Source of the DNA: Pseudomonas sp. MM223
GTDB taxonomy: Bacteria > Pseudomonadota > Gammaproteobacteria > Pseudomonadales > Pseudomonadaceae
Direction of reading: 5' to 3'
DNA: 64,000 bases
NCBI GenBank assembly: GCA_947090765.1
Contig: OX352322.1
Location: forward strand, 3,703,501-3,767,500
Under the pieces are notes generated by a model that saw only the letters and a program-made list of their open reading frames with translations, did no database searches and was not told the DNA's origin. Within the stretch, counting starts at the first letter, position 1, and each line of letters starts with the position of its first letter. The translations under genes and the position numbers were made by a program. Of this stretch, positions 1 through 64,000 are shown piece by piece.

Positions 1-1043
1 AGCTCGAGCTCGATCAGCTCCAGCGGCGTAGTACGCTGGCGCCGCTGTGGCGGGCCGCCGAGCTTGCGCGCCAGGCGTGGCAGCATGCGCTCCAGTGCTT
101 GTACTTCCAGCGCATTGGCCGGTGCCGCAGCCAGCTGCAACGCCAGTGAGTGGGCTTGGGGCCACTGTTCGCTGCGTTCGAGTACACGCACCTGGCGAAT
201 GCGCGCCTGGGCATGGTTACATTGTGCGTACACAGCCATGGCCAAGTCCCATTCACCCAGGCGCTCGCATTGTTGGCCCAAGGCGAATTGCAGCCGCGCA
301 TGGCGCCTGGCCAGCCAGGGGTTATCGCTGTGCAGCCCCTGCAAGGTCGCGAGGATCGGTACTGGATTGCCGCCCTGCTCCAGGCGCTCGGCGCACTGAT
401 GCAAAGCCATGGCCAGGTCGACATCGGCACGTTGCTGCAACGCCCGCGAATCCGTGCTGAACGGCACCTGCTCGTAGCGCAGCAGGCCAAGGTCGGCGAG
501 AACGAAGTCTGACCAGTCCTGATAAAGGTTGCCGAAAAACAACAGCCGCATGCGGTCGCACAGGGGTTGCAGGCACCACTGAAGGATGCGCACCTCGCTG
601 TCGGGAAACCATTCGGCCAGTGAACGGGCCGCCAGTTCCAGGGGTTGCAGCTGTGCCAACAGTTCATGCTTGGCGGCACGAGGGCGGCTCAGTTGCCGGG
701 CAAAGCAGCGGGCCAGTTCTTCCTTGCGCAGCAAGGTGAACAGTTGCTCCAGCGCCAGTTGCTCGGGCTCCCGCACCCAGCCAAGAGCCTGCAACGGCTG
801 CAAGGCCAGCGCGGTATCGCCGATTTCGGCGTAGTCGAGCCGGTCGCTGCGGAACAACTCGCCTTTGCGCATGACCATGCGCACCATCAAGGCCTGGGCT
901 GGCGCTTGCAGTTGATTGAAGGCACGGATGAAGGCCAGTTCCTGGTCGTCGAGCAGGTCCTGGTAGCGTTGTTCGACCCACAGCACTACCTGACAGAAGT
1001 TATGCAGGTAGTAAAACGGGTCGTCGACGGAATGGGCGATCAC
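1..1043 (-). CDS. FAN1-type VRR-NUC nuclease, N-terminal part (cut by window edge)
   Basis: The gene runs leftward off the window, so only about 347 N-terminal codons are present. The first in-frame start after a TGA is a GTG at 1043; no ATG is available upstream. The N-terminus reads DDPFYYLHNF followed by a helical module with MVMRKGELFRSDRLDY, the signature of the winged-helix region of bacterial FAN1-like structure-specific nucleases. A TPR-like alpha-helical stretch follows. The catalytic VRR-NUC domain would lie beyond position 1. FAN1 proteins cut flap and interstrand-crosslinked DNA. Assignment rests on N-terminal motifs only; the nuclease residues cannot be seen. Confidence 0.8.
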   Translation of the reverse strand, partial: MIAHSVDDPFYYLHNFCQVVLWVEQRYQDLLDDQELAFIRAFNQLQAPAQALMVRMVMRKGELFRSDRLDYAEIGDTALALQPLQALGWVREPEQLALEQLFTLLRKEELARCFARQLSRPRAAKHELLAQLQPLELAARSLAEWFPDSEVRILQWCLQPLCDRMRLLFFGNLYQDWSDFVLADLGLLRYEQVPFSTDSRALQQRADVDLAMALHQCAERLEQGGNPVPILATLQGLHSDNPWLARRHARLQFALGQQCERLGEWDLAMAVYAQCNHAQARIRQVRVLERSEQWPQAHSLALQLAAAPANALEVQALERMLPRLARKLGGPPQRRQRTTPLELIELE

Positions 1044-1157
1044 TGGCTGAAGTCAGGTTGCGGTAACAGGCACTGTTTATACATACAGATAACCATGCCT
1101 GACAAGAGCCATGGGTCAGCTCGATGCTCGCACAACATGCGAACTCGTGCCTGGGTC

Positions 1158-1205
1158 CCTGTAGGAAGCTGCCTCGTGTCGCGATTGGGGCGCAACGCGC
1201 CCCCA
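1158..1205. repeat. REP-like element with GC-rich hairpin
   Basis: The stretch begins CTGTAGGAAGCTGCC and continues with GTGTCGCGA, resembling the short P. putida REP consensus. It contains a perfect stem GGGGCGC / GCGCCCC (1187-1193 and 1197-1203) with a 3-nt loop. It sits just after the 3' end of the leftward MFS gene and could also end that transcript, although there is no clear T run. Confidence 0.5.
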
Positions 1206-1209
1206 GGGT

Positions 1210-2526
1210 TCATGCCTGTTCAGTTGCGCCAACCATCTCCCCCGCCTCGACCTTTGCACTGCCAATCGGCGCCTGGAGCAACAGGAAGTACGCGACCGCC
1301 GAGCACAACGCCACCACCGCGCTGATCATGAACGCCGTGGTGAACGAGCCCGAGTACTGGATGCTGAAGCCGGTAGCGATCGGCGCGACGGAGCCGGCAA
1401 TGTAGCCGCCGAAGTTCTGGATCGAGCCAAACGAGGCCACGCGGGGGCTGTCGACGATGGTGTTGACGATCATCCAGGCTGTGGCACTGGCCATGTTGAT
1501 GCTGAACAGTGCCAGGCACAGCAGGATCACGCAGCCTGTCAGGCCGGTGACGAACGACAGCGGCAAGGTGAACAGCGCCGCCAGTACCAAGCCGGTGATG
1601 ACGCTGAACTTGCGGCTGCCCAGCACGCTCATGCCACGTTTGACCAGCCAGTCGCAGAAGCGCCCGGCAACGATTGTACCCGCCGCACCAAAGCCATAGG
1701 CCAGCGACACTACCCAGGCCGTCTTGTACAGGTCCAGGCCGTGTTCACGCTCGAAGTAACCCGGCAACCAGGTCAGGTGCAGCCACAGCATGTAGATCAC
1801 ACCCATGAAACCCAGCACCGCACCCCAGGTGCTGCGGTGCTTGAACAGGTCAAGCCAGCCGGCGAAGTACGAGGCCTTGGGTGCGTGAACAGGGGCTGCC
1901 GGGGCCTTGTGCTCACTTGGCAGCGGCTTGCCTTCGGCGGCCAACTCCGCCAGGTAACGGGCCTTGCTCTTGTAGAACGTCAGCCAGCACACCGCCAGCA
2001 CCACGCCGATTACGCCGGTAATGATGAACATGCCACGCCAGCCGAAGTTGACCATGAACACCGTCAGCAACGGTGGCGCCAGGCACGGGCCGAGGCAGGT
2101 CGATGACCAGACCACGCCAGTGGGCGTGCCGCGCTCGTTGGCATCGAACCATTCCGACAGGGCTTTGGCCGCCGATGGGAACATCGGCGCCTCGCCAATC
2201 CCAAGCAGCACCCGCAGGCCCATGAAGCCGGCAAAGCTGTTGACCATGCCAAACGCCGCCTGGGCCACCGACCAGCCCAAAAGCGAGGCGCCCAGGGCCA
2301 CCTTGCTGCCCAGACGGTCGATGATCATGCCCATGGGCAACTGGGCAAAGGCATAGGCAATGGAAAACGCCGACAACAGAATGCCCATCTGCGACGGGCT
2401 GATCATCATGTCTTTCTGGATGGAGGTGTTGGCAATCGACAGCGCACTACGGTCCAGGTAGTTGACGATGCCGATCAGCAGCAGGAACACAACGGTGATG
2501 CGCTGGTACTTCTTCATAGGGTTCAT
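1210..2526 (-). CDS. MFS transporter, anion:cation symporter (hexuronate/sugar-acid) family
   Basis: A 438-residue integral membrane protein with about 12 hydrophobic segments. It carries the family start NYLDRSALSIAN in TM1 and the loop motif DRLGSKVALG between TM2 and TM3. Its overall pattern matches ExuT/GudP-like carriers of hexuronates, glucarate or galactonate. The ATG at 2526 is preceded by AAAGGT with suitable spacing. It is the last gene of a leftward series with a UxaA/GarD-type dehydratase, an Ldh2-type dehydrogenase and an FAH-family enzyme, so the inferred cargo is the sugar acid they degrade. The exact substrate cannot be read from sequence. Confidence 0.88.
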   Translation of the reverse strand: MNPMKKYQRITVVFLLLIGIVNYLDRSALSIANTSIQKDMMISPSQMGILLSAFSIAYAFAQLPMGMIIDRLGSKVALGASLLGWSVAQAAFGMVNSFAGFMGLRVLLGIGEAPMFPSAAKALSEWFDANERGTPTGVVWSSTCLGPCLAPPLLTVFMVNFGWRGMFIITGVIGVVLAVCWLTFYKSKARYLAELAAEGKPLPSEHKAPAAPVHAPKASYFAGWLDLFKHRSTWGAVLGFMGVIYMLWLHLTWLPGYFEREHGLDLYKTAWVVSLAYGFGAAGTIVAGRFCDWLVKRGMSVLGSRKFSVITGLVLAALFTLPLSFVTGLTGCVILLCLALFSINMASATAWMIVNTIVDSPRVASFGSIQNFGGYIAGSVAPIATGFSIQYSGSFTTAFMISAVVALCSAVAYFLLLQAPIGSAKVEAGEMVGATEQA

Positions 2527-2616
2527 GTGTCGACCTTTATTATTATTGTTGCCGCGCTGTCAGCGCTTTGGCGATCCATCGATGTGCCTGCGCCCCTCCC
2601 TTGCGCAGCGTGTCAC

Positions 2617-3834
2617 TCAAAGCGGGCGTGCGGTTGCTGCAACCTCCAGCAGGCCCCGCCGGCCAAGGTTGTCGATCAACGCACGCAGGCCAAACGCCCA
2701 CTGCGGTGCCTGGTCGCTGGTGGTCACGCGGTTGCACAGGGTGCCCAGTTGTGGGTTGCTGATGGTCACCACGTCGCCCGGCTTGTGGGTAAAGCCGTTG
2801 CCTGGCTGGTCCCGGTCCTGCTTGGGCGCGAACAGGGTGCCGAGGAACAGCACCATGCCGTCGGGGTACTGATGGTTTTCGTTGAGGGTTTGCTGCACCA
2901 GGTCTTGCGGGTCGCGGCTGATCTGGCGCATGGAACTGCGGCCGGACAGGATGAAACCGTCCTCGCCCTCAACGCGCAGGTCCACTTCGGCGTTGCGCAC
3001 ATCGTCAAGGCCAAAGCTTTCGTCAAACAGCCGCAGCAGCGGGCCCAGTGCGGTGGAGGCATTGTTGTCCTTGGCCTTGGACAGCAGCAAGGCGCTACGC
3101 CCTTCGAAATCGCGCAGGTTGACGTCGTTGCCGAGCATGGCACCTTTGATGCTGCCATCGCTGGACACCGCCAGCACCACTTCCGGCTCCGGGTTGTTCC
3201 AGCTGGACTTAGGGTGGATGCCGATATCGGCACCGTGGCCAACGGCCGACAGCGGCTGGGCCTTGGTGAACACTTCGGCATCCGGGCCAATGCCCACTTC
3301 CAGGTATTGCGACCACAGGCCCTGCTCCACCAGCACCTTGCGCAGCGCTTCGGCCTGGGCCGAGCCGGGCACGATCTGCGACAGGTCGGCGCCGATGCGG
3401 CTGGCCAGGGTGTCACGTATGGCATCGGCCTTGGCCGGGTCACCCTTGGCCTGCTCTTCCACCACACGTTCCAGCAGGCTGGTGGCAAAGGTTACGCCAG
3501 CGGCCTTCACCGCCTGCAGGTCGATGGGCGCCAGCAGCCATGGCTGATGCGGGTCGCGCCGGGCCGGGTCGCTGTTGTCGAGCAACACCGACAGTGCAAC
3601 CAGCGGCTCGCCCAGCGGCAAGGCGCGCAGGTAGGCTACCGGGTCGGCCACTTCAAGCAAGGCCGAGACAGTCGCCACATGGGTGCTGATGTCGTGGACG
3701 GCGCCGGCTTTCACCAGCACCACCGCCGGCCCCTGGTCCACCAGCCACACCCGCCCTACCCAGCTGCCGCTGTCGAACACACTGGCATCCTGGCTCAGCG
3801 GCAGCGGTTGATTGGCGTTCGATCGATCAGTCAT
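2617..3834 (-). CDS. Fumarylacetoacetate hydrolase family protein (sugar-acid catabolism)
   Basis: About 405 residues. The C-terminal half has the FAH fold signature, including WNNPEPEVVLAV with the acidic metal ligands, GAMLGNDVNLRDFE and PDGMVLFLGTLF. Family members of this size act on 2-keto-3-deoxy or 2,4-diketo-3-deoxy sugar acids, as dehydratases or C-C hydrolases. The start chosen is ATG 3834, which has TAAGGGT eight bases upstream; an ATG at 3858 would overlap the previous stop (ATGA) but has a poorer ribosome site. It sits between the Ldh2-type dehydrogenase and the MFS carrier. Inference: it cleaves or dehydrates the oxidised product of the upstream enzymes. Confidence 0.85.
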   Translation of the reverse strand: MTDRSNANQPLPLSQDASVFDSGSWVGRVWLVDQGPAVVLVKAGAVHDISTHVATVSALLEVADPVAYLRALPLGEPLVALSVLLDNSDPARRDPHQPWLLAPIDLQAVKAAGVTFATSLLERVVEEQAKGDPAKADAIRDTLASRIGADLSQIVPGSAQAEALRKVLVEQGLWSQYLEVGIGPDAEVFTKAQPLSAVGHGADIGIHPKSSWNNPEPEVVLAVSSDGSIKGAMLGNDVNLRDFEGRSALLLSKAKDNNASTALGPLLRLFDESFGLDDVRNAEVDLRVEGEDGFILSGRSSMRQISRDPQDLVQQTLNENHQYPDGMVLFLGTLFAPKQDRDQPGNGFTHKPGDVVTISNPQLGTLCNRVTTSDQAPQWAFGLRALIDNLGRRGLLEVAATARPL

Positions 3835-3854
3835 CTGTGTACCCTTACTGTGCA

Positions 3855-4913
3855 TCATTGGGAAAGTGCCGGCAGTTGCAGTTCGCTGGCCAGGCGATTT
3901 AGGTCGGCCAGCAGCTGTGGCGACAGGCTCACACCCTGCTCCAGCGCCTGGCGGCGCAGGGCAAGGCCCGCCTGCCCAGGCAAGCGCACCGGGCGCGCGG
4001 GGTCGAGCGGGCGACTGGCGAGTACCAGTCGGCCCAGGAAACTGGTTTCATCGGTGAACGCTTCCAGGCCGCCGAAGAAGCGTGGGTCGATGACCACGGC
4101 AGTGGCCGAGGCGCCCCATTGCTCAGGGGCATCCTTGCGCCCGTGGCCGGCCAGGCCCGAAGTGAGTGCTTCTACCAGCAGCGCCAGGGCGAAGCCTTTG
4201 TGGCCAAAGGCCTGGCCGCCAAGGGGCAATATGCTGCCTTGCGGGCGGGTAAAGAAATCGCCCGGGTCGTCGCTCAGTTGCCCATCATTGCTCACCAGTA
4301 CCGTATGCGGCAGGCGGCTGCCGGCATCGCGGCATTGGCCAACCAGCCCGAGGGTAACGGTCGACATGCTCACGTCCAGCAGAATCGGCTCGCCTTGGGT
4401 CGGGATCCCGGCAGCAATCGGGTTGGGGGTGTAGATCGGGTCGATGCCACCGTGGGCGCAAACCAGCCCCACCGAGGGGTCCGACGAGTAGACCATGGCC
4501 ACCAGGCCCTGGTCGGTATAGGGCTTGAGATAGGCGGCCAGGCAGCCAATGTGCGAAGCACGGCGCACGACCGCAATGCCGATGCCCTGCGCAGTGGCAC
4601 CTTTAGCCGCACAGTCCAGGGCACGGCTGACGCAGTAAGGCCCCAGCAGGTAGTGGCCGTCGAACACGCTGGCGATGCCATTGTCCGACACCTGCTCCAG
4701 TGCCTGCGCACGGGCCTTGACCGTTCCTTCCAGCATGCCACCGATGTAGCGGCTAACCAGGTTCAGGCCGTGGGTACGGTGCCCAAGCAGTTCACCTTCA
4801 AGCAGTACCCGGGTTACCACCTGGGCGACTTCGGCATCGGCGCCAGCCTTCTCGAACAGTTGCTCGACGAAGTTGGTGAGCGCTGGCACGTTGTAACGCG
4901 TGATTTGAGTCAT
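3855..4913 (-). CDS. Ldh2 family (malate/L-lactate-type) NAD(P)-dependent oxidoreductase
   Basis: A 352-residue protein starting MTQITRYNVP. Features of the malate/L-sulfolactate/ureidoglycolate dehydrogenase fold include GHRTHGLNLVSRYI, GIAVVRRASHIGCLAAYL with the catalytic-type histidine, and GQAFGHKGFALALLVEALT near the C-terminus. The ATG at 4913 follows AAGAGA, and the stop lies just upstream of the FAH gene. Known relatives reduce or oxidise 2-keto acids such as diketogulonate. In this operon it would oxidise a 2-keto-3-deoxy sugar acid before cleavage; that role is inferred from context. Confidence 0.85.
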   Translation of the reverse strand: MTQITRYNVPALTNFVEQLFEKAGADAEVAQVVTRVLLEGELLGHRTHGLNLVSRYIGGMLEGTVKARAQALEQVSDNGIASVFDGHYLLGPYCVSRALDCAAKGATAQGIGIAVVRRASHIGCLAAYLKPYTDQGLVAMVYSSDPSVGLVCAHGGIDPIYTPNPIAAGIPTQGEPILLDVSMSTVTLGLVGQCRDAGSRLPHTVLVSNDGQLSDDPGDFFTRPQGSILPLGGQAFGHKGFALALLVEALTSGLAGHGRKDAPEQWGASATAVVIDPRFFGGLEAFTDETSFLGRLVLASRPLDPARPVRLPGQAGLALRRQALEQGVSLSPQLLADLNRLASELQLPALSQ

Positions 4914-4948
4914 TGTTATTATCTCTTGAGCGGTGCTGGAGCGGTCAA

Positions 4949-6490
4949 TCAGGTCACTGCGCCGATCTGCCAGGGCACGAACTCGTTCTGCCCATACCCG
5001 TGCTGTTCGCTTTTGCTGCGGTACCCGGAAGCAATACGCAGCATCTGTTCGAAGATGTATGCGCCACGCTCCTCGATACTGGTGGAACCGTCGGCAATGC
5101 CACCGCAATTCACATCCATGTCCTCTTCCTGGTGTTCGAACACCTGGTTGTTGGTCGCCAGCTTGATCGACGGTGCCGGGGCACAGCCATACGCCGAACC
5201 ACGGCCCGTGGTGAAGGCAATCAGGTTGGCTCCGCCGGCTACCTGGCCAGTGGCCGAGACCGGGTCGTAACCGGGGGTGTCCATGAACACCAGGCCTTGG
5301 GCGCGCACGGCTTCGGCGTACTGGTACACATCGACCAGGTTGCTGGAACCCGCCTTGGCCACTGCGCCCAGGGACTTTTCGAGAATGGTGGTCAGGCCCC
5401 CAGCCTTGTTGCCGGCCGAAGGGTTGTTGTTCAGTTCGGCGTTCATGCGCTGGCAGTAGTCTTCCCACCAGCGGATGCGCGCCACCAGTTTTTCGCCGAC
5501 CTCACGGCTGACCGCGCGGCGGGTCAGCAAGTGCTCGGCACCGTAGATTTCCGGGGTTTCGGACAAGATCGCAGTACCGCCTGCCGCCACCAGGCGATCT
5601 ACCGCGTTGCCCAACGCCGGGTTGGCGGTAATGCCCGAGTAGCCATCGGAACCGCCACATTGCAGGCCGACCACCAGATGCCGTGCGCTGACCGGTTGGC
5701 GCCGAACATGGTTGGCCTCGGCCAGCAGGCTTTTGACCTGCTCGATGCCGGCAGCGATGGTTTTCGACGTGCCGCCGATGCCCTGGATGGTGAAGGCACG
5801 CAACTGTGCACTGGCTTGCAGGCCCTGGGTTTCCAGCAGGCTTTCGATCTGGTTGGTTTCGCAGCCCAGGCCAATGATCAGTACGGCAGCAAAATTGGGG
5901 TGCACGGCGTACCCGGCCAGGGTACGTCGCAGCAGGCCAAGGGCTTCGCCGCTGGGGTCCACTGCGCAGCCGGCACCGTGGGTCAGGGCCACCACGCCGT
6001 CGATATTCGGGTAGTCGGCAAGTACCTCGGGGTGAATGTCACGGCGGAAATGGTCGGCTACTGCCCGGGCGACGGTCGCCGAGCAATTCACCGAGGTGAG
6101 AATGCCGATGTAATTACGGGTGGCAACACGCCCGTCGGCGCGCACGATGCCGTGGAACTGCGCTTCGCTGCCTGGCTGGCTGCGGGTGTCGACACCAAAG
6201 GCATAGTCACGGGCGAAATCACCCATCTGCACGTTGTGCACGTGCACGTGTTCGCCGGCATCAATGGCCTGCGACGCAAAACCGATGATCTGCCCGTAAC
6301 GGCGCAGCGGTTGGCCCTGCTCTACACGCTCGGTCGCGAGCTTGTGGCCCGAGGGAATCGGCTGGCGTACGGTAATCGCCTCGGCATCCAGATGCAGGCC
6401 TTGCGGCAAGGCCTGGCGGGCGATGAGCACATTGTCCAGCGGGTTGAGGCGGATGACCGCAAGGTCACCGGACTTGGCAATCAGTTGCAT
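4949..6490 (-). CDS. UxaA/GarD family hydro-lyase (altronate/galactarate dehydratase-like)
   Basis: 513 residues with an N-terminal SAF domain (about 1-95) and a long C-terminal UxaA/GarD domain. The region GILTSVNCSATVAR, the sequence HPNFAAVLIIGLGCETNQ and the motif LQCGGSDGYSGITANPALG are all typical. Length lies between E. coli UxaA (about 495) and GarD (about 523). The ATG at 6490 is preceded by AGAGGT. It is the first gene of the leftward set, about 36 bases before the Ldh2-type gene. A perfect LysR-type dyad lies about 95 bases upstream. Substrate unknown: an aldonate or aldarate is certain, altronate or galactarate only possible. Confidence 0.88.
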   Translation of the reverse strand: MQLIAKSGDLAVIRLNPLDNVLIARQALPQGLHLDAEAITVRQPIPSGHKLATERVEQGQPLRRYGQIIGFASQAIDAGEHVHVHNVQMGDFARDYAFGVDTRSQPGSEAQFHGIVRADGRVATRNYIGILTSVNCSATVARAVADHFRRDIHPEVLADYPNIDGVVALTHGAGCAVDPSGEALGLLRRTLAGYAVHPNFAAVLIIGLGCETNQIESLLETQGLQASAQLRAFTIQGIGGTSKTIAAGIEQVKSLLAEANHVRRQPVSARHLVVGLQCGGSDGYSGITANPALGNAVDRLVAAGGTAILSETPEIYGAEHLLTRRAVSREVGEKLVARIRWWEDYCQRMNAELNNNPSAGNKAGGLTTILEKSLGAVAKAGSSNLVDVYQYAEAVRAQGLVFMDTPGYDPVSATGQVAGGANLIAFTTGRGSAYGCAPAPSIKLATNNQVFEHQEEDMDVNCGGIADGSTSIEERGAYIFEQMLRIASGYRSKSEQHGYGQNEFVPWQIGAVT

Positions 6491-6584
6491 GGGACCTCTC
6501 AGGGCTGTGCGGCTGGCTTCTTGTTATGGCTGTTGCCACTGTAAGAAGCCTTGCGCTGTATTCCCAATGAGATGATCCGATCAA

Positions 6585-6605
6585 GCGATAACCATACGTT
6601 ATCGC
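6585..6605. promoter_or_regulatory. Perfect dyad, likely LysR-type operator of the sugar-acid operon
   Basis: GCGATAAC-CATAC-GTTATCGC is a perfect 8-bp inverted repeat around 5 bases. It contains the classical LTTR core T-N11-A (ATAAC-N5-GTTAT). It lies 95-115 bases upstream of the UxaA/GarD start at 6490 and downstream of a LysR gene, so it probably mediates control of the leftward operon by one of the two LysR proteins. Confidence 0.6.
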
Positions 6606-6649
6606 AACAGGATTTCGATGCGTGATCTTCAATCGCCTGTAAGACCGAC

Positions 6650-6766
6650 GGGGCCGCTTCGCAGCCCATCGCAGGCAAGCCAGCTCCCACAGGGACCGCA
6701 CCAACCGGCAGGCCTCGCAATACCTGTGGGAGCTGGCTTGCCTGCGATGGGTTGCGCAGCGGCCCC
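6650..6766. repeat. Long inverted repeat, REP doublet (REPIN-like)
   Basis: Two 44-base arms (6650-6693 and 6723-6766) are inverted copies with only two mismatches, separated by 29 bases. The arms contain GCAAGCCAGCTCCCACAGG, a common Pseudomonas REP core. The element sits between the end of the LysR gene at 6773 and the promoter of the leftward operon, where it could end LysR transcription. Confidence 0.75.
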
Positions 6767-6772
6767 TCTATG

Positions 6773-7726
6773 CTAACTCTGCACTGTCCTGCGACTCTGC
6801 GCACCCTCCAGCAGAATCTCGACAAACGCCCGGGCCGAAGCGCTCAGCGGTTCATCCTTGCGGGTGACCACGCCATACTCCAGCGCGGGTACATGCAAGG
6901 GGCTGCGCAGCTCCTTGAATTGCCCGCTGGCCAGCTGCGCGGCAACCATCGAACGCGGCAACATGGCAATCATCGGTGCCGATTGCAGCAGTTGCAGGAA
7001 CATCGGCATGGAAATGGTCTCGACGCTGTCGACGGGCGTGGCGATACCGGCCACCCGAAAGGCCTGTTCCAAACGGTTGCGGATCGGCGTGCCCACCGGG
7101 TACAGCACCCACGGCCAGTCGCCTAGCGCCGCCAGGGGCGTGCTTTCCAGCTGGTTGAGCGGGTGCTCGCTGTTGACCACCAGGCTGAAGGGTTCGGGCT
7201 CCAGCGGCTGGAAGTCGAACAGCTGGCTGAAGCGCTCTTCGGTGAAGCGGCCAATCATGATGTCGAGCTTGTTCTGCTCCAGCATGGTCAACAGGTGATC
7301 ACTGGAATGCTCCACCACTTCGATAGACAACAGCGGGCTGCGTGCCTTGATCGCGGCGATGGCCTGCGGCAGCACCAGCGCAGTGGCGGCAAAGATGCCG
7401 CCGACGCGGATAAAACCGTGCCCGCCGTTGCGCAGGCGGTTGACCTGGTCGACGAATTGCTGCGACTCGGCCAGCGCACCTTGCGCATAACGCACCACGT
7501 ATTCACCCAGTTCGGTGGGCGGCATGCTGCGCGGCAGGCGCTCGAACAGGGCAAAACCGAACTGGTCCTCAAGGTCGCGCAGCATCTTGCTCAAGGCCGG
7601 CTGGCTGAGGTTCATGCGCGTGGCGGTTGCGTGCATGTTGCGGGTACGCGCCAGGGTGTCGATGAGCACCAGGTGCTTGTAGCGGATCCAGTTGCAGAAG
7701 CTGGAATGGGTCAGGTCCGGCGACAT
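6773..7726 (-). CDS. LysR family transcriptional regulator
   Basis: About 317 residues. An N-terminal winged HTH (LSQPALSKMLRDLEDQFG, then LFERLPRSMPPTELG) precedes a periplasmic-binding-type effector domain starting near GFIRVGGIFAATALVLP. Its style matches GbpR-like regulators of sugar metabolism. The ATG at 7726 has GAGG about ten bases upstream; a TTG at 7735 is less likely. It lies on the same strand as the UxaA operon, separated by the REP doublet, and close to a second LysR gene. Control of the leftward operon through the dyad at 6585-6605 is inferred. Confidence 0.9.
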   Translation of the reverse strand: MSPDLTHSSFCNWIRYKHLVLIDTLARTRNMHATATRMNLSQPALSKMLRDLEDQFGFALFERLPRSMPPTELGEYVVRYAQGALAESQQFVDQVNRLRNGGHGFIRVGGIFAATALVLPQAIAAIKARSPLLSIEVVEHSSDHLLTMLEQNKLDIMIGRFTEERFSQLFDFQPLEPEPFSLVVNSEHPLNQLESTPLAALGDWPWVLYPVGTPIRNRLEQAFRVAGIATPVDSVETISMPMFLQLLQSAPMIAMLPRSMVAAQLASGQFKELRSPLHVPALEYGVVTRKDEPLSASARAFVEILLEGAQSRRTVQS

Positions 7727-7760
7727 CGGCGGCAAGCCTCAGGCAAGTGAAAAGGCAGGG

Positions 7761-8708
7761 TTATTGCGCCCGCAGGTAGCGCAGCAAGGTATCCAGGGCA
7801 ACCGAAGCTGGCCGCGAACGCAGGGTCAGCACGCCCAGGTTGGCCATGGTCAGCGGCAGCTCTACCGGCAGGATGGCAACCATGCCATAGCGGGCATAAT
7901 GCTCGGCCACGTCATTGGGTACCACCGCAATCATTTCGGAGGCTTCGAGCATGGCAGTGGTGGCCAGGATCGAGGCGGTTTCAACGATGTCCAGTGACTG
8001 CACCATGCCCCCGGCTTGCAGCGCACTTTCGACGCGTCGGCGCATCGGGCTGCCGATGGGGTGCAGGATCCAGGTCAGGGTCACCAGGTCACTCAATTGC
8101 AACCCGGTAGCCGCCGCCAGAGGGTGCCCGGCGCGGGCAATCACGCGCATCTGCTCACCGCCTTCAAACAGTTCGATGTTCAAGTCCTGGCTATCGCTCT
8201 GGTCTGGCAGTCGGCCCACCACCATGTCGAAGTCGCCGCGCAGTAACGCGGGCAGCAAGGTATCGCTGGTACCTACCTCCAGCGAGATACGCACCTTGGG
8301 ATGGTCGCGCTTGTAGGCCAGTACTGCCTTGGTCAGCACGCCCGGTACCGGGCCCATGACACTGCCCACCCGCACCAGGCCCAAGGCCCCGCGTGCCAGC
8401 TCGGCGATTTGTGCCTGGGCATGCTCGAACTCATGCAAGGCGCTTTGTGCATAGCGGATCATCACCTCGCCGTACAGCGTTGCTTGCATGCCCCGCGGCA
8501 AGCGCTCGAACAAACGTACGCCAAGGCGCTCCTCAAGCTGCTGCAGCAACAGGCTGGCCGCCGGTTGCGTGGTGTGCATCGCGGCGGCGGCGCGGCGCAG
8601 GTTGCCGAACTCGCCCAGGGCATTGAGCAGCGTGATCTGCCGGCTGGAGATCTTCAATGCACCAAGGCTGGCAGGCGCCTGGGTTGGGTCAAGTGGCAAG
8701 CGAGACAT
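7761..8708 (-). CDS. LysR family transcriptional regulator, divergent from L-fuconate dehydratase
   Basis: 315 residues with an N-terminal HTH (AAAAMHTTQPAASLLLQQLE, then LFERLPRGMQATLYGE) and an effector-binding domain from about residue 95. It resembles its neighbour at 6773-7726 in length, in the LFERLPR segment and in its C-terminal layout, which suggests an old duplication. The ATG at 8708 lies 101 bases from the divergent L-fuconate dehydratase start, the usual arrangement of an LTTR and its target. The shared intergenic region carries GCGAT-N9-ATCGC. Confidence 0.9.
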   Translation of the reverse strand: MSRLPLDPTQAPASLGALKISSRQITLLNALGEFGNLRRAAAAMHTTQPAASLLLQQLEERLGVRLFERLPRGMQATLYGEVMIRYAQSALHEFEHAQAQIAELARGALGLVRVGSVMGPVPGVLTKAVLAYKRDHPKVRISLEVGTSDTLLPALLRGDFDMVVGRLPDQSDSQDLNIELFEGGEQMRVIARAGHPLAAATGLQLSDLVTLTWILHPIGSPMRRRVESALQAGGMVQSLDIVETASILATTAMLEASEMIAVVPNDVAEHYARYGMVAILPVELPLTMANLGVLTLRSRPASVALDTLLRYLRAQ

Positions 8709-8738
8709 ATCGAATCCGGTATCGCTGATTAAGAACTG

Positions 8739-8757
8739 GCGATTATGCCTGTATCGC
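8739..8757. promoter_or_regulatory. Candidate LysR operator in divergent intergenic region
   Basis: GCGAT-TATGCCTGT-ATCGC is an imperfect relative of the dyad at 6585-6605, with the same GCGAT/ATCGC arms but 9 spacer bases. It lies 31-49 bases upstream of the second LysR start and 53-71 bases upstream of the L-fuconate dehydratase. Shared arms suggest the two operators answer the same or paralogous regulators. Confidence 0.4.
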
Positions 8758-8809
8758 TCGACAACCTACAGTCAGGTCTCCCAGCGCCTGAACAGAACAA
8801 GAGTCGACC

Positions 8810-10123
8810 ATGAGCATACGTATTACCCACCTGAGCGTTCGCGACATTCGTTTTCCTACTTCGCTGTCGCTGGATGGCTCCGACGCCATGAACAGCGCAC
8901 CCGATTATTCGGCAGCCTACGTAGTGCTGCACACCGACGCCAAAGGCCTTGAAGGGCACGGCCTGACGTTCACCATCGGCCGCGGCAACGAGATCTGCGC
9001 AGCAGCGGTGCAATCGCTGGCCCCCCTGATCGTTGGCCTCAGCCTCGAAGAGATCACCGCCGACATGGGCGGCTTCTGGCACCGTTTCACCGTCAGCGAC
9101 AGCCAACTGCGCTGGCTGGGCCCGGAAAAAGGCGTGATCCACCTGGCCACGGCGGCCATCATCAACGCGGTGTGGGACCTGTGGGCCAAACACGAAGGCA
9201 AACCGGTGTGGAAACTGCTGGCCGACATGACGCCTGAACAGTTGGTGGGCTGCCTGGACTTCAGCTACGTCACCGACGTGCTCACCCCCGAGGAAGCCAT
9301 CGCCCTGCTCCGCCGCCAGGTACCAGGCAAGGCCCAGCGTGAGGCGCAGATGCTGCGCGAAGGCTACCCCGGCTACACCACCGCGCCAGGCTGGTTGGGT
9401 TACAGCGAAGAAAAAATGCGCAAACTGGCCCGTGAGGCCGTGGAAGATGGCTGGACCCATATCAAGCAGAAGATCGGCGCCGACCTGGACGAAGACATCC
9501 GTCGCGCCAGCATCCTGCGCGACGAAATCGGCTGGGAACGCACCTTGATGATGGATGCCAACCAAGTGTGGGGCGTAGAGGAGTCGGTCGCCAACATGCG
9601 CCGGCTGGCCGCCTTTGAACCGCTGTGGATCGAAGAACCGACCAGCCCGGACGACATTCTCGGCCACGCCACCATCCGTCAACGAATCGCGCCAATTGGT
9701 GTCGCCACCGGTGAGCACTGCCACAACCGGGTCATGTTCAAGCAGATGTTCCAAGCCGGTGCGCTGGATTTCTGCCAGCTGGATGCCGCCCGCCTGGGTG
9801 GCCTGAACGAAGTGCTGATCGTGCTGCTGATGGCGGCCAAGTACGACGTGCCGGTGTGCCCGCACGGCGGCGGCGTCGGGCTGTGCGAATATGTGCAGAA
9901 CATCGCCCTGTTCGACTACATCGCAGTGTCTGCCTCGCTGCATAACCGGGTACTGGAGTACGTCGACCACCTGCATGAGCACTTCATCGACCCGGTGGTG
10001 ATCCGCCGTGGACGCTACATGCCGCCACAACGCCCAGGCTACAGCATCGAAATGCATGCCGAGACCCTGGAACGCTACCAGTACCCCAATGGCGCGGTGT
10101 GGCTCGATATCAACCGTTCCTGA
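8810..10123 (+). CDS. fucD: L-fuconate dehydratase (enolase superfamily)
   Basis: 437 residues. The motifs expected of L-fuconate dehydratase all line up: K219-Q-K221, metal ligands D249 (in DANQVW), E275 and E302 (in GEHCHNR), and the dyad D325/H352 (in PHGGGVGLCEYVQ). These are offset by one from the residues known for the characterised Xanthomonas enzyme (K218/K220, D248, E274, E301, D324, H351, recalled from the literature). The reaction is dehydration of L-fuconate to 2-keto-3-deoxy-L-fuconate; enzymes of this group also accept D-arabinonate and L-galactonate. It is divergent from a LysR gene and followed by an MFS carrier. Confidence 0.9.
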   Translation: MSIRITHLSVRDIRFPTSLSLDGSDAMNSAPDYSAAYVVLHTDAKGLEGHGLTFTIGRGNEICAAAVQSLAPLIVGLSLEEITADMGGFWHRFTVSDSQLRWLGPEKGVIHLATAAIINAVWDLWAKHEGKPVWKLLADMTPEQLVGCLDFSYVTDVLTPEEAIALLRRQVPGKAQREAQMLREGYPGYTTAPGWLGYSEEKMRKLAREAVEDGWTHIKQKIGADLDEDIRRASILRDEIGWERTLMMDANQVWGVEESVANMRRLAAFEPLWIEEPTSPDDILGHATIRQRIAPIGVATGEHCHNRVMFKQMFQAGALDFCQLDAARLGGLNEVLIVLLMAAKYDVPVCPHGGGVGLCEYVQNIALFDYIAVSASLHNRVLEYVDHLHEHFIDPVVIRRGRYMPPQRPGYSIEMHAETLERYQYPNGAVWLDINRS

Positions 10124-10134
10124 CAACAAGCCTG

Positions 10135-10157
10135 GGTGTGCCCTTCAAGGGCACACC
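10135..10157 (+). terminator. Intercistronic hairpin between fucD and MFS gene
   Basis: GGTGTGCCC-TTCAA-GGGCACACC is a perfect 9-bp stem with a 5-base loop, directly after the fucD stop. No T run follows, so it is more likely an mRNA-stabilising or attenuating hairpin than a full terminator; the MFS start lies 28 bases on. Confidence 0.5.
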
Positions 10158-10185
10158 ACCAGCACTTCTCATGGGGAAAAAAACA

Positions 10186-11487
10186 ATGACAACCCTCACC
10201 AGTGCAGCGGCTTCGGCCCCTGCCGCCACCACCGAGCAGCGCCTGAACGGCCTGCTGTTGCGCAAATTGATGCCACTGCTCATCGTCGTCTACGTGATGA
10301 GCTTTCTTGATCGCACCAACATCGCCCTGGCAAAAGCCAGCATGGGCATCGACCTGGGCCTGTCGGCAGCGGCCTATGGCCTGGGTGCCGGCCTGTTCTT
10401 CCTGACCTACGCGCTGGCCGAAGTGCCCAGCAACCTGATCATGCACCGGGTTGGCGCGCGCTTCTGGATCACCCGCATCATGATCACCTGGGGCCTGCTC
10501 TCGTCGGGCATGGCCTTCGTCCAGGGAGAAACGTCGTTCTACATCATGCGCCTGTTGCTGGGGGTGGCCGAGGCAGGCTTGTTTCCTGGGGTGATGCTGT
10601 ACCTGACCTACTGGTTTGACCGCGAACAGCGCGCCCGCGCCACGGGTTACTTCCTGCTGGGCGTGTGCCTGGCCAACATCCTCAGCGGCCCACTGGGCGG
10701 GGCACTGCTGGAAATGGACGGCGTACTGGGCTGGCATGGCTGGCAATGGCTGTTCGTGCTGGAAGGCCTGCCTGCCGTGGCCTTGGCCTTCGTGGTGTGG
10801 AAAAAGCTGCCGGACGGCCCGGCCTCGGCGCCCTGGCTGTCGGCGGCCGACGCCCAGGACATCGAACGCCGCCTGGCGGCCGAACGGGCTGCCGCGCCAC
10901 AGCAGAGCAAGCTGGGGCAGATGTTCCGCGACCGGCAGATCTGGTTGGCGATCGCGGTGTACTTCGTGCACCAGATCACCATCTACACGGTGATCTTCTT
11001 CCTGCCGGGCATCATCGGCACTTACGCTGCGCTCTCCCCCTTCCAGATAGGCCTGCTGACTGCGGTGCCGTGGATTGCTGCGGCCATCGGTGCTGCCACT
11101 TTCCCGCGCCTGGCCACTTCGCCACGCCGTTGCCGCACCCTGCTGTTCTGTGGCCTGCTGACCATGGCGGCCGGGTTGCTGCTGGCTTCGCTGGCCAACT
11201 CGTTCATCGGCCTGATCGGGTTTTCACTGACCGCCCTGATGCTGTTCGTGGTGCAGTCGATCCTGTTTGTCTTCCCGTCCAGCCGACTGAGTGGCAGCGC
11301 CCTGGCGGCAGGCTTGGCGTTCGTCACCACCTGCGGCCTGCTGGGTGGTTTCGTCGGCCCCTCGGTGATGGGCCTGATCGAGCAGACCACCGGCAGTACC
11401 CGTAACGGTTTGTGGGTCATTGCCGCAATGCTGGTGCTGGCAGCATTGGTCAGTACCCGCTTGCGCCAGGGGCAGGAGCAGGCGTAG
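10186..11487 (+). CDS. MFS transporter, ACS family (tartrate/phthalate-like)
   Basis: 433 residues from ATG 10186, chosen because GGGGA lies about 8 bases upstream; an in-frame ATG at 10171 would add five residues. TM1 carries VVYVMSFLDRTNIALAKASM, the ACS-family signature. About 12 membrane segments follow, with a cytoplasmic central loop near residues 205-245. It is downstream of fucD, from which it is separated by a hairpin, and is probably co-transcribed as the substrate importer for the rightward branch. It ends immediately against the convergent MocR-like gene with no spacing. Confidence 0.88.
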   Translation: MTTLTSAAASAPAATTEQRLNGLLLRKLMPLLIVVYVMSFLDRTNIALAKASMGIDLGLSAAAYGLGAGLFFLTYALAEVPSNLIMHRVGARFWITRIMITWGLLSSGMAFVQGETSFYIMRLLLGVAEAGLFPGVMLYLTYWFDREQRARATGYFLLGVCLANILSGPLGGALLEMDGVLGWHGWQWLFVLEGLPAVALAFVVWKKLPDGPASAPWLSAADAQDIERRLAAERAAAPQQSKLGQMFRDRQIWLAIAVYFVHQITIYTVIFFLPGIIGTYAALSPFQIGLLTAVPWIAAAIGAATFPRLATSPRRCRTLLFCGLLTMAAGLLLASLANSFIGLIGFSLTALMLFVVQSILFVFPSSRLSGSALAAGLAFVTTCGLLGGFVGPSVMGLIEQTTGSTRNGLWVIAAMLVLAALVSTRLRQGQEQA

Positions 11488-12846
11488 TCAGCGTGGCGCG
11501 CCGGCGGGTCGCCCGCAGCGTGGCTCCAGCGCCTGGGCCAGGCGCTCCACCGCCTGTTGCAGGTCGCCCGGCTGGTCACCCAGCCACACCAGCGCCAGGT
11601 ATTGCTGGTAACGCCCCTGCAGGCTGAACTCCCCACCCGGCAGCGCATGCAAGACGGAGCCTGCCAACGCCGCCACGATGCAGTCCCACTCCAGCGGTTG
11701 GCGAAAACGCACCCACAGCATTCGCCCACCCTGGGGCATCTGCAATACCACACGCTGACCAAACTGCAACTCTAGCGCGCGCATCAGGTATTGCGTGCGC
11801 CATTGCAGGTCGATACGCAGCTGTACAAGTTGCATCTCGATCTGCCTTTTACCCAGCATCAGGGCAAGCGCTTGCAGGCGTAGCGGCGCAAGCCGAAATG
11901 CCCGTTCGGCAAAGGCCTTGGCCAGTGCAGCGTCTTGGCCCAGCACATAAGCGTAGGGCGCCTCTGCCCCCACGGCAGGCTCGAATGCCCCCAGCACCAA
12001 CAGCGAGCGGGGGTCGACCCAATCGCGCAGGCGCGTGTGTGGCGGCCCGCTGTAACAGTGTTCACTGTCCAGGTCATTTTCCAGCAACCATACAGAATGC
12101 TGCCCAAGTAGCTGGCCAAGCTGCTGCTGATAGTGCGGTGACACCAGGCGCCCCTGTGGCATGCCAAGGCACGACGGCATGACCAGCATGCACACCGGCT
12201 CGCCCTCCAGCAACCGGGCCAAAGCGCGCAGGTCCGGGTTGCCGCGGCTATCCGCAGACACTTCCAGCACCCGCATGCCTGCACGCGCCAACGCGCGCAA
12301 CACCTGCCAGCAACAAGGCGACTGCACCAGCACCGTCCCTCCCTGCAAGGCAAGCCCCGCGAGCACCGTCTCCAGCAACGCTTGAACATCCGGGGCCAGT
12401 TGAACGTCCTCGGCACACCAGTACTGGCTGGAGGAACGGGTATAAAACTCAGCCACGGCATTGCGCAGGCGGGGGTCGCCGAGCGTTTCCAACCGTGCAA
12501 CGCTGCTGGCGCGCTGACGGGCCATGCGCCGCTCGTGCCCTAGCAGCACACGCTCCAGCAATGGCTGCACCGGCAAGGGTGGCTGCCGAGGCATGGCCGC
12601 TGCTTCTGCCTTGGCCGCGGCCTGAGCGTAGTAACCAGACCTTGGCAAACACTGGACGCGGCCTTCTTCCTCCAGCAGGTTGTAGGCGCTTTGCACGGTA
12701 GCCAATGAAACCCGCAGCCGTCGGGACAGCGCACGCAACGACGGCAACTTGCACGGGCCAACGCCCGAAGCCTGCTCGATCAACGCCTCCAGATAGCGAT
12801 ACACTTTGCGATAGGCGAATTCGCCAGGAACCGCTTGCCCCATCAA
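11488..12846 (-). CDS. MocR-like GntR regulator with degenerate aminotransferase domain
   Basis: 452 residues. Residues 10-75 form a GntR winged HTH (KLPSLRALSRRLRVSLATVQ, then EEEGRVQCLPRSGYY). Residues 110-450 match the fold-type I aminotransferase domain of MocR proteins. The usual EDDYDSEF block is here E256-N-D-L-D-S-E-H. The PLP-lysine segment (typically SFSK) reads LGAFEPAVGAEAPYAYVLG (285-303), with proline at the expected lysine position. This protein therefore probably cannot form the internal aldimine. It overlaps the 3' end of the upstream gene by 4 bases, so the two are translationally coupled. Confidence 0.85.
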   Translation of the reverse strand: MMGQAVPGEFAYRKVYRYLEALIEQASGVGPCKLPSLRALSRRLRVSLATVQSAYNLLEEEGRVQCLPRSGYYAQAAAKAEAAAMPRQPPLPVQPLLERVLLGHERRMARQRASSVARLETLGDPRLRNAVAEFYTRSSSQYWCAEDVQLAPDVQALLETVLAGLALQGGTVLVQSPCCWQVLRALARAGMRVLEVSADSRGNPDLRALARLLEGEPVCMLVMPSCLGMPQGRLVSPHYQQQLGQLLGQHSVWLLENDLDSEHCYSGPPHTRLRDWVDPRSLLVLGAFEPAVGAEAPYAYVLGQDAALAKAFAERAFRLAPLRLQALALMLGKRQIEMQLVQLRIDLQWRTQYLMRALELQFGQRVVLQMPQGGRMLWVRFRQPLEWDCIVAALAGSVLHALPGGEFSLQGRYQQYLALVWLGDQPGDLQQAVERLAQALEPRCGRPAGAPR

Positions 12847-14228
12847 GGCAGCCCTGCCACGCCACGGCGGCGCCCTGACAAAGGCCGTGGCAGCAACCTG
12901 AGTTGCACATCGCGGCGGGCCAGGTTGCTTTGCAAGCGCCAGGCAGTCAGCGGCATACGCCCTTCATAGATCGCCCGCAGTTGCCCCAGCGGCAGGCCAC
13001 TGGTGTTCACCAGCCAGTCCCTCACTGCATCGGGGCAGGGTTTGCCTTGCAAGGCCCGGTGCAGGTACGGCAGCGCTACCAGCATGTCGGCATGCCGGCA
13101 CTGCAAAAAACGTTCGAGTTTCTTCCCCTGCCTGGCGAACGGGCTGAACAGCAGGCACACCAGTTGGGTCTGGTTGATGCCGTAGGCTTTACCCAGTGGC
13201 AGCGTGTGCACATCGCGACGCGTGCTGTCGCCCGACTGGTCTGCCAGCCGCAGCGCCGGGCGGGCGGCCTGTAGCTCAAGGCTGCGCGCACGCAGTTCGT
13301 GTAGCTGTGCCGGAGCGTACGGGTCGACGAACGCCGCCAAAGGCCGGGCATCCTCGGCCGTTTCGAGCCCAGTGCCCAACATGGCGTCAAGTTGCGGCCC
13401 TTCAAGCAGATGCGGCAGCAGGTCATCGATGGCAATAACCCGCAACGGTACATCCTCGGTGGCGGCGCCCTGTGTGGGCTTCGCCAGGGTGCCGGGTGCG
13501 GCTTCGACAGCGCCGTGCAGTCGGCTCAGCCCTTGGGCCAGCGCTGCCAGGCATTGATGCAACACATGGGGGCCACGCTCCCCTGCCAGGCGCAGGCTAC
13601 GCCGGGCCCAGGCCAGATAACGGCGCCGCTGGCGCACGGGAATGGCGGTGATCAGGACGTCGGCCGGTGTCGCTGCCTGCAGTGCAGAACCCACGGCATC
13701 CGCCAGCTCCAGGTGCAGGCGGCTACCCAGCAGGGCTTCGGGCCTGGCATCGACCATGTGCCCGAACATCAGCATGGCGTTCCTCGCCAGCAGCCAACGC
13801 TCGGGAACTGCCGAAGGCCGACGGCTGAAGGGCACCACTTCGCGCCCTTCGATCATCTGCAACTCAACCCGCGGGTCATCCTGCATGAACAGGGCACTGA
13901 AACTGCGCTCATGGCTTTCCAGCGTACTGCTGGCGGCCACGGGTAGGCTGACCACCAGCACCCGCAACTGAAAAGTAACAGGCGCACGCAGGGCGATGCT
14001 CAGTTGTGCCGCACGCAGCATGGCCAGCAGCCGGGCACTGCGGCAATCGCCGCCTTGCAACACCAGTACGCGGAACGTACCGATGTACTCCAACCCACCT
14101 GCCGCAACCAGCAAGCGCTGTATCAGCAATTGCAAGGACGCCCGCTGTGGCTGGGACATTTGGCTCAGCAAGCGCTCAAGCACTTGCTGGTAGATATAGT
14201 GCATTGCCTGATCGTGAATAGCCGTCAC
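12843..14228 (-). CDS. Uncharacterised 461-residue protein coupled to MocR-like regulator
   Basis: Not recognised. The protein is soluble-looking, arginine- and leucine-rich, with no signal peptide or membrane segment. It starts MTAIHDQAMHYIYQQVLERL and has a helical N-terminus (QPQRASLQLLIQRLLVAAGG). A beta-alpha stretch FRVLVLQGGDCRSARLLAML follows, and then a long alternating region. A tail near residues 400-455 (LPLGQLRAIYEGRMPLTAWR) looks like an HTH-type or helical domain. Its stop overlaps the MocR-like start (ATGA). A large perfect palindrome lies 32 bases upstream, and an IS element sits about 100 bases upstream. A role with the degenerate MocR protein, for example as a co-regulator, is only inferred. 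Confidence 0.7.
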   Translation of the reverse strand: MTAIHDQAMHYIYQQVLERLLSQMSQPQRASLQLLIQRLLVAAGGLEYIGTFRVLVLQGGDCRSARLLAMLRAAQLSIALRAPVTFQLRVLVVSLPVAASSTLESHERSFSALFMQDDPRVELQMIEGREVVPFSRRPSAVPERWLLARNAMLMFGHMVDARPEALLGSRLHLELADAVGSALQAATPADVLITAIPVRQRRRYLAWARRSLRLAGERGPHVLHQCLAALAQGLSRLHGAVEAAPGTLAKPTQGAATEDVPLRVIAIDDLLPHLLEGPQLDAMLGTGLETAEDARPLAAFVDPYAPAQLHELRARSLELQAARPALRLADQSGDSTRRDVHTLPLGKAYGINQTQLVCLLFSPFARQGKKLERFLQCRHADMLVALPYLHRALQGKPCPDAVRDWLVNTSGLPLGQLRAIYEGRMPLTAWRLQSNLARRDVQLRLLPRPLSGRRRGVAGLP

Positions 14229-14259
14229 GAAATCACCTCATCAACTTCATGCAGCCAAT

Positions 14260-14293
14260 GCGTGCTGAATCATATATTCAAGATTCAGCACGC
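14260..14293. promoter_or_regulatory. 12-bp perfect palindrome, candidate operator of the MocR-like operon
   Basis: GCGTGCTGAATC (14260-14271) and GATTCAGCACGC (14282-14293) are perfect inverted arms around an AT-rich 10-base spacer (ATATATTCAA). The site begins 32 bases upstream of the start at 14228. Size and position fit a dimeric repressor operator or a 5'-leader hairpin; autoregulation by the MocR-like protein is a guess. Confidence 0.55.
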
Positions 14294-14328
14294 CCTGCGC
14301 TTACCTGGTAGAAATTACCCACACCTAA

Positions 14329-15519
14329 GGAAGGTCTGAAAAAGACTTCCTGAATCTGGTGAAATACGCCGATCCCGCCAGCCGAGTTTTTCCATGAAGC
14401 AGATGACCTTCGCCGACGCCGAGTACGCCGGCAAGCGCAAGCAGACCCGTAAGGAATTGTTCCTGATCGAGATGGATCAGGTGGTGCCGTGGAAGGGATT
14501 GATTGCCCTGATCGAGCCACACTACCCAAAGGGTGAAGGTGGTCGTCCAGCCTATCCGCTGATGGCCATGTTACGTATCCATCTGATGCAGAACTGGTTC
14601 GGCTACAGCGACCCGGCCATGGAAGAAGCGCTCTACGAGACGACCATCCTGCGTCAGTTCGCCGGGCTGAGCCTCGAGCGTATTCCCGACGAAACCACCA
14701 TCCTCAAGTTCCGTCGCTTGCTGGAGAAACATGGCTGGCAGCCGGCATCCTCGGCGTAATCAATGGCTACCTGGGGGATCGCGGCCTGTCGCTGCGCCAG
14801 GGCACTATCGTCGATGCCACACTGATCCACGCGCCCAGCTCGACCAAGAACCAGGACGGCAAGCGCGACCCGGAAATGCACCAGAGCAAGAAAGGGAACC
14901 AGTATTACTTTGGCATGAAGGCGCACATCGGCGTGGATGATGAGTCGGGGCTGGTACACAGCGTGGTAGGCACGGCAGCCAACGTGGCGGATATCACCCA
15001 GGTCGACAAACTGCTGCACGGTGACGAGAACGTCGTCTGCGCCGATGCCGGCTACACCGGCGTCGAAAAGCGCCCCGAACATGCTGGCCGCGAAGTGATC
15101 TGGCAGGTCGCAGCACGCCGCAGCACCTACAAGAAGCTCGATAAACGCAGCGCCCTGTACAAAGCCAAGCGCAAGATCGAGAAGGCCAAGGCACAAGTGC
15201 GAGCGAAGGTCGAGCACCCGTTTCGAGTGATCAAGCGCCAGTTCGGTTACGTGAAGGTGCGCTTCCGTGGCCTGGCCAAGAACACCGCTCAGCTGGTGAC
15301 GCTGTTCGCGCTGTCGAACCTATGGATGGCGCGCCGACATTTGCTGACTACCGCAGGAAAGGTGCACCTGTAATGCGGAAAATGGCTGCTGCGAGGTGCT
15401 CGCGGCGGCCAAAAACGGAGAACTGAGCGGGTTACCTGGTCGAATTTGATCGACGGCCCGCTTTCAAAAGCAGCGAGGGCTGAAGTCGACCGGAAATACA
15501 GGGCTACTTCAGACCTTCC
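14329..15519 (+). mobile_element. IS5-family insertion sequence, 1191 bp
   Basis: The ends are perfect 12-bp inverted repeats, GGAAGGTCTGAA (14329-14340) and TTCAGACCTTCC (15508-15519). CTAA occurs on both sides (14325-14328 and 15520-15523), fitting the 4-bp YTAR target duplication of the IS5 group. The interior carries one transposase gene disrupted by a frameshift. It lies about 100 bases upstream of the gene at 12843-14228, separating it from about 400 bases of older upstream DNA. Confidence 0.93.
14394..15373 (+). pseudogene. IS5-family transposase, frameshifted
   Basis: The N-terminal part (121 codons from MKQMTFADAEYAGKRKQTRK) ends at 14759. The rest continues one frame away (GYLGDRGLSLRQGTIVDATL onward) to 15373. 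The full protein would be about 326 residues, normal for IS5 transposases. The DDE signature can be followed: TIVDATLIHAPSS with the first Asp, CADAGYTGVEKR with the second, and the C-terminal E region near KVEHPFRVIKRQFG. The break lies near 14730, where AAACATGGCTGGCA appears to lack one base. IS5-group elements use a single frame, so this copy is probably inactive, or the base was lost in sequencing. Confidence 0.9.
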
Positions 15520-15523
15520 CTAA

Positions 15524-15892
15524 ATTGAAGTAATGACGTAACGCATCACTGTCGCCAGGCCATCGAAAAAAACTCACCACTGCAACGGCCCGCCGCTACC
15601 ACACACAGCTCATCCTCAGGCATAGCCATGCTCATTCCACGCTCCTTGCGCAAACTATCATTGGGCCATTATCGGGGGACGCGGAGCGAATAGAAGATAC
15701 AGTTCAGGGTAAAAAAACCATTCAGCAAGATTGCAGGTGCACACTGCACACCAAAACGAAATAGTTCAAGCCTCGATAGTTGGCGGAATATTTCCACACA
15801 ATCCGGAATCATTGGCTTATATGTAGTCCGCGCCTGACTTTACTGTAGGAAATTTCTTTTAGTTAGTAACTAAACCGTTCTGCACCACGCAC
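15524..15892. other. Gene-free AT-richer spacer, original upstream region of the MocR-like operon
   Basis: No credible ORF in either direction. Base composition is lower in GC than the flanking genes. It includes the near-palindrome TTAGTTA-G-TAACTAA (15859-15873), operator-like with 7-bp arms. Before the IS inserted, this DNA adjoined the promoter of the gene ending at 14228, so it may hold displaced regulatory sequence. Confidence 0.5.
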
Positions 15893-15918
15893 AAAAAACC
15901 CGGGACTCTGCCCGGGTT
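15893..15918 (-). terminator. Rho-independent terminator of the MDR oxidoreductase gene
   Basis: Read leftward, ACCCGGG-CAGAGT-CCCGGGT forms a 7-bp GC stem followed by TTTTTT. It lies about 22 bases after the stop of the 15940-16962 gene. Confidence 0.85.
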
Positions 15919-15939
15919 CATCGGCATTGCAAACAACTG

Positions 15940-16962
15940 TCAGTGTTGCGCCATGTCCAGCACTACCCGCCCACCGCAAGGGCACTGGTCCATGTAACGA
16001 TGTGCCTCTACCACCTGCTCGAACGGGTACACCTTGATGATCTGCGGTGTCAGCAACTGGTCGGCGGTGAACTGGTTGATATCACGCAAGGCTCGCTGCA
16101 GCGCCACCTGGTCCTGGCTGATGCCAAGTTCCGGCTTGCCGGTGAAGTTACCGATGCAGTGCACATAGAACTGGATGTTCTTCTGGAAAGCTGCACAGGC
16201 CGGGAACGGCGTCTGGTTACCGCCCTGCAGGCCATACAGGACCAGGCTGCCACGCGGCGCCAGCACATCGCCCAACAGCGACATCTGCGGCCCGCCCATG
16301 CCATCAAGGACCATGTCCACGCCGCGGCCATCGGTGTACTTGCCAACCTGCAGCAGCAGGTCCTGCTCTTCGGTAACAATCACCTTGTCGGCACCCAGGC
16401 CCAGCAGGTACTCACGCTGCTCCGCTTCTTTGGTAGCAGCAAACACCTTCAGCCCCAAGGCCTTGCCCAACTGCACGAACGCGGGGCCGGCACAATGGCT
16501 GGCATCGGTCACCAGCGCGGTCTGCCCGGCCTTGGCCCGAGCCAGGTCAACGTAGGCAAAATAGGCGATCAGCAACGGCGTGTAGTGCACGCTGGCCTCG
16601 ATCGGGGTGAGCACATCCGGGTAGCGGGTAATGGCCGTACGCGGCAGCACGATGACATCACCGTACACCGGGTGATCGTTGGCACTGGTGGCCGGGAAGC
16701 TGGCTACCCGGTCGCCCACCGAAATGTCTTCGACCCCGTCACCAACCGCAGTCACCACCCCGGCCATTTCGTGGCCGATGCCCGCCGGCAGGCGTGCCTG
16801 GGACGGCGCCAGGTTCTGGCGCCAAAGCACGTCATACCAGCTGACGCCCACCGCCTCGACGCGGATCTGTACCTCGTCGCTAGCGGGTGACGGTTCGGCC
16901 TGCTCCTCGCAACGGAGCACATCGGCAGCGCCGAACTTGTGGAAACGGATCATGCGGGACAT
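15940..16962 (-). CDS. Zinc-type alcohol dehydrogenase-like / quinone oxidoreductase (MDR superfamily)
   Basis: 340 residues with a GroES-like N-terminal domain and a Rossmann domain (ALVTDASHCAGPAFVQLGKALG). Hallmarks include AGIGHEMAGVVTAVGDGV and VGDRVASFP. The catalytic and structural zinc cysteines of true ADHs are not evident, so it belongs with NADPH quinone reductase-like MDR enzymes. It is divergent from a LysR gene at 17169, the likely regulator, and ends in a clear terminator. Physiological substrate unknown; small electrophilic carbonyls or quinones are typical of the family. Confidence 0.88.
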   Translation of the reverse strand: MSRMIRFHKFGAADVLRCEEQAEPSPASDEVQIRVEAVGVSWYDVLWRQNLAPSQARLPAGIGHEMAGVVTAVGDGVEDISVGDRVASFPATSANDHPVYGDVIVLPRTAITRYPDVLTPIEASVHYTPLLIAYFAYVDLARAKAGQTALVTDASHCAGPAFVQLGKALGLKVFAATKEAEQREYLLGLGADKVIVTEEQDLLLQVGKYTDGRGVDMVLDGMGGPQMSLLGDVLAPRGSLVLYGLQGGNQTPFPACAAFQKNIQFYVHCIGNFTGKPELGISQDQVALQRALRDINQFTADQLLTPQIIKVYPFEQVVEAHRYMDQCPCGGRVVLDMAQH

Positions 16963-17021
16963 CGCATACCTCGCCTTTGTGAACCTCTAATTACCACTGA
17001 CTTTATCCGGGCTTTGGCGGT

Positions 17022-17042
17022 TAGACCATCAGCGGTCATTAA
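17022..17042. promoter_or_regulatory. Candidate LysR box between MDR oxidoreductase and LysR gene
   Basis: TAGACC-ATCAGC-GGTCATTA is an imperfect dyad with GACC/GGTC arms. It lies between the divergent genes, 60 bases from the oxidoreductase start and about 127 bases from the LysR start. Position and symmetry fit an LTTR recognition site. Confidence 0.4.
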
Positions 17043-17168
17043 TAGTCGACATGCTTGTCATCGATTGGGCACCTGACTTTCCCTGCAATTGGTCCCCCTA
17101 AACCCGTGCAGGGTAACAGCCTTTGGCCGTAAGATTCACCCCTGCCCCACTTTAGGCGAAGCGCACCG

Positions 17169-18083
17169 ATGAATCGAAACGACCTGCGTCGCGTAGACCT
17201 CAACCTGCTGATCGTGTTCGAAACGCTGATGCATGAACGCAGTGTGACCCGTGCCGCAGAAAAACTGTTCCTCGGCCAACCAGCCATCAGCGCGGCCCTG
17301 TCGCGCCTGCGCAACCTGTTCGACGACCCGCTGTTCGTGCGCACCGGCCGCAGCATGGAACCCTCGGCGCGGGCCCACGAGATATTCGCCCTGCTGTCCC
17401 CGGCGCTGGATTCGATTTCCACCGCGGTCAGCCGCGCTGCCGAGTTCGACCCCGCCACCAGCAACGCGGTATTTCGCATCGGCCTGTCGGACGATGCCGA
17501 ATTTGCCCTGTTGCCACAGCTGCTCAAGCGCATCCGCGCCGAAGCACCGGGCATCGTGCTGGTGGTGCGGCGGGTCAACTACCTGCTGATGCCGACGTTG
17601 CTGGCCTCGGGCGAGATTTCGGTGGGGGTCAGCTACACCAGCGAACTGCCGGCCAACGCCAAACGCAAGGTGTTGCGCCGCAGCATGCCGAAACTGCTGC
17701 GCGCCGACAGCGTGCCCGGCGGTATCACCCTGGACGACTTCTGCGCACGGCCGCATGCGCTGGTGTCGTTTGCCGGTGACCTGTCCGGGTTCATCGACGA
17801 AGCCCTGGAAGAACTTGGCCGCAAGCGCCACGTGGTGCTGGCGGTGCCGCAGTTCAACGGGCTCGGGAGCTTGCTGGCAGGCACGGATATCGTGGCCACT
17901 GTGCCGGACTACACCGCCGATGTGCTGACGGCGGCGGGCGGCTTGCGGGCCGAGGACCTGCCGATACCCGTGCGCAGCTTCGAACTGCACATGGCCTGGC
18001 GCGGCGCGCAGGACAACGACCCGGCGGAGCGGTGGTTGCGGTCGCGGATACAGATGTTCTTCGGTGACCCTGACAGCCTTTGA
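17169..18083 (+). CDS. LysR family transcriptional regulator (NodD/NahR-like group)
   Basis: 304 residues starting MNRNDLRRVDLNLLIVFETL, the typical N-terminus of this LTTR group. It continues with the HTH (LFLGQPAISAALSRLRNLF) and DDPLFVRTGRSMEPSARA. The effector domain follows from about residue 90 (NAVFRIGLSDDAEFALLP). It is divergent from the MDR oxidoreductase, the probable target. It ends 25 bases before a convergent hypothetical gene. Confidence 0.92.
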   Translation: MNRNDLRRVDLNLLIVFETLMHERSVTRAAEKLFLGQPAISAALSRLRNLFDDPLFVRTGRSMEPSARAHEIFALLSPALDSISTAVSRAAEFDPATSNAVFRIGLSDDAEFALLPQLLKRIRAEAPGIVLVVRRVNYLLMPTLLASGEISVGVSYTSELPANAKRKVLRRSMPKLLRADSVPGGITLDDFCARPHALVSFAGDLSGFIDEALEELGRKRHVVLAVPQFNGLGSLLAGTDIVATVPDYTADVLTAAGGLRAEDLPIPVRSFELHMAWRGAQDNDPAERWLRSRIQMFFGDPDSL

Positions 18084-18108
18084 CCTGCTGGTGATGCTAC
18101 TGATGCAC

Positions 18109-18489
18109 TCAGGAAGAACGATGAGCCAGGCTGGGTTTCATAGGTTCCAGGCCAAGGCATGCGAGGTGCCACACCTGCTCATCGCTATCCTGTGTTGCCA
18201 GGCGTAACGCCTCGTTGGCTCGAAGCGCGTCATCGGGCAGCAGGCCACAGTTATTGAATGCACTCACCGCATGGCGACTAATGGCTACGTGAGGTGAAAC
18301 CAGACCGCGCGAGGCTTCGCTGACATCTGCGGTGGTGGTATCGACCTGGCCGTAGACTTCCTCAAGGGCCTCTTCAACAGCAGCCCTAAGATAACCCAAG
18401 GCATTTGCGCACCAGTTGTGAGTCGGCTGCCCACGGGCCTCAATCGCCTGTCGGCGCAAGGCCTGGATAACGACGAAGCCAAGCGTCAC
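18109..18489 (-). CDS. Hypothetical protein, possibly a remnant
   Basis: About 126 codons from a GTG at 18489; an in-frame TTG at 18570 would give 153 but its first residues look random. The protein is alpha-helical in appearance (ALGYLRAAVEEALEEVYGQV, and the tail EALRLATQDSDEQVWHLACL), somewhat like a HEAT-type helical pair. No family recognised and no convincing ribosome site. It is convergent with the LysR gene and backs onto the promoter region of the four-gene AAA+/helicase operon. It could be a decayed gene. Confidence 0.4.
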   Translation of the reverse strand: MTLGFVVIQALRRQAIEARGQPTHNWCANALGYLRAAVEEALEEVYGQVDTTTADVSEASRGLVSPHVAISRHAVSAFNNCGLLPDDALRANEALRLATQDSDEQVWHLACLGLEPMKPSLAHRSS

Positions 18490-18565
18490 CCCGGATGCTG
18501 ACTGAAATGGCGACCCCGCGACCTGGCGGCACGGTTGTGGGTGCGCGAAGGGAACAGGCGCCTGT

Positions 18566-18593
18566 CGCAATAGGCTGAATTTGGCCTATTGCG
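18566..18593. promoter_or_regulatory. Perfect 10-bp dyad upstream of the AAA+/helicase operon
   Basis: CGCAATAGGC (18566-18575) and GCCTATTGCG (18584-18593) are perfect inverted arms around TGAATTTG. The site lies about 210 bases before the first operon gene and in front of the leftward hypothetical gene. It could be an operator or a hairpin ending readthrough transcription. No regulator gene accompanies the operon. Confidence 0.45.
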
Positions 18594-18800
18594 GTCGGTC
18601 GCCATAGGTAGCAAGAGGTCGATAGCGGAAGTTGAACCAAAACGTTACCCCTTGTCATTAAGTTACGAGGCATGAGGGGTGTATCGAGACATTTCAAAAA
18701 TACTGTAATCCAACGTGCTGAACTTTCAGACAGCAATACTGGAAATTACGCGCAAGTAACAATACCCTGCCCAGTACACAACCAAGACAACAAGTTGATC

Positions 18801-20633
18801 ATGTCAGGGAATACACCGTTTCAGACACCGCGCTGGATGCGTGACCTCGTCCGTTTCCTGCCACTTAAAAGCCAATTCGTCCTGTCGGGAAACATCCGCG
18901 ACCTCCAGGCCTGCGAGGTCGTCCCTGGCACGGTCACGGCCCAGAGCTTCAACCAGACCCTGTGCGACGCCTTGCTCAACGCCGGCTATGGCCACGTTCT
19001 GGCTTGGGACCCAGTGGCTGGTTTTCGTGTACTTGGCAAACCCGGCAACGACCCGGCACCGGGCCATGCCCTGCTTCAGGAACTCGGCCTGACCCCGGTG
19101 AACGCTGCCGCGAATGCCGGCGTCGACCTGCTGGCCGCCACCATGCAGCGGCTGTTGGTCCGCACCGATACGCCGATCGCCCTGATCATCGACTTCGCCT
19201 CGCGCCTGGCGGTTCGTAACGATTCACTGAGCGCGGCCGAGCACCAGCTGTTCACTCAGGCACTGGTTCATGCTCACCAGGCGCGCAGCCGGCCAGAGCC
19301 ACAAACTCGAAAACCATTCTTCAACACGCTGCTATGGTTGGTGGAAAAAGAAGGCGACCTGCCGGACTGGCTGTTGGTCGACAATCCACGTATCCGCCAC
19401 ATTCCGGTCTCAAGACCCGACCAGCTGGCCCGCCGAGCCTTGGCTCCGGCCTTGCTCAAGGGGCTCGCCGGTAGCCAGGAAGCAAGTCAGGACGCCCTCG
19501 CCCAGGCCGCAGACGCTTTCGTGCAGAACACTGAGGGGCTGTTGCTGCTTGACCTCAGCGCCATTGCGCAACTCGCACGGGTCGAGGGTGTGGCCATGGT
19601 GCAGATCGCCGATGCCGTGCGCCGGTATAAAGTGGGGGTCACCGAAGACCCCTGGCTGCGCATTGACCGCCAGCGCATCCGCCAGGGCGAGGAGTTGGTG
19701 CACCAGCGGGTGAAAGGCCAGGACCACGCCGTGACCCACATGCTCGATATCGTCAAGCGAGCGATGACTGGCGTCGGTGCCAGCCGCAAGGGTAACCGCC
19801 CGCGTGGCGTGGCCTTCCTGGCCGGCCCCACCGGGGTGGGCAAGACCGAGCTAGCCAAAACCATCACCAGCCTGTTGTTCGGCGACGAAAGCGCTTATAT
19901 CCGTTTCGACATGTCGGAGTTCAGTGCCGAGCATGCCGACCAACGCCTGATTGGTGCACCTCCTGGCTATGTCGGCTACGACGTCGGCGGCGAACTGACC
20001 AATGCGATTCGCGAGAAACCCTTCAGCGTGGTGCTGTTCGACGAAATTGAAAAAGCCCACCCACGCATCCTCGACAAATTCCTGCAGATTCTTGACGACG
20101 GCGTGCTGACCTCCGGCCGCGGTGACCGGGTGTACTTTTCCGAGGCGCTGATCGTGTTCACCTCCAACCTGGGCATCTACCGCCTGGGCGATAACGGCGA
20201 GCGCGTTGCCAACGTGCTGCCCGGTGAACCCTACGAGCAGGTTCGGGAGAAAGTCCACAGTGAGATAGACCGGCACTTCAAGCTGGTGCTCAATCGCCCG
20301 GAAATCCTCAACCGTATCGGCGAGAACGTCATCGTTTTCGACTTCATTCGTGAAGAGGTCGGCCAACAGATCTTTGAACAGATGGTCGATGCCACCTTCA
20401 AAGATCTGCAACAGCAGGAACTGCACGTGGCCATCGTCCCTGAGGCACGCCAGGCGTTGCACACCCTGTGCCTGCGCGATCTGTACAACGGCGGCCGTGG
20501 TATCCGCAACCAGCTCGAGGCACATCTGCTCAACCCGCTAGCGCGGGCCTTGTTCGACCAGGACGCTCAACCTGGCGAGCATTTTGCCATCAGCCGACTG
20601 GAGGTCGGCGGATTGACCCTGGAGCGTCGCTGA
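18801..20633 (+). CDS. ClpB-like AAA+ ATPase, first gene of a four-gene system
   Basis: 610 residues from ATG 18801; in-frame codons upstream to 18672 look non-coding. An N-terminal region of about 300 residues (starting MSGNTPFQTPRWMRDLVRFL) is not a recognised domain, though VLSGNIRDLQ and PIALIIDFAS hint at a degenerate first ATPase fold. The C-terminal half is a typical Hsp100 D2-type AAA+ module: Walker A G342-PTGVGK-T349, Walker B VVLFDEIEKAHP (D414/E415), the pore-loop-like GAPPGYVGYDVGG, sensor FTSNLG and the small-domain GGRGIRNQLEAHLLNPLA. The next gene starts 2 bases after the stop. Likely role: substrate remodelling inside a multi-protein complex; target unknown. Confidence 0.88.
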   Translation: MSGNTPFQTPRWMRDLVRFLPLKSQFVLSGNIRDLQACEVVPGTVTAQSFNQTLCDALLNAGYGHVLAWDPVAGFRVLGKPGNDPAPGHALLQELGLTPVNAAANAGVDLLAATMQRLLVRTDTPIALIIDFASRLAVRNDSLSAAEHQLFTQALVHAHQARSRPEPQTRKPFFNTLLWLVEKEGDLPDWLLVDNPRIRHIPVSRPDQLARRALAPALLKGLAGSQEASQDALAQAADAFVQNTEGLLLLDLSAIAQLARVEGVAMVQIADAVRRYKVGVTEDPWLRIDRQRIRQGEELVHQRVKGQDHAVTHMLDIVKRAMTGVGASRKGNRPRGVAFLAGPTGVGKTELAKTITSLLFGDESAYIRFDMSEFSAEHADQRLIGAPPGYVGYDVGGELTNAIREKPFSVVLFDEIEKAHPRILDKFLQILDDGVLTSGRGDRVYFSEALIVFTSNLGIYRLGDNGERVANVLPGEPYEQVREKVHSEIDRHFKLVLNRPEILNRIGENVIVFDFIREEVGQQIFEQMVDATFKDLQQQELHVAIVPEARQALHTLCLRDLYNGGRGIRNQLEAHLLNPLARALFDQDAQPGEHFAISRLEVGGLTLERR

Positions 20634-20635
20634 CC

Positions 20636-21271
20636 ATGGAACTGAGCCTGTCCCGTGTGCACTTCCCGGTCACAACCCTGGGTCCCGGTCGTCGTCTGGG
20701 CATCTGGTTTCAAGGCTGCAGCATCCGTTGCCCTGGGTGTATTTCCGCCGACACCTGGGGGCCAGGCAAGCGCCGCGTGGGCATAGCACAGCTGTTGGCG
20801 CAACTGACACCCTGGTTGGCCGAAGCTGAAGGCATCACCCTCTCGGGCGGCGAACCCTTCGACCAGTTCCCTGCCCTGCTCGCCCTGCTCCAAGGGCTGC
20901 GCCAGTCGAGCCCGTTGGACATTTTGGTGTATAGCGGCTACTCGCTTGAACACCTGCAACCCCAACTGCAACAAGCCGAAGGCCTGATAGATGCGTTGAT
21001 CAGCGACCCCTTCGACCAGCGCAGCGAACAATCCCTAGCACTGCGTGGCAGCGACAATCAGCGCCTGAACCTGTTGACCTCGCTTGGCCGTGAACGCCTG
21101 GCCAGCTACCAACGCCCCATGCAACCCGCCGACCAGGCCCTTGACCTCATGTTCGACGAGAACGGCAGTGTGTGGATGGCGGGGATCCCTCGGCGTGACG
21201 ACGTACTGCGTCTGCGCGACCTTTTGAACGCGCAAGGCCACCAGGTCCGCACCAGCGCGCACCGCCACTGA
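20636..21271 (+). CDS. 4Fe-4S radical SAM protein (NrdG/PflA activase-like)
   Basis: 211 residues. C28-SIR-C32-PG-C35 is the CxxxCxxC cluster motif of radical SAM proteins, preceded by LGPGRRLGIWFQGC, typical of small activating enzymes. SGGEPF (70-75) is the SAM-binding motif. Length fits an activase without an extra domain. No glycyl-radical partner enzyme is nearby; the gene is embedded between a ClpB-like ATPase (2 bases upstream) and a giant helicase (14 bases downstream). It may therefore modify a protein or nucleotide within this system. That role is inferred from operon structure alone. Confidence 0.88.
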   Translation: MELSLSRVHFPVTTLGPGRRLGIWFQGCSIRCPGCISADTWGPGKRRVGIAQLLAQLTPWLAEAEGITLSGGEPFDQFPALLALLQGLRQSSPLDILVYSGYSLEHLQPQLQQAEGLIDALISDPFDQRSEQSLALRGSDNQRLNLLTSLGRERLASYQRPMQPADQALDLMFDENGSVWMAGIPRRDDVLRLRDLLNAQGHQVRTSAHRH

Positions 21272-21285
21272 CCGGAATCTGCCCA

Positions 21286-24200
21286 ATGATTCGCTATTGC
21301 CCAAACTGCAACACCGCACGCCCGGTACAGGAAATGTTCTGCGAAGGCACCGTCGACCAGCACCCGTGCAACTGGGACCTGGCCGGCGAGCCTATTCACG
21401 CAGACGGCTGGCGCCCGCAAGTCATCCAGACCGCGGAAAAACTGCCTCCAACAGATACAACCGCGGTCGCGCACGGCATCGTCTGTGAAAACGGGCATGC
21501 CATGGCCCCCGGCGATCTGATGTGCCTGCAGTGCGACGCCTCACCTGCCCAGTCTGCAACCAACGAAGTCCCAGTTGCTACGGTCGACGATGCACCCGGG
21601 GCCACCGAAACATTGATCGAAGGATGGTCACTGATCCGCCAGATCAGCAATACCGACGGCGTCCGCGAGCGCTACCTTGCACTGCACCATGAAACCGCTC
21701 GCCAAGCGGTACTCACCCTTTACCGACCAGGCGCAGAGCCGGACCCTGCGGTCTATGACGTCATCCGCCGCCTACCCCGCCAGCATGTGCCCGAAATTAT
21801 CGCCACCGGCCGCTGGGATGGCCGAGCATTCGAAGTGGTAGAGGAACTGACCGGCGGCAGCCTGGCCGACCTCGGCGGCGTGATCCGTGAAGCCCACAAC
21901 GTGCGCCATGTGCTGCGCGAGCTGGGCCAAGCGCTGCACGCATTTAACGAGGCCGGTTTGCGCCACCGGGACCTGCGCCCGGCTAGCCTGTTGGTACGCG
22001 CCCATGAGCCACTGGACCTGGTGATCAGCGGCTTTGGCTCGGCGCGTCTGTCAGAGTTCGACCTGGACATCGTGTCGCCTCTGGAGACCAGCCGCTACAT
22101 GGCCCCTGAAGCCATCGCCGGAGGTGTGGCGGCCGCCTCGGACTGGTGGAGCCTAGGCATGATCCTGCTCGAGCAACTGACCGGTGGGACCTGCTTCGAA
22201 GGCATCCAGGCCAATGCCTTCCTCATCCATGTACTAGCCAACGGAGTGCCGATTCCCGAAGACCTCGACCCACAGCTGAACCTGCTGTTGCGCGGTCTGC
22301 TGGCACGCGACCGGCACCAGCGCTGGCAATGGACCGAGGTCGAGGCCTGGCTCGACGGCCGCCCAGTGCAAGCCCCTGCTTCAGTTCTCGCCGAACACGA
22401 CGACGGCGAAGGTGCCACCTTGCAACTGGGCGAGGCTCGTTATCACAAGCCGGCAGTGTTCGCCCTTGCCGCCGCGCACACCGAGCACTGGCAGCAGGCA
22501 CTCGACCACCTGCTGCGCGGCGTCATCGTCACCTGGGCCGAGCAACTTGGTCTTTCCCCCTCATTGCTCGCCGGCCTACGCCAAGTGGTGCAGCATGACG
22601 GGCTGGAGGACGATTTCCGCTTGATGCTCGCGTTGAAACTGCTCAACCCGGAAATCCCGCTGATCCACCGCGGTGATATCGTCACCCCTGGCTGGTTGCT
22701 GGACCATCCGCTGCAAGGCTACCAGCTGGTCAGTGGCTCGGTGCCCGACCTGCTGGAGCAGCTGCAGACCGACAACTGGCTTTCTCGGCTCAAACTTCGC
22801 GCCGAGCAGGTTCGCCAGCGCGCCCTGCATCAGCAGATCGAACTGGTCGAGGAGACCTTGCGGGTGTACCTGCTGTCGACCTCGCGGGCAAAGCTGACCA
22901 GCGAATGGCAGGCACGCCAACGCTTGCTGCCGGATACCGAGCACCCCGGCCTGCAAGCATTGGCGGAACGACGGATCATCGCCGAAGAAGACCTGATCGT
23001 GCTGCTCAGCGCATCGATCGGCCAATTCCGTTCGGTGGATGCGATCATCCAGGAAGCGGCTGAGCTGGCCAGTAGCGTCGAGGTCGACTGGTTCGACAGC
23101 GAAGCTGCCACAGCACTGCTGCAGCACCCGCGCCATGAGCTTTACCAAAGCGTCGATGAGCGCATACACGGGTTTGCCCGCTGCGGCGTCGCTACAGTCG
23201 ATGCGTGGGCCGAGCAGTTCCGCCTGGAACGGCGCATACCCCTGCCCCAGGCCTTGGTGCTGCTGGCCATCCCGGCAAACCAGTGGCTTGAGCCGCAAAA
23301 GCAGCAGTATGTGTCGCAGATCCTCGAGTTCTTCGAGAAGAAGGTGGTGACCGCAGTGATGCGCGGGCCGTTGGTACGAATGAGCATCGGCAAGACCACC
23401 GCCCGGGTCGATCTCAACGAACTGCACAGTGAGCGCCACCCGGCCGCCGCCCTGCTCGACCACCTGCTGCTGCGCAACGAACGGGCTGTGAACCTGGACC
23501 CGGAGTGCTTCCAGGCCCTGCCACAGATTGCCTCGCGCCTTCACGCGCTGCACCGGCAGAGCGCCTTGTACAAACGCGACACCGGCATCGATGGGCTTTA
23601 CCTGGGCTTCCCGTTCCTGCTCAGTCGCGACCCACGCGGCACCACCCGCACACGCATCATTCCGTTGTTGCTGTGGCCGGTAAAGCTGCTGCTGGAGGTG
23701 GGCAGCCACGGCCTTGCGGCCCTGGCCTTCGACAGCGAACGCGAAGAGGTGCGCCTGAACCCCGCGCTGGAAAGCGTACTTGGCGCCGAAACCTGCAAGC
23801 GCTGGCGCAAGACGGCCGACGAGTTGCTTGGCCGCTCCTCGATCCGCGCCAGCGATGTGATGGATGCATTCGGCATGCTTGCCACCGCGCGCTCGCGCAG
23901 CATCGTCGGGCTACCGCCCAGCAACGTGGAAGTCGTGCCTTACCAGGACGAACTGGCCTGTAGCGGCGTGTTGTTCCACGTTACCTTCATGGGCCAGGCC
24001 ATCGGTGAGGACCTGCGCCAACTGAAGTCGCTTTCGCCTGCCGGCAGCGGGCTCGAGACCGCATTGCGGCTCAGGGTCGACGAGGAAGCGGAGGCCGTGG
24101 CACCGCCGGCTGAACTACACCGCTATTTTACCGTCGCCAGCGACCCCTCGCAGGAGGCAGCCGTGCTGCAAGCGCGCCAAGGCCCGGGCCTACTGGTCGA

Positions 24201-25572
24201 GGGGCCACCGGGCACCGGCAAGAGCCAAACCATCGTCAACATGGTCGCCGATGCCATCGGCCGCCAACGCAGCCTGCTCATTGTCTGCCAGAAGCACGCG
24301 GCGCTGGAGGTGGTGTACAAGCGCCTTGTAGCCGAGGGGCTGGGCCAACGTATCGTCATGCTCAACGACGTCAACCGCGACCGCGAACCGATCATCCGCA
24401 GTATTCGCGAACAGCTGGAAACCTTGTTCATCGGTGGGGACGAAGGCCAGGGCCTGTTCCGCCAGCGCGAACAAGTGGCGGCGCGTATCGAGACACTCGA
24501 AGGTGAGCTGGACCGCTTCCATCTGAGCCTGCATCGCCCGGACCCGGCCACCGGCTTGAGCTACCGGCGCCTGCTGGGCGAGCTGATCGCCCTCGAAGAC
24601 GGGCCGGCACCGCTCGAATTCCCGGCGCTGCGCCAGCGCCTGGCCGCGCTTGACGTTGCCAGCCTGACTCGCTTGGAAGAAAACTGCGCGCCGCTGGTAC
24701 GCCTGTGGCTGCCTGCCCGCTATGAAGGCAGCCCTCTGGCGCAGTTGCAGCCGTTCGCCACGGACCACTCCACCCTGCAGGCCTTTACCGACAACCTGCT
24801 CGCCTTCAGCCAGGCTGAGCTGCAGCGCCAAGAGACCCTGCAAGCACACCCGGCCAGCTTCGAGATCGACGACCCTGCACCGTACCGGGCATGGATGGCC
24901 ACCCATGTGTCGGCCTTGCTCGATCTTAGCCAGGAACAGCGGCTGCGCCTGGCCCGCTGGCTACCACTGTTCCGCAGCAAGGACGGCGAGCAGCTGCCGC
25001 GTGGCGAATCGATGCTGAACGAGCTGCGGCAACTGCAGCAGCAGCTCGAGCGGCTGCCTGAAAGCGATTACCTGCTAACGCTGTCGCCGGCCTTGAGCCT
25101 GCTCGACAGCAAGCTGCTGCGCGGCCTGGAAAGCGATTGCGCCAAGCTCTTGGCCGCTCGCTCCTGGCTGGCACGCATGAACCCGTTGCACCTGATCAGG
25201 CGCAAACGCCTTCACGACTTCCTCGAAGCTCAGGGTGACGCCCGTAAGGATCAAGCCCTGCAAGGGCTACGCGCGGCCATCGACTTGGAACAGCAATGGC
25301 GCCCCTTGCGCGCCGAACTTGCTGCACTTCACCAGGCCCTGGCCATGGATAGCGTCGCCCCGCAGGCAGGCCTGGAGCTCGGCGGCCTTGGTCAAGTCCG
25401 ACATCCGCCAGCTCGTCGAGATTCAGGCTTTGGCACAAGCACTGGCGCAGTCGCCCCGCGCACGCCAGACAGACGACGCCGTGCTTACCGGCGACAAACA
25501 GCACCTGGAAGCGCTGCTGGGCGATCTGGACGCCTCGCTGCTGCGCCAAGGGGTACGCCAATCCAGCCTTGA
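21286..25572 (+). CDS. Zinc-ribbon/pseudokinase/SF1 helicase protein, N-terminal part (frameshifted)
   Basis: Residues 1-90 hold two zinc-binding clusters (C5, C8, C19, C28, then C67, C80, C83). Residues 113-360 are a protein-kinase-like domain with HRDL (227-230), YMAPEAIAGG and SDWWSLGMILLEQL. However, the DFG motif reads G249-F-G, the catalytic-loop Asn is Ser234 and no beta3 Lys is evident, so it is likely a pseudokinase. A long central region is unassigned. The helicase begins near residue 940 with Walker A G973-PPGTGK-S980, the UPF1/DNA2 type. True coding is lost near 25380, where the frame changes; the last roughly 60 residues up to 25572 are out of frame. The remainder continues at 25382-27592. 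Confidence 0.85.
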   Translation: MIRYCPNCNTARPVQEMFCEGTVDQHPCNWDLAGEPIHADGWRPQVIQTAEKLPPTDTTAVAHGIVCENGHAMAPGDLMCLQCDASPAQSATNEVPVATVDDAPGATETLIEGWSLIRQISNTDGVRERYLALHHETARQAVLTLYRPGAEPDPAVYDVIRRLPRQHVPEIIATGRWDGRAFEVVEELTGGSLADLGGVIREAHNVRHVLRELGQALHAFNEAGLRHRDLRPASLLVRAHEPLDLVISGFGSARLSEFDLDIVSPLETSRYMAPEAIAGGVAAASDWWSLGMILLEQLTGGTCFEGIQANAFLIHVLANGVPIPEDLDPQLNLLLRGLLARDRHQRWQWTEVEAWLDGRPVQAPASVLAEHDDGEGATLQLGEARYHKPAVFALAAAHTEHWQQALDHLLRGVIVTWAEQLGLSPSLLAGLRQVVQHDGLEDDFRLMLALKLLNPEIPLIHRGDIVTPGWLLDHPLQGYQLVSGSVPDLLEQLQTDNWLSRLKLRAEQVRQRALHQQIELVEETLRVYLLSTSRAKLTSEWQARQRLLPDTEHPGLQALAERRIIAEEDLIVLLSASIGQFRSVDAIIQEAAELASSVEVDWFDSEAATALLQHPRHELYQSVDERIHGFARCGVATVDAWAEQFRLERRIPLPQALVLLAIPANQWLEPQKQQYVSQILEFFEKKVVTAVMRGPLVRMSIGKTTARVDLNELHSERHPAAALLDHLLLRNERAVNLDPECFQALPQIASRLHALHRQSALYKRDTGIDGLYLGFPFLLSRDPRGTTRTRIIPLLLWPVKLLLEVGSHGLAALAFDSEREEVRLNPALESVLGAETCKRWRKTADELLGRSSIRASDVMDAFGMLATARSRSIVGLPPSNVEVVPYQDELACSGVLFHVTFMGQAIGEDLRQLKSLSPAGSGLETALRLRVDEEAEAVAPPAELHRYFTVASDPSQEAAVLQARQGPGLLVEGPPGTGKSQTIVNMVADAIGRQRSLLIVCQKHAALEVVYKRLVAEGLGQRIVMLNDVNRDREPIIRSIREQLETLFIGGDEGQGLFRQREQVAARIETLEGELDRFHLSLHRPDPATGLSYRRLLGELIALEDGPAPLEFPALRQRLAALDVASLTRLEENCAPLVRLWLPARYEGSPLAQLQPFATDHSTLQAFTDNLLAFSQAELQRQETLQAHPASFEIDDPAPYRAWMATHVSALLDLSQEQRLRLARWLPLFRSKDGEQLPRGESMLNELRQLQQQLERLPESDYLLTLSPALSLLDSKLLRGLESDCAKLLAARSWLARMNPLHLIRRKRLHDFLEAQGDARKDQALQGLRAAIDLEQQWRPLRAELAALHQALAMDSVAPQAGLELGGLGQVRHPPARRDSGFGTSTGAVAPRTPDRRRRAYRRQTAPGSAAGRSGRLAAAPRGTPIQP

Positions 25573-27592
25573 CCTGCTCCAGCTGCTTGACGACTGGCTC
25601 GGCAACGAATTGGCTCAACAGCTGCGACATGCCGTAGAACACAACCTTACCAACGAACTGGCCCTCGGCCGTTTGCACGACGCCTTACCGCATCTGGCGG
25701 CCTATCAAGGCTTTCGCGCCCGCGCCGGGCAGCTCGCAGAGGCTGACCTGGCCCTGCTGGCCCTGCTGCGCCAGCGCCAGGCGCAACTCGACGCGCTGCC
25801 CGCAGAACAGCTCGATGCCGCCGTGCGCCGCTTGCTCAACCGCGAAGCGCGGCTGGGCTGGAAGCACCGCATCGAACAGGCCAACCCGGAGCTGCTGTTC
25901 AGCCAGGAAGAGACCCAGGCCAAGGTCGTCGGCCTGGCGCAAGCCGATACGCGGATGCGTGAGCTCAACCGTCAATTGCTAGCCACAGGCATCGACCCGA
26001 TGCGCCTGGGCAGCCGCAAGCAGTGGGAAGATGTGACGCGGCTGACTGGCAAGCGCTCGCGCCGGCTACGTGAATTCCTCGAGCTGGGTGGTCCGCTGGG
26101 GCTCATGACATTGCGCCCGGTATGGCTGATGAACCCGGACGTGGCCAGCCGGGTGCTGCCACTGAAAAACGGCCTGTTCGACACGGTAATCTACGACGAG
26201 GCATCGCAGATGCCGGTGGAGTTTGCCCTGCCGACTCTGTTCCGCGGCCAGGTTACCGTGGTCAGCGGCGACGAGAAGCAGATGCCACCGACCGCGTTTT
26301 TCTCCAGCCGGGTAGAAAGCGATGAGGCCGAACTGTTCGATGGCGACGAACCGGACGAGGACGCCGACGAAGAACAACGCGAGGCCTTCGAGGACACCTG
26401 GAACCGCCGCGAGATCAAAGACTGCCCGGACCTGCTGCAACTTGCACGCAATGCCCTGCCCAGCACCACCCTGCAGATCCACTACCGTTCGGCCTACCGC
26501 GAACTGATTGGTTTCTCCAATGCCTCGTTCTACGGTAACCGCCTGAATGTGCCAGTGCGCCACCCTCAAGCGAGCATTCGTCAGCTCAAGCCGCTGGAAC
26601 TGATCCAGGTCGAGGGCCTGTACCAGAACCAGAGTAACGCTGCCGAAACCGAGCGTGTCGTGGAGTATCTGGAGGCGCTTTGGCAACTCCCTTACGCGCA
26701 GCGTCCGTCGGTGGGCGTGGTGACCTTCAACCGCAAGCAAGCCGAGCTGATCGAGGAGCATCTGGAAACCTACGCCAGCGAGAACGAAGCTTTCCGCGCC
26801 GCATACGCCCAGGAGCGCGAACGCAGCGAGGATGGCGAAGACATGTCGGTATTCGTCAAGAACGTCGAGAACGTGCAAGGTGATGAGCGCGACGTGATCG
26901 TGTTTTCCTCCACCTTCGGCCGCAACAGCCAGGGCACCTTCCGCCGTAACTTCGGGGTGCTCGGCCAGACCGGTGGCGAACGTCGCCTGAACGTGGCGGT
27001 GACCCGTGCTCGGCGCAAGGTGGTAATGATCACCTCAATGCCCATCGCCGACATTTCGGACATGCTCAACACCCAACGCGCCCCCGCCAGCCCACGCGAC
27101 TACCTGCAGGGCTATCTGGAATACGCACGCGCGCTGTGTGCCGGCGAATTCGACTACAGCGCCAAGCTACTGGGCCGCCTGCAAACCGACCGCAGCACAC
27201 AGGTGCATGGGCACGACCAGGGTCGCGACGGCTTCGCCAGAATCGTTGGCGCATTTATCGCGTCCCTGGGCTGGAGTGCCGCCCCGGCCAGCGAAGGCGA
27301 CGCGTTCGGCCTGGACTTCGCCATCGCAAACCCGGAGACCGGCACCTATGCCATCGGTATTGAATGCGACGCGCCCAGTCACGCCCTGCTCGAACGGGCC
27401 CGGGCCCGGGAAATCTGGCGTCCCTCGGTACTGCGTCGGGCGATTCCGCAGATCCACCGCGTCTCGTCCCAGGCCTGGTACCACGACGGCGACAATGAGC
27501 GAGCCCGCTTGCGCACGGCCATAGTAGGCGCAATGCAAGCCGAGCAGCCAGCGGTCGCATCCAATGATAATGATAAGGAGACCTGCCAATGA
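25382..27592 (+). CDS. SF1 helicase C-terminal part plus nuclease domain (continuation after frameshift)
   Basis: This reading frame continues the protein begun at 21286, one base out of register; the frame is open from 25235 but looks genuine only from about 25382. It supplies the remaining helicase motifs: motif II VIYDEASQMP, motif III GDEKQMPPT, motif V NVQGDERDVIVFS and motif VI RRLNVAVTRARRK. The tail (about 27220-27560) has FGLDFAI and YAIGIECDAPSH, the D...ExD pattern of Vsr-like PD-(D/E)xK restriction-type nucleases often fused to such helicases. With the first part, the full protein would be about 2100 residues. Its stop overlaps the next start (ATGA). Confidence 0.85.
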   Translation, partial: AALVKSDIRQLVEIQALAQALAQSPRARQTDDAVLTGDKQHLEALLGDLDASLLRQGVRQSSLDLLQLLDDWLGNELAQQLRHAVEHNLTNELALGRLHDALPHLAAYQGFRARAGQLAEADLALLALLRQRQAQLDALPAEQLDAAVRRLLNREARLGWKHRIEQANPELLFSQEETQAKVVGLAQADTRMRELNRQLLATGIDPMRLGSRKQWEDVTRLTGKRSRRLREFLELGGPLGLMTLRPVWLMNPDVASRVLPLKNGLFDTVIYDEASQMPVEFALPTLFRGQVTVVSGDEKQMPPTAFFSSRVESDEAELFDGDEPDEDADEEQREAFEDTWNRREIKDCPDLLQLARNALPSTTLQIHYRSAYRELIGFSNASFYGNRLNVPVRHPQASIRQLKPLELIQVEGLYQNQSNAAETERVVEYLEALWQLPYAQRPSVGVVTFNRKQAELIEEHLETYASENEAFRAAYAQERERSEDGEDMSVFVKNVENVQGDERDVIVFSSTFGRNSQGTFRRNFGVLGQTGGERRLNVAVTRARRKVVMITSMPIADISDMLNTQRAPASPRDYLQGYLEYARALCAGEFDYSAKLLGRLQTDRSTQVHGHDQGRDGFARIVGAFIASLGWSAAPASEGDAFGLDFAIANPETGTYAIGIECDAPSHALLERARAREIWRPSVLRRAIPQIHRVSSQAWYHDGDNERARLRTAIVGAMQAEQPAVASNDNDKETCQ

Positions 27593-28935
27593 GTGGCCCT
27601 AAGGTGGTGCGCATCGTCACCCGTGAAGAAATCATCGCCATTTGCGAAGGCCATCTGCGCCAACTTGATCAGGCCGTGGCACGTTGGGAAGCCCAGGCCG
27701 CAAAGCTCGGCCAGCTTAACGAGCAAGAGCGCGCGGCCATGCGGGCACGGCAAGCACGGTTGCGAGCTTTGCTCACTGAGGACCAGCTCCGGGAGTTGCA
27801 GAAAGCCGTCCCCATTGAGATCGAGCACCTGCGGCGCGACCAGCTGGCTCGTGAGGAACGCGCTATTCGGCAAGCGACCGAGCAGCGTCAGCATCAACGC
27901 CGCATGCAGGAAAATGCAGCGCTTCTGCTCAAGGCCCTTGCCAGCCGCAGCGACAACGCCCCGCAGGTGGTGCAAGCCCTGACACAACTGGCCGATGGCG
28001 CCCAACTGGAGAATGCTGAACAGTTGCTTGCTCAAGGCTTCGCCCAATTGAGCAGCAGCAACGAAACGCAAAGCCTGGACGAGCAACAACGCGCGCTGGC
28101 TCAGCGGCTCAAAGACGACGCCCCCACGCCCGACCTCAACACGTGGCTAGCCGAGCGAGCACAAACGACCCGCGACCCACGCCTGCTGCAGATCGATCGG
28201 CATATCGCCGAACTGCACCTGTTGCAAGGTGCAGCCTTTGCGGCGCGCTTCGTGCAAGCCTTGGCCCGGGCAGAAGCCCAGCCCCAATCGCAACAACGCA
28301 ACTTGCTGCTCGACAGCTTGATGATCGAGCTGGCCCACAATAGTCGCGACTTCCAGCTCAGTCGCGATTCGCTCGCCAAGCTCCACCACCTTGCAAACGA
28401 AGTGCGAACCCATTCGGAGGCTGGGAACGAGGCATTGCTCGAGCAGGTCAGCCAATGTACGGCCAGCACCTCGCCCCCCATGTTGAGCGAGCCGACGAAA
28501 CGCTGCGAAGCAGTTCTTGCCGCCCATGTGCAAGCGCAAGCCGCCCTCGCTCGTCGCCAAGCCATGCTCCAGGGACTGGCCGAACTTGGCTACGAGGTGC
28601 GCGAAGGCATGACCACCGCCTGGGCCGACTCGGGCAAGATTGTGCTGCGCAAGTCGGCCACGCCAGGGTATGGCGTGGAACTGGGCGGCAAAGCCGAGAA
28701 CGGTCGCCTACAGGTGCGTGCGGTGGCATTGAGCCCTGATCGCGACACGCAACGCGACAAGGATATCGAGACGATCTGGTGCAACGAGTTCGGGCGTCTG
28801 CAGACGATGCTTCAGGAGGATGGAAGCGAGCTGCTGATCGAGAGAGCAATGGGGATAGGAGAGACGCCACTCAAGGAAGTGCTTGCCGCTGAAGAAGAAG
28901 TGATAGCTGCTGCCGCACAGCTACGTACGAAGTAA
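27589..28935 (+). CDS. Coiled-coil protein of unknown function, last gene of the four-gene system
   Basis: 448 residues. Residues 1-130 are strongly helical and charged, predicted coiled coil (for example KLGQLNEQERAAMRARQARL). The middle is Gln/Ala-rich and helical. The C-terminal 100 residues look globular (YEVREGMTTAWADSGKIVLR, then GYGVELGGKAENGRLQVRAV). No known family recognised, and no signal peptide or membrane span. It starts inside the stop codon of the giant helicase gene, so it is translationally coupled and probably part of the same complex, perhaps as an adaptor or scaffold. Confidence 0.8.
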   Translation: MSGPKVVRIVTREEIIAICEGHLRQLDQAVARWEAQAAKLGQLNEQERAAMRARQARLRALLTEDQLRELQKAVPIEIEHLRRDQLAREERAIRQATEQRQHQRRMQENAALLLKALASRSDNAPQVVQALTQLADGAQLENAEQLLAQGFAQLSSSNETQSLDEQQRALAQRLKDDAPTPDLNTWLAERAQTTRDPRLLQIDRHIAELHLLQGAAFAARFVQALARAEAQPQSQQRNLLLDSLMIELAHNSRDFQLSRDSLAKLHHLANEVRTHSEAGNEALLEQVSQCTASTSPPMLSEPTKRCEAVLAAHVQAQAALARRQAMLQGLAELGYEVREGMTTAWADSGKIVLRKSATPGYGVELGGKAENGRLQVRAVALSPDRDTQRDKDIETIWCNEFGRLQTMLQEDGSELLIERAMGIGETPLKEVLAAEEEVIAAAAQLRTK

Positions 28936-29216
28936 TTTGGCGGAGCCTACACCGTAAGCGAACGGCCAACGTCGCATTACCGTAGGGAAGTCGATCGGGA
29001 CAAGGCCAAATATGGTCCGCAATGAATCGATAGCTGCCGTTCGTGACAAATTGTCCTGATTCGGCGCCCCGCCTTGCTTTCCGGCATACCGCCACACAGA
29101 TGCACTGAAGTCCAATGTGCACCACCTCGACAGCTGTCAGAAGTCGCCATTCTCGATCGCGCATCCTGCTGAGGGTACCGCGGATATTTCTAGGGGGGGC
29201 GGACGCATAGCCTTGA
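28936..29216. other. Non-coding boundary region right of the system
   Basis: No gene supported. A leftward ORF at 28921-29115 (64 codons, overlapping the coiled-coil gene end) has some protein-like composition but no recognised homology and no ribosome site. No T-rich terminator was evident after the operon. The region abuts a peptidase pseudogene. Confidence 0.4.
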
Positions 29217-29683
29217 TCACGAGGCCAGCCAGACTTGCGTCAGTCGCACCCAGAAGCTCGCGCCGACCGCGAGAATGTCATCGTTGAATTCGTAGTTCGG
29301 TTTATACACCATGCACCCTCCCCCAACTGCCGATGCCATTGCCGATATAGGCATAGCAGCCGGGACTTTTTCGACCATGTAGGCAAAGTCCTCGCTGCCC
29401 ATGACAGGCCTGCATTGCGCGTCTACATGCCCATCGCCCAGCATTTCCCGTGCGATACCGATGGCGAATTCGTTCACCCTTTGATCATTGACCAATGCCG
29501 GGTAACCGCGCTCATAGCGGATTTCGGCATTTAGCCCGAAGCTTTCCGCCTAACCGACCGCCAGCGCCCGGATGCGTTGCTCGACCCGTTGCCGCACCTT
29601 GGCATTCAGCGTGCGCACGGAAAGCCTGAGTTCGACAGCATCTGAAAAGAGCAGGACACTGTTGCCGTTAGCGCCCACTCAAG
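29217..29683 (-). pseudogene. M20 family peptidase/amidohydrolase, C-terminal remnant
   Basis: The last 92 residues are intact and carry the C-terminal hallmarks of hippurate-hydrolase-like M20 enzymes (PVMGSEDFAYMVEKVP, then YKPNYEFNDDILAVGASFWV). Upstream in the same frame, VELRLSVRTLNAKVRQRVEQ is also M20-like but is interrupted by an in-frame TAG (near 29551). The N-terminal two thirds, with the metal ligands, are missing. The remnant marks the right edge of the AAA+/helicase island. Confidence 0.8.
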
Positions 29684-29718
29684 CCTCATCACCCCAAGCT
29701 GCAACCGAAACCCAGAAC

Positions 29719-31014
29719 TCAGTGCGAGGCCACTTCCACCGGCGGGAACTTGTATCCGCCACCTTGTACCGCTTTGCTTGGGCCGTACAACCTCAAGACG
29801 ATGTAGGCATCCTTTTCCGGAATTGGCAGGTAATTAGGGTTGCTCTCGTCACCCTTGGCGCTCAGCTCAATGGTGTATTCACCATTGGCATCCGGTTTAA
29901 GGGTGCGGTCACCGCGGCTGTGGCGGTTGATGGCGTTGTGGGCCATCAGGCGGTTGTCTGAGGCGTAGACGGTGAAAGACCAGAACTGGCTGACTTCAGG
30001 CGCCTTGAAGTGCATGACGTAAGACTTGCCATTGGCACCATTGATCGGTTTGCCATCGGCAGCGGTCTCGGTGCGCAGGTAGATACTTTCATCCGGTGGC
30101 AGCCCCCACTGGCCGATGTAGGTGCCCTCGGCAAACAGGTCACGGGGCCCGTCACCCAACTGCTCGCGGGTGCCCAGCAGCTTGCCGGCGTCGGTCATCT
30201 TCGGTGCGAGTTCCTTGATGTGCTTCATGCCCAGCTCTTCACCCTTCTTCGCGGCCGTCAGTTGCTCCTTGGTGAAGTTTTCCTTGCAGGGCTCGACGCC
30301 GACTGACTTGTACTGATCGAGCCATTTCTTGTCAGCCTGGCCCATGTTGCCGTCGCACAGTACGAAGTTCACCCGTTGCAGCCAATTGGTCCTGGCCGGG
30401 TCGGGGTACGTGCGCTGCTTGGCTTTCGGGCCGGGTTCGCCCAGGTAGGCTGAAAGCGTGCGGACGTTCCAGTCGTCCATGTAGGCAAGCGCCTTCTTCT
30501 GGTCTTCAGGCCCGGTGGACATGATCCTGCCCATCAGCTTCACCAGGTTGGATTCGACACGGATCACTTCGGTGACGCTGTCTGGTACCGTGCCCTTCCA
30601 CTGTGGCGAGGCGAACATGAAGTGGCCGCCCTTGGTGTCACGTGTGCGTGACCCGATCATCGACGTTGTGTAATGGCCCATGTCCATGGTGTGCAGGATC
30701 CAGTAGCGACCTTTTTCCATTTCTGGAACGCTGACGATTACCGGTTCTGCGGCAATATCCAGCCAGCCCATCAGGTGTAGCGTGTCGTTGTTGATGGTGG
30801 GATGGTCGACATAGGTGTCATCGGCCAGATGGCGGATGTTCTGGAAGCGATTGAGCGGCGTGTTGGTCTTGACTGCCGTCTCATAGAAGAATTTGTAAGC
30901 CTCATCCATCGAGTAACCATAGATGTAGGCATCTTCCGCCAGCTTGTCGGGGATCTGTGCGAAGGCCGGCACGGCAAGCGAAAGCAGGGCTGCTCCAAGC
31001 ACCATGGGTTTCAT
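29719..31014 (-). CDS. DUF1254/DUF1214 domain protein, exported
   Basis: 431 residues from ATG 31014, which has AAGGAG ideally spaced; an extension to 31050 is unsupported. A signal peptide is visible (MKPMVLGAALLSLAVPAFAQ). The N-terminal DUF1254 region has AEDAYIYGYSMDEAYKFFYE and the C-terminal DUF1214 region has FWSFTVYASDNRLMAHNAIN. Proteins of this family are periplasmic or surface-exposed and of unsettled function. It lies 62 bases downstream of a second DUF1254 gene, with nearly the same ribosome-site context. Confidence 0.88.
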   Translation of the reverse strand: MKPMVLGAALLSLAVPAFAQIPDKLAEDAYIYGYSMDEAYKFFYETAVKTNTPLNRFQNIRHLADDTYVDHPTINNDTLHLMGWLDIAAEPVIVSVPEMEKGRYWILHTMDMGHYTTSMIGSRTRDTKGGHFMFASPQWKGTVPDSVTEVIRVESNLVKLMGRIMSTGPEDQKKALAYMDDWNVRTLSAYLGEPGPKAKQRTYPDPARTNWLQRVNFVLCDGNMGQADKKWLDQYKSVGVEPCKENFTKEQLTAAKKGEELGMKHIKELAPKMTDAGKLLGTREQLGDGPRDLFAEGTYIGQWGLPPDESIYLRTETAADGKPINGANGKSYVMHFKAPEVSQFWSFTVYASDNRLMAHNAINRHSRGDRTLKPDANGEYTIELSAKGDESNPNYLPIPEKDAYIVLRLYGPSKAVQGGGYKFPPVEVASH

Positions 31015-31076
31015 CAAGTCTCCTTGGGCCAGCGGGCCAGCCCCTGTCATTTGGTTTCGAAGTTTGCAGACAGTGC

Positions 31077-32567
31077 TCAGGGGGCTACCCGCTCGAAGTC
31101 TGGCAACTTGAAGGTTTTGTTGTTGAATGCTTCGGTGGGGCCGTAAAAGCGCATGGCCGGCAAGGGGCGTTTGCCCGAGGTGGGAATCCAGTTGGCTTCT
31201 TCGCCTTGCGGGGCCGTCGGCCCGACATAGATCGTCACGCCGCCATCGGCATTCTTCTTCATCTTGTCGACGTCGAACGACGACAGCGTGGTGCGGTTGC
31301 TGTCGCTGTAGATGAACGAGAAAGTGGCGCGGTCATAGACCGTCAACGCCCAGAACTGCTTGACCGGCATGTCCTTGGGTACATCGAGCTTGTAGAGCTG
31401 GCCGGCTTCCAGCGGTTTGCCGTCCTTGTCAGCCATCGCCATCTGGTACGACGTCGCCGGCGAGGCGCTGAGGACTTTTGGCATGTAGGTGCACCAGAAG
31501 TACTCCGCTGCCCGCTCGAGCAGGTCGATGCGATCTTCGTAGATGAACGTGAACGTGTGGTTGGCATCAGGCTGCAACAGCGAGACATAGTGCCGGTCCG
31601 GCCAGTACACGCGCTTGGACATCTCGGTGTCGAACCATTGCTGAAGGAAGAACCAGGCATCGATCGCGGCCTGGTGCATGGCCTTTTTGGCGGTTTCGTC
31701 CGGTGCGAAGGGTTTGCCTTTGACGATGCCCAGGGACGACAGCATGCCCATCATGACCTTGTCGTGTTCGCGCACTGGCTCCACGCTCATGATCGCGTGC
31801 ATGTCTTCGAAGTGACGTTCGTCATAGAACGGCAGCGTCGGGTAGCGCTCATGGGCAGGGTCGATGAACTTTTGCTGCGGTGGCGACTTGGCTTCAGCCA
31901 GGTAGTACATGCGCAGACGCTTGGCGTATTCGTAGGCGTCCTTGGCTGTCTTGCCAGCGGGCGGCACCGAGCGAAACGCCAGAGCGATACGGTAGTTGGG
32001 CGAGGCCACGTGGATATAGCCCTTGGGTACTTCACCTTGGTAATCAGGTGCAGTGAACAGGTACTTGCCGCCTTTGCCTTTGTCGAGCCCTGCCGGGCCT
32101 ACATCGGCGATGGTGAGTTGCCAGGCATCCACCACCTGGCCATATAGGCTGCCGTCCGCAGAGGCTGCCGGGATTTCCAGCACCACTGGGCCTTTGCGCA
32201 GGTCCGTATAGGCCGCAATGTAAGGCGTGGTGCTGTTGGCAGTAATGGCTTCAAGCTGTGGGGTAGCCGTTGCCGAATAGGCAATGATGTCGTTGTCCTT
32301 GTAGCCGAGGTCCTTCTCCGCAGCACGGCGGAAGGAGTAGATGGCAATCGCCGGCATATTCCAGAGGATGGCTTCGAACGCACGCTGGTACTTGATCTGG
32401 TAATCAAAGTCCTTGACCGAAGGGCTGGCTCCCTCTGGGGGTTGTCCTCCCAAGGGCTCGGTAGCTGCCTGCACGGTAACGGCAGTACAAGCGGCAATCG
32501 CCATGGCTAGCAGGCGAGGCTTCAAACAGATGACCATCCGACTCATCAACCCTTCTCTGGCATCCAT
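31077..32567 (-). CDS. DUF1254/DUF1214 domain protein, exported (paralogue)
   Basis: 496 residues from ATG 32567, preceded by AAGGAGACTTTC. The signal peptide lies around MVICLKPRLLAMAIAACTAV, after a short extension (MDAREGLMSR); a start at the MSR methionine is possible. DUF1254 is seen in RAFEAILWNMPAIAIYSFRR and DUF1214 in QFWALTVYDRATFSFIYSDS. It is longer than its neighbour at 29719-31014 and divergent in sequence, so an ancient duplicate rather than a recent copy. It is divergent from the AspT-type exchanger gene, with a 221-base shared upstream region. Confidence 0.88.
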   Translation of the reverse strand: MDAREGLMSRMVICLKPRLLAMAIAACTAVTVQAATEPLGGQPPEGASPSVKDFDYQIKYQRAFEAILWNMPAIAIYSFRRAAEKDLGYKDNDIIAYSATATPQLEAITANSTTPYIAAYTDLRKGPVVLEIPAASADGSLYGQVVDAWQLTIADVGPAGLDKGKGGKYLFTAPDYQGEVPKGYIHVASPNYRIALAFRSVPPAGKTAKDAYEYAKRLRMYYLAEAKSPPQQKFIDPAHERYPTLPFYDERHFEDMHAIMSVEPVREHDKVMMGMLSSLGIVKGKPFAPDETAKKAMHQAAIDAWFFLQQWFDTEMSKRVYWPDRHYVSLLQPDANHTFTFIYEDRIDLLERAAEYFWCTYMPKVLSASPATSYQMAMADKDGKPLEAGQLYKLDVPKDMPVKQFWALTVYDRATFSFIYSDSNRTTLSSFDVDKMKKNADGGVTIYVGPTAPQGEEANWIPTSGKRPLPAMRFYGPTEAFNNKTFKLPDFERVAP

Positions 32568-32788
32568 GAAAGTCTCCTTGGGCAAGAAACACATTCGGCA
32601 GCACGTGGGCCCACTGCCATGCAACATGCCACTTCACCAAACTTGACGCAGTGTAGATGAGGTTTCTGTACAGCTTGGGCGAACGCCAACCATGCACCAT
32701 GCGCATTTGCCGACATGCATTGCTCCCCCAACGATTGCACGCATACTCATACAGGTCTGCCGGACTGTCGTTTAGAGAGGATGCGAAC

Positions 32789-34471
32789 ATGATCGACAGG
32801 GTCCTGAGCGCGCTACGTGACAACCCGGAGATTGCCGTGTTTCTCGCCATCGCCCTGGGCATCCTGCTCGGCCGCGTGAAGCTGGGCAGTTTTCATCTGG
32901 GCTCGGTCGCCGGTGCGTTACTGATGGGGTTGCTGATCGGTCAGATCGGCCTGCAGGTGCCCCACGAACTGAAATCCGTGTTCTTTGCCCTGTTCATCTA
33001 TGCGGTGGGTTTCAAAAGCGGGCCGGAATTTTTTGGTAGCCTCAACCGTGGCACGTTCAAGCTGGTCCTTCTTTCGCTGGTGCTGTGCGGCACTGCCCTG
33101 GCGGTGATATTGGCAATGAACGCCCTGTACGGCTTCGATGCAGGCTTTACCGCAGGCCTGGGTGCGGGTGCCCTGACAGACACGGCGATCATGGGCACGG
33201 CCAGTAGTGCCATCGCCCAGTTGCCGCTGGACGCTGCGGCCAAGGCCGCACTCAACAGCCATATGGCGGTGGCCTATGCGATCACCTATGTGTTCGGCAC
33301 CGTCGGGCTGATCGTCTTCATCGGCAGCCTGGCGCCACGCCTGCTCGGCGTGGACTTGCGCAGCAGCGCACAGGACCTGGAGCGCGAACTGGGCATCGAG
33401 CGCAACGAAGACGCCATCAGCATCCCCTATACACGTATTGTCGTGCGCGCCCACCGGCTCATGGCCGCCCAGGCACCCGGCATGCGTATTGCCGATGTGG
33501 AGGCACTGCACCCGGCGTTAAGCATCGAACGCGTCACCCGTGCCGGGCAACACCTGGAGCGAGACCCGGCCTTGATGCTTGAACGTGGCGACATCCTGGG
33601 CATTTATGCCCTGCGCGATGCCGTGAGCGGCCTGCATGACTGGATAGGGCCGGAAGTGGATCATCCGCAAAGCCTGTCTTTCCCAACCCGCAGCGCCGAC
33701 ATCGTGCTGACCAACCGCCGCCTGGCCGGGCGTACCCTGCATCAGGTCAAGGCAGCACTCACCGGTACCGAGCGCATGGGCTGCTTCCTGACCGGCATCA
33801 CCCGTCAAGGCCTGCCCCTGCCCCTTTTGCCAGAAACCGTCCTGCGCCGTGGTGATGTCATCAGCCTTACCGGGCGTGCCAGCAGTGTCGACGCATTGGC
33901 CGCGCAGCTTGGTCGGGTCCGCCACCCCAGCTACCGCAGCGACATTGCCATCCATGCCCTGGGCCTGGTTGTCGGTTCACTGGCTGGGCTGCTGTCTACG
34001 CATATCGGCATGATCCCGGTGGAACTCGGTATCGGCGGTGGCGTGCTGCTGGCCGGGCTCCTGATCGGCTGGTACAACTCACGACATCCCGAACTCGGCG
34101 CCCTGCCACCCGCAGCGCAGTGGGCATTTTCCGAGTTCGGCCTCACCGCATTCGGCGCAGTGGTGGGTTTGCTGGCGGGGCCTGCGGCGCTGACGGCGGT
34201 CAAGGAACAGGGCCTTGCGCTGCTGCTGGCAGGTGCTTTGGTAACCCTCATTCCGCCGCTGGTCACACTTTACTTTGGCCGCTATGTGTTGCGCCTGCAC
34301 CCGATGATCCTGTTTGGCGCCCTGGCCGGTGCGCAAACCGAAGCGGCCTCGATGAACAAGATTATCGAGCAGTCAGGGAGCAATACCCCTGTCATTGGCT
34401 TCACCGTCTGTTATGCCGTCTCCAATGTGCTGCTCGCCGTGTGCGGGCCCATCATCATTGCCTTTGCCTGA
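32789..34471 (+). CDS. Aspartate:alanine exchanger (AspT/AAE) family transporter
   Basis: 560 residues from ATG 32789 (AGAGAGG upstream). Layout typical of the family: an N-terminal membrane block (starting IDRVLSALRDNPEIAVFLAI), two central TrkA-C/RCK-type domains (about residues 205-370, for example ADIVLTNRRLAGRTLHQVKA), and a C-terminal membrane block ending in GALAGAQTEAASMNKIIEQS. Both membrane blocks carry the duplicated GxGxGALTDTAIMG / GALAGAQTE motifs. AspT exchanges aspartate and alanine; many pseudomonad homologues have unknown substrates. It stands alone as a transcription unit. Confidence 0.9.
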   Translation: MIDRVLSALRDNPEIAVFLAIALGILLGRVKLGSFHLGSVAGALLMGLLIGQIGLQVPHELKSVFFALFIYAVGFKSGPEFFGSLNRGTFKLVLLSLVLCGTALAVILAMNALYGFDAGFTAGLGAGALTDTAIMGTASSAIAQLPLDAAAKAALNSHMAVAYAITYVFGTVGLIVFIGSLAPRLLGVDLRSSAQDLERELGIERNEDAISIPYTRIVVRAHRLMAAQAPGMRIADVEALHPALSIERVTRAGQHLERDPALMLERGDILGIYALRDAVSGLHDWIGPEVDHPQSLSFPTRSADIVLTNRRLAGRTLHQVKAALTGTERMGCFLTGITRQGLPLPLLPETVLRRGDVISLTGRASSVDALAAQLGRVRHPSYRSDIAIHALGLVVGSLAGLLSTHIGMIPVELGIGGGVLLAGLLIGWYNSRHPELGALPPAAQWAFSEFGLTAFGAVVGLLAGPAALTAVKEQGLALLLAGALVTLIPPLVTLYFGRYVLRLHPMILFGALAGAQTEAASMNKIIEQSGSNTPVIGFTVCYAVSNVLLAVCGPIIIAFA

Positions 34472-34682
34472 CGCCTCGGCTTGCCAGCCGACGGGTGTCG
34501 TCTAAAGTACTCATTCACGGCGCCAGCAGCTGCTTCTCATTCAAAATGTGAAATTGTCGTGAAAAGAGAGTGCCCGGCGCCTGCCGCCTGATTTCAACAT
34601 GGCTACCCTGCTTCTACTACGCCTTAACGTTCGCTGGTAGTTGCCATAACCGGTACAGCGCTTCAGTCACAAGGAGCGTTTG

Positions 34683-35974
34683 ATGGAATCGGTGTACTGT
34701 CTGCGCCGCTCGGCCGCCATGCTTCTTTGCACGGCATGTTGGTTCGGCACCTCGGCCTGGGCCGGTGGCATTCTGATTTATGAAGCCGGCCAGGAGGGCA
34801 ATGGCCTGGCCAACGCCGGTTCCGCCGCACTGGCCAATGACCCCAGCGTACTGATGAGCAACCCGGCGGGCATTACCCGGCTCAAGGGCACGCAAATAAG
34901 TGCCAACGCCCAAGTCATTCTCGGCGACCTGCGTTTTTCCCGCGACAGTGGTAACCAGTTCGACGGCAACGAAGGCGGCAACGCCTTGCAATACCTGCCC
35001 GGCACCAGCTTGTTCATCAGCCATCAGCTCGACGAGCGTTCGGCCATCGGCTTCGGCATGTACGGCAATTTTGGCCTGGCGCTGGACTACGACGATGACT
35101 GGGCCGGCCGCTACTTCACCCAGGAAGCCGCAGTGATCGGCGTTTCGATGCAACCGACCTGGGCCTACAAGTTCACCGATGACCTGTCCATCGGTGTAGG
35201 GCCGCGCATCATGGTCGGCTACTACCGAACCGAGATGGCCATCAACAACAACCTGCTGGGGCTGGCAGAGCGCCCCGACGGGCAGCTGGAGTACAAGGAC
35301 ACTGACGTCGGTGTAGGCGTCAACCTGGGCCTGTTGTATCAGGTTGACGCCCGCACCCGCTTAGGCCTGGCCTACACCAGCAAGGTCAAACTCGAGTTCG
35401 AGGACAAACCGCACCTCAAGGACATCAACAACCCCTTGCTCAACGTCGCCCTGCGCCGTCTCGATGTGGATTCGCTCGAGCTTGACCTCAATGTGCCGCA
35501 GACCGTGACCTTCAGTGTCGCCCATGAACTTGACGAGCAGTGGACCCTGCTCGGCAGCCTCAACTGGCAGGACTGGAGCGACTTCGGCGATGTCGGTGTG
35601 GAGGTCGACAGCAACGCTGGCGGCACCAGCCGCACCGTCGACCGCAAATACAAGGACACCTGGCATGCCTCTGTGGGCGCACAGTACCAGGCCACACGGC
35701 AATGGCGCTGGAGCGTTGGCCTGGGGTACGACAGCCGGCAGTGGATGACAAGGACCGTACGGTCGACAACCCCATGGGCGAGGCCTGGCGGCTGGCTGCC
35801 GGGGTCAACTACCAGGTCGACGAAGGGCTGGACCTGCACTTGGCCTACACCCTGGTGTGGCTGGGCGACATGGACGTCGAGCAGACCAAGGCACGCTCTG
35901 GCAGCACGCTGTCGGGCAGCTATGACGATAGTGCCCTGCACATCCTCGGCGGTGGCGCCACCTGGCGCTTCTGA
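34683..35974 (+). pseudogene. FadL/OmpP1/TodX-type outer membrane porin, frameshifted
   Basis: ATG 34683 follows AAGGAG. The signal peptide ends at GTSAWA, then the FadL N-terminus GGILIYEAGQEGNGLANAGS and SNPAGITRLKG. Barrel sequence continues to about 35730; there the frame breaks at GACAGCCGGCAGTGG, where an extra C would restore it. In the corrected frame the barrel proceeds through VDNPMGEAWRLAAGVNYQVD to a C-terminal ATWRF, the expected aromatic end of an outer-membrane barrel, at 35974. FadL proteins take up long-chain fatty acids and other hydrophobic molecules. A single-base gap in a C run also fits a sequencing error. Confidence 0.85.
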
Positions 35975-36022
35975 GGCGCCCGGCACTGCAGAAACCGATC
36001 ATTGCAACGAAGGAGAGGCTGC

Positions 36023-36691
36023 ATGAACACCAAGACATTGGCTGCATCGCTGTGCCTTGCAACCCTCATGCTGCAGGGGTGCGCCAGCAAATACGTGGAA
36101 TCCGACCAGTACTCGGGCTTCCTCAAGGACTACAGCGTACTCAAGGAAGACACCTCGCCGTCAGGTGCACCGGTGATGCGCTGGATAAAGCCCGGGGTCG
36201 ATGCCAAACGCTATACCAGCGTTTATATCGAGCCCAGCCAGCTTTACCCCAAGCCACAGCCGACCGAAAAGGTACCGCAGTCGACCTTGCAGGGCATTAC
36301 CCAGTACTACGACCAGACGCTCAAAAACCACTTCTCCCAGGCTTTGCCGCTGGCTACCGGCCCTGGCCCGGGCGTGCTGGTGGTGCGCCCGGCGATTACC
36401 GCCGTGAGTGCCCAGACCAAGAGCCTGCGCCCCTATGAAGTCATCCCGATTGCCTTGATCGCCGCCGGCGTCAGCACAGCCACCGGTATTCGCGACCAGG
36501 ACACCAGCATCGCCACCGAAGCCGCGTTCATCGACGCTGGCAACAATCAGGTGGTGGCCGAGGTGGTACGCAAGGGCGCTGGGACCGAACTGGAAAACTC
36601 ATCCCAGGTCATGCAGGCAAAAGATGCAAAAGCCGTACTCGATGGCTGGGCCAAGGACATGGTCAGCTCCTTCCAGGCCTTGAGGAAATAG
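36023..36691 (+). CDS. DUF3313 domain lipoprotein
   Basis: 222 residues from ATG 36023 (AAGGAGAGG upstream). The lipoprotein signal is MNTKTLAASLCLATLMLQGC, with the lipobox cysteine at 20. The body matches DUF3313 (SGFLKDYSVLKEDTSPSGAP, YTSVYIEPSQLYP, ARPAIT-type strand). It lies 48 bases after the FadL-like gene and is probably co-transcribed with it; such pairs may act in outer-membrane lipid or hydrophobe handling. No enzymatic role is known to me. Confidence 0.87.
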   Translation: MNTKTLAASLCLATLMLQGCASKYVESDQYSGFLKDYSVLKEDTSPSGAPVMRWIKPGVDAKRYTSVYIEPSQLYPKPQPTEKVPQSTLQGITQYYDQTLKNHFSQALPLATGPGPGVLVVRPAITAVSAQTKSLRPYEVIPIALIAAGVSTATGIRDQDTSIATEAAFIDAGNNQVVAEVVRKGAGTELENSSQVMQAKDAKAVLDGWAKDMVSSFQALRK

Positions 36692-36768
36692 GCCACTTCC
36701 CTAGGGCGCCGGGCGCCTGCACTGGAGCGTGCGGGTTGGCCACCCGGCACCTGACGAGGCGCGATTCC

Positions 36769-37782
36769 ATGGACAGCATTCGCGGTAGCGCTTTATTGCA
36801 CTATGACCAGTTACTGGCCGAGCACGGTGCTGTGCAGCGGGACTTTCTGGCCCCGCTGCACATTGCTCCGGTTGTAGTCGGCAACTACGGCAAGCGCCTG
36901 CCCTACCTGAGCCTGGTGCAATTGTTCGAAGGCAGCGCACATGCCCTGAGCCTGCCACGCTTTGGCCTTGAGCTGGCGTTGCGCCAGGGCTCGAGCCTGG
37001 TCGGCCCTTTACGCCACCTGGCCAATTCCGCGCCCACTGTCGGCCACGCCCTGGTGGCCGTGATCCGTTACATGCGTCATTACAGCCCAGCCATCCACTT
37101 TCGCCTGGAGCATCGCGCAGGCCAGGCGATGCTGTATTTCGACAACGGCCTGCCGGGGTCCGACCAGACGCCGCAGATTGTCGAGAAATCAGTAATGGGC
37201 GCGCGGCTGCTGATCGGCGAGCTACGCGGCACGCCACTGCGGCCACGGGTGGTGACCTTGCGTCATGCCGCACTGGGTGATGCCTCGGGCTACACCCGCT
37301 ACTTCGGCTGCCCGGTACTCTTTGGCCAGGCCCACAACTGCCTGGTGCTGGGCGCTGAGGTACTGCAGGAAGCCTGTGTCCATCAGGACCCTGACCTGCA
37401 CGCCATAGTCCGCCACTTTCTGGAAAACCAGGCCGTCCCCTGCGACAGCCTGCTGGCCTCGGTAGAACGCAAGATCCAGATGCTGCTGCCCGCCCAGCGT
37501 TGCACCCTGGAGCAAGTGGCGCTGGCCTTGAACATGAATTCACGCACCTTGCAACGGCACCTAGCCGGCGACGGTATCGAATTCGAGGCCTACCTGGATA
37601 GCATCCGTCGGCGCCAGGCACAACAAATGCTGCGCAAGACCACCCTGTCCGTCGGGCAAATCGCCAATGAACTGGGCTATCGCCGTACCACCTCGTTCTG
37701 CCGGGCCCATTTGCGCTGGTTCGACATCACGCCGCTGGAGCACCGACGCCGGTACGGCGACCCGGTAATTGCCGCACTGTGA
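36769..37782 (+). CDS. AraC family transcriptional regulator
   Basis: 337 residues from ATG 36769. Residues 1-200 are an arabinose-binding-like/DUF-type sensor domain (HIAPVVVGNYGKRLPYLSLV, FGLELALRQGSS). The last 90 residues form the double-HTH AraC domain (CTLEQVALALNMNSRTLQRH, then ANELGYRRTTSFCRAHLRWF). Sequence style is close to OruR/VirF-type regulators of pseudomonads. It is downstream of and in line with the FadL-like and DUF3313 genes, its likely targets, and convergent with the MscS gene with only 7 bases between stops. Confidence 0.9.
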   Translation: MDSIRGSALLHYDQLLAEHGAVQRDFLAPLHIAPVVVGNYGKRLPYLSLVQLFEGSAHALSLPRFGLELALRQGSSLVGPLRHLANSAPTVGHALVAVIRYMRHYSPAIHFRLEHRAGQAMLYFDNGLPGSDQTPQIVEKSVMGARLLIGELRGTPLRPRVVTLRHAALGDASGYTRYFGCPVLFGQAHNCLVLGAEVLQEACVHQDPDLHAIVRHFLENQAVPCDSLLASVERKIQMLLPAQRCTLEQVALALNMNSRTLQRHLAGDGIEFEAYLDSIRRRQAQQMLRKTTLSVGQIANELGYRRTTSFCRAHLRWFDITPLEHRRRYGDPVIAAL

Positions 37783-37789
37783 ACGGTGC

Positions 37790-39418
37790 TTAGCCCCCCT
37801 TGCCCTCGCCGCCCGGTTCCCGGGCTGGCGCGGCAAACCATTTGTCCCGAGGCACCCACTTCTCCTGCGCCGGGTCCCCCAGGTAGTGCGGCGACATGAT
37901 TTGCACCCCGTACTCGTTGAACACGTCCTGAATGTTGGCGTGCAACAGGCTCAGCAACTCCGCGCGCGGCCTTGGCGCGCTAGGTACTGCCTGGGCCACC
38001 AGCCGGTACTCGGGGTAGAAGTCCGAGAGCCCGGTCTGGAACACCTGCGGCCTGGGGTTTTCCAGAATGCCATCGGTGCGGTGGGCCGCTTCCACCAGCA
38101 TCGCTTCGACCTGACGCCAGGGCGTGTCATAGCCGATGGTGACCACCGTATCGACGATATACCCCTGGCCCTGCACCACGCGTGAATAGTTGCGCGTCAC
38201 CGACCCGGTAATCATCGAGTTGGGCAAGGTAAGGACCTCGCCCAGGCCGGTGCGGATGGTGGTGTTGAACATGCCAACTTCGGTCACCGTACCTTCGTTA
38301 TCGCCTACCCGCACGTATTCGCCAGCCTTCAATGTGCGCGAATAAGTCAGGATCAGCCCCGCCGCCGCCTGCCCCACTACGCTGGAGGCCCCCAGCGAAA
38401 TCATCAAGCCCAGCAGCACCGAAAGCCCTTTGAAGGCATCGGTGCCAGACCCCGGCAGGTAGGGGTAAGCCATCACCAGGGCAAACAGCCAGATTGCCAG
38501 CGACGTGAGCCGAGTGGTGGGCTGCAGGGTTTCTTCGGTCAGCCACTTCAAGGTGCCCGGGCGGGCCATGCGCTCCAGCATGCGTCGGCTGAAGCCGCTG
38601 ATACCGCGGGCGATGAAAAAGATCATGACGGCCACGGCAATCCCGGGGATGGCGTGCAGGATGCCGTCCAGCAGGTAACGCAGCAGGTCGAGCAGGTGTA
38701 CGTTGAGGCTCTCGCCCCATGGCCGGGTATAAGGGAATTGCGACAGCACAAAACTCAACCACTGGTAGCTGAGCAGCAGGACGATCGCCCAGTACATCAG
38801 CCGCAGCAGCCGATCGATCAGGAAGTACACGTACTGCATGTCGAACAACGGTAGTTGGCCTACCTTGATCTGCCTGGCACGTTCTCGCATCAATTGCGGC
38901 AGGCGGCCACGCAACCTGCGCCGGCCCAGGTTGGCCCCCTTGATCAGTACCACGAAAACCAGCGTGGCAATGGCGGAAAACCCCAGTGCCTTTAACAAAA
39001 AACGCAAGCTGCGCGCCTCGCCGGTTTCATCCACCACCTGGCGCAACGTGGCGGCGGCCTGCTCGGCCGCTTCCCGGGTGTCGCCGCCCTCGATGCCCAA
39101 GTCCTGAGGCGCAACGATGAACGCCCGGCGCCCACCCAGTAGCACCAGATGGCTGTTGACGATCGAATCGATACGAACTTGCAGCTCGTCGGTACCGCGC
39201 AATGCCTCATCGATGACCGCCGTGGCCCGCTGCACGCGTGCGGCCGGGGTTTCGCCGAGCAAGGTGGCGTGGAAGGTGAAAATGCTGCGGTTGGCAATGC
39301 GCAGTTCCGCGGGCTCAGCCGGCACGCCATCGGTCGCGCTCCCCACCGCGTCCTTGCCATGCCCCGTCAGCGGCAGCAAGGCGCACAGCACCAACAGCGC
39401 AGTCAAAAGACGGTTCAT
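37790..39418 (-). CDS. MscS family mechanosensitive ion channel
   Basis: 542 residues from ATG 39418 (AAGGGAG upstream). There is a signal peptide (MNRLLTALLVLCALLPLTGH) and a periplasmic domain of about 150 residues. Four or five membrane segments follow, leading to the MscS core: GQAAAGLILTYSRTLKAGEY (pore helix into beta domain), VTEVGMFNTTIRTGLGEVLT and LPNSMITGSVTRNYS. It releases solutes on hypo-osmotic shock; larger homologues of this type can have specialised solutes. It is followed upstream by the spermidine-synthase-like gene on the same strand, 43 bases away. Confidence 0.9.
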   Translation of the reverse strand: MNRLLTALLVLCALLPLTGHGKDAVGSATDGVPAEPAELRIANRSIFTFHATLLGETPAARVQRATAVIDEALRGTDELQVRIDSIVNSHLVLLGGRRAFIVAPQDLGIEGGDTREAAEQAAATLRQVVDETGEARSLRFLLKALGFSAIATLVFVVLIKGANLGRRRLRGRLPQLMRERARQIKVGQLPLFDMQYVYFLIDRLLRLMYWAIVLLLSYQWLSFVLSQFPYTRPWGESLNVHLLDLLRYLLDGILHAIPGIAVAVMIFFIARGISGFSRRMLERMARPGTLKWLTEETLQPTTRLTSLAIWLFALVMAYPYLPGSGTDAFKGLSVLLGLMISLGASSVVGQAAAGLILTYSRTLKAGEYVRVGDNEGTVTEVGMFNTTIRTGLGEVLTLPNSMITGSVTRNYSRVVQGQGYIVDTVVTIGYDTPWRQVEAMLVEAAHRTDGILENPRPQVFQTGLSDFYPEYRLVAQAVPSAPRPRAELLSLLHANIQDVFNEYGVQIMSPHYLGDPAQEKWVPRDKWFAAPAREPGGEGKGG

Positions 39419-39461
39419 TGCACACTCCCTTGCCGATAGTCCTGTAGTGATAGCACAGGCT

Positions 39462-41989
39462 TCACCGGTCGGCGCCGGCGCCCAGGAACCAGCGATAGTA
39501 CGGGTTACCGCCATCGCTGCGGGCCAGCTCGCGGGCCTCCCGCGCCCAAGCCTGGCGGTTACCGTTGTAGGCATGCAGGCTGAGGCTGTAAAAAAGCGCC
39601 AGGCTACGCCACTGGTCATGCACGGCACTGGCAAAAGCGGGCGTTGCACCGTGTAGCGGAGGGGCACTGCGCAGTGCCAGTAAAGCGGGCAGCACGCGGG
39701 TGATTTCCCGCGGGCGCACCCACGGCGCGTATTCGATGCGTGGCTGATCGTCGGTCACTGGCAATGCATCGCCGGCGTAGCGCTCAAGCCCGGCGCGGTC
39801 GGTAACCCAGGTGGCCAGCAAGGCCTCAGGCGAAGCGACACCCACCTCGGCCAGCGTTTCGGCCACGGCCGCTTGCGACAGGCGCTGGCGGATACGTGGC
39901 ACATCCAGCTGCAGTGGCTGCAATGAACCGATCAACAGCATTTCGTGGAACTCGGTGGTCCATAGCGTGGCGTGGGGGAAGACATCGATGAAGCTACGCA
40001 CCAGCGAGCGGCTGTCTTCGTCATTTTGGGTCGGCAGAGGCAGCCACTGCGCAACCAGGCCAGCGGGTTGCAAGCGGGCGGCAGCCAGCTGGTAGAAGTT
40101 GCGCGAGTACAGGTTGACCACGCCGGCCGCCGAGGGTGGTGGTGGCTCCAGGGTGATCAGGTCATAACGCTCCTCGCTGCGCAGCAGCCACGACGACCGT
40201 CGCGCAGGCGAATGTCCAGGCGCGGGTCGACCACCGCCGCATAATTGCCGTTGAAGCGCGGTGCAGCCTGCAAGACTTCAGGCAGCAGCTCGGCCACCAC
40301 CGGGCGCTCCAGCCCCGGAAAGCGCAGCATGGCCCCAGCGGTAATCCCCGTGCCAAAGCCGATCACCAACGCCGAGCGCGGCTCGCCGTTGTGGATCAGC
40401 AATGGCAGCAAAGCCTGCAAGCGCATGTAACGCAGCGACGGCATGGCGTCGCCGGTATTGGATACACCCTGGATGTAAAGACGGTTGAAGGTTTGCCCCT
40501 GGCGCCCCTGGGTGACGACTGCCACCGTGCCGCCCTTGCCTTCATGGTAGTAGGTGAGTTGCCCGTTGCGTGCGCCTGGCAGCAACTCGGCCAGGCGCTG
40601 CGGCGGTGTCAACAGCACCACCAGCACGGTTGCAGGTGCCAGCAGGCACACAGCCAGTGCAGCCGGGCGACGCACACCCTGGCCCCGCCACACTGCCAAC
40701 AGGCCTACCAGCACGGCCAGCACGGCAAGCACCCCCAAGGCACGTACCAGGCCCAATTGTGGCACCAGCACGAACCCCGTCAGCAGCACACCGACGATGC
40801 CGCCCAAGGTGTTCAGCGCCACCACCGCGCCCACATCCCGCCCCACATGCCCGCTGTCCACCACCAGGCGCAAGGCCAGCGGGAATGCAGCCCCCAGCAA
40901 TGTGGTGGGGAGCAATACCATGTACGCGGCCGCCACTGCAAAGCGCGCGCACATGCCAGCCAGTTCACTGCCGGTCAACTGTAGGGCGAACAGTTCTGCC
41001 TGCGTCTGGGCTTGCACAAGCCAGCGCCCCAGCCCGGCGAGCTGCAACAGGGCAAGCAACCCTGCAATGGCCACCAACAGCCCAAACAACCCCCAAGGGT
41101 CGCGTATACGGTCAGCACGCTTGGCATACAGCGCGCTACCGCCCAGCAGGCCGGCCAGGTAGGTGGCCAACACCACGGCAAAGGCGTAGGCCCGGGTGCT
41201 CATGAAAGGCACGATCGACTGGCTCCAGACCACCTCATAGCCCAGTGCCACACCACCGGCAATGCAATACAGCCCGATGGCCAGGCGTGCCTGCGGCGAG
41301 CGCGGTGCCGATGAGGTATTGGCCAGCGGTGGCAGGCCCACCTCTCGCCGGCATGACAGCCAGGCCCCCAATGCCGCCAGCAGGTTAAGGCTGGCCGCGG
41401 CACAGGCGCTGCCGGTGACGCCAAGGCGCGGCAACAGTATGAAGGCCGCCGATAGCGTGCCAGCGATCGCGCCAGCGGTATTTGCCGCATACAAGCGCCC
41501 GCCCGCCTCTGCCAACTGCCCGGTGACAGGTGCCAGCGCCCGCACCAGCACCGGCAAGGTGCCACCCATGAGCAACGCAGGCACACCCACCAGCGCAAAG
41601 GGCAGTACCCAGGCCAGCAGGCCGGCGCTGGCCTCCAGGCGGGCGAACGGCCCAGCGGCATGGGCCAGGCCAAGGGTGGCACCGAGCCCCAGCAGCGCTA
41701 CGCCAAGCTCAAGGTAAACGTACAGGCGTACCGGGCGTTGCAAACGGTCGGCCCAGCGCCCGAACAGCAGGCCACCCAAGGCAAGGCCGGCAAAAAAGGC
41801 ACTGATACCGGTAGCGACGGCATGCACTTCCACGCCCACGACCAATGACAGCTGCTTGATCCACAGCACTTGGTAGACGAGGCCGGCAGCGCCGGAAAGA
41901 AACAGCAACGTGGCAGGTAGTGCGAGCAGCAGACGAGCGTGGTTACGAGGCTCACGGGAAACAGCGGAGGATGCTGCAGGTGATGCCAT
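39462..41989 (-). pseudogene. Fused MFS/spermidine synthase-like protein, frameshifted
   Basis: Start chosen at ATG 41989. The N-terminal part has about 12-14 hydrophobic segments (starting LLLALPATLLFLSGAAGLVY). The soluble part begins near GKGGTVAVVTQGRQGQTFNR and has the spermidine-synthase-type fold ALVIGFGTGITAGAMLRFPG. The first frame stops at 40157 after DGRRGCCAARS. A one-base deletion near 40190 separates it from the continuation SEERYDLITLEPPPPSAAG and NLYSRNFYQLAAARLQP, which runs to 39462. The corrected protein would be about 842 residues. The EPP(P) segment is where polyamine synthases hold a catalytic Asp. Such membrane fusions have unclear substrates. Confidence 0.85.
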
Positions 41990-42020
41990 GAGTTCGCGCC
42001 TTGTGCATGCAAGTAAAGGT

Positions 42021-42046
42021 GCAGGAGCGGGCTCGCCCGCCCCTGC
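42021..42046. repeat. REP-like hairpin between sulfatase and spermidine-synthase-like gene
   Basis: GCAGGAGCGGGC-TC-GCCCGCCCCTGC is a 12-bp stem with one A:C mismatch, matching the GCGGG...CCCGCTCCT core of P. putida REPs. It lies after the leftward arylsulfatase gene and before the next leftward gene, so it could also block readthrough. Confidence 0.55.
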
Positions 42047-42070
42047 CGTCATGGCACTACAGTGTAGACC

Positions 42071-43639
42071 TCACTGCTTGTTCATCTTTTCTTCGATTTT
42101 CTTGTCTACGTCGGCGCGGATCTGGTCGATGCTGAAGCTGGCCGGGCGCTGGCTAGGAGGGTAATCGACAAAGGTTTGCAGGAAAGTGGCCGCCTTACGG
42201 GTTGCCTGCATCAGTAGGTAGTCGTTCTTGGTCAGCCAATCGTAGTACTGGTCAGACACCACGTCTGCCCGCTCATAGGGGTCCATGCGCAGGTTGAAGA
42301 GTTTCGGTACGCGCAGGCATGTGAAGGGCTCGCTCCACACTTGCAGGCCACCAGGTGCGCGCTGCTCGCAATAGACGATTTTCCAGTCGCCCATGCGCAT
42401 GTTCACCAGTTCGCCGTCATCGCTGAAGTAGAAGAACTCATCGCGCGCGCTTTTGTTGGTCTTGCCGGTCAGCATATCCAGCTGATTGTAGCCATCCAGA
42501 TGGACCTTGAAGTTCTTGCCACCAACATCGGCTCCCTTGAGCAACCGCTCTTTGATATCGGTGTCACCCACCGCCGCGAGCAAGGTCGGGAACCAGTCAA
42601 GCCCAGAGAACAACTCGCTATTTACGGCGTCCGCTTTGATTTTCCCTGGCCAACGCACCATCGCTGGCACGCGGAAAGCACCTTCCCAGTTGGAGTTCTT
42701 TTCATTGCGGAACGGCGTGGTCGCCGCATCCGGCCAGGACCACTGGTTCGGGCCATTGTCGGTGGTGTAGACGACGATGGTGTTGTCGGTGATCTTAAGG
42801 TCATCCAGGGTCTTGAGCAGCTTGCCTACGTCGCCATCATGTTCGAGCATGCCGTCGGCGTATTCGTTGCCGACCATGCCACTCTGCCCTTTCATCGATT
42901 CACGCACATGGGTAAAGGCATGCATGCGCGTGGTGTTCATCCACACGAAGAAGGGCTTGTTGGCCTTGACCTGCTTGTCGATGAAGTTGATCGCGGCCTG
43001 GGTGGTCTCATCGTCGATGGTTTCCATACGCTTGCTATTCAGGGCCCCAGTGTCCTCGATCTTGCCATCAGCACTGGACTTGATCACCCCACGCGGCGAG
43101 GCGGCCTTGATGAATTCAGCATCGTCCTTCGGCCAGTAGGGACGCTCCGGCTCCTCTTCAGCGTTAAGGTGGTAGAGGTTGCCAAAGAACTCGTCAAAAC
43201 CGTGGTTGGTCGGCAAGTATTCATCGCGGTCGCCCAAATGGTTCTTACCGAACTGGCCAGTGGCATAGCCCTGGGCTTTCAACGCCTGGGCAATGGTCAC
43301 GTCACGTGCCTGCAGGCCTACCGGTACCCCAGGCATACCAACCTTGGACAGGCCAGTGCGCAACGTCGCCTGCCCTGTAATAAAGGTCGAGCGGCCAGCG
43401 GTGCAGCTGTTTTCCGCGTAATAGTCGGTGAACATCATGCCTTCCTTGGCAATGCGGTCGATGTTCGGCGTTTGGTAACCGACCACGCCCTTGCCATAGG
43501 CACTGATATTGGTCTGGCCGATGTCGTCACCGAAGATGACCAGGATGTTCGGCTTGTCCGCCGCACTGGCCAGCCCCGCCCCGAACGTTGCCGTTGCCGC
43601 GAGGGCGGCCGCCGACAACCATGCTCTACTGGACTTCAT
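42071..43639 (-). CDS. Arylsulfatase-type sulfatase, exported
   Basis: 522 residues with a signal peptide (SAAALAATATFGAGLASA). The alkaline-phosphatase-like sulfatase fold is clear: NILVIFGDDIG (metal-binding D38-D39), the modification site C79-T-A-G-R83, QFGKNHLGD and the C-terminal metal site IVVYTTDNGPNQWSW. The formylglycine motif is CTAGR instead of the common CxPSR, but C-x-A-x-R fits the broader sulfatase consensus. ATG 43639 follows GGAGAG. It is the most downstream gene of the leftward MoxR/Bat/HAD run, 84 bases after the HAD gene. It would hydrolyse sulfate esters in the periplasm. Confidence 0.9.
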   Translation of the reverse strand: MKSSRAWLSAAALAATATFGAGLASAADKPNILVIFGDDIGQTNISAYGKGVVGYQTPNIDRIAKEGMMFTDYYAENSCTAGRSTFITGQATLRTGLSKVGMPGVPVGLQARDVTIAQALKAQGYATGQFGKNHLGDRDEYLPTNHGFDEFFGNLYHLNAEEEPERPYWPKDDAEFIKAASPRGVIKSSADGKIEDTGALNSKRMETIDDETTQAAINFIDKQVKANKPFFVWMNTTRMHAFTHVRESMKGQSGMVGNEYADGMLEHDGDVGKLLKTLDDLKITDNTIVVYTTDNGPNQWSWPDAATTPFRNEKNSNWEGAFRVPAMVRWPGKIKADAVNSELFSGLDWFPTLLAAVGDTDIKERLLKGADVGGKNFKVHLDGYNQLDMLTGKTNKSARDEFFYFSDDGELVNMRMGDWKIVYCEQRAPGGLQVWSEPFTCLRVPKLFNLRMDPYERADVVSDQYYDWLTKNDYLLMQATRKAATFLQTFVDYPPSQRPASFSIDQIRADVDKKIEEKMNKQ

Positions 43640-43722
43640 AGCTACGCTCTCCGTTTCACGTCACTGCTGTCGTCCACGACTGCTGGCACGGCAAAACCGT
43701 GCTGCTGCGGCTGGTTGATGAA

Positions 43723-44733
43723 TCATTGCGGCGTTTCGTAGGGGTAGACGCGGCGCCATTCGCTGGCCATGTCGACCACCGTCCAGCCCTTGGCCCGCGC
43801 CTGGTCCAGCGCTTTGTCCAGGCGGCCGACCGAGCTTTTGCGGTCATACGCCCACTCACGGTGGGCATCGGTGTGGTGTACCAGCCCGGCAAAGCGCCGG
43901 CCCTTGCCCGCCAGGGTCCACTGCAGCATCTGCAGGTCGCCGTCGGAATTGCCGAACGCGAGCAGTGGCCGCCGGCCAATGATCGAATCGATGCTCACCG
44001 GCTTGCCCGGGCCGTCATCGTTGTGCACCACCTTGGGCAAACGCTGGATGCTCAGCTTGCCCTGTTGGTCCTGGAACGAAGCCCCCAGCGTCGTGCCGAT
44101 TACCTGCTCTGGTGGAATGCCATACACCTCGTCGGCAAAGGCACGCATGAAGGCCACCTCGCCCCCCGACACGATGTAGGGTTTGAAGCCGTTGTCACGC
44201 AGGTAGCCCAACAGTTCGAGCATCGGCTGGAACACCATCTCGGTATACGGCTTGCCGGTGCGTGGGTGACGGGCGCTGGCCAGCCAGCTGCGGCTGCGGG
44301 CAATGAAGTCTTCGCTGCTCATGCCCGAATGGGTCGCCGCGACGATCTTGAGCATGCCGTCCATACCTTGTGCTGCCAGCGCCTGGTGATCGTTTTCAAG
44401 TACCGCCTTGAACGGCTGCTGATTGCGCCACTGCGGGTGCTGCGGTGCCAGGCGCCTGACCTCATCCATGGCGAACAGCACCTCGAAATACAACGGTTGC
44501 TCGCTCCACAGCGTGCCATCGTTGTCGAACACCGCGATGCGCTCGGCCGGGGCGACGAAGTCGGGCCCACCTTGCTGGGTGACCGCGTCGACAAATGCCA
44601 CGATGGCCTGGCGCGATGGCCCATCACGCCACGACGCCAACGGTTCGGCCGCCAGCAACTGCATGGCCGGCACAAGCAGCAGCACATACAACAGCGCACG
44701 AACGGAAGCAGTGCTCACCAGGAACTTGCGCAT
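43723..44733 (-). CDS. HAD superfamily hydrolase, exported
   Basis: 336 residues. There is a hydrophobic leader ([16 protein letters not shown]). HAD motif I is F-D70-N-D72-GTLW, motif II is [11 protein letters not shown] and motif IV is [14 protein letters not shown]. The layout matches haloacid-dehalogenase-like phosphatases such as phosphoserine-phosphatase-type enzymes with a C1 cap. Its start overlaps the 3' end of the BatD gene by 19 bases, so it is operonic. It may dephosphorylate a periplasmic substrate; pairing with a sulfatase suggests anion-ester scavenging, but that is inference. Confidence 0.87.
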
Positions 44734-46094
44734 GGCGAATCATCCTTGCTGAAGTTGCCAACCTGACCGCAGGGTGTCAGGGGGTTCAGTTGCTTGAGCG
44801 CGTGCTTGCCTCGAAGCTTGGCCGGTTGCGCCTTTACCTGCTGCCGCAGGCTGTGCAGCAAGCGAAGCCTGGCATCGGCGGGAGGTGGCCGATGGCGCTC
44901 GGCAGCGTAGAAATCCTGCAAAAAGGCTAGCAAAGCCCCCTCGCTTTGCCCGCCGCGAGGATGTTCACTTGACGACAACGTGCACTGGCCCGTTGCCCTG
45001 CGCAGCCACAGGTACATGGCATCCAGACGCGCCGGTTCGCGGGCGCACTGCTGACGCGCCTGACGCCAGGCATAGCCCGGTGAATTCAGCCAAGCCTGCT
45101 GGCGGCCAGCCCGCCAGCGCTTCAGGCGTAGCCAGGCGCCCTGCCCCCAGTTGCGCAGGGCCCAGGCCAGCCCGCCCAACAGCGACGCCAGCAGCACCAG
45201 CAACAGCCCATGGCCGGCAACGCTGACCTGCACGCCTTGGCCAAGCGCGCGCAAGTCTTCGCTCAAGGAGAACGGGGCCTGGTAACTGCCCTCGCCCACG
45301 TCCATGTCCAGCGCTGGCACCGATGCCGTGCGCAGGTCACCACGCGTTGCGTCCCACCACGTCACTTCGATGGCAGGCAGCCGATAGCGGCCAGGGGCAA
45401 CGGCCACATAGGTAACGCTGTCCTCGCGCTGGCCGCCCAGTATGCCGCCGCGCCCATCGCTGACGGGCGTCACGCTGGGGGTCTGCACATAGCGTTTGAG
45501 GCCATCGACCTCGGCAAAGCTGGGCGGCGGGATCAACATCGCCTGGCCCCCTCGGGCCACGGTGTGCACGCGCCGGGTGATGCTATCCCCGGCGCGCAGG
45601 GGCGTGTGGGAGCGCTCGATGGCCTGGCTGACTTCAAGGGCCTGCGCCACCAGACGCTGTTCGTCGTCGCCACCGACCTGCCCTTTGACGGCAAACGTCA
45701 AGGGCTGGCTTTGCACAGCCTGGGCGGCGCTAGCCTGGCCGGGATGCACACGGAAGGTCAGTGCTGGAAGCGTGAACTGCTGCGCAACGCTCGGCGTGAT
45801 CTGATAGCGGTAGCGCAGGCCGAAGAACGCCTTGCCATCCAGCCGCTGATTGAGGTGCTCGGCCTCACCACCCGGTGGGCTGACCACGGCACCGGCCAGC
45901 TGCAACACTGGCAGCTCCGGTGGCGCGGTAAACCAGGTGTCGACCAGCAAATCGACCTCGAGTGTGACCGTGGCCCCAACCATGACGGCTGTATCCGGCA
46001 CCAAGCGAGCCTGAACCCGCACTTCAGGCTCGGCGGCGCTGGCACGGGTTGCCAAACCAGCCAGCACCAGTACCAGCACCAAAAGCCGAATCAT
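44715..46094 (-). CDS. BatD family protein
   Basis: 459 residues from ATG 46094 (AAGGAGG upstream). The signal peptide is [20 protein letters not shown]. Beta-rich BatD-like domains follow ([40 protein letters not shown]), then one membrane helix near residue 300 ([20 protein letters not shown]) and a cytoplasmic tail. BatD is known from Bacteroides aerotolerance operons and from MoxR/VWA clusters generally. The start overlaps the stop of the VWA-TPR gene (ATGA). Confidence 0.87.
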
Positions 46095-47689
46095 GGCGCC
46101 TCCTTGGCAGCTTGCTGCGCGGCGGCATCCTGGATCGAGAATTTGCGCCTTAAAAACTGCGCAGGTGACGTAGTGAGGTTGTTCAACCACAGCTGGTCAG
46201 ATGCTGCCTGCTGCGTCTTCTGCTGCTGTTGCTGGCCGCTGCCTGGTGTCTGGTCCTCCACCACCTTGTCGGCTTTCTCGTCGGGCGTGCCGGCTTGCTG
46301 TTGGTCCTGGTAATCCTTCTGCAACGCCTCGGCCAGCGCCAGGTTGGCCTTGGCCTCGGCAAAGTCAGGCAGCAGGCGTAGCGCTTGGCGGTATGCCGCT
46401 ATTGCCTGAGGGAACTTGAACAGCCGCACATAGCTGTTGCCTTGATAGAACCAGGCCGCTGGCGTGTCCAGCTTGCCCAGGCTCGCCAGCGCAACCGGGT
46501 AATCGGCGGCCTCGTAGGCGGCAACGCCCTTCCAGTAAGGGTCGCTGAAATGTGCGGCTGCCTGCGGGTAATGGCCATGCTCGAAAGCCCAACGCCCCTG
46601 CTGGTCGGCAGTGAAGAACGCATCGGCCAAGCCCCCGGCCCGGGCAGGTTCGGCGCCGCTCCCCAGCAGCACCGCCAACAAAAGGCCCGGTAGCCAGTTC
46701 ACTTGCCAGCCGCGTCGCACGCTGAACAGCACCACCAGCAGCAACGGCCAGCACAGCCAGTAACCGGCATCTTTCCAGTGCACCTGGCCGGCTTCCGCAC
46801 TCGCCGCCTTGAAGTGCCGCTGGGCGTGCAACTCGACCCAATCCAGGTCGTCATCGTTCAATGACAGGCTGCCCAAGGGCGCACTGGCGGCGTTGGCCAG
46901 GCCCTTTAGGCCTTGTACGTCGAACGCCCCCTGTACCGGCCGGCCTTGGCCATCCAGCCGCGGCATGCCCTGGGCATTACGCAGTACACCGGTGGCCTGG
47001 CTGCCGGCTGCCAGTACCAGCACCTGCAACTGTGTGCCGGCCAGGCGCCTGGCAATGGCGTCGAACTGGCTGGCATCGGCGCCATCGGTCAGCAGCAGCA
47101 GGGTGCCAGGGGCCTTTTCTGCATCCAGCAGCTTCAACGCCTCGTCAATCACGCCCAGTACATTCTTGCCGGGCGTGTTCATCAGGTCGGTCGTCAGCGC
47201 CTGGATAAAGGTATCGAGCAAGCCTGGGTCGTCCGTGGACGGCAGCACCAGGTGCGCAGTGCCGGCATAGGCGATCAGGCCGGTACGCGCGCCGCCACGG
47301 CGCATGACCAGGTCGTGCAGGGTATGTTTGGCTGCTGCCAGCCGGCTGGGTGGCACGTCGTCGGCATCCATCGAGGGTGACAGGTCCACGGCAATGATCA
47401 GCGGTGCGCGGTCGTCGAGAAAGTCAGGTAGGTCCTGCTGCCAGGTCGGCCCGGCAGCGGCAACGGCACTCAACACCAGCGTGGCACCCAGCAAGTGAAC
47501 CGGGCGCAGTTGCCGCGCATGGGCCGGGGTGATCATCAGGTGCTCAATCAAGTGTGGGGCTATGATGCCGTTCAACTGATGCCGCACATCGTGTCGGCGC
47601 AGCCACAGCAACGGCAGCGCAATAGCAGGCACAATCAGCAGCAACCACCAGGGGCGCAGGAAGTGAAAGGCTGCAAGGTCGATGGTCAT
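46091..47689 (-). CDS. VWA domain protein with C-terminal TPR region (BatB/BatC-like)
   Basis: 532 residues from ATG 47689 (GGAGG upstream). An N-terminal membrane anchor ([20 protein letters not shown]) precedes a VWA domain with the MIDAS motif DLSPS and the later TDGAD. A second hydrophobic pair (about 320-365) is followed by TPR-like helices ([40 protein letters not shown]) and a Gln-rich tail. This is a BatB-BatC fusion, the common arrangement in gammaproteobacteria. It overlaps both neighbours by 4 bases. Confidence 0.88.
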
Positions 47690-48660
47690 GCCCGGGCCTC
47701 CGCAAGCCGTGCCCGCACCAAGGCAAGCAGTTGGCACAACAGCAGCAAGCCCGCTGCCATACCCAATGGCCAGACAAACAGGTCACGCTTGGGCTGGTGG
47801 CTGAAGGTACGTACTGTGTGCGGGGTCAGGCGGTCGAGGGTGGCATACACCTGCTGCAGCGCCTGGCGGTCATCCGCGCGGAAAAACTGCCCACCGGTGG
47901 TACGGGCGATCGCCTGCAGGGTGGCCAGGTCAACCTTGGCGTCCCCGGTCGCCTGGGGGTCGCCGATACCAATGGTATGTACCACGATACCATTGGTTTT
48001 GGCCAAGTGGGCCGCGTGGTCCGGGGTGATGGCGCTGCTGGTGTCGTTGCCATCGGTCAGCAGAATCAGCACTTTTTCGCGGGCCTGGGTGTGTTGCAGT
48101 GCTTTGATGGTCAGGCCAATGGCATCGCCCAGCGCCGTGTTGGGGCCAGCCATACCGATGCCCACTTCATCGAGCAGCAGCAACAGGCTGGCATGGTCGA
48201 GGGTCAACGGCGCCTGCGGATAGGCACCGGTACCGAATACGATCAGGCCGATGCGGTCGTCCTTGCGCCGGGCAATGAAGTCGCGCACTACCGACTTTAC
48301 CGCGCTCAGTCGGTCGCTCTTGGCACCACGGGCGTCGGTGTAGTCGGTCGCCTCCATGGACTGGGAGATGTCGATGGCCAGCATCAGGTCACGAATCGGC
48401 TGCTCACGCTGGATTGGTTTTTCCACCAGCACAGGCCTTGCGCAAGCGGCCACAATCAGGCACCACACCAGCAGGTTCAGCCACACATGCCCTCGCCCGC
48501 CGGTGGCTTTCCCGGGCTGGTGGCCAATAGCACGGCGCATGGCCGCGAAAAACGGCACCCGCAATGCGCTGCGGCCTTCCTGGTAGGGGCCAAGCATGCG
48601 ATAGGCCAACCACGCCAGCGGTAACAGCAGGAATACCCAAGGGTAGTCAAAGCGCCACAT
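47686..48660 (-). CDS. VWA domain protein (BatA-like)
   Basis: 324 residues from ATG 48660 (GAGGGG upstream). An N-terminal membrane segment (YPWVFLLLPLAWLAYRML) and a second segment (VWLNLLVWCLIVAACAR) precede the VWA domain. MIDAS residues are DISQS, with T in GPNTALGDA and D in LLTDGND. A C-terminal membrane helix ends the protein (PLGMAAGLLLLCQLLALVRA). BatA-type proteins work with MoxR ATPases in maturation or insertion of metal-containing complexes. It overlaps the DUF4381 gene by 14 bases and the next VWA gene by 4. Confidence 0.88.
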   Translation of the reverse strand: MWRFDYPWVFLLLPLAWLAYRMLGPYQEGRSALRVPFFAAMRRAIGHQPGKATGGRGHVWLNLLVWCLIVAACARPVLVEKPIQREQPIRDLMLAIDISQSMEATDYTDARGAKSDRLSAVKSVVRDFIARRKDDRIGLIVFGTGAYPQAPLTLDHASLLLLLDEVGIGMAGPNTALGDAIGLTIKALQHTQAREKVLILLTDGNDTSSAITPDHAAHLAKTNGIVVHTIGIGDPQATGDAKVDLATLQAIARTTGGQFFRADDRQALQQVYATLDRLTPHTVRTFSHQPKRDLFVWPLGMAAGLLLLCQLLALVRARLAEARA

Positions 48661-49144
48661 GGTGCCCCTCGATCCAGCCACGGCTGGCGCTGAACAACGC
48701 GTCCACCTGCTGCGTATCCAGCCTGCGCAAGGTTGCGTCCGGCGCATAGGCAAGCATCTGCAAGGTGTCGACAAAGCCCGATGGCAGTGGCTGGCGGGCA
48801 CGCTGATCGAGAAAACATTGCCATTGCGCGCCCGCCAGGCTCGCCACGGGCGGCGCATCCGGCATCGACAGCGCCACGCGCTTGAGCAACTCGGGCAGTT
48901 CGCGCAGTGCTGCAAAGCGCTGTTCGCCCGCACTCGCAGCCAAGGTATCAAGCCGGGCCAACGCTTCACGCCGGTACCGGTCGCGCCGCCAACGGCGCCA
49001 GTGCACCGCCCCCCAAAGGCAGCCCAGCAACAACAGCAGTACGGCGAGCACCAGCCAGGCCCAGGTCTGCGGCAGGTAGCTGAACGGCGGCACGCCCGGC
49101 GTCAGCTCGCGCAGCTGGTCGATGGACGGGGCGGCAGCGTTCAT
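48647..49144 (-). CDS. DUF4381 membrane protein
   Basis: 165 residues with one membrane helix (LVLAVLLLLLGCLWGAVHWR) preceded by PPFSYLPQTWA. A cytoplasmic helical domain follows (RREALARLDTLAASAGEQRF). DUF4381 proteins occur almost only in MoxR-DUF58-VWA operons. It overlaps both the DUF58 gene (ATGA) and the BatA-like gene. Function unknown beyond the cluster association. Confidence 0.87.
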   Translation of the reverse strand: MNAAAPSIDQLRELTPGVPPFSYLPQTWAWLVLAVLLLLLGCLWGAVHWRRWRRDRYRREALARLDTLAASAGEQRFAALRELPELLKRVALSMPDAPPVASLAGAQWQCFLDQRARQPLPSGFVDTLQMLAYAPDATLRRLDTQQVDALFSASRGWIEGHHVAL

Positions 49145-50091
49145 CGCGGCACCTGGGCCAGGCGGCCCAGCTCGCGACGCAATTGGTGAAGGCTTTCTTC
49201 GGCGGTGCTGACCCGCATCAGTGGCACCTGGCTACGGCGTAGCAGTTCAGCCACCCCCTGCAAACGCCCGGCGAGGAACTCGGCCAGCGGCCGGTTGATG
49301 CGGCGCTGGCCCACCGCAAGCTCGACCTGCTCGGCGCCTTGAGTGACATTCAGCCGCCCCTTGTCGGGCACCTGCAGGGCAATCGGGTCGTAGACCTGGA
49401 TGGCGATCACGTCGTTGTGCAAACTTAGCCGCCGCAACAACGGCAAGGTTTCGGCCGTCGTGCCGGCGAAATCGCTGATGATGCAGATCAGGTTGTCGTG
49501 GCCCGCGCTGGCTGCGCAGCTGCGCAGCACTTTGTCCAGGTGTGCGTCGTGTTCCTGGTCTGCGGCATACGCCGACAACCGATGGTTGGCCTTGACCACT
49601 GCGCTGCACAGCGCCTCGACCCGCGCCCGGCTGCGCAGGGGCCGCACATAGTCCACCTGCTGGCCGTCGAACACCATTGCGCCCACACGGTCGCCTGCAT
49701 GAAAGGCCATCCACGCACAAATGGCCGCCAGTTGCGCGGCACTGACCGACTTGAAGTAACGCTGCGAACCGAAATACATACTCATGCGCTGGTCCACCAC
49801 GATCAGGGTGGGCCGGTCACGCTCTTCGGTGAAGGTGCGCACGAACGGCTTGCCGTACCGTAACGATGCGCGCCAGTCGAGGTGGCGCAGGTCATCCCCG
49901 GGCAGGTAATGACGCAACTCTTCGAAACTCAAGCCCCGGCCACGCAAACGCGAGGCGTGGCTGCCAGAAAGGATACTCGACAGCGGCTGCCGCGCCACGA
50001 AACTCAACCCCCTGGCACGGGCTTCCAAAGCCATCAGTTCGGCAAGCGCGGTATACACGAAACCGTCCGGCACCACCTTGTTCGCGTCCAT
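49141..50091 (-). CDS. DUF58 domain protein (MoxR-associated)
   Basis: 316 residues from ATG 50091. The DUF58 signature is clear: SGSHASRLRGRGLSFEELRH, YLPGDDLRHLDWRASLRYGK and VRTFTEERDRPTLIVVDQRM. This protein is a degenerate VWA-like fold (ISDFAGTTAETLPLLRRLS). DUF58 proteins act with MoxR ATPases as adaptor or chaperone partners. It lies 11 bases downstream of the MoxR gene. Confidence 0.9.
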   Translation of the reverse strand: MDANKVVPDGFVYTALAELMALEARARGLSFVARQPLSSILSGSHASRLRGRGLSFEELRHYLPGDDLRHLDWRASLRYGKPFVRTFTEERDRPTLIVVDQRMSMYFGSQRYFKSVSAAQLAAICAWMAFHAGDRVGAMVFDGQQVDYVRPLRSRARVEALCSAVVKANHRLSAYAADQEHDAHLDKVLRSCAASAGHDNLICIISDFAGTTAETLPLLRRLSLHNDVIAIQVYDPIALQVPDKGRLNVTQGAEQVELAVGQRRINRPLAEFLAGRLQGVAELLRRSQVPLMRVSTAEESLHQLRRELGRLAQVPR

Positions 50092-50102
50092 GGGCAAGTC
50101 CG

Positions 50103-51074
50103 TCAGGCGGGAATGGCCACCTTGTCCAACAGCCGGTCGATGACCTGGTCGGCCGCCACACCGTCGCTGATCGCGTCATAGGACAACTGCAGACGGTGGC
50201 GCAATACCGGGTGGACCACGGCACGTACGTTGTCGGGCGACACGAAGTCCTGCCCATTGAGCCAGGCGTGGGCACGCGACACGCGGTCCAGGCTGATGCC
50301 ACCACGCGGGCTAGCACCAATCCTGATCCAGCGCGCAAGCTCAGCGTCATGCTTGTCTGGGTGCCGTGTGGCATTGATCAGGTCGATGAGGTAACGGTCG
50401 ATGGCCTGCGACACATGCACCCGCGCCACTTCGCGGCGGGCATCGAAGATCACTTGCTGGGCAAGCCGTTCAGGCTGTACCACCTCATGGCTGGCCTGGT
50501 CTTCTGCGCGCACCAGGCGCAGCACCTGGGTTTCGTCGTCGGGGCGCGGGTAGCCCAATTGCAGCTTCATCAGGAAGCGGTCCATCTGCGCCTCAGGCAA
50601 TGGGTAGGTCCCCTCCTGCTCGATCGGGTTCTGGGTCGCCAGTACCATGAACAGCCCGGGCATTGGGTAACTCTGCCCGGCTACAGTAATCTGGCGTTCC
50701 TCCATGGCCTCGAGCAAGGCGGCCTGGACCTTGGCCGGGGCGCGGTTGATTTCGTCGGCCAGGATGACATTGCCAAACAATGGGCCGGGCTGAAAGCTGA
50801 TCGTGCTGCCTTCAGCCGTCTGCTGCAGGATCTCCCCCCCGGTGATGTCCGAAGGCAACAGGTCGGGGGTGAACTGGATACGCCGCATCTGCGCGTCCAG
50901 GTGCGTGGCAAGTGCCTTGACCGTGCGGGTCTTGGCCAGGCCCGGAAGGCTTTCGAGCAATACATGACCATTGGCCAACAAGCCCAGCAGCACATGGCGG
51001 ATGGTGTCTGCCTGGCCGAGGACAATTTCAGCAACCGATGCTTCCAGTGCCTGGACGTGTTCGTGGGTATTCAC
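50103..51074 (-). CDS. MoxR family AAA+ ATPase
   Basis: 323 residues from a GTG at 51074 (AAGGG upstream), starting VNTHEHVQALEASV. Walker A is ESLPGLAKT, with the family's Ala in place of Gly before Lys. Walker B is VILADEINRAP; sensor and arginine-finger regions are PIEQEGTYPLPEAQMDRFLM and GASPRGGISLDRVSRAHAWL. MoxR proteins remodel protein complexes with VWA partners, here DUF58 and the two Bat proteins directly downstream. Head of a run of overlapping genes ending in HAD and sulfatase. Confidence 0.92.
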   Translation of the reverse strand: MNTHEHVQALEASVAEIVLGQADTIRHVLLGLLANGHVLLESLPGLAKTRTVKALATHLDAQMRRIQFTPDLLPSDITGGEILQQTAEGSTISFQPGPLFGNVILADEINRAPAKVQAALLEAMEERQITVAGQSYPMPGLFMVLATQNPIEQEGTYPLPEAQMDRFLMKLQLGYPRPDDETQVLRLVRAEDQASHEVVQPERLAQQVIFDARREVARVHVSQAIDRYLIDLINATRHPDKHDAELARWIRIGASPRGGISLDRVSRAHAWLNGQDFVSPDNVRAVVHPVLRHRLQLSYDAISDGVAADQVIDRLLDKVAIPA

Positions 51075-51167
51075 GGCAACGGCCCTTGGGTGGGATTGGC
51101 GGTGTGGTAAATCTAGCCGCGCACGGCAAGGCTGCAACGGCGTGTCGTGAAGAGAACACGGCAGCCC

Positions 51168-53480
51168 TCACGGCTTGTTGCGCCAATACGGCTCGATCGC
51201 CTGCAACCGTGGGTCGTCAGGTGCCGCCTCGCGCAGTCGCTGTACATAGGGGTAGGCCTGTTCACGCTCGCCGGCCAAGGCATGCAGGTAAATCAGCGTA
51301 TACAGCAGGTCTGCGTCCTCTGGCGCCTGCTGCAGGCCGCTGCGCAAGGCCTGCAGGGCTTCGTCCCGGCGGTTCATGCGTGACAGCAGCAGGCCTTGGT
51401 TGTAGCGGATGCGCGTATTGCCCGGCAATGCCACGGCCGCCTGTTCCATCCAGCCAACCGCCTCTTCCGGCTTGCTGCGCTCGACCAGCAGCAAGGCAAG
51501 CATGTAAGCCAGGTTGCCTCGATCCGTTGCCGGCGCCTTGTCCAGCGCCACGCCCTCGCGCAGCAGTTTTTCGGCATCATCCAGGCGTTGTCCGCTACTG
51601 GCGAGTGTGACCAGGTTGACCCTGGCCGGGGTGAAGTACGGGTCCATGCGCAGCGCCTGACGATACTGCTCCATGGCCTGCTCGGCACGGCCCTGGCGCT
51701 GCAACAGCACTGCCAGGTTGAGCCGCCCCCCAGGCAAATCGGCATTACCACGCAGGCGCTGCTCGTAATCGGCAAGCAAGGCGGTGAACGACGCACGGCT
51801 GGCTTCGGGTAGTTGCGCGGCAGGTACGTCGGCCAGCGCCCGCACGGTTTCGTCGCGTACCGCCAGGGCTGGGTCCTGTAGCAGCGCCAGCAAGGGCGCT
51901 ATACGCTGTTCTGCCGGTAAACGGCTGAAGCCGCCCACTGCATAGGCCCGCACCAGCGAGTCGTTGTCCTGCAACGCCCAGCGCAGGTTGCTTGCCGCCG
52001 CAGGCCCAAGGTCTGCCAACTGGTCGGCAGCCGTCGCGCGGACAATGGCAGGGTTGTGTTTGTCTGCAAGCAGGTAACCCAGCCGACTGAGGCGGGTGCC
52101 TGGGTCTTCACGCACAGCATGAAACATTTGCCCATACCGGGCTGCACGCGTGGGCGTGGTGAACCAGCTGTCGATCGCGCTGGCAGCCCACGCAGGCTCG
52201 CGGCCTTTATGGCAGGTGGTGCAGGCATCCGGGCCCATGCCCTGGGCAGCCAGGTCTGGCCGTGGAATGCGCAGGCTGTGGTCACGACGGGGGTCGATCA
52301 CCATGTAGTCCTTGCTGGGCATATGGCAGTTGACGCACTGCGCCCCCGGTGAGCCGGCGACATGGTGATGGTGTGCCGGGCTATCGTAGTCCTTGGCCTG
52401 CAGCCCAGCGAAGCGCACGGTATTGGGCTGGGGGTTGTGGCATTGCAGGCATAAACCGTTGCCTTCGATGCGCACCTTGGTGGTGTGGGGGTTGTGGCAG
52501 TCTGTGCAGCCCACCCCTGCGGCGAACATCTTGCTTTGGGCGAAGGAGCCGTATTCATAGACCTCGCCATCGATCTGCCCGTCGTCATGGTACAAACCGG
52601 TACGCAGGGTGGCCGGCAAGCTTTGGTCCAGTTGCGGATGCCCAGGCATCTGGCCAGTCCCTAGCCCCTGCCGGCGGCTGTGGCAGTACGCACATTGCTC
52701 CACCACGCCTTTACTGCCCAGCGCCTTGAAGTTAACGACAAGGCCTTGGGCTGGCGAAGCACCGGGGTGTTTGCTGGCCCAGTCGACATGGGCCTGACCG
52801 GGCCCGTGGCAAGCCTGGCAGCCGACGGTCTTTTCCTGCCAGGTACTGGCAAAACTGTCCTTGGCATCGTCGTAATGCTTGACCAGCCGGGTGGAGTGGC
52901 AATCGGCGCACATGCCGTTCCAGTTCTGGTAACGGCCGGTCCAGTGCAGCGGGTCGCCCGGCACGAAGCGTTGCCCCGGGTACAGCGAAAACCAGCGTTG
53001 CCCACCCTGCTCTGCCGGCCGGCTGTCCCAGGCAATGGTCAGTGCCTGCAGCCGCCCGCGCGACAAGGCCACCAGATACTGCTGCAACGGCGAGTAGCCG
53101 AAGGTATGCAGTATCTGGAAGTCGGCGGGCTTGCCATCCTCGCCCTCGATGTTGACGAAGTACGCCTCACCCTTGCGGTAGAAATGGGCCTTTACGCCGT
53201 CCTGGTCATAGCGCACGTTATTGAAATCGCCCAGCACATTGGCTGTATTGGCGTCGCGCAGCGCCCAGGCATGGTCGGAATGCTGCCACTGCCCGGCCTG
53301 CTCGGCATGACAGCCCTGGCAGCTGCTGGCATCGGCGTAGCCCTCGCGGTCCTTGGCCTGGGCAGGCTGCTGGCCCAAGCCATCAGCCGCTGTTGCGAAG
53401 CTGACAACCCACGCCAGCAACAGGATGCCCAACCGGGCAGCCATCCAACCACCCTGCAACACCTGTGCACGACATCCCAT
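51168..53480 (-). CDS. Octaheme c-type cytochrome with HEAT-like and TPR repeats
   Basis: About 770 residues from ATG 53480; ATG 53444 is an alternative. The signal peptide is within MAARLGILLLAWVVSFATAA. Eight CxxCH haem sites occur: CQGCH, CADCH, CQACH, CAYCH, CTDCH, CLQCH, CVNCH and CTTCH, all in the first 470 residues. A HEAT-like stretch follows (DQLADLGPAAASNLRWALQD), then TPR helices (NADLPGGRLNLAVLLQRQGR onward). This architecture resembles multiheme-TPR proteins often found near MoxR/Bat clusters and suggests a periplasmic redox protein in a larger assembly. Partner enzyme unknown. It is 93 bases upstream of the MoxR start. Confidence 0.9.
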   Translation of the reverse strand: MGCRAQVLQGGWMAARLGILLLAWVVSFATAADGLGQQPAQAKDREGYADASSCQGCHAEQAGQWQHSDHAWALRDANTANVLGDFNNVRYDQDGVKAHFYRKGEAYFVNIEGEDGKPADFQILHTFGYSPLQQYLVALSRGRLQALTIAWDSRPAEQGGQRWFSLYPGQRFVPGDPLHWTGRYQNWNGMCADCHSTRLVKHYDDAKDSFASTWQEKTVGCQACHGPGQAHVDWASKHPGASPAQGLVVNFKALGSKGVVEQCAYCHSRRQGLGTGQMPGHPQLDQSLPATLRTGLYHDDGQIDGEVYEYGSFAQSKMFAAGVGCTDCHNPHTTKVRIEGNGLCLQCHNPQPNTVRFAGLQAKDYDSPAHHHHVAGSPGAQCVNCHMPSKDYMVIDPRRDHSLRIPRPDLAAQGMGPDACTTCHKGREPAWAASAIDSWFTTPTRAARYGQMFHAVREDPGTRLSRLGYLLADKHNPAIVRATAADQLADLGPAAASNLRWALQDNDSLVRAYAVGGFSRLPAEQRIAPLLALLQDPALAVRDETVRALADVPAAQLPEASRASFTALLADYEQRLRGNADLPGGRLNLAVLLQRQGRAEQAMEQYRQALRMDPYFTPARVNLVTLASSGQRLDDAEKLLREGVALDKAPATDRGNLAYMLALLLVERSKPEEAVGWMEQAAVALPGNTRIRYNQGLLLSRMNRRDEALQALRSGLQQAPEDADLLYTLIYLHALAGEREQAYPYVQRLREAAPDDPRLQAIEPYWRNKP

Positions 53481-53610
53481 TCGCAAGCTCCACGGTCTGC
53501 CCTGTTCGCCCCAAGGCTTCAACGTAGTTCATGGCGCAGCTGTTTGCGAAGGCTGCATGCTGCGTGAGGGCGTCAGGTCGCAAAGCTTTTGTGCTGGGCG
53601 GTATTTATTC

Positions 53611-53629
53611 GCAATTCATTCTCATTTAC
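53611..53629. promoter_or_regulatory. Fur-box-like site upstream of the ECF sigma gene
   Basis: GCAATTCATTCTCATTTAC shares 11 of 19 positions with the classical Fur consensus, and its reverse complement contains AATGAGAATGAATT. It lies about 50-65 bases before the ECF sigma start and between divergent genes. Iron repression of the sigma/anti-sigma/receptor set is likely given the family. Confidence 0.55.
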
Positions 53630-53675
53630 ACTCGTCCGCTGTTTTCAGAACCAAGCTACTTTTCCTGGGTGCATC

Positions 53676-54197
53676 GTGTCGTTCGATCCCGCCAAACCGA
53701 CGTTGCTGTCTGCATTGGTTCGTCATTACGACGAGCTGGTGGATTACGTACGCCGTCGCTTCGGTGACAGGGGCGCGGCGCGTGATGTTGTGCACGATGT
53801 GTGTTTACAGCTGCTTGAGCGCACTGAAAAAGAGGACGTTCGCACTCCCCTCGCCCTTTTACGAAAAATCTCCCACGACACGGCAGTGACCCGCTTTCGT
53901 AGCGAGCACCGCCGAGCCATCTGGCTGGAGCCTGTCTCCGAGTTGCCTGAGGTGGCCTGTACAGCAGCCACGCCCCCGGCGCGGTATGATGCCGAGCGAG
54001 AATTCCAGTTGCTGGTAGACGCCATCGCGTCTCTTCCACCCCGCTGCCAGGCCGTTTTTGTCATGCACAACATTCATGAAATCCCCCAGGCAGAAGTAGC
54101 CAAGCGCCTTGGCATATCCGTCAAGACGGTAGAAAAGCACCTACGCCTGGGGCTGGCCGCTTGCAGAGCATTGCTTGGCCGTGAGGCAGCTCATTGA
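53676..54197 (+). CDS. ECF sigma factor, FecI type
   Basis: 173 residues from GTG 53676 (VSFDPAKPTLLSALVRHYDE). Sigma-70 region 2 is FGDRGAARDVVHDVCLQLL, and region 4 is LPPRCQAVFVMHNIHEIPQAEVA then ISVKTVEKHLRLGLAACR. It is the first gene of a sigma/anti-sigma/TonB-receptor set, with a Fur-like site upstream. The start is uncertain, as the ribosome site is weak and upstream in-frame codons are open back to 53589; the chosen GTG fits family length. The stop overlaps the next start. Confidence 0.9.
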   Translation: MSFDPAKPTLLSALVRHYDELVDYVRRRFGDRGAARDVVHDVCLQLLERTEKEDVRTPLALLRKISHDTAVTRFRSEHRRAIWLEPVSELPEVACTAATPPARYDAEREFQLLVDAIASLPPRCQAVFVMHNIHEIPQAEVAKRLGISVKTVEKHLRLGLAACRALLGREAAH

Positions 54198-55042
54198 TGA
54201 CTCACCCAGGCCCTCGCGAAACCGAACAGGCTCCGTTGCACGATACGCTGGAGCGGCATCGGGAAGCATTGAAGAAACGCTTTCCTCTCGCCCCCAAGCC
54301 AAAGCCGCGCAAATCGGCAAGCGCTGCTGGCACAGCGCTGCTGGTCGCGCTATCCATTGGCGCCTTGGCGTGGCTGAACCCAGCCTACAAGACCGAGCGT
54401 TTCGTCACCGCCATTGGTGAAAGACGCGCCGTGGTACTGGACGATGGCAGCGAGCTTCTATTGGACAGTGGGAGCCAGGTCCTTGTCAGCTGGCATTTGC
54501 GCAGCCGTAATGCCGACTTGCGTAGCGGGCAAGTGCTGTTTGATGTGTCTTCGGCGCTGTACCGCCCCTTCGTGGTAACCGCAGGCTCCACCCACGTTCA
54601 GGTGCTGGGCACACTGTTCAATGTGCGTCGGCTGGACAATGACAACGTTCGTGTGACGTTGGCACGAGGCCGTATCGAAGTCGTCGAACACACCGCCCAG
54701 AAAGTGCCGATCGTTCTGCTGCCAGGGCAGCAGGTAGACTCGGTTCACGGGCATCTCATGCCGGTAGCAAAGGTAGAGGCCAGCAAAGCGATGGCCTGGA
54801 AAGATGATCGCATTGTGTTCGAGAAGACACCGCTGGACGAAGCAGTCGCGCTTTTGCGCCTCTATCGGAAAGCGCCCATTCGCTTGAGTGACCCAAGCCT
54901 TGCCGGCGTTACGGTGACAGGCGTCTTTGACGCGCGCAATGTCGACCTGCTGCTCGACCTGCTGCCGAGCATCCTGCCGGTTTCTGTGGTACGCCAAGAG
55001 GACAGTAGCGTCCAGATTCTGCGTAGGACGACAAAAAAATAA
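54197..55042 (+). CDS. FecR family anti-sigma factor
   Basis: 281 residues. The N-terminus is cytoplasmic, followed by one membrane helix (AGTALLVALSIGALAWL, near 45-62). The periplasmic FecR domain carries GERRAVVLDDGSELLLDSGS and LFDVSSALYRPFVVTAGSTH. The C-terminal secretin/TonB-like region (GVTVTGVFDARNVDLLLDLL) contacts the receptor's signalling domain in this family. The start overlaps the sigma stop. It relays receptor occupancy to the sigma factor. Confidence 0.9.
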   Translation: MTHPGPRETEQAPLHDTLERHREALKKRFPLAPKPKPRKSASAAGTALLVALSIGALAWLNPAYKTERFVTAIGERRAVVLDDGSELLLDSGSQVLVSWHLRSRNADLRSGQVLFDVSSALYRPFVVTAGSTHVQVLGTLFNVRRLDNDNVRVTLARGRIEVVEHTAQKVPIVLLPGQQVDSVHGHLMPVAKVEASKAMAWKDDRIVFEKTPLDEAVALLRLYRKAPIRLSDPSLAGVTVTGVFDARNVDLLLDLLPSILPVSVVRQEDSSVQILRRTTKK

Positions 55043-55119
55043 TTTCCGGATGCAGGTAGGGTTTTTCCGTTCCCGTGGCGGCTATTCAGGAAAAGCCAAC
55101 CTACAAAGGAAATTGAAAC

Positions 55120-57570
55120 GTGCATGCTCTCCTTCGCAGCAGCCCCATACGCCTGCCATTGCTTGCCGGTAGCCTGCTGATCGCAGTGTCGGCCCAAGGC
55201 GAGGAAAAGCTGAATCTGGACTTGCCCGCTGCCCCACTCGACCAGACCATCAACGCGCTGGCGCAACAGTCATCGGTACAGATCATCTACGCGGGTGATC
55301 TCGGTGCAGGCCGCGAAGCAGCAGCCTTGAAGGGTCGTTTTACGCCAGAAGAAGCACTCAAACGGCTGCTCGACGGCAGCGGCCTGCACGTGCAGGCCAA
55401 GGACGAGCACACGTTCATCATCGTCCCGTCCAGCACTCTGCAACATCCTTCTGCGCCCATGTCACAAACCGGCAGCGAGCCCCTGGAAATGGCGCAGATG
55501 GAAATCACGGCTTCACGCACCAGCAGCGACCTTGTCTCTGCGACGCGGCAGTCCACCGTCATCGATCACGAACAACTGGAAGAACTTCGTCAGGGCTCGG
55601 AGAGCCTGGCCACCGTGCTGGCAAAGGCCATTCCAGGGATGTCCGACTCAAGCCGCACCATCACCGAATACGGTCAAACCTTGCGCGGGCGTAGCATGCT
55701 GGTGATGGTCGACGGAGTACCACTCAATACCAACCGCGACTCATCGCGCAACCTGGCCAACATCGACCCGGCATTGATCGAGCGTGTCGAAGTCATACGC
55801 GGCAGCAGCGCTATTTATGGCAGCGGCGCCACTGGCGGTATCATTTCCATCACTACCCGGCCTGCAGGCGGTGAAAACCGTGCGCAATCCAGCCTGACAG
55901 CCACATCACCGCTTACCCGGTTGGGGGGTGACGGGATGGGTGGCCAGTTTCAGCAGTACTTTGCAGGCTCCCAGGGAGCAGTGGATTACTCATTCGATTT
56001 CGGCACCCGTCACATCGGGGCGTCGTACGATGCCCATGGCGATCGTATTGCACCAGAGCCAAGCCAGGGCGACCTGTTCGACTCGAACACCTACAACATT
56101 GGCGGCAAGCTCGGGCTGCGTATCGATGACGATCAACGTATCCAGCTTGCGCTGAGCCACTATGACGCACGCCAGGACACGGACTATGCAACCGACCCTG
56201 GTGTGGCCCGGCTCCCTGCAGGCTCGGTTCCCGCCAACGCGATCAAAGGCCTGGACCTGGATGAGCAAAACCGCATCCGCAACACACTGATGAACCTGGA
56301 GTACGAGCACCTGGATGTCCTGGGCAGCAGGCTCTCTGCCCAAGTGTATTACCGCGACTACTTCACCCGTTTTACGCCATTCGATGCGCGCGCCGTTGCA
56401 ACACGTGGCGGCAACGTGGATCAGATCATGCAGAACAGCGAAGTGTTCGGCAGCCGTCTGACCCTGCGTACCCCGCTTGGCAGCAGCGGCAATACCGAAC
56501 TGGTCTGGGGTGGTGATTACAACCAGGAGCGCAGCGACATGCCGCTGGACGTATTTGACCCGGCGGCCTACGACGCCAGTGGTGGCCTGGTCTTCGACAA
56601 GACCGGCAGGCTGACCTACATGCCACCACTGAAAACGCGTAGCGCAGGTGCCTTTGCGCAACTGCAGCACCGCTTCGATGAACACTGGTCTGTCGACGGA
56701 GGGCTACGTTATGAGTATTCCACTGCCGAGTTCGATGACTTCGTCCCGCTGTCCGAGTCCAAAGCTGCCTCCCCTGAGGCCGTAAAGGGCGGCGATATCA
56801 ACTACGACGCGGTACTGTCCAACCTTGGCATTGTCTACTCACCGATAGCCGGCCAGGAAATCTACGCATCGTTCAGCCAGGGGTTCCAGTTGCCTGATGT
56901 GGGCATTCAACTGCGCAATGCGCGACGTGGTTTTGATCTGAGCGCCTCGAACCTGGAGCCTGTCAAAACCAACAACTACGAGCTTGGCTGGCGAGGTGCA
57001 CTGGGCGGCAACACGCTAGGCACCTTGGCCCTGTTCTACACCACCTCCAAGCTGGGTGACGTTCAAAGCTTCAACAACGGCTTGATCCTTACCCGCACCA
57101 AAGAGCGTGTGTACGGCGTTGAAGCCAGCGCAGACTGGCTGGCAGACGATGAAGTGTGGGGGGCAGGTGGCAGCGCAACCTGGATGCAAGGGCGGGAAAA
57201 ACCGGACGGCAAAGGCTGGCAAGACATGACGGGGTATCGCGTCCCGCCGTTGAAATTGACCGCATACGTGCAGTACAAGCCGACCTTCGACTGGAGCAAC
57301 CGGCTACAGGCAACGTTCTTTGACGCCAAGGATTATCGGCTCGATGGCATCGATAGCTTTGGTCGCCATCAGGTCAGCACGTATACGACCGTCGACCTGG
57401 TCAGCCAGTATCGGGTAACCCCGGATGATCTGGTGAGCGTTGGTATCCAGAACCTGTTCAACCGTGACTACTATCCGCTCTACAGCCAGCTGCTGCGCAA
57501 TAACAACAACACCAGCCACCTGCCCGCCCCGGGCACCGTGCTGACGGCCACCTATTCGCATACATGGTGA
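55120..57570 (+). CDS. TonB-dependent receptor with STN signalling domain
   Basis: 816 residues from a GTG at 55120, with AAAGGA nine bases upstream; no in-frame ATG precedes the signal peptide (MHALLRSSPIRLPLLAGSLL). The STN domain covers about 28-105 (LPAAPLDQTINALAQQSSVQ). Plug sequences include RGRSMLVMVDGVPLNTNRDS and IERVEVIRGSSAIYGSGATG. The barrel ends with ATYSHTW, the expected terminal aromatic residue. With the FecI/FecR pair upstream it forms a self-inducing uptake system. Ligand unknown; ferric siderophore or haem are usual. Confidence 0.93.
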   Translation: MHALLRSSPIRLPLLAGSLLIAVSAQGEEKLNLDLPAAPLDQTINALAQQSSVQIIYAGDLGAGREAAALKGRFTPEEALKRLLDGSGLHVQAKDEHTFIIVPSSTLQHPSAPMSQTGSEPLEMAQMEITASRTSSDLVSATRQSTVIDHEQLEELRQGSESLATVLAKAIPGMSDSSRTITEYGQTLRGRSMLVMVDGVPLNTNRDSSRNLANIDPALIERVEVIRGSSAIYGSGATGGIISITTRPAGGENRAQSSLTATSPLTRLGGDGMGGQFQQYFAGSQGAVDYSFDFGTRHIGASYDAHGDRIAPEPSQGDLFDSNTYNIGGKLGLRIDDDQRIQLALSHYDARQDTDYATDPGVARLPAGSVPANAIKGLDLDEQNRIRNTLMNLEYEHLDVLGSRLSAQVYYRDYFTRFTPFDARAVATRGGNVDQIMQNSEVFGSRLTLRTPLGSSGNTELVWGGDYNQERSDMPLDVFDPAAYDASGGLVFDKTGRLTYMPPLKTRSAGAFAQLQHRFDEHWSVDGGLRYEYSTAEFDDFVPLSESKAASPEAVKGGDINYDAVLSNLGIVYSPIAGQEIYASFSQGFQLPDVGIQLRNARRGFDLSASNLEPVKTNNYELGWRGALGGNTLGTLALFYTTSKLGDVQSFNNGLILTRTKERVYGVEASADWLADDEVWGAGGSATWMQGREKPDGKGWQDMTGYRVPPLKLTAYVQYKPTFDWSNRLQATFFDAKDYRLDGIDSFGRHQVSTYTTVDLVSQYRVTPDDLVSVGIQNLFNRDYYPLYSQLLRNNNNTSHLPAPGTVLTATYSHTW

Positions 57571-57582
57571 AATGAGCCAAAA

Positions 57583-57609
57583 CCACCGGGCCAATGGCAG
57601 GCCCGGTGG
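57583..57609 (+). terminator. Hairpin after the TonB-dependent receptor gene
   Basis: CCACCGGGCC-AATGGCA-GGCCCGGTGG is a perfect 10-bp GC stem with a 7-base loop, 12 bases after the receptor stop. The usual T run is absent, so it may be a weak terminator or an mRNA-stabilising hairpin. Confidence 0.65.
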
Positions 57610-57713
57610 CCAGCGCCGTCAAGTTTGGCCCCCGCCCACTCGTCAATCCTGCTGAACCCTCCCGCCCCGACGCTGGTCGCTAGTGAAGAGCGCACAATCG
57701 TTTGGGAGCCCTC

Positions 57714-57803
57714 GTGAGCGAGATCTGCATTGGTATTTCCGGCTGGCGCCATGGCCGCCCCCGCAACAAGCCCTACCCCGACGGGCTGCGGGGGCTGCCA
57801 TGA
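57714..57803 (+). pseudogene. 29-codon N-terminal remnant of a DUF72 protein, coupled to ybhP
   Basis: GTG 57714 with GGGAGCC upstream encodes SEICIGISGWRHGRPRNKPY and ends GLRGLP before a TGA at 57801. The start matches the N-terminus of DUF72 (YecE-like) proteins, which open with an IxIGxSGW motif. The rest of the domain is missing. The stop overlaps the ybhP start (ATGA), so the remnant still acts as a translational leader. Remnant status is inferred from the motif only. Confidence 0.55.
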
Positions 57804-58573
57804 ACGGGACACAGCCTACCCCCAGTTGCACCCTCGACAAGGTGACCGCCGTGCACCGCCTGACGGTGCTTACCCTCAACGTGCACAAAGGCTTCACGCC
57901 GCTCAACCGCCGCTTCATCCTCCCGGAGCTGCGCGACGCGGTGCGTGCCACCGGCGCCGATCTGGTGTTCCTGCAAGAGGTACATGGTAGCCACCAGCGG
58001 CATGCCGAGCGTCACGCGACCTGGCCGCAGGCCCCGCAATACGAGTTTCTCGCCGACAGCATGTGGCCGCAGTTCGCCTACGGGCTCAATGCGGTGTATC
58101 CCCATGGCGACCATGGCAACGCGCTGCTGTCCAAATTCCCGATACGCGCCTACGACAACCTGGACGTTTCGGTGCATGGCGACGAGGAGCGCGGCTTGCT
58201 GCATTGCCAGCTCGACGTGCCAGGCCATGAACAGGTGCATGCCATTTGCGTACACCTAGGCCTGCGCGAAAACCATCGCCAGCGTCAGGTCGGCCTGCTC
58301 ATGGCCTTGCTGGAGCGTCTGCCGCCAGAGGAGCCGGTCATCGTCGCCGGCGACTTCAACGACTGGCGCCTCAAAGCCGATGCGCGGCTTTCGGGGCACC
58401 TGGTCGAGGCCTTTGGCAAGCCGGCGCGCAGCTTCCCGGCCCGCCTGCCCCTGCTGCGCCTGGACCGCATTTACCTGCGCAATGCACAAACCGTCGAGGC
58501 GCGAGTGTTGTCCAGCTACCCTTGGTCGCACCTCTCCGACCATGCCCCGCTGGTAGCCGAGGTCATGCTATGA
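57800..58573 (+). CDS. Endonuclease/exonuclease/phosphatase family protein (YbhP-like)
   Basis: 257 residues from ATG 57800, preceded by GGGGG; it overlaps the DUF72 remnant's stop. An in-frame start upstream (57683) is less convincing. EEP-fold motifs are TLNVHKGF, LVFLQEVHGS, the H pair in GDHGNALLSKFPI, PVIVAGDFNDWR and SHLSDHAPLVAE. E. coli-type YbhP sits beside cardiolipin synthase genes and may act on phospholipids or phosphodiesters. It is co-transcribed with clsB (ATGA overlap). Confidence 0.87.
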   Translation: MNGTQPTPSCTLDKVTAVHRLTVLTLNVHKGFTPLNRRFILPELRDAVRATGADLVFLQEVHGSHQRHAERHATWPQAPQYEFLADSMWPQFAYGLNAVYPHGDHGNALLSKFPIRAYDNLDVSVHGDEERGLLHCQLDVPGHEQVHAICVHLGLRENHRQRQVGLLMALLERLPPEEPVIVAGDFNDWRLKADARLSGHLVEAFGKPARSFPARLPLLRLDRIYLRNAQTVEARVLSSYPWSHLSDHAPLVAEVML

Positions 58574-59769
58574 AGCCATCCTGGAGCGACGGCAACCACG
58601 TCCAACTGCTGATCAATGGCGAGCAGTACTACCCTCGCGTGTTCGAGGCCATGGCCCAGGCACGCGAAGAAATCCTCCTGGAAACCTTCATCATCTTCGA
58701 CGACAAGGTCGGCCAGGCCTTGCGCCAGACACTGATCGAAGTCGCCCAGCGTGGCGTGCGGGTCGAGGTAGCGGTAGATGGCTACGGCACCGCGGATCTA
58801 CCCGACGCATTCATTTCGTCCATGACCGCAGCCGGCGTGCGCTTCCACGCGTTCGATCCGCAACCACGGCTGGCCGGCATGCGCACCAACCTGTTCCGCC
58901 GCCTGCACCGCAAGATCGTGGTAGTCGACGGGCAGCGCGCGTTCATCGGCGGCATCAACTACAGCGCCGACCACCTCGGCGATTTCGGCCCCCAGGCCAA
59001 GCAGGACTATGCGGTGGAAGTTGTCGGCCCCGTGGTTGCCCAGGTGCACGCCTCCTGCTGCAGGATGCTTGCGCCGGTACTGGAAAGCGTCGGCCGGGTC
59101 GAGCCGCCAAACGCTGCCGGCCCAACCAGCGCCGTGCTGGTGGAGCGCGACAACGGTCGCCATCGCAACGACATCGAAGTGTGTTACCTGCAGGCCTTCC
59201 GCAAAGCCAGGCAGCGCATTGTCGTTGCCAACGCCTACTTCTTCCCCGGCTATCGCCTGCTGCGCGAGCTGCGCAACGCTGCCCGGCGCGGGGTCGAGGT
59301 GACCCTGATCCTGCAGGGGCAACCCGATATGCGCTGGGTCCGCGCCCTGTCGCGCCTGCTCTACAACTACTTGCTGCGCGACGACGTGCGCATCCACGAG
59401 TACTGCAAGCGCCCGCTGCACGGCAAGGTGGCGTTGGTGGATGACGACTGGTCCACCGTGGGCTCGAGCAACCTCGACCCACTCAGCCTGTCGTTCAACC
59501 TCGAAGCCAACCTGATCATCCGGGACCGCGCATTCAACCATGGCCTTTACGCTCACTTGAGCGAACTGAGCCAGGCGCATTGCAAGGCGGTAACCCTGGA
59601 ACGCGCGGTGCGCGGGTACTGGTGGCGTGCGCCCTTGATCTTCCTGGGCTTCCACCTCACCCGTTATTTTCCGCGCATCGCCGGCTGGTTCCCGGCACAC
59701 CGGCAACGCCTGCAGTCGCTGCAAGCAGACATCGAAGCCCCGGCCGACTACCACGAGGGCCAAACCTGA
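58570..59769 (+). CDS. clsB: Cardiolipin synthase B
   Basis: 399 residues from ATG 58570. It has two phospholipase-D-type HxKx4D motifs: HRKIVVVDGQRAFIGGINYS near residue 115 and HGKVALVDDDWSTVGSSNLD near 285. Length and the absence of N-terminal membrane helices fit ClsB (YbhO) rather than ClsA. It transfers phosphatidyl groups to make cardiolipin, or phosphatidylglycerol from phosphatidylethanolamine and glycerol. Stop and next start overlap (TGATG). The order ybhP-clsB-ybhN matches the E. coli ybhPON arrangement. Confidence 0.9.
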   Translation: MKPSWSDGNHVQLLINGEQYYPRVFEAMAQAREEILLETFIIFDDKVGQALRQTLIEVAQRGVRVEVAVDGYGTADLPDAFISSMTAAGVRFHAFDPQPRLAGMRTNLFRRLHRKIVVVDGQRAFIGGINYSADHLGDFGPQAKQDYAVEVVGPVVAQVHASCCRMLAPVLESVGRVEPPNAAGPTSAVLVERDNGRHRNDIEVCYLQAFRKARQRIVVANAYFFPGYRLLRELRNAARRGVEVTLILQGQPDMRWVRALSRLLYNYLLRDDVRIHEYCKRPLHGKVALVDDDWSTVGSSNLDPLSLSFNLEANLIIRDRAFNHGLYAHLSELSQAHCKAVTLERAVRGYWWRAPLIFLGFHLTRYFPRIAGWFPAHRQRLQSLQADIEAPADYHEGQT

Positions 59770-60728
59770 TGGCCAGTCCACGCTGGAAGACCTGGGGCAA
59801 GCACCTTCTGACCGTGCTGTTCCTGGTACTGATCCCGGTGCTGCTGTTTACCCTGGCGCGCAATCTGGACTGGGGCGAGGTTCGCCAGTCGCTGCTGGCA
59901 TACCGGCCCACGACCTTGGCCCTCGGCCTGTTGCTGGCCTTGTGCAGCTACCTGGTATTTGCCAGCTACGACCTGCTCGCCCGTGCCTACACCGGCCACC
60001 GGCTGCCGGCCCGCCAAGTGCTGCCGGTGGCATTCGTGTGTTATGCGTTCAACCTCAGCTTTACCACCTGGGTGGGCGGTGTAGCCCTGCGTTACCGCCT
60101 GTACGGCAGGCTGGGGCTGGATACCGCGACCATTACCCGCATCCTCACCCTGGGCCTGTTGACCAACTGGATGGGCTACCTGCTGCTGGCCGGTACGGTG
60201 TTCGCCCTGGGCCTGGTCAAACTGCCGGAAAGCTGGGCGGTCGGTTCTGGCGGCCTGCGCCTGATCGGCATGCTGATGGTGGCGGCCGCGGTGGCGTACC
60301 TGCTCGCTTGCGCATTCGCCAAGCGGCGCACGTGGAGCCTGCGGGGCCATGACGTCACCCTGCCAAGCCTGCGCCTGGCGCTGTGCCAGGTTGCGCTGGG
60401 CGCAAGCAACTGGGCGCTGATGGCGGCGCTGATCCACCTGCTGCTGCCGCCAGAGCTGATGTATCCGTCGGTGCTGGGGGTATTGCTGATCAGTTGCGTA
60501 GCGGGCGTGGTGGCGCATATTCCCGCGGGCCTTGGCGTGCTGGAGACCGTGTTCCTCGCCCTGCTCCACGGTCAGCTCGGCCAAGGCACCCTGGTCGCCG
60601 CGCTGCTGGGCTATCGGACCTTGTACTACCTGATCCCGCTGCTGTTGGCAGTGGTCACCTACCTGATCCTCGAAAAGCGTGCCAAGGCTCTGCGCCAGCA
60701 GGCCGGGCTGGCTACCGACAAACGCTGA
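59769..60728 (+). CDS. YbhN/UPF0104 membrane protein (LPG-synthase-type membrane domain)
   Basis: 319 residues from ATG 59769, which overlaps the clsB stop; earlier in-frame codons belong to another frame of clsB. About 7-8 membrane helices occur (KHLLTVLFLVLIPVLLFTLA, LALGLLLALCSYLVFASYDL). The conserved region FNLSFTTWVGGVALRYRLYG and AHIPAGLGVLETVFLALLHG mark the lysylphosphatidylglycerol synthase membrane family (DUF2156-free). It is thought to move or handle lipids; function in this species unproven. Confidence 0.87.
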   Translation: MASPRWKTWGKHLLTVLFLVLIPVLLFTLARNLDWGEVRQSLLAYRPTTLALGLLLALCSYLVFASYDLLARAYTGHRLPARQVLPVAFVCYAFNLSFTTWVGGVALRYRLYGRLGLDTATITRILTLGLLTNWMGYLLLAGTVFALGLVKLPESWAVGSGGLRLIGMLMVAAAVAYLLACAFAKRRTWSLRGHDVTLPSLRLALCQVALGASNWALMAALIHLLLPPELMYPSVLGVLLISCVAGVVAHIPAGLGVLETVFLALLHGQLGQGTLVAALLGYRTLYYLIPLLLAVVTYLILEKRAKALRQQAGLATDKR

Positions 60729-60800
60729 TGGGCCATGGAGCCCACGCCGGACAACGGCATGAGCACCCACGGTTCAAGCAGGAACAGCGTTGCGCGTTTA

Positions 60801-61262
60801 TCAAGGCTTTCTGCTGTCGTCCTCAGGCGCCACATCATCGGTCCACGGCTCGCCATCCAGCGGTGCGGAGCGAGCCAGTTCGGCCTCGTCCAGGCCGATG
60901 CCGCCACCAATCTCGTGGGCCTCTACCTGGCGCAAACGCTCGTCTGCCGGGCCGTCGTCCGTTCCGGCCTCATAAGGATCACGGGCGCCGCTTTCGTCAA
61001 ACAACGTATCGGGGCTCATGTCGTCGAGGGTGACATTGTCTTCGTGCAGGCTATCGCTCAGGGCCTCGCCCCCGGTCATGCCGCTTTCAGCCACACGCCG
61101 GGGCGGGAATTCCTCGTTTACCTCGCGAGCCGGGCGCTCGTCGCCGATACGGCCCTGGCGCTCATCGCGCCGCTCGCTGAAATCCAGCTCGTGGACTGAG
61201 CCCATGCGGTCTTCGGTGTCGTCGATCTCAACCTGCGGTTTTGGGTCATCGGGTGTGGACAT
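60801..61262 (-). CDS. Small acidic protein (annotated in relatives as serine kinase/phosphatase-like)
   Basis: 153 residues from ATG 61262 (GGAGAA upstream). The sequence is very acidic and probably disordered (DDPKPQVEIDDTEDRMGSVH; DMSPDTLFDESGARDPYEAG). No catalytic motif of a kinase or phosphatase is visible, so the name carried by relatives, as I recall it, is not supported by sequence. Rightward genes on one side and leftward genes on the other leave it as a single unit. Confidence 0.75.
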   Translation of the reverse strand: MSTPDDPKPQVEIDDTEDRMGSVHELDFSERRDERQGRIGDERPAREVNEEFPPRRVAESGMTGGEALSDSLHEDNVTLDDMSPDTLFDESGARDPYEAGTDDGPADERLRQVEAHEIGGGIGLDEAELARSAPLDGEPWTDDVAPEDDSRKP

Positions 61263-61387
61263 GAACGTTCTCCGTCTGAGGGCTTCATTCGGTCGACTCT
61301 CACCGGGCGAAAATGATTCAGAGTTTCTTGAAGTAAGCCCACCGCGCACTCCCTGAGCGCGACGTACCTGTCCCCTCTCGCTGGGAT

Positions 61388-62143
61388 TCATCGAATCTTG
61401 TAGGTGAAGGTGTTTTTGACATTGGCCACTGCCACCGCCTGCCCGTTTACCACCCGGGGCTGGTAACGGAAGCGCTTGGCCGCCGCCAGCGACGGTTTGA
61501 CGAACAACGGGTGGCACTGGCCGACCACCTGCGGGTCGCTGACCTGGCCTTGTGGCGTGACCGTGTAGGCAACCGTGCATTCCCCCTCGATATTGCGGTC
61601 CAGCGCCCGCTGCGGGTAGTCCGGTGCCTCCTTGGCGATGGGCAGGTACTGCCGGCTGGCCGCCTCGGCCGCCGCACGGGCCTGGGCAGCAGCCTCTCGC
61701 ACCTGTTGCTGGCGTGCCTGCTCTTGCTGCGCCAGTTGCTGCTCGCGCCGCTCAGCCTCTTCACGCTGCTTGCGGGCCAGTTCCTGTTCCTGGCGCTGTT
61801 GTTGATCGCGCTTGTGTTGCAGATCGCGTTTTTGCTGCTGCACACGCTTGAGTGCCAATGCAGCCTCATCCACAACCGGTGCCTGGGCCTTTGGCGTCGG
61901 CAACGAGGGCTTCTCGACCACAGGCTCTACCACAGGCGCGGGCGCTGGCGGCTCAGGCACTGCAACGGGTGCTGGCAAGTTCACCAGTTGGGTATGGATC
62001 ACAGCCGCCGGTACCACTGCAAGCTCTGCCGTATGCGACAGGTTGAACAGCAGATAGGCCAGCCCCGCATGCAATGCCAAGGCCGCGCCAAATGCCATGC
62101 CATGGTCGCGCCAGCTGACAGTGTCAAAAGTTAGGTTGCTCAT
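61388..62143 (-). CDS. TonB-family energy-transducing protein
   Basis: 251 residues from ATG 62143. One N-terminal membrane helix (MAFGAALALHAGLAYLLFNL) is followed by a Pro-rich periplasmic linker and a long Gln/Lys/Arg coiled stretch. A C-terminal TonB domain ends the protein (EAPDYPQRALDRNIEGECTV; the tail VANVKNTFTYKIR). It lies downstream of ExbB/TolQ- and ExbD/TolR-like genes, so it is probably their TonB partner. It would energise an outer-membrane receptor outside the window. Confidence 0.88.
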   Translation of the reverse strand: MSNLTFDTVSWRDHGMAFGAALALHAGLAYLLFNLSHTAELAVVPAAVIHTQLVNLPAPVAVPEPPAPAPVVEPVVEKPSLPTPKAQAPVVDEAALALKRVQQQKRDLQHKRDQQQRQEQELARKQREEAERREQQLAQQEQARQQQVREAAAQARAAAEAASRQYLPIAKEAPDYPQRALDRNIEGECTVAYTVTPQGQVSDPQVVGQCHPLFVKPSLAAAKRFRYQPRVVNGQAVAVANVKNTFTYKIR

Positions 62144-62145
62144 GG

Positions 62146-62589
62146 TCACGGCGCCTCGGTAATCAGGCCCAGGCGGCTGACACCACCGCGTTGCAGTTCG
62201 GCGATGCCGGCCACCACGGCGGCATACTCGGTGTTGCGGTCGGCGCGCAGGTACACCTGGGTCTGCGGGTCCTGGGCGACGATGGCCGCAATCTTGTCGC
62301 GCATTTGCGCGGTGTCGACAGCGCTGTCGGTCTGGCTGCTGGTATCGACCTCGCTGCCGAGGTTCCAGTAATAGCTGCCATCGGCCTTCACCGAGAGCGT
62401 GACAATCCGCTGCTGGCTGGGTGCCGGCAGCGCCTCGGCGGCCACCTTGGGCAGCTCGATCTGCACGCCCTGCACCAGCATCGGTGCGGTGACCATGAAG
62501 ATCACCAGCAGCACCAGCATCACATCGATGTACGGCACTACGTTCATTTCGGCCTTCAGGCCATGTTTGCGGACGGGTCTGGCGAGCAT
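62146..62589 (-). CDS. ExbD/TolR family protein
   Basis: 147 residues from ATG 62589 (GGAGGA upstream). One membrane helix carries the essential Asp: NVVPYIDVMLVLLVIFMVTA. The periplasmic domain has QIELPKVAAEALP and YLRADRNTEYAAVVAGIAEL, typical of TolR. It is the second gene of the exbB-exbD-tonB-like set; its stop precedes the TonB start by 2 bases. Confidence 0.9.
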   Translation of the reverse strand: MLARPVRKHGLKAEMNVVPYIDVMLVLLVIFMVTAPMLVQGVQIELPKVAAEALPAPSQQRIVTLSVKADGSYYWNLGSEVDTSSQTDSAVDTAQMRDKIAAIVAQDPQTQVYLRADRNTEYAAVVAGIAELQRGGVSRLGLITEAP

Positions 62590-62602
62590 CGCGTGTTCCT
62601 CC

Positions 62603-63313
62603 TCAGGCCGCTGCCGCCAGGCTGCTGGCCTGGCCTTGCAAACGCCGTTGCAGGCGACCTTGCAGTTCGTTGCCAAAGGCGTAGTAGCGGCTGATCAAGG
62701 TCTGGCTGCGCGCCGAGTAACGGTTATAGGCCATCACCGCCGGAATCGCCGCGAACAGGCCGATGGCGGTGGCGATCAGCGCTTCGGCAATGCCGGGGGC
62801 CACCGTCGACAGGGTCGCCTGCTGCACCTGGGACAACCCCAGGAACGAATTCATGATGCCCCACACGGTACCGAACAGGCCGATGTAGGGGCTGACCGAG
62901 CCGACCGTGGCGAGAAACGGCAGGCCCTGCTCCAGGCGCTCCTCCTGCTCGGCGATGGCCACCAGCAGGCTGCGTTCGACGCCTTCGAGCACACTGTCGG
63001 GCTGCTGGCCAGGTTGCAGCTGCTGGAACGCCTGGTAGCCAGAAACGAAAAGCTGCTGCAGCCCGGCATCGACGTGAGGCTGTTGTGCCTTGATGCCCTG
63101 ATACAACTGGCCGACTTCGCTTTCGCGAAACTGCTTGAGAAACGCCCGGCTGTGCGCTTCGCTACGGCGCAAGCGGCTGCCACGCTGGATGATCAGGTAC
63201 CAACTGAGCAGCGAGGCCAAGGCCAGGCACAGCATGACGGCCTGGACCACCAGGCTGGCTTCGCTGACCAGGCCCCAGACGGTGGTATGTTCGAGCGGGG
63301 TTGGGGTTTGCAT
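62603..63313 (-). CDS. ExbB/TolQ family proton channel protein
   Basis: 236 residues from ATG 63313 (AAAGGA upstream). Three membrane helices are visible. The second and third hold the conserved TVGSVSPYIGLFGTVWGIMN and EALIATAIGLFAAIPAVMAY, and a short cytoplasmic tail follows. It forms the proton-driven motor with the ExbD-like protein, 13 bases downstream. Similarity leans to TolQ, but the linked TonB-like gene suggests a transport role. Confidence 0.92.
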   Translation of the reverse strand: MQTPTPLEHTTVWGLVSEASLVVQAVMLCLALASLLSWYLIIQRGSRLRRSEAHSRAFLKQFRESEVGQLYQGIKAQQPHVDAGLQQLFVSGYQAFQQLQPGQQPDSVLEGVERSLLVAIAEQEERLEQGLPFLATVGSVSPYIGLFGTVWGIMNSFLGLSQVQQATLSTVAPGIAEALIATAIGLFAAIPAVMAYNRYSARSQTLISRYYAFGNELQGRLQRRLQGQASSLAAAA

Positions 63314-63380
63314 GGGGGTGTCCTTTCAATGTGAGTCTTAGTCAAAGGCAATCAGGTTGCGGTGGCATGACAGGCGGCCG

Positions 63381-64000
63381 TTACTCCAGGCCCAAGGCTT
63401 CGGCCACCGCCGCCCACGGCACGTACTTGTAGTTCTGGTTGCCTTCGGGCATGCGCTTGCGACCGTCCTGCACGACCAGCAGGCCCTTGGCCCAGGGGCC
63501 GCCGAGGTTGGCCGAGGTCACTTCGAGGCCGTCGGTCTCCGAGGCGCCATCGATACCGCGCTGTGCATCCAGGCTGACCTGGAAGCTGCCACGCACCCGG
63601 TAAGGCGGTTTGGCATCGACCACCACGTAGCTGTCGTTGCCCTGGCTGGAAATCACCAGGTAATCGCCACCTTTGCCGTGGTACAGCGCCAGGCCTTCGA
63701 TGTCGTCCTTGACCAGGCCACCCACACCGATCACCTCGTCCAGACGGGTCGGGCCATCACCACGTGCGTCCAGGGCCCAGACCGCAACGTCTTCTTCGCC
63801 GATGAACAGGCGCTGGTTGCGGTCGTCGGCCACGCAACCTTCCGACTGGGTCGGGGTGCTGAAACTGCGCACCAAGGTGCCAGCTGCCTGGCCGTTACTG
63901 CCGTCGAGGCGGTATTGAACAAAGCGGCCATCCTTGTCATTGGCGATGGCGTAAATAGCCGCATCGGCATCCTTGAACAGGCACAGGCCGTAGATTTCCT
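63381..64000 (-). CDS. Beta-propeller 3-phytase, C-terminal part (runs off window)
   Basis: About 206 residues in the window; the N-terminus lies beyond 64000. The blades EIYGLCLFKDADAAIYAIAN and QYRLDGSNGQAAG, then LFIGEEDVAVWALDARGDG and ASETDGLEVTSANLGGPWAK, are typical of beta-propeller phytases. They include acidic calcium ligands (D/E in DDIEGLALY and DGASETDGLEV). Phytases release phosphate from phytate outside the cell. Adjacency to an exbB/exbD/tonB-like set suggests a linked TonB-dependent receptor just past the edge. Confidence 0.85.
   Translation of the reverse strand, partial: EIYGLCLFKDADAAIYAIANDKDGRFVQYRLDGSNGQAAGTLVRSFSTPTQSEGCVADDRNQRLFIGEEDVAVWALDARGDGPTRLDEVIGVGGLVKDDIEGLALYHGKGGDYLVISSQGNDSYVVVDAKPPYRVRGSFQVSLDAQRGIDGASETDGLEVTSANLGGPWAKGLLVVQDGRKRMPEGNQNYKYVPWAAVAEALGLE

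Follow-up and report, generated by a model that had tools for sequence, protein, structure and literature searches.

Do four closely packed genes in Pseudomonas sp. MM223 form one system and, if so, what does it act on? The genes lie in a 64,000-nucleotide stretch (hereafter the window) of a two-contig assembly (6.73 Mb, 99.93% complete). A preliminary description had seen in them a candidate undescribed system, one operon encoding an Hsp100-type AAA+ ATPase, a radical SAM protein, a giant pseudokinase-helicase-nuclease and a coiled-coil partner (here A to D). ‘Undescribed’ proved too strong: in the passages concerned, a 2025 review (PMC12599244) gives the pseudokinase family the name DLHK and mentions the operon in P. 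aeruginosa, to which it assigns no function, and a further paper (PMC10250203) uses the DUF4011 gene as a core right-flank marker of core defence hotspot 1 (cDHS1). A functional study of the operon was not found in the literature searched.

A conserved four-gene operon

The coordinates confirm the tight packing first reported, with intergenic gaps of 2 bases (A/B) and 14 bases (B/C) and a C/D overlap of 4 bases. To collect relatives, D was compared with one genome per species; of 124 confirmed relatives, the best 80 (79 loci) were analysed. A-B-C-D occurred in the same order and on the same strand at 76 of these 79 loci, and the three incomplete loci (L052, L066, L072) run into contig ends. 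All four genes were near full length in 70/76 loci. Among the other six, L020 and partly L089 lie at contig starts, C is broken in L061, L075, L083 and L089, and L079 has a truncated D reading. The C/D overlap measured exactly 4 bases in 60/76 loci. Relative to its nearest relative, every part of the window's operon appears to be under purifying selection (dN/dS of 0.076 for A, 0.096 for B, 0.147 and 0.12 for the two halves of C, and 0.206 for D). Since 76/79 loci are ordered alike, 60/76 share the same overlap and dN/dS values fall between 0.08 and 0.21, the arrangement is not due to chance: the operon is a real, conserved unit, as had been proposed. Among the 79 loci, D was never found without A, B and C except at contig ends; as the loci were gathered through D, copies of A, B or C lacking D would mostly be missed.

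Table 1 Features of the locus, with positions in the window.
Feature	Position	Strand	Content	Basis
Core-genome neighbour pair	15940-18083	alcohol dehydrogenase -, LysR +	relatives' synteny stops at LysR stop	
Gene A	18801-20633	+	610 aa; Hsp100-type AAA+	HMM matches, motifs
Gene B	20636-21271	+	211 aa; NrdG/activase-like radical SAM	HMM matches, CxxxCxxC, GGEP
Gene C, first frame	21286-25572	+	cysteine motifs, DLHK-type pseudokinase, DUF4011, SF1 helicase RecA half 1	
Gene C, second frame	25235-27592	+	linker remainder, helicase RecA half 2, MTES_1575/Vsr-like nuclease	
Gene D	27589-28935	+	448-aa coiled-coil protein	
Two DUF1254/DUF1214 genes, downstream	29719-32627	-	not beside LysR in 20 relatives (>=60% identity)	

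The Hsp100-type module proposed for A was recovered by HMM matches to ClpB-type AAA_2 and D2-small. A D1-like AAA+ module at about residues 1-280, which lacks the P-loop, precedes a ClpB-like D2 with Walker A, Walker B, sensor 1 and the GYVGY pore loop all intact, so that the D1+D2 layout of the Hsp100/Clp fold is present with a conserved D2 site. The nearest kin of A is the disaggregase ClpB, and its score against the ClpB equivalog TIGR03346 (269.1 bits) lies below the curated cut-off of 1232.1. An alternative, longer A ORF begins at 18672; we favour the start at 18801 because the lengths of homologues in 74/76 relatives (604-626 aa) fit it. B, likewise as anticipated, is a CxxxCxxC radical SAM protein with Fer4_12/NrdG-like HMM matches, scoring 77.6 bits against NrdG (TIGR02491; curated cut-off 126.1). 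CxxxCxxC and GGEP are each invariant in the 75/75 aligned sequences. No glycyl-radical enzyme family was among the Pfam and NCBIfam matches of the operon ORFs. D, a coiled-coil protein, combines an N-terminal strand, a long helical middle and a small C-terminal alpha+beta domain; its MSGPK start and Cys398 are invariant, and it matched no family in Pfam, PADLOC or NCBIfam.

HMM matches of C to Pkinase, DUF4011, AAA_11, AAA_12 and MTES_1575, the last of which we take to be a Vsr-like nuclease, bear out the kinase-like domain, UPF1/DNA2-like SF1 helicase and nuclease read from the sequence earlier. The zinc ribbons fared less well: seven cysteines are conserved, but without any HMM match. The kinase-like domain of C has the marks of a DLHK pseudokinase, with a degenerate ATP site and lost kinase residues, in that the beta3 lysine is gone, an HRDLR catalytic loop carries R231 and GFG replaces DFG. 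Conservation of these positions is high (T144 71/72, D229 68/72, R231 67/72, G249 70/72), and the loop Asn described for DLHK in the passages concerned (PMC12599244) is not general, with Asn at column 234 in 11/72.

What the preliminary description had missed is that C is not a single intact gene in the window but is split over two frames. The first ORF departs from the homology of intact relatives at about residue 1366-1368, near 25.38 kb, and its later codons are out of frame; 72/77 relatives with a C match carry C in one frame of at least 2,072 aa. The break may be recent, may be a sequencing indel, or may leave two halves working as separate proteins. Elsewhere, C breaks at residues 1169-1174 (L061), 1289-1296 (Rhizobium pRL1, L185), 925 (L083) and 365-375 (L089), and L075 apparently has an in-frame stop. 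Three of the breaks fall within a poorly conserved linker, roughly residues 1150-1500. Programmed frameshifting at one common site was considered and rejected, as the positions do not coincide. In P. aeruginosa, PA2725-PA2728 presumably represent the operon and the tags PA2727/PA2728 gene C. An ST406 strain is described with PA2727 and PA2728 as a single ORF carrying a substitution and with an indel in PA2727 (PMC4918941), and an insertion in PA2727 is recorded elsewhere (PMC3697988). A P. syringae DUF4011 helicase, whose identity with C is not established, is given as shorter in one strain (PMC6589727).

The frame change suggests that the window's copy could be a dead remnant whose function in this strain ended with the frameshift, a possibility compatible with any of the functional readings below. 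We lean against it without dismissing it: purifying selection acts on both halves of C (dN/dS 0.147 and 0.12), the second frame is open through to its end and most relatives are intact, and the break itself may be recent, an indel of sequencing or a division into two functioning proteins.

Distribution, movement and genomic setting

Operon hosts comprise Pseudomonas, Xanthomonadaceae, Burkholderiales, Rhizobiales, Orbaceae, Legionella, Chlamydiae and an acidobacterial MAG. In a genus sample, D matched in 8/149 genomes (seven full-length copies, the window's included, and one fragment), and in a phylum sample in 4/299, two of them strongly, again including the window's. Whether the operon is core or accessory therefore depends on where one looks: it is sporadic in the genus, yet, according to the relevant part of PMC10250203, every P. 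aeruginosa isolate carries the DUF4011 and merR flanks. D was also found on 11 of 72,556 plasmid records, ten covering at least 80% of D and eight in Rhizobium, and in one IMG/VR contig; a separate IMG/VR contig encodes an A-like protein (66% over residues 1-601).

The operon has moved horizontally. When 68 C proteins were placed in a tree, built by a quick method with several forks unsettled and the window's broken C omitted, two Stenotrophomonas copies nest in the Pseudomonas clade and two others group with Lysobacteraceae; P. piscis falls with the window's nearest relatives (L012, L013), and strains labelled P. protegens and P. chlororaphis fall in another clade. The LysR gene just upstream of the operon is core, with a copy at >=84% in 36/36 same-genus genomes. 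At the LysR site of 20 relatives, neither the operon nor the DUF1254 genes downstream of it are present at >=60% identity, with nucleotide synteny ending at the LysR stop in the four of the 20 in which it was read. Strain S31 (LysR 98%) has the operon 84 kb from LysR. BBP2017, whose operon is nearest to the window's (A 96%), carries it on a different contig from LysR; there, LysR and the counterpart of the window's 34.8-36.7 kb segment are 5.1 kb apart, and the operon is missing from the interval. Because operon and LysR are 9 to 221 kb apart in other species (P. piscis 9 kb, ICMP 561 22 kb, PA7 221 kb), an old regional location followed by rearrangement and loss is possible.

The preliminary description had pointed to defence hotspots, and this stands in part: the PA7 copy lies at cDHS1 and defence genes occur at a few loci, but not as a rule. 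The P. aeruginosa PA7 copy has D turned towards pheS, pheT, an IHF-type protein and MerR, about 19.6 kb away; in this strain, the one examined for the purpose, the operon forms the right flank of cDHS1, opposite pheT-ihfA-merR. Downstream, the three ORFs nearest the operon at each of 46 loci (138 in all) are for the most part metabolic, and among 25 of their 57 PADLOC families (1e-15) the only defence models were Wadjet JetA/B/D and type II RM/methylase, with one member each. Upstream, at 18 loci (<=7 ORFs each, 114 ORFs), 25 of 59 PADLOC families included HamA+HamB, LmuA+LmuB, a SIR2 model, an RtcR-type regulator and PDC-M23B. In those 18 genomes, a full-length HamB was seen once, at 4 kb upstream of A in BBP2017, with partial matches elsewhere in G178. 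A SIR2-model match likewise occurred once, in Mesorhizobium, at a distance of 6 kb upstream; the Lamassu pair (LmuA/LmuB) we assign to P. piscis, by our own reading of ORF size and sequence only. As a control, 18 stretches taken arbitrarily from these genomes were scanned (116 ORFs); 11 families matched, the best at 4.8e-62 (ShosA model), with single weak LmuA and LmuC matches among them, and no clear system emerged. Recognisable upstream defence genes at no fewer than two, by our own reading three, of 18 loci, as compared to no clear system in 18 controls, are suggestive, if not significant alone.

A sister system and the candidate function

The Pseudogulbenkiania genome with locus L070 carries, on a second contig (L127), a row of five genes encoding an SF1 helicase (333 bits to MkoA), a PIN-domain protein, a coiled-coil-like protein (D'), a relative of A (A') and a relative of B. 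A' is 34% identical to the A of L070 over its full length, and the B relative 33%. The same five genes recur in the same order in all five plasmid regions examined, of 10 records found (Moellerella, Polaromonas, Acinetobacter, Leisingera and Photobacterium; 6/6 with L127), and some of these copies adjoin RM, ArdA, integrase or antitoxin genes. This sister system is newly recognised here. Homology between A and A' extends from end to end (hhalign E 4e-109). For D and D', homology with a shared C-terminal cysteine is unsupported: the layouts agree by eye only, hhalign gives a probability <1%, and the local score of 15.6 compares with up to 17.8 in 40 column-shuffled controls. Relatives of A' at >=60% identity occur in Aeromonas, Vibrio, Yersinia and other genera. 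Neither D nor A' was found in phage records.

Searching a class sample (369 genomes) with the N-terminal half of A' returned five proteins, namely those of the two genomes that carry D in the phylum sample and three A-like proteins of greater divergence; of these three, one (L191) is preceded by a 400-aa glutamine-rich protein. The Hsp100-like A family is thus older and employed in more than one setting. We regard A and B as a module mainly because this pair is constant between two systems that differ in helicase, nuclease and coiled coil. A bolder and rather doubtful extension is that this pair, an Hsp100 with one dead and one live AAA+ domain plus an NrdG-like radical SAM protein, might be a shared licensing module driving at least two helicase-nuclease-coiled-coil systems (DUF4011/Vsr and Mokosh-like/PIN), which would amount to a new class of bacterial immunity, its effector being armed or reset through radical chemistry on a protein. 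That the pair is exchangeable is suggested by the sister system, and findings on the pair would inform both systems.

Defence against foreign genetic material appears the most likely role: we put at about 0.5 the probability that the operon encodes a single multi-protein system by which foreign nucleic acid is destroyed or blocked. In such a system, C would be both sensor and effector, its zinc-ribbon-like motifs and pseudokinase restraining the helicase-nuclease until an invader-linked signal arrives; the UPF1/DNA2-like helicase would then load and translocate, and the Vsr-like nuclease would cut. D may act as a coiled-coil scaffold joining C to A. The A ring, with its dead D1 and live D2, could remodel the C-D complex by releasing, resetting or unfolding a bound component, and B might switch on a protein of the complex through radical SAM chemistry, by analogy with glycyl-radical activases. 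We infer that invaders are the target, as well as every contact between the proteins, the substrate of B and the remodelling target of A; foreign nucleic acid is favoured as the target because of the relatives in ProA, Hhe, Mokosh and Dodola, the sporadic and horizontal spread, and the genomic context. As the preliminary description had supposed, the helicase, nuclease and kinase-like parts resemble anti-phage proteins (partial ProA, Hhe and Mokosh matches); with Dodola added, PADLOC and NCBIfam yielded partial matches but no named system.

What weakens the defence reading most is the core status of the operon in P. aeruginosa, which sets it apart from most defence genes; every isolate carries it, according to the part of PMC10250203 that treats it. 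Further points against it are the mostly metabolic immediate neighbours, the absence of D and A' from phage records, the lack of anything linking B to a substrate and of significant sequence homology between D and D'. Several of these observations would suit a stress or repair system of the cell's own, in which C handles damaged or stalled DNA or RNA, A clears stuck protein complexes and B serves to sense or exploit anoxic or redox conditions, with the adjacency to the hotspot being incidental. UPF1/DNA2-like helicases process damaged or stalled DNA or RNA, and the kinship of A with a disaggregase and the purifying selection point the same way. Such a role nevertheless seems unlikely to us, given that the operon is sporadic elsewhere in genus and phylum, spreads horizontally, has plasmid-borne and some broken copies, that C and A have relatives in anti-phage systems, and that the sister system is plasmid-borne. 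We consider it still less probable that plasmids or conjugating DNA, and not phages, are what the defence is directed against. A helicase-nuclease effector would be apt for this, and the sister system, sitting on conjugative plasmids, could serve plasmid-plasmid competition; both systems, however, occur on plasmids, and nothing distinguishes plasmid from phage as the target. Should the operon be defensive, this would explain the role of the operon at the cDHS1 boundary of P. aeruginosa, give the DLHK pseudokinase family a role and render the use of radical SAM protein chemistry in bacterial immunity testable.

Comparison with known systems

For the anti-phage proteins Hhe and ProA, we know of no Hsp100, radical SAM or coiled-coil partners. 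Like C, both join an SF1 helicase to a nuclease-bearing C-terminal part; the first and second frames of C, scanned apart, scored 155.3 and 345.2 bits against ProA (NF058533, cut-off 1500) and 83.7 and 227.7 bits against Hhe (NF042953, cut-off 2000), all below the cut-offs. Mokosh pairs an MkoA/MkoC helicase with a PLD-type nuclease. In C, the kinase-like and helicase parts give partial matches to MkoA and MkoC, and the sister helicase has its 333 bits to MkoA, whereas the nuclease of C is MTES_1575, the operon has Hsp100 and radical SAM partners, and an HMM search found no PLD family in any operon protein. Dodola consists of DolA plus DolB. A matches the ClpB-like DolB (66 bits) but has the full D1-D2 layout, and PADLOC gave no DolA match among the five operon ORFs.

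Type III-B CoCoNuT systems, as outlined in the pertinent part of PMC11090510, share a UPF1-like helicase fused to a Vsr-like nuclease, a coiled-coil partner and an AAA+ partner. Their AAA+ protein is a McrB-type GTPase, in place of which the operon has an Hsp100 plus a radical SAM protein; neither McrB nor McrC was among the families listed for the five ORFs (for one ORF, 25 of 27 PADLOC families). TerY-P, covered in the same part of that source, likewise sets a kinase-like domain with a zinc ribbon in a helicase-nuclease context, but the operon has neither a VWA TerY nor a PP2C phosphatase (no match in an HMM search of the operon), and its kinase residues are lost.

The DLHK operon of P. aeruginosa (UniProt Q9I0B5; PMC12599244) is listed with an ATPase, an organic radical activating enzyme, a pseudokinase-helicase and an unannotated gene, and gene C matches its motifs AVLT, HRDLRPAS, GFG and R231. 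The passages of that account dealing with the operon name helicase and DNA2 domains and leave unmentioned DUF4011, the Vsr-like nuclease, the identity of A as an Hsp100 protein, conservation of the four genes across phyla, cDHS1 and the sister system. At the right flank of cDHS1, the PA7 operon is placed as in the relevant section of PMC10250203, with D toward the hotspot; there, the genes are treated as a core boundary, not as an immune system. The operon would probably fall among the multi-gene helicase-nuclease conflict systems, and the shared A and B module could make more of it.

Surroundings of the operon

Upstream of the four-gene operon, at a distance of 3-4 kb, a second ORF follows a DUF772-type transposase domain, and the two (window:14394-15373) probably constitute a single insertion sequence. 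Downstream, the stretch 3' of coiled-coil gene D (window:28936-29700) is devoid of a clear gene; by eye, its 29.2-29.7 kb portion resembles a degraded minus-strand gene.

Table. Coordinates of features in the window and at other loci
Feature	Location	Strand
DUF772-type transposase domain	window:14394-14759	
Two adjoining DUF1254/DUF1214 genes	window:29719-32627	-
Gene C annotated as two genes (Rhizobium pRL1)	L185:9109-15004	
Third, more distant A-like protein and preceding gene	L191:6376-9446	
Sister five-gene system	L127:511-10456 (Pseudogulbenkiania); further copies L179, L180, L181, L182, L183	

Other copies of the operon and their neighbours

In P. piscis (L114 and L196), two ORFs separate the operon from the LysR gene that also precedes it in the window and, judged by size and sequence, look like a Lamassu pair (LmuA/LmuB). 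Within the core defence hotspot cDHS1 of P. aeruginosa PA7, L119:9605-19034 contains an HATPase-domain protein with a neighbour, as well as a protein of 1830 aa that weakly matches TrwB. On Rhizobium pRL1, C carries another natural break, at a different site from that in the window; A is absent from this locus's gene table, which is incomplete.

Relatives of A and B

The A-like protein of L191 (623 aa) directly follows a glutamine-rich protein of 400 aa, and no adjoining radical SAM protein or helicase was noticed. The sister system, carried by plasmids of several genera, among these plasmids pNDM1_010055, comprises a Mokosh-like SF1 helicase, a PIN-domain protein, a coiled coil, Hsp100-like A' and radical SAM B'.
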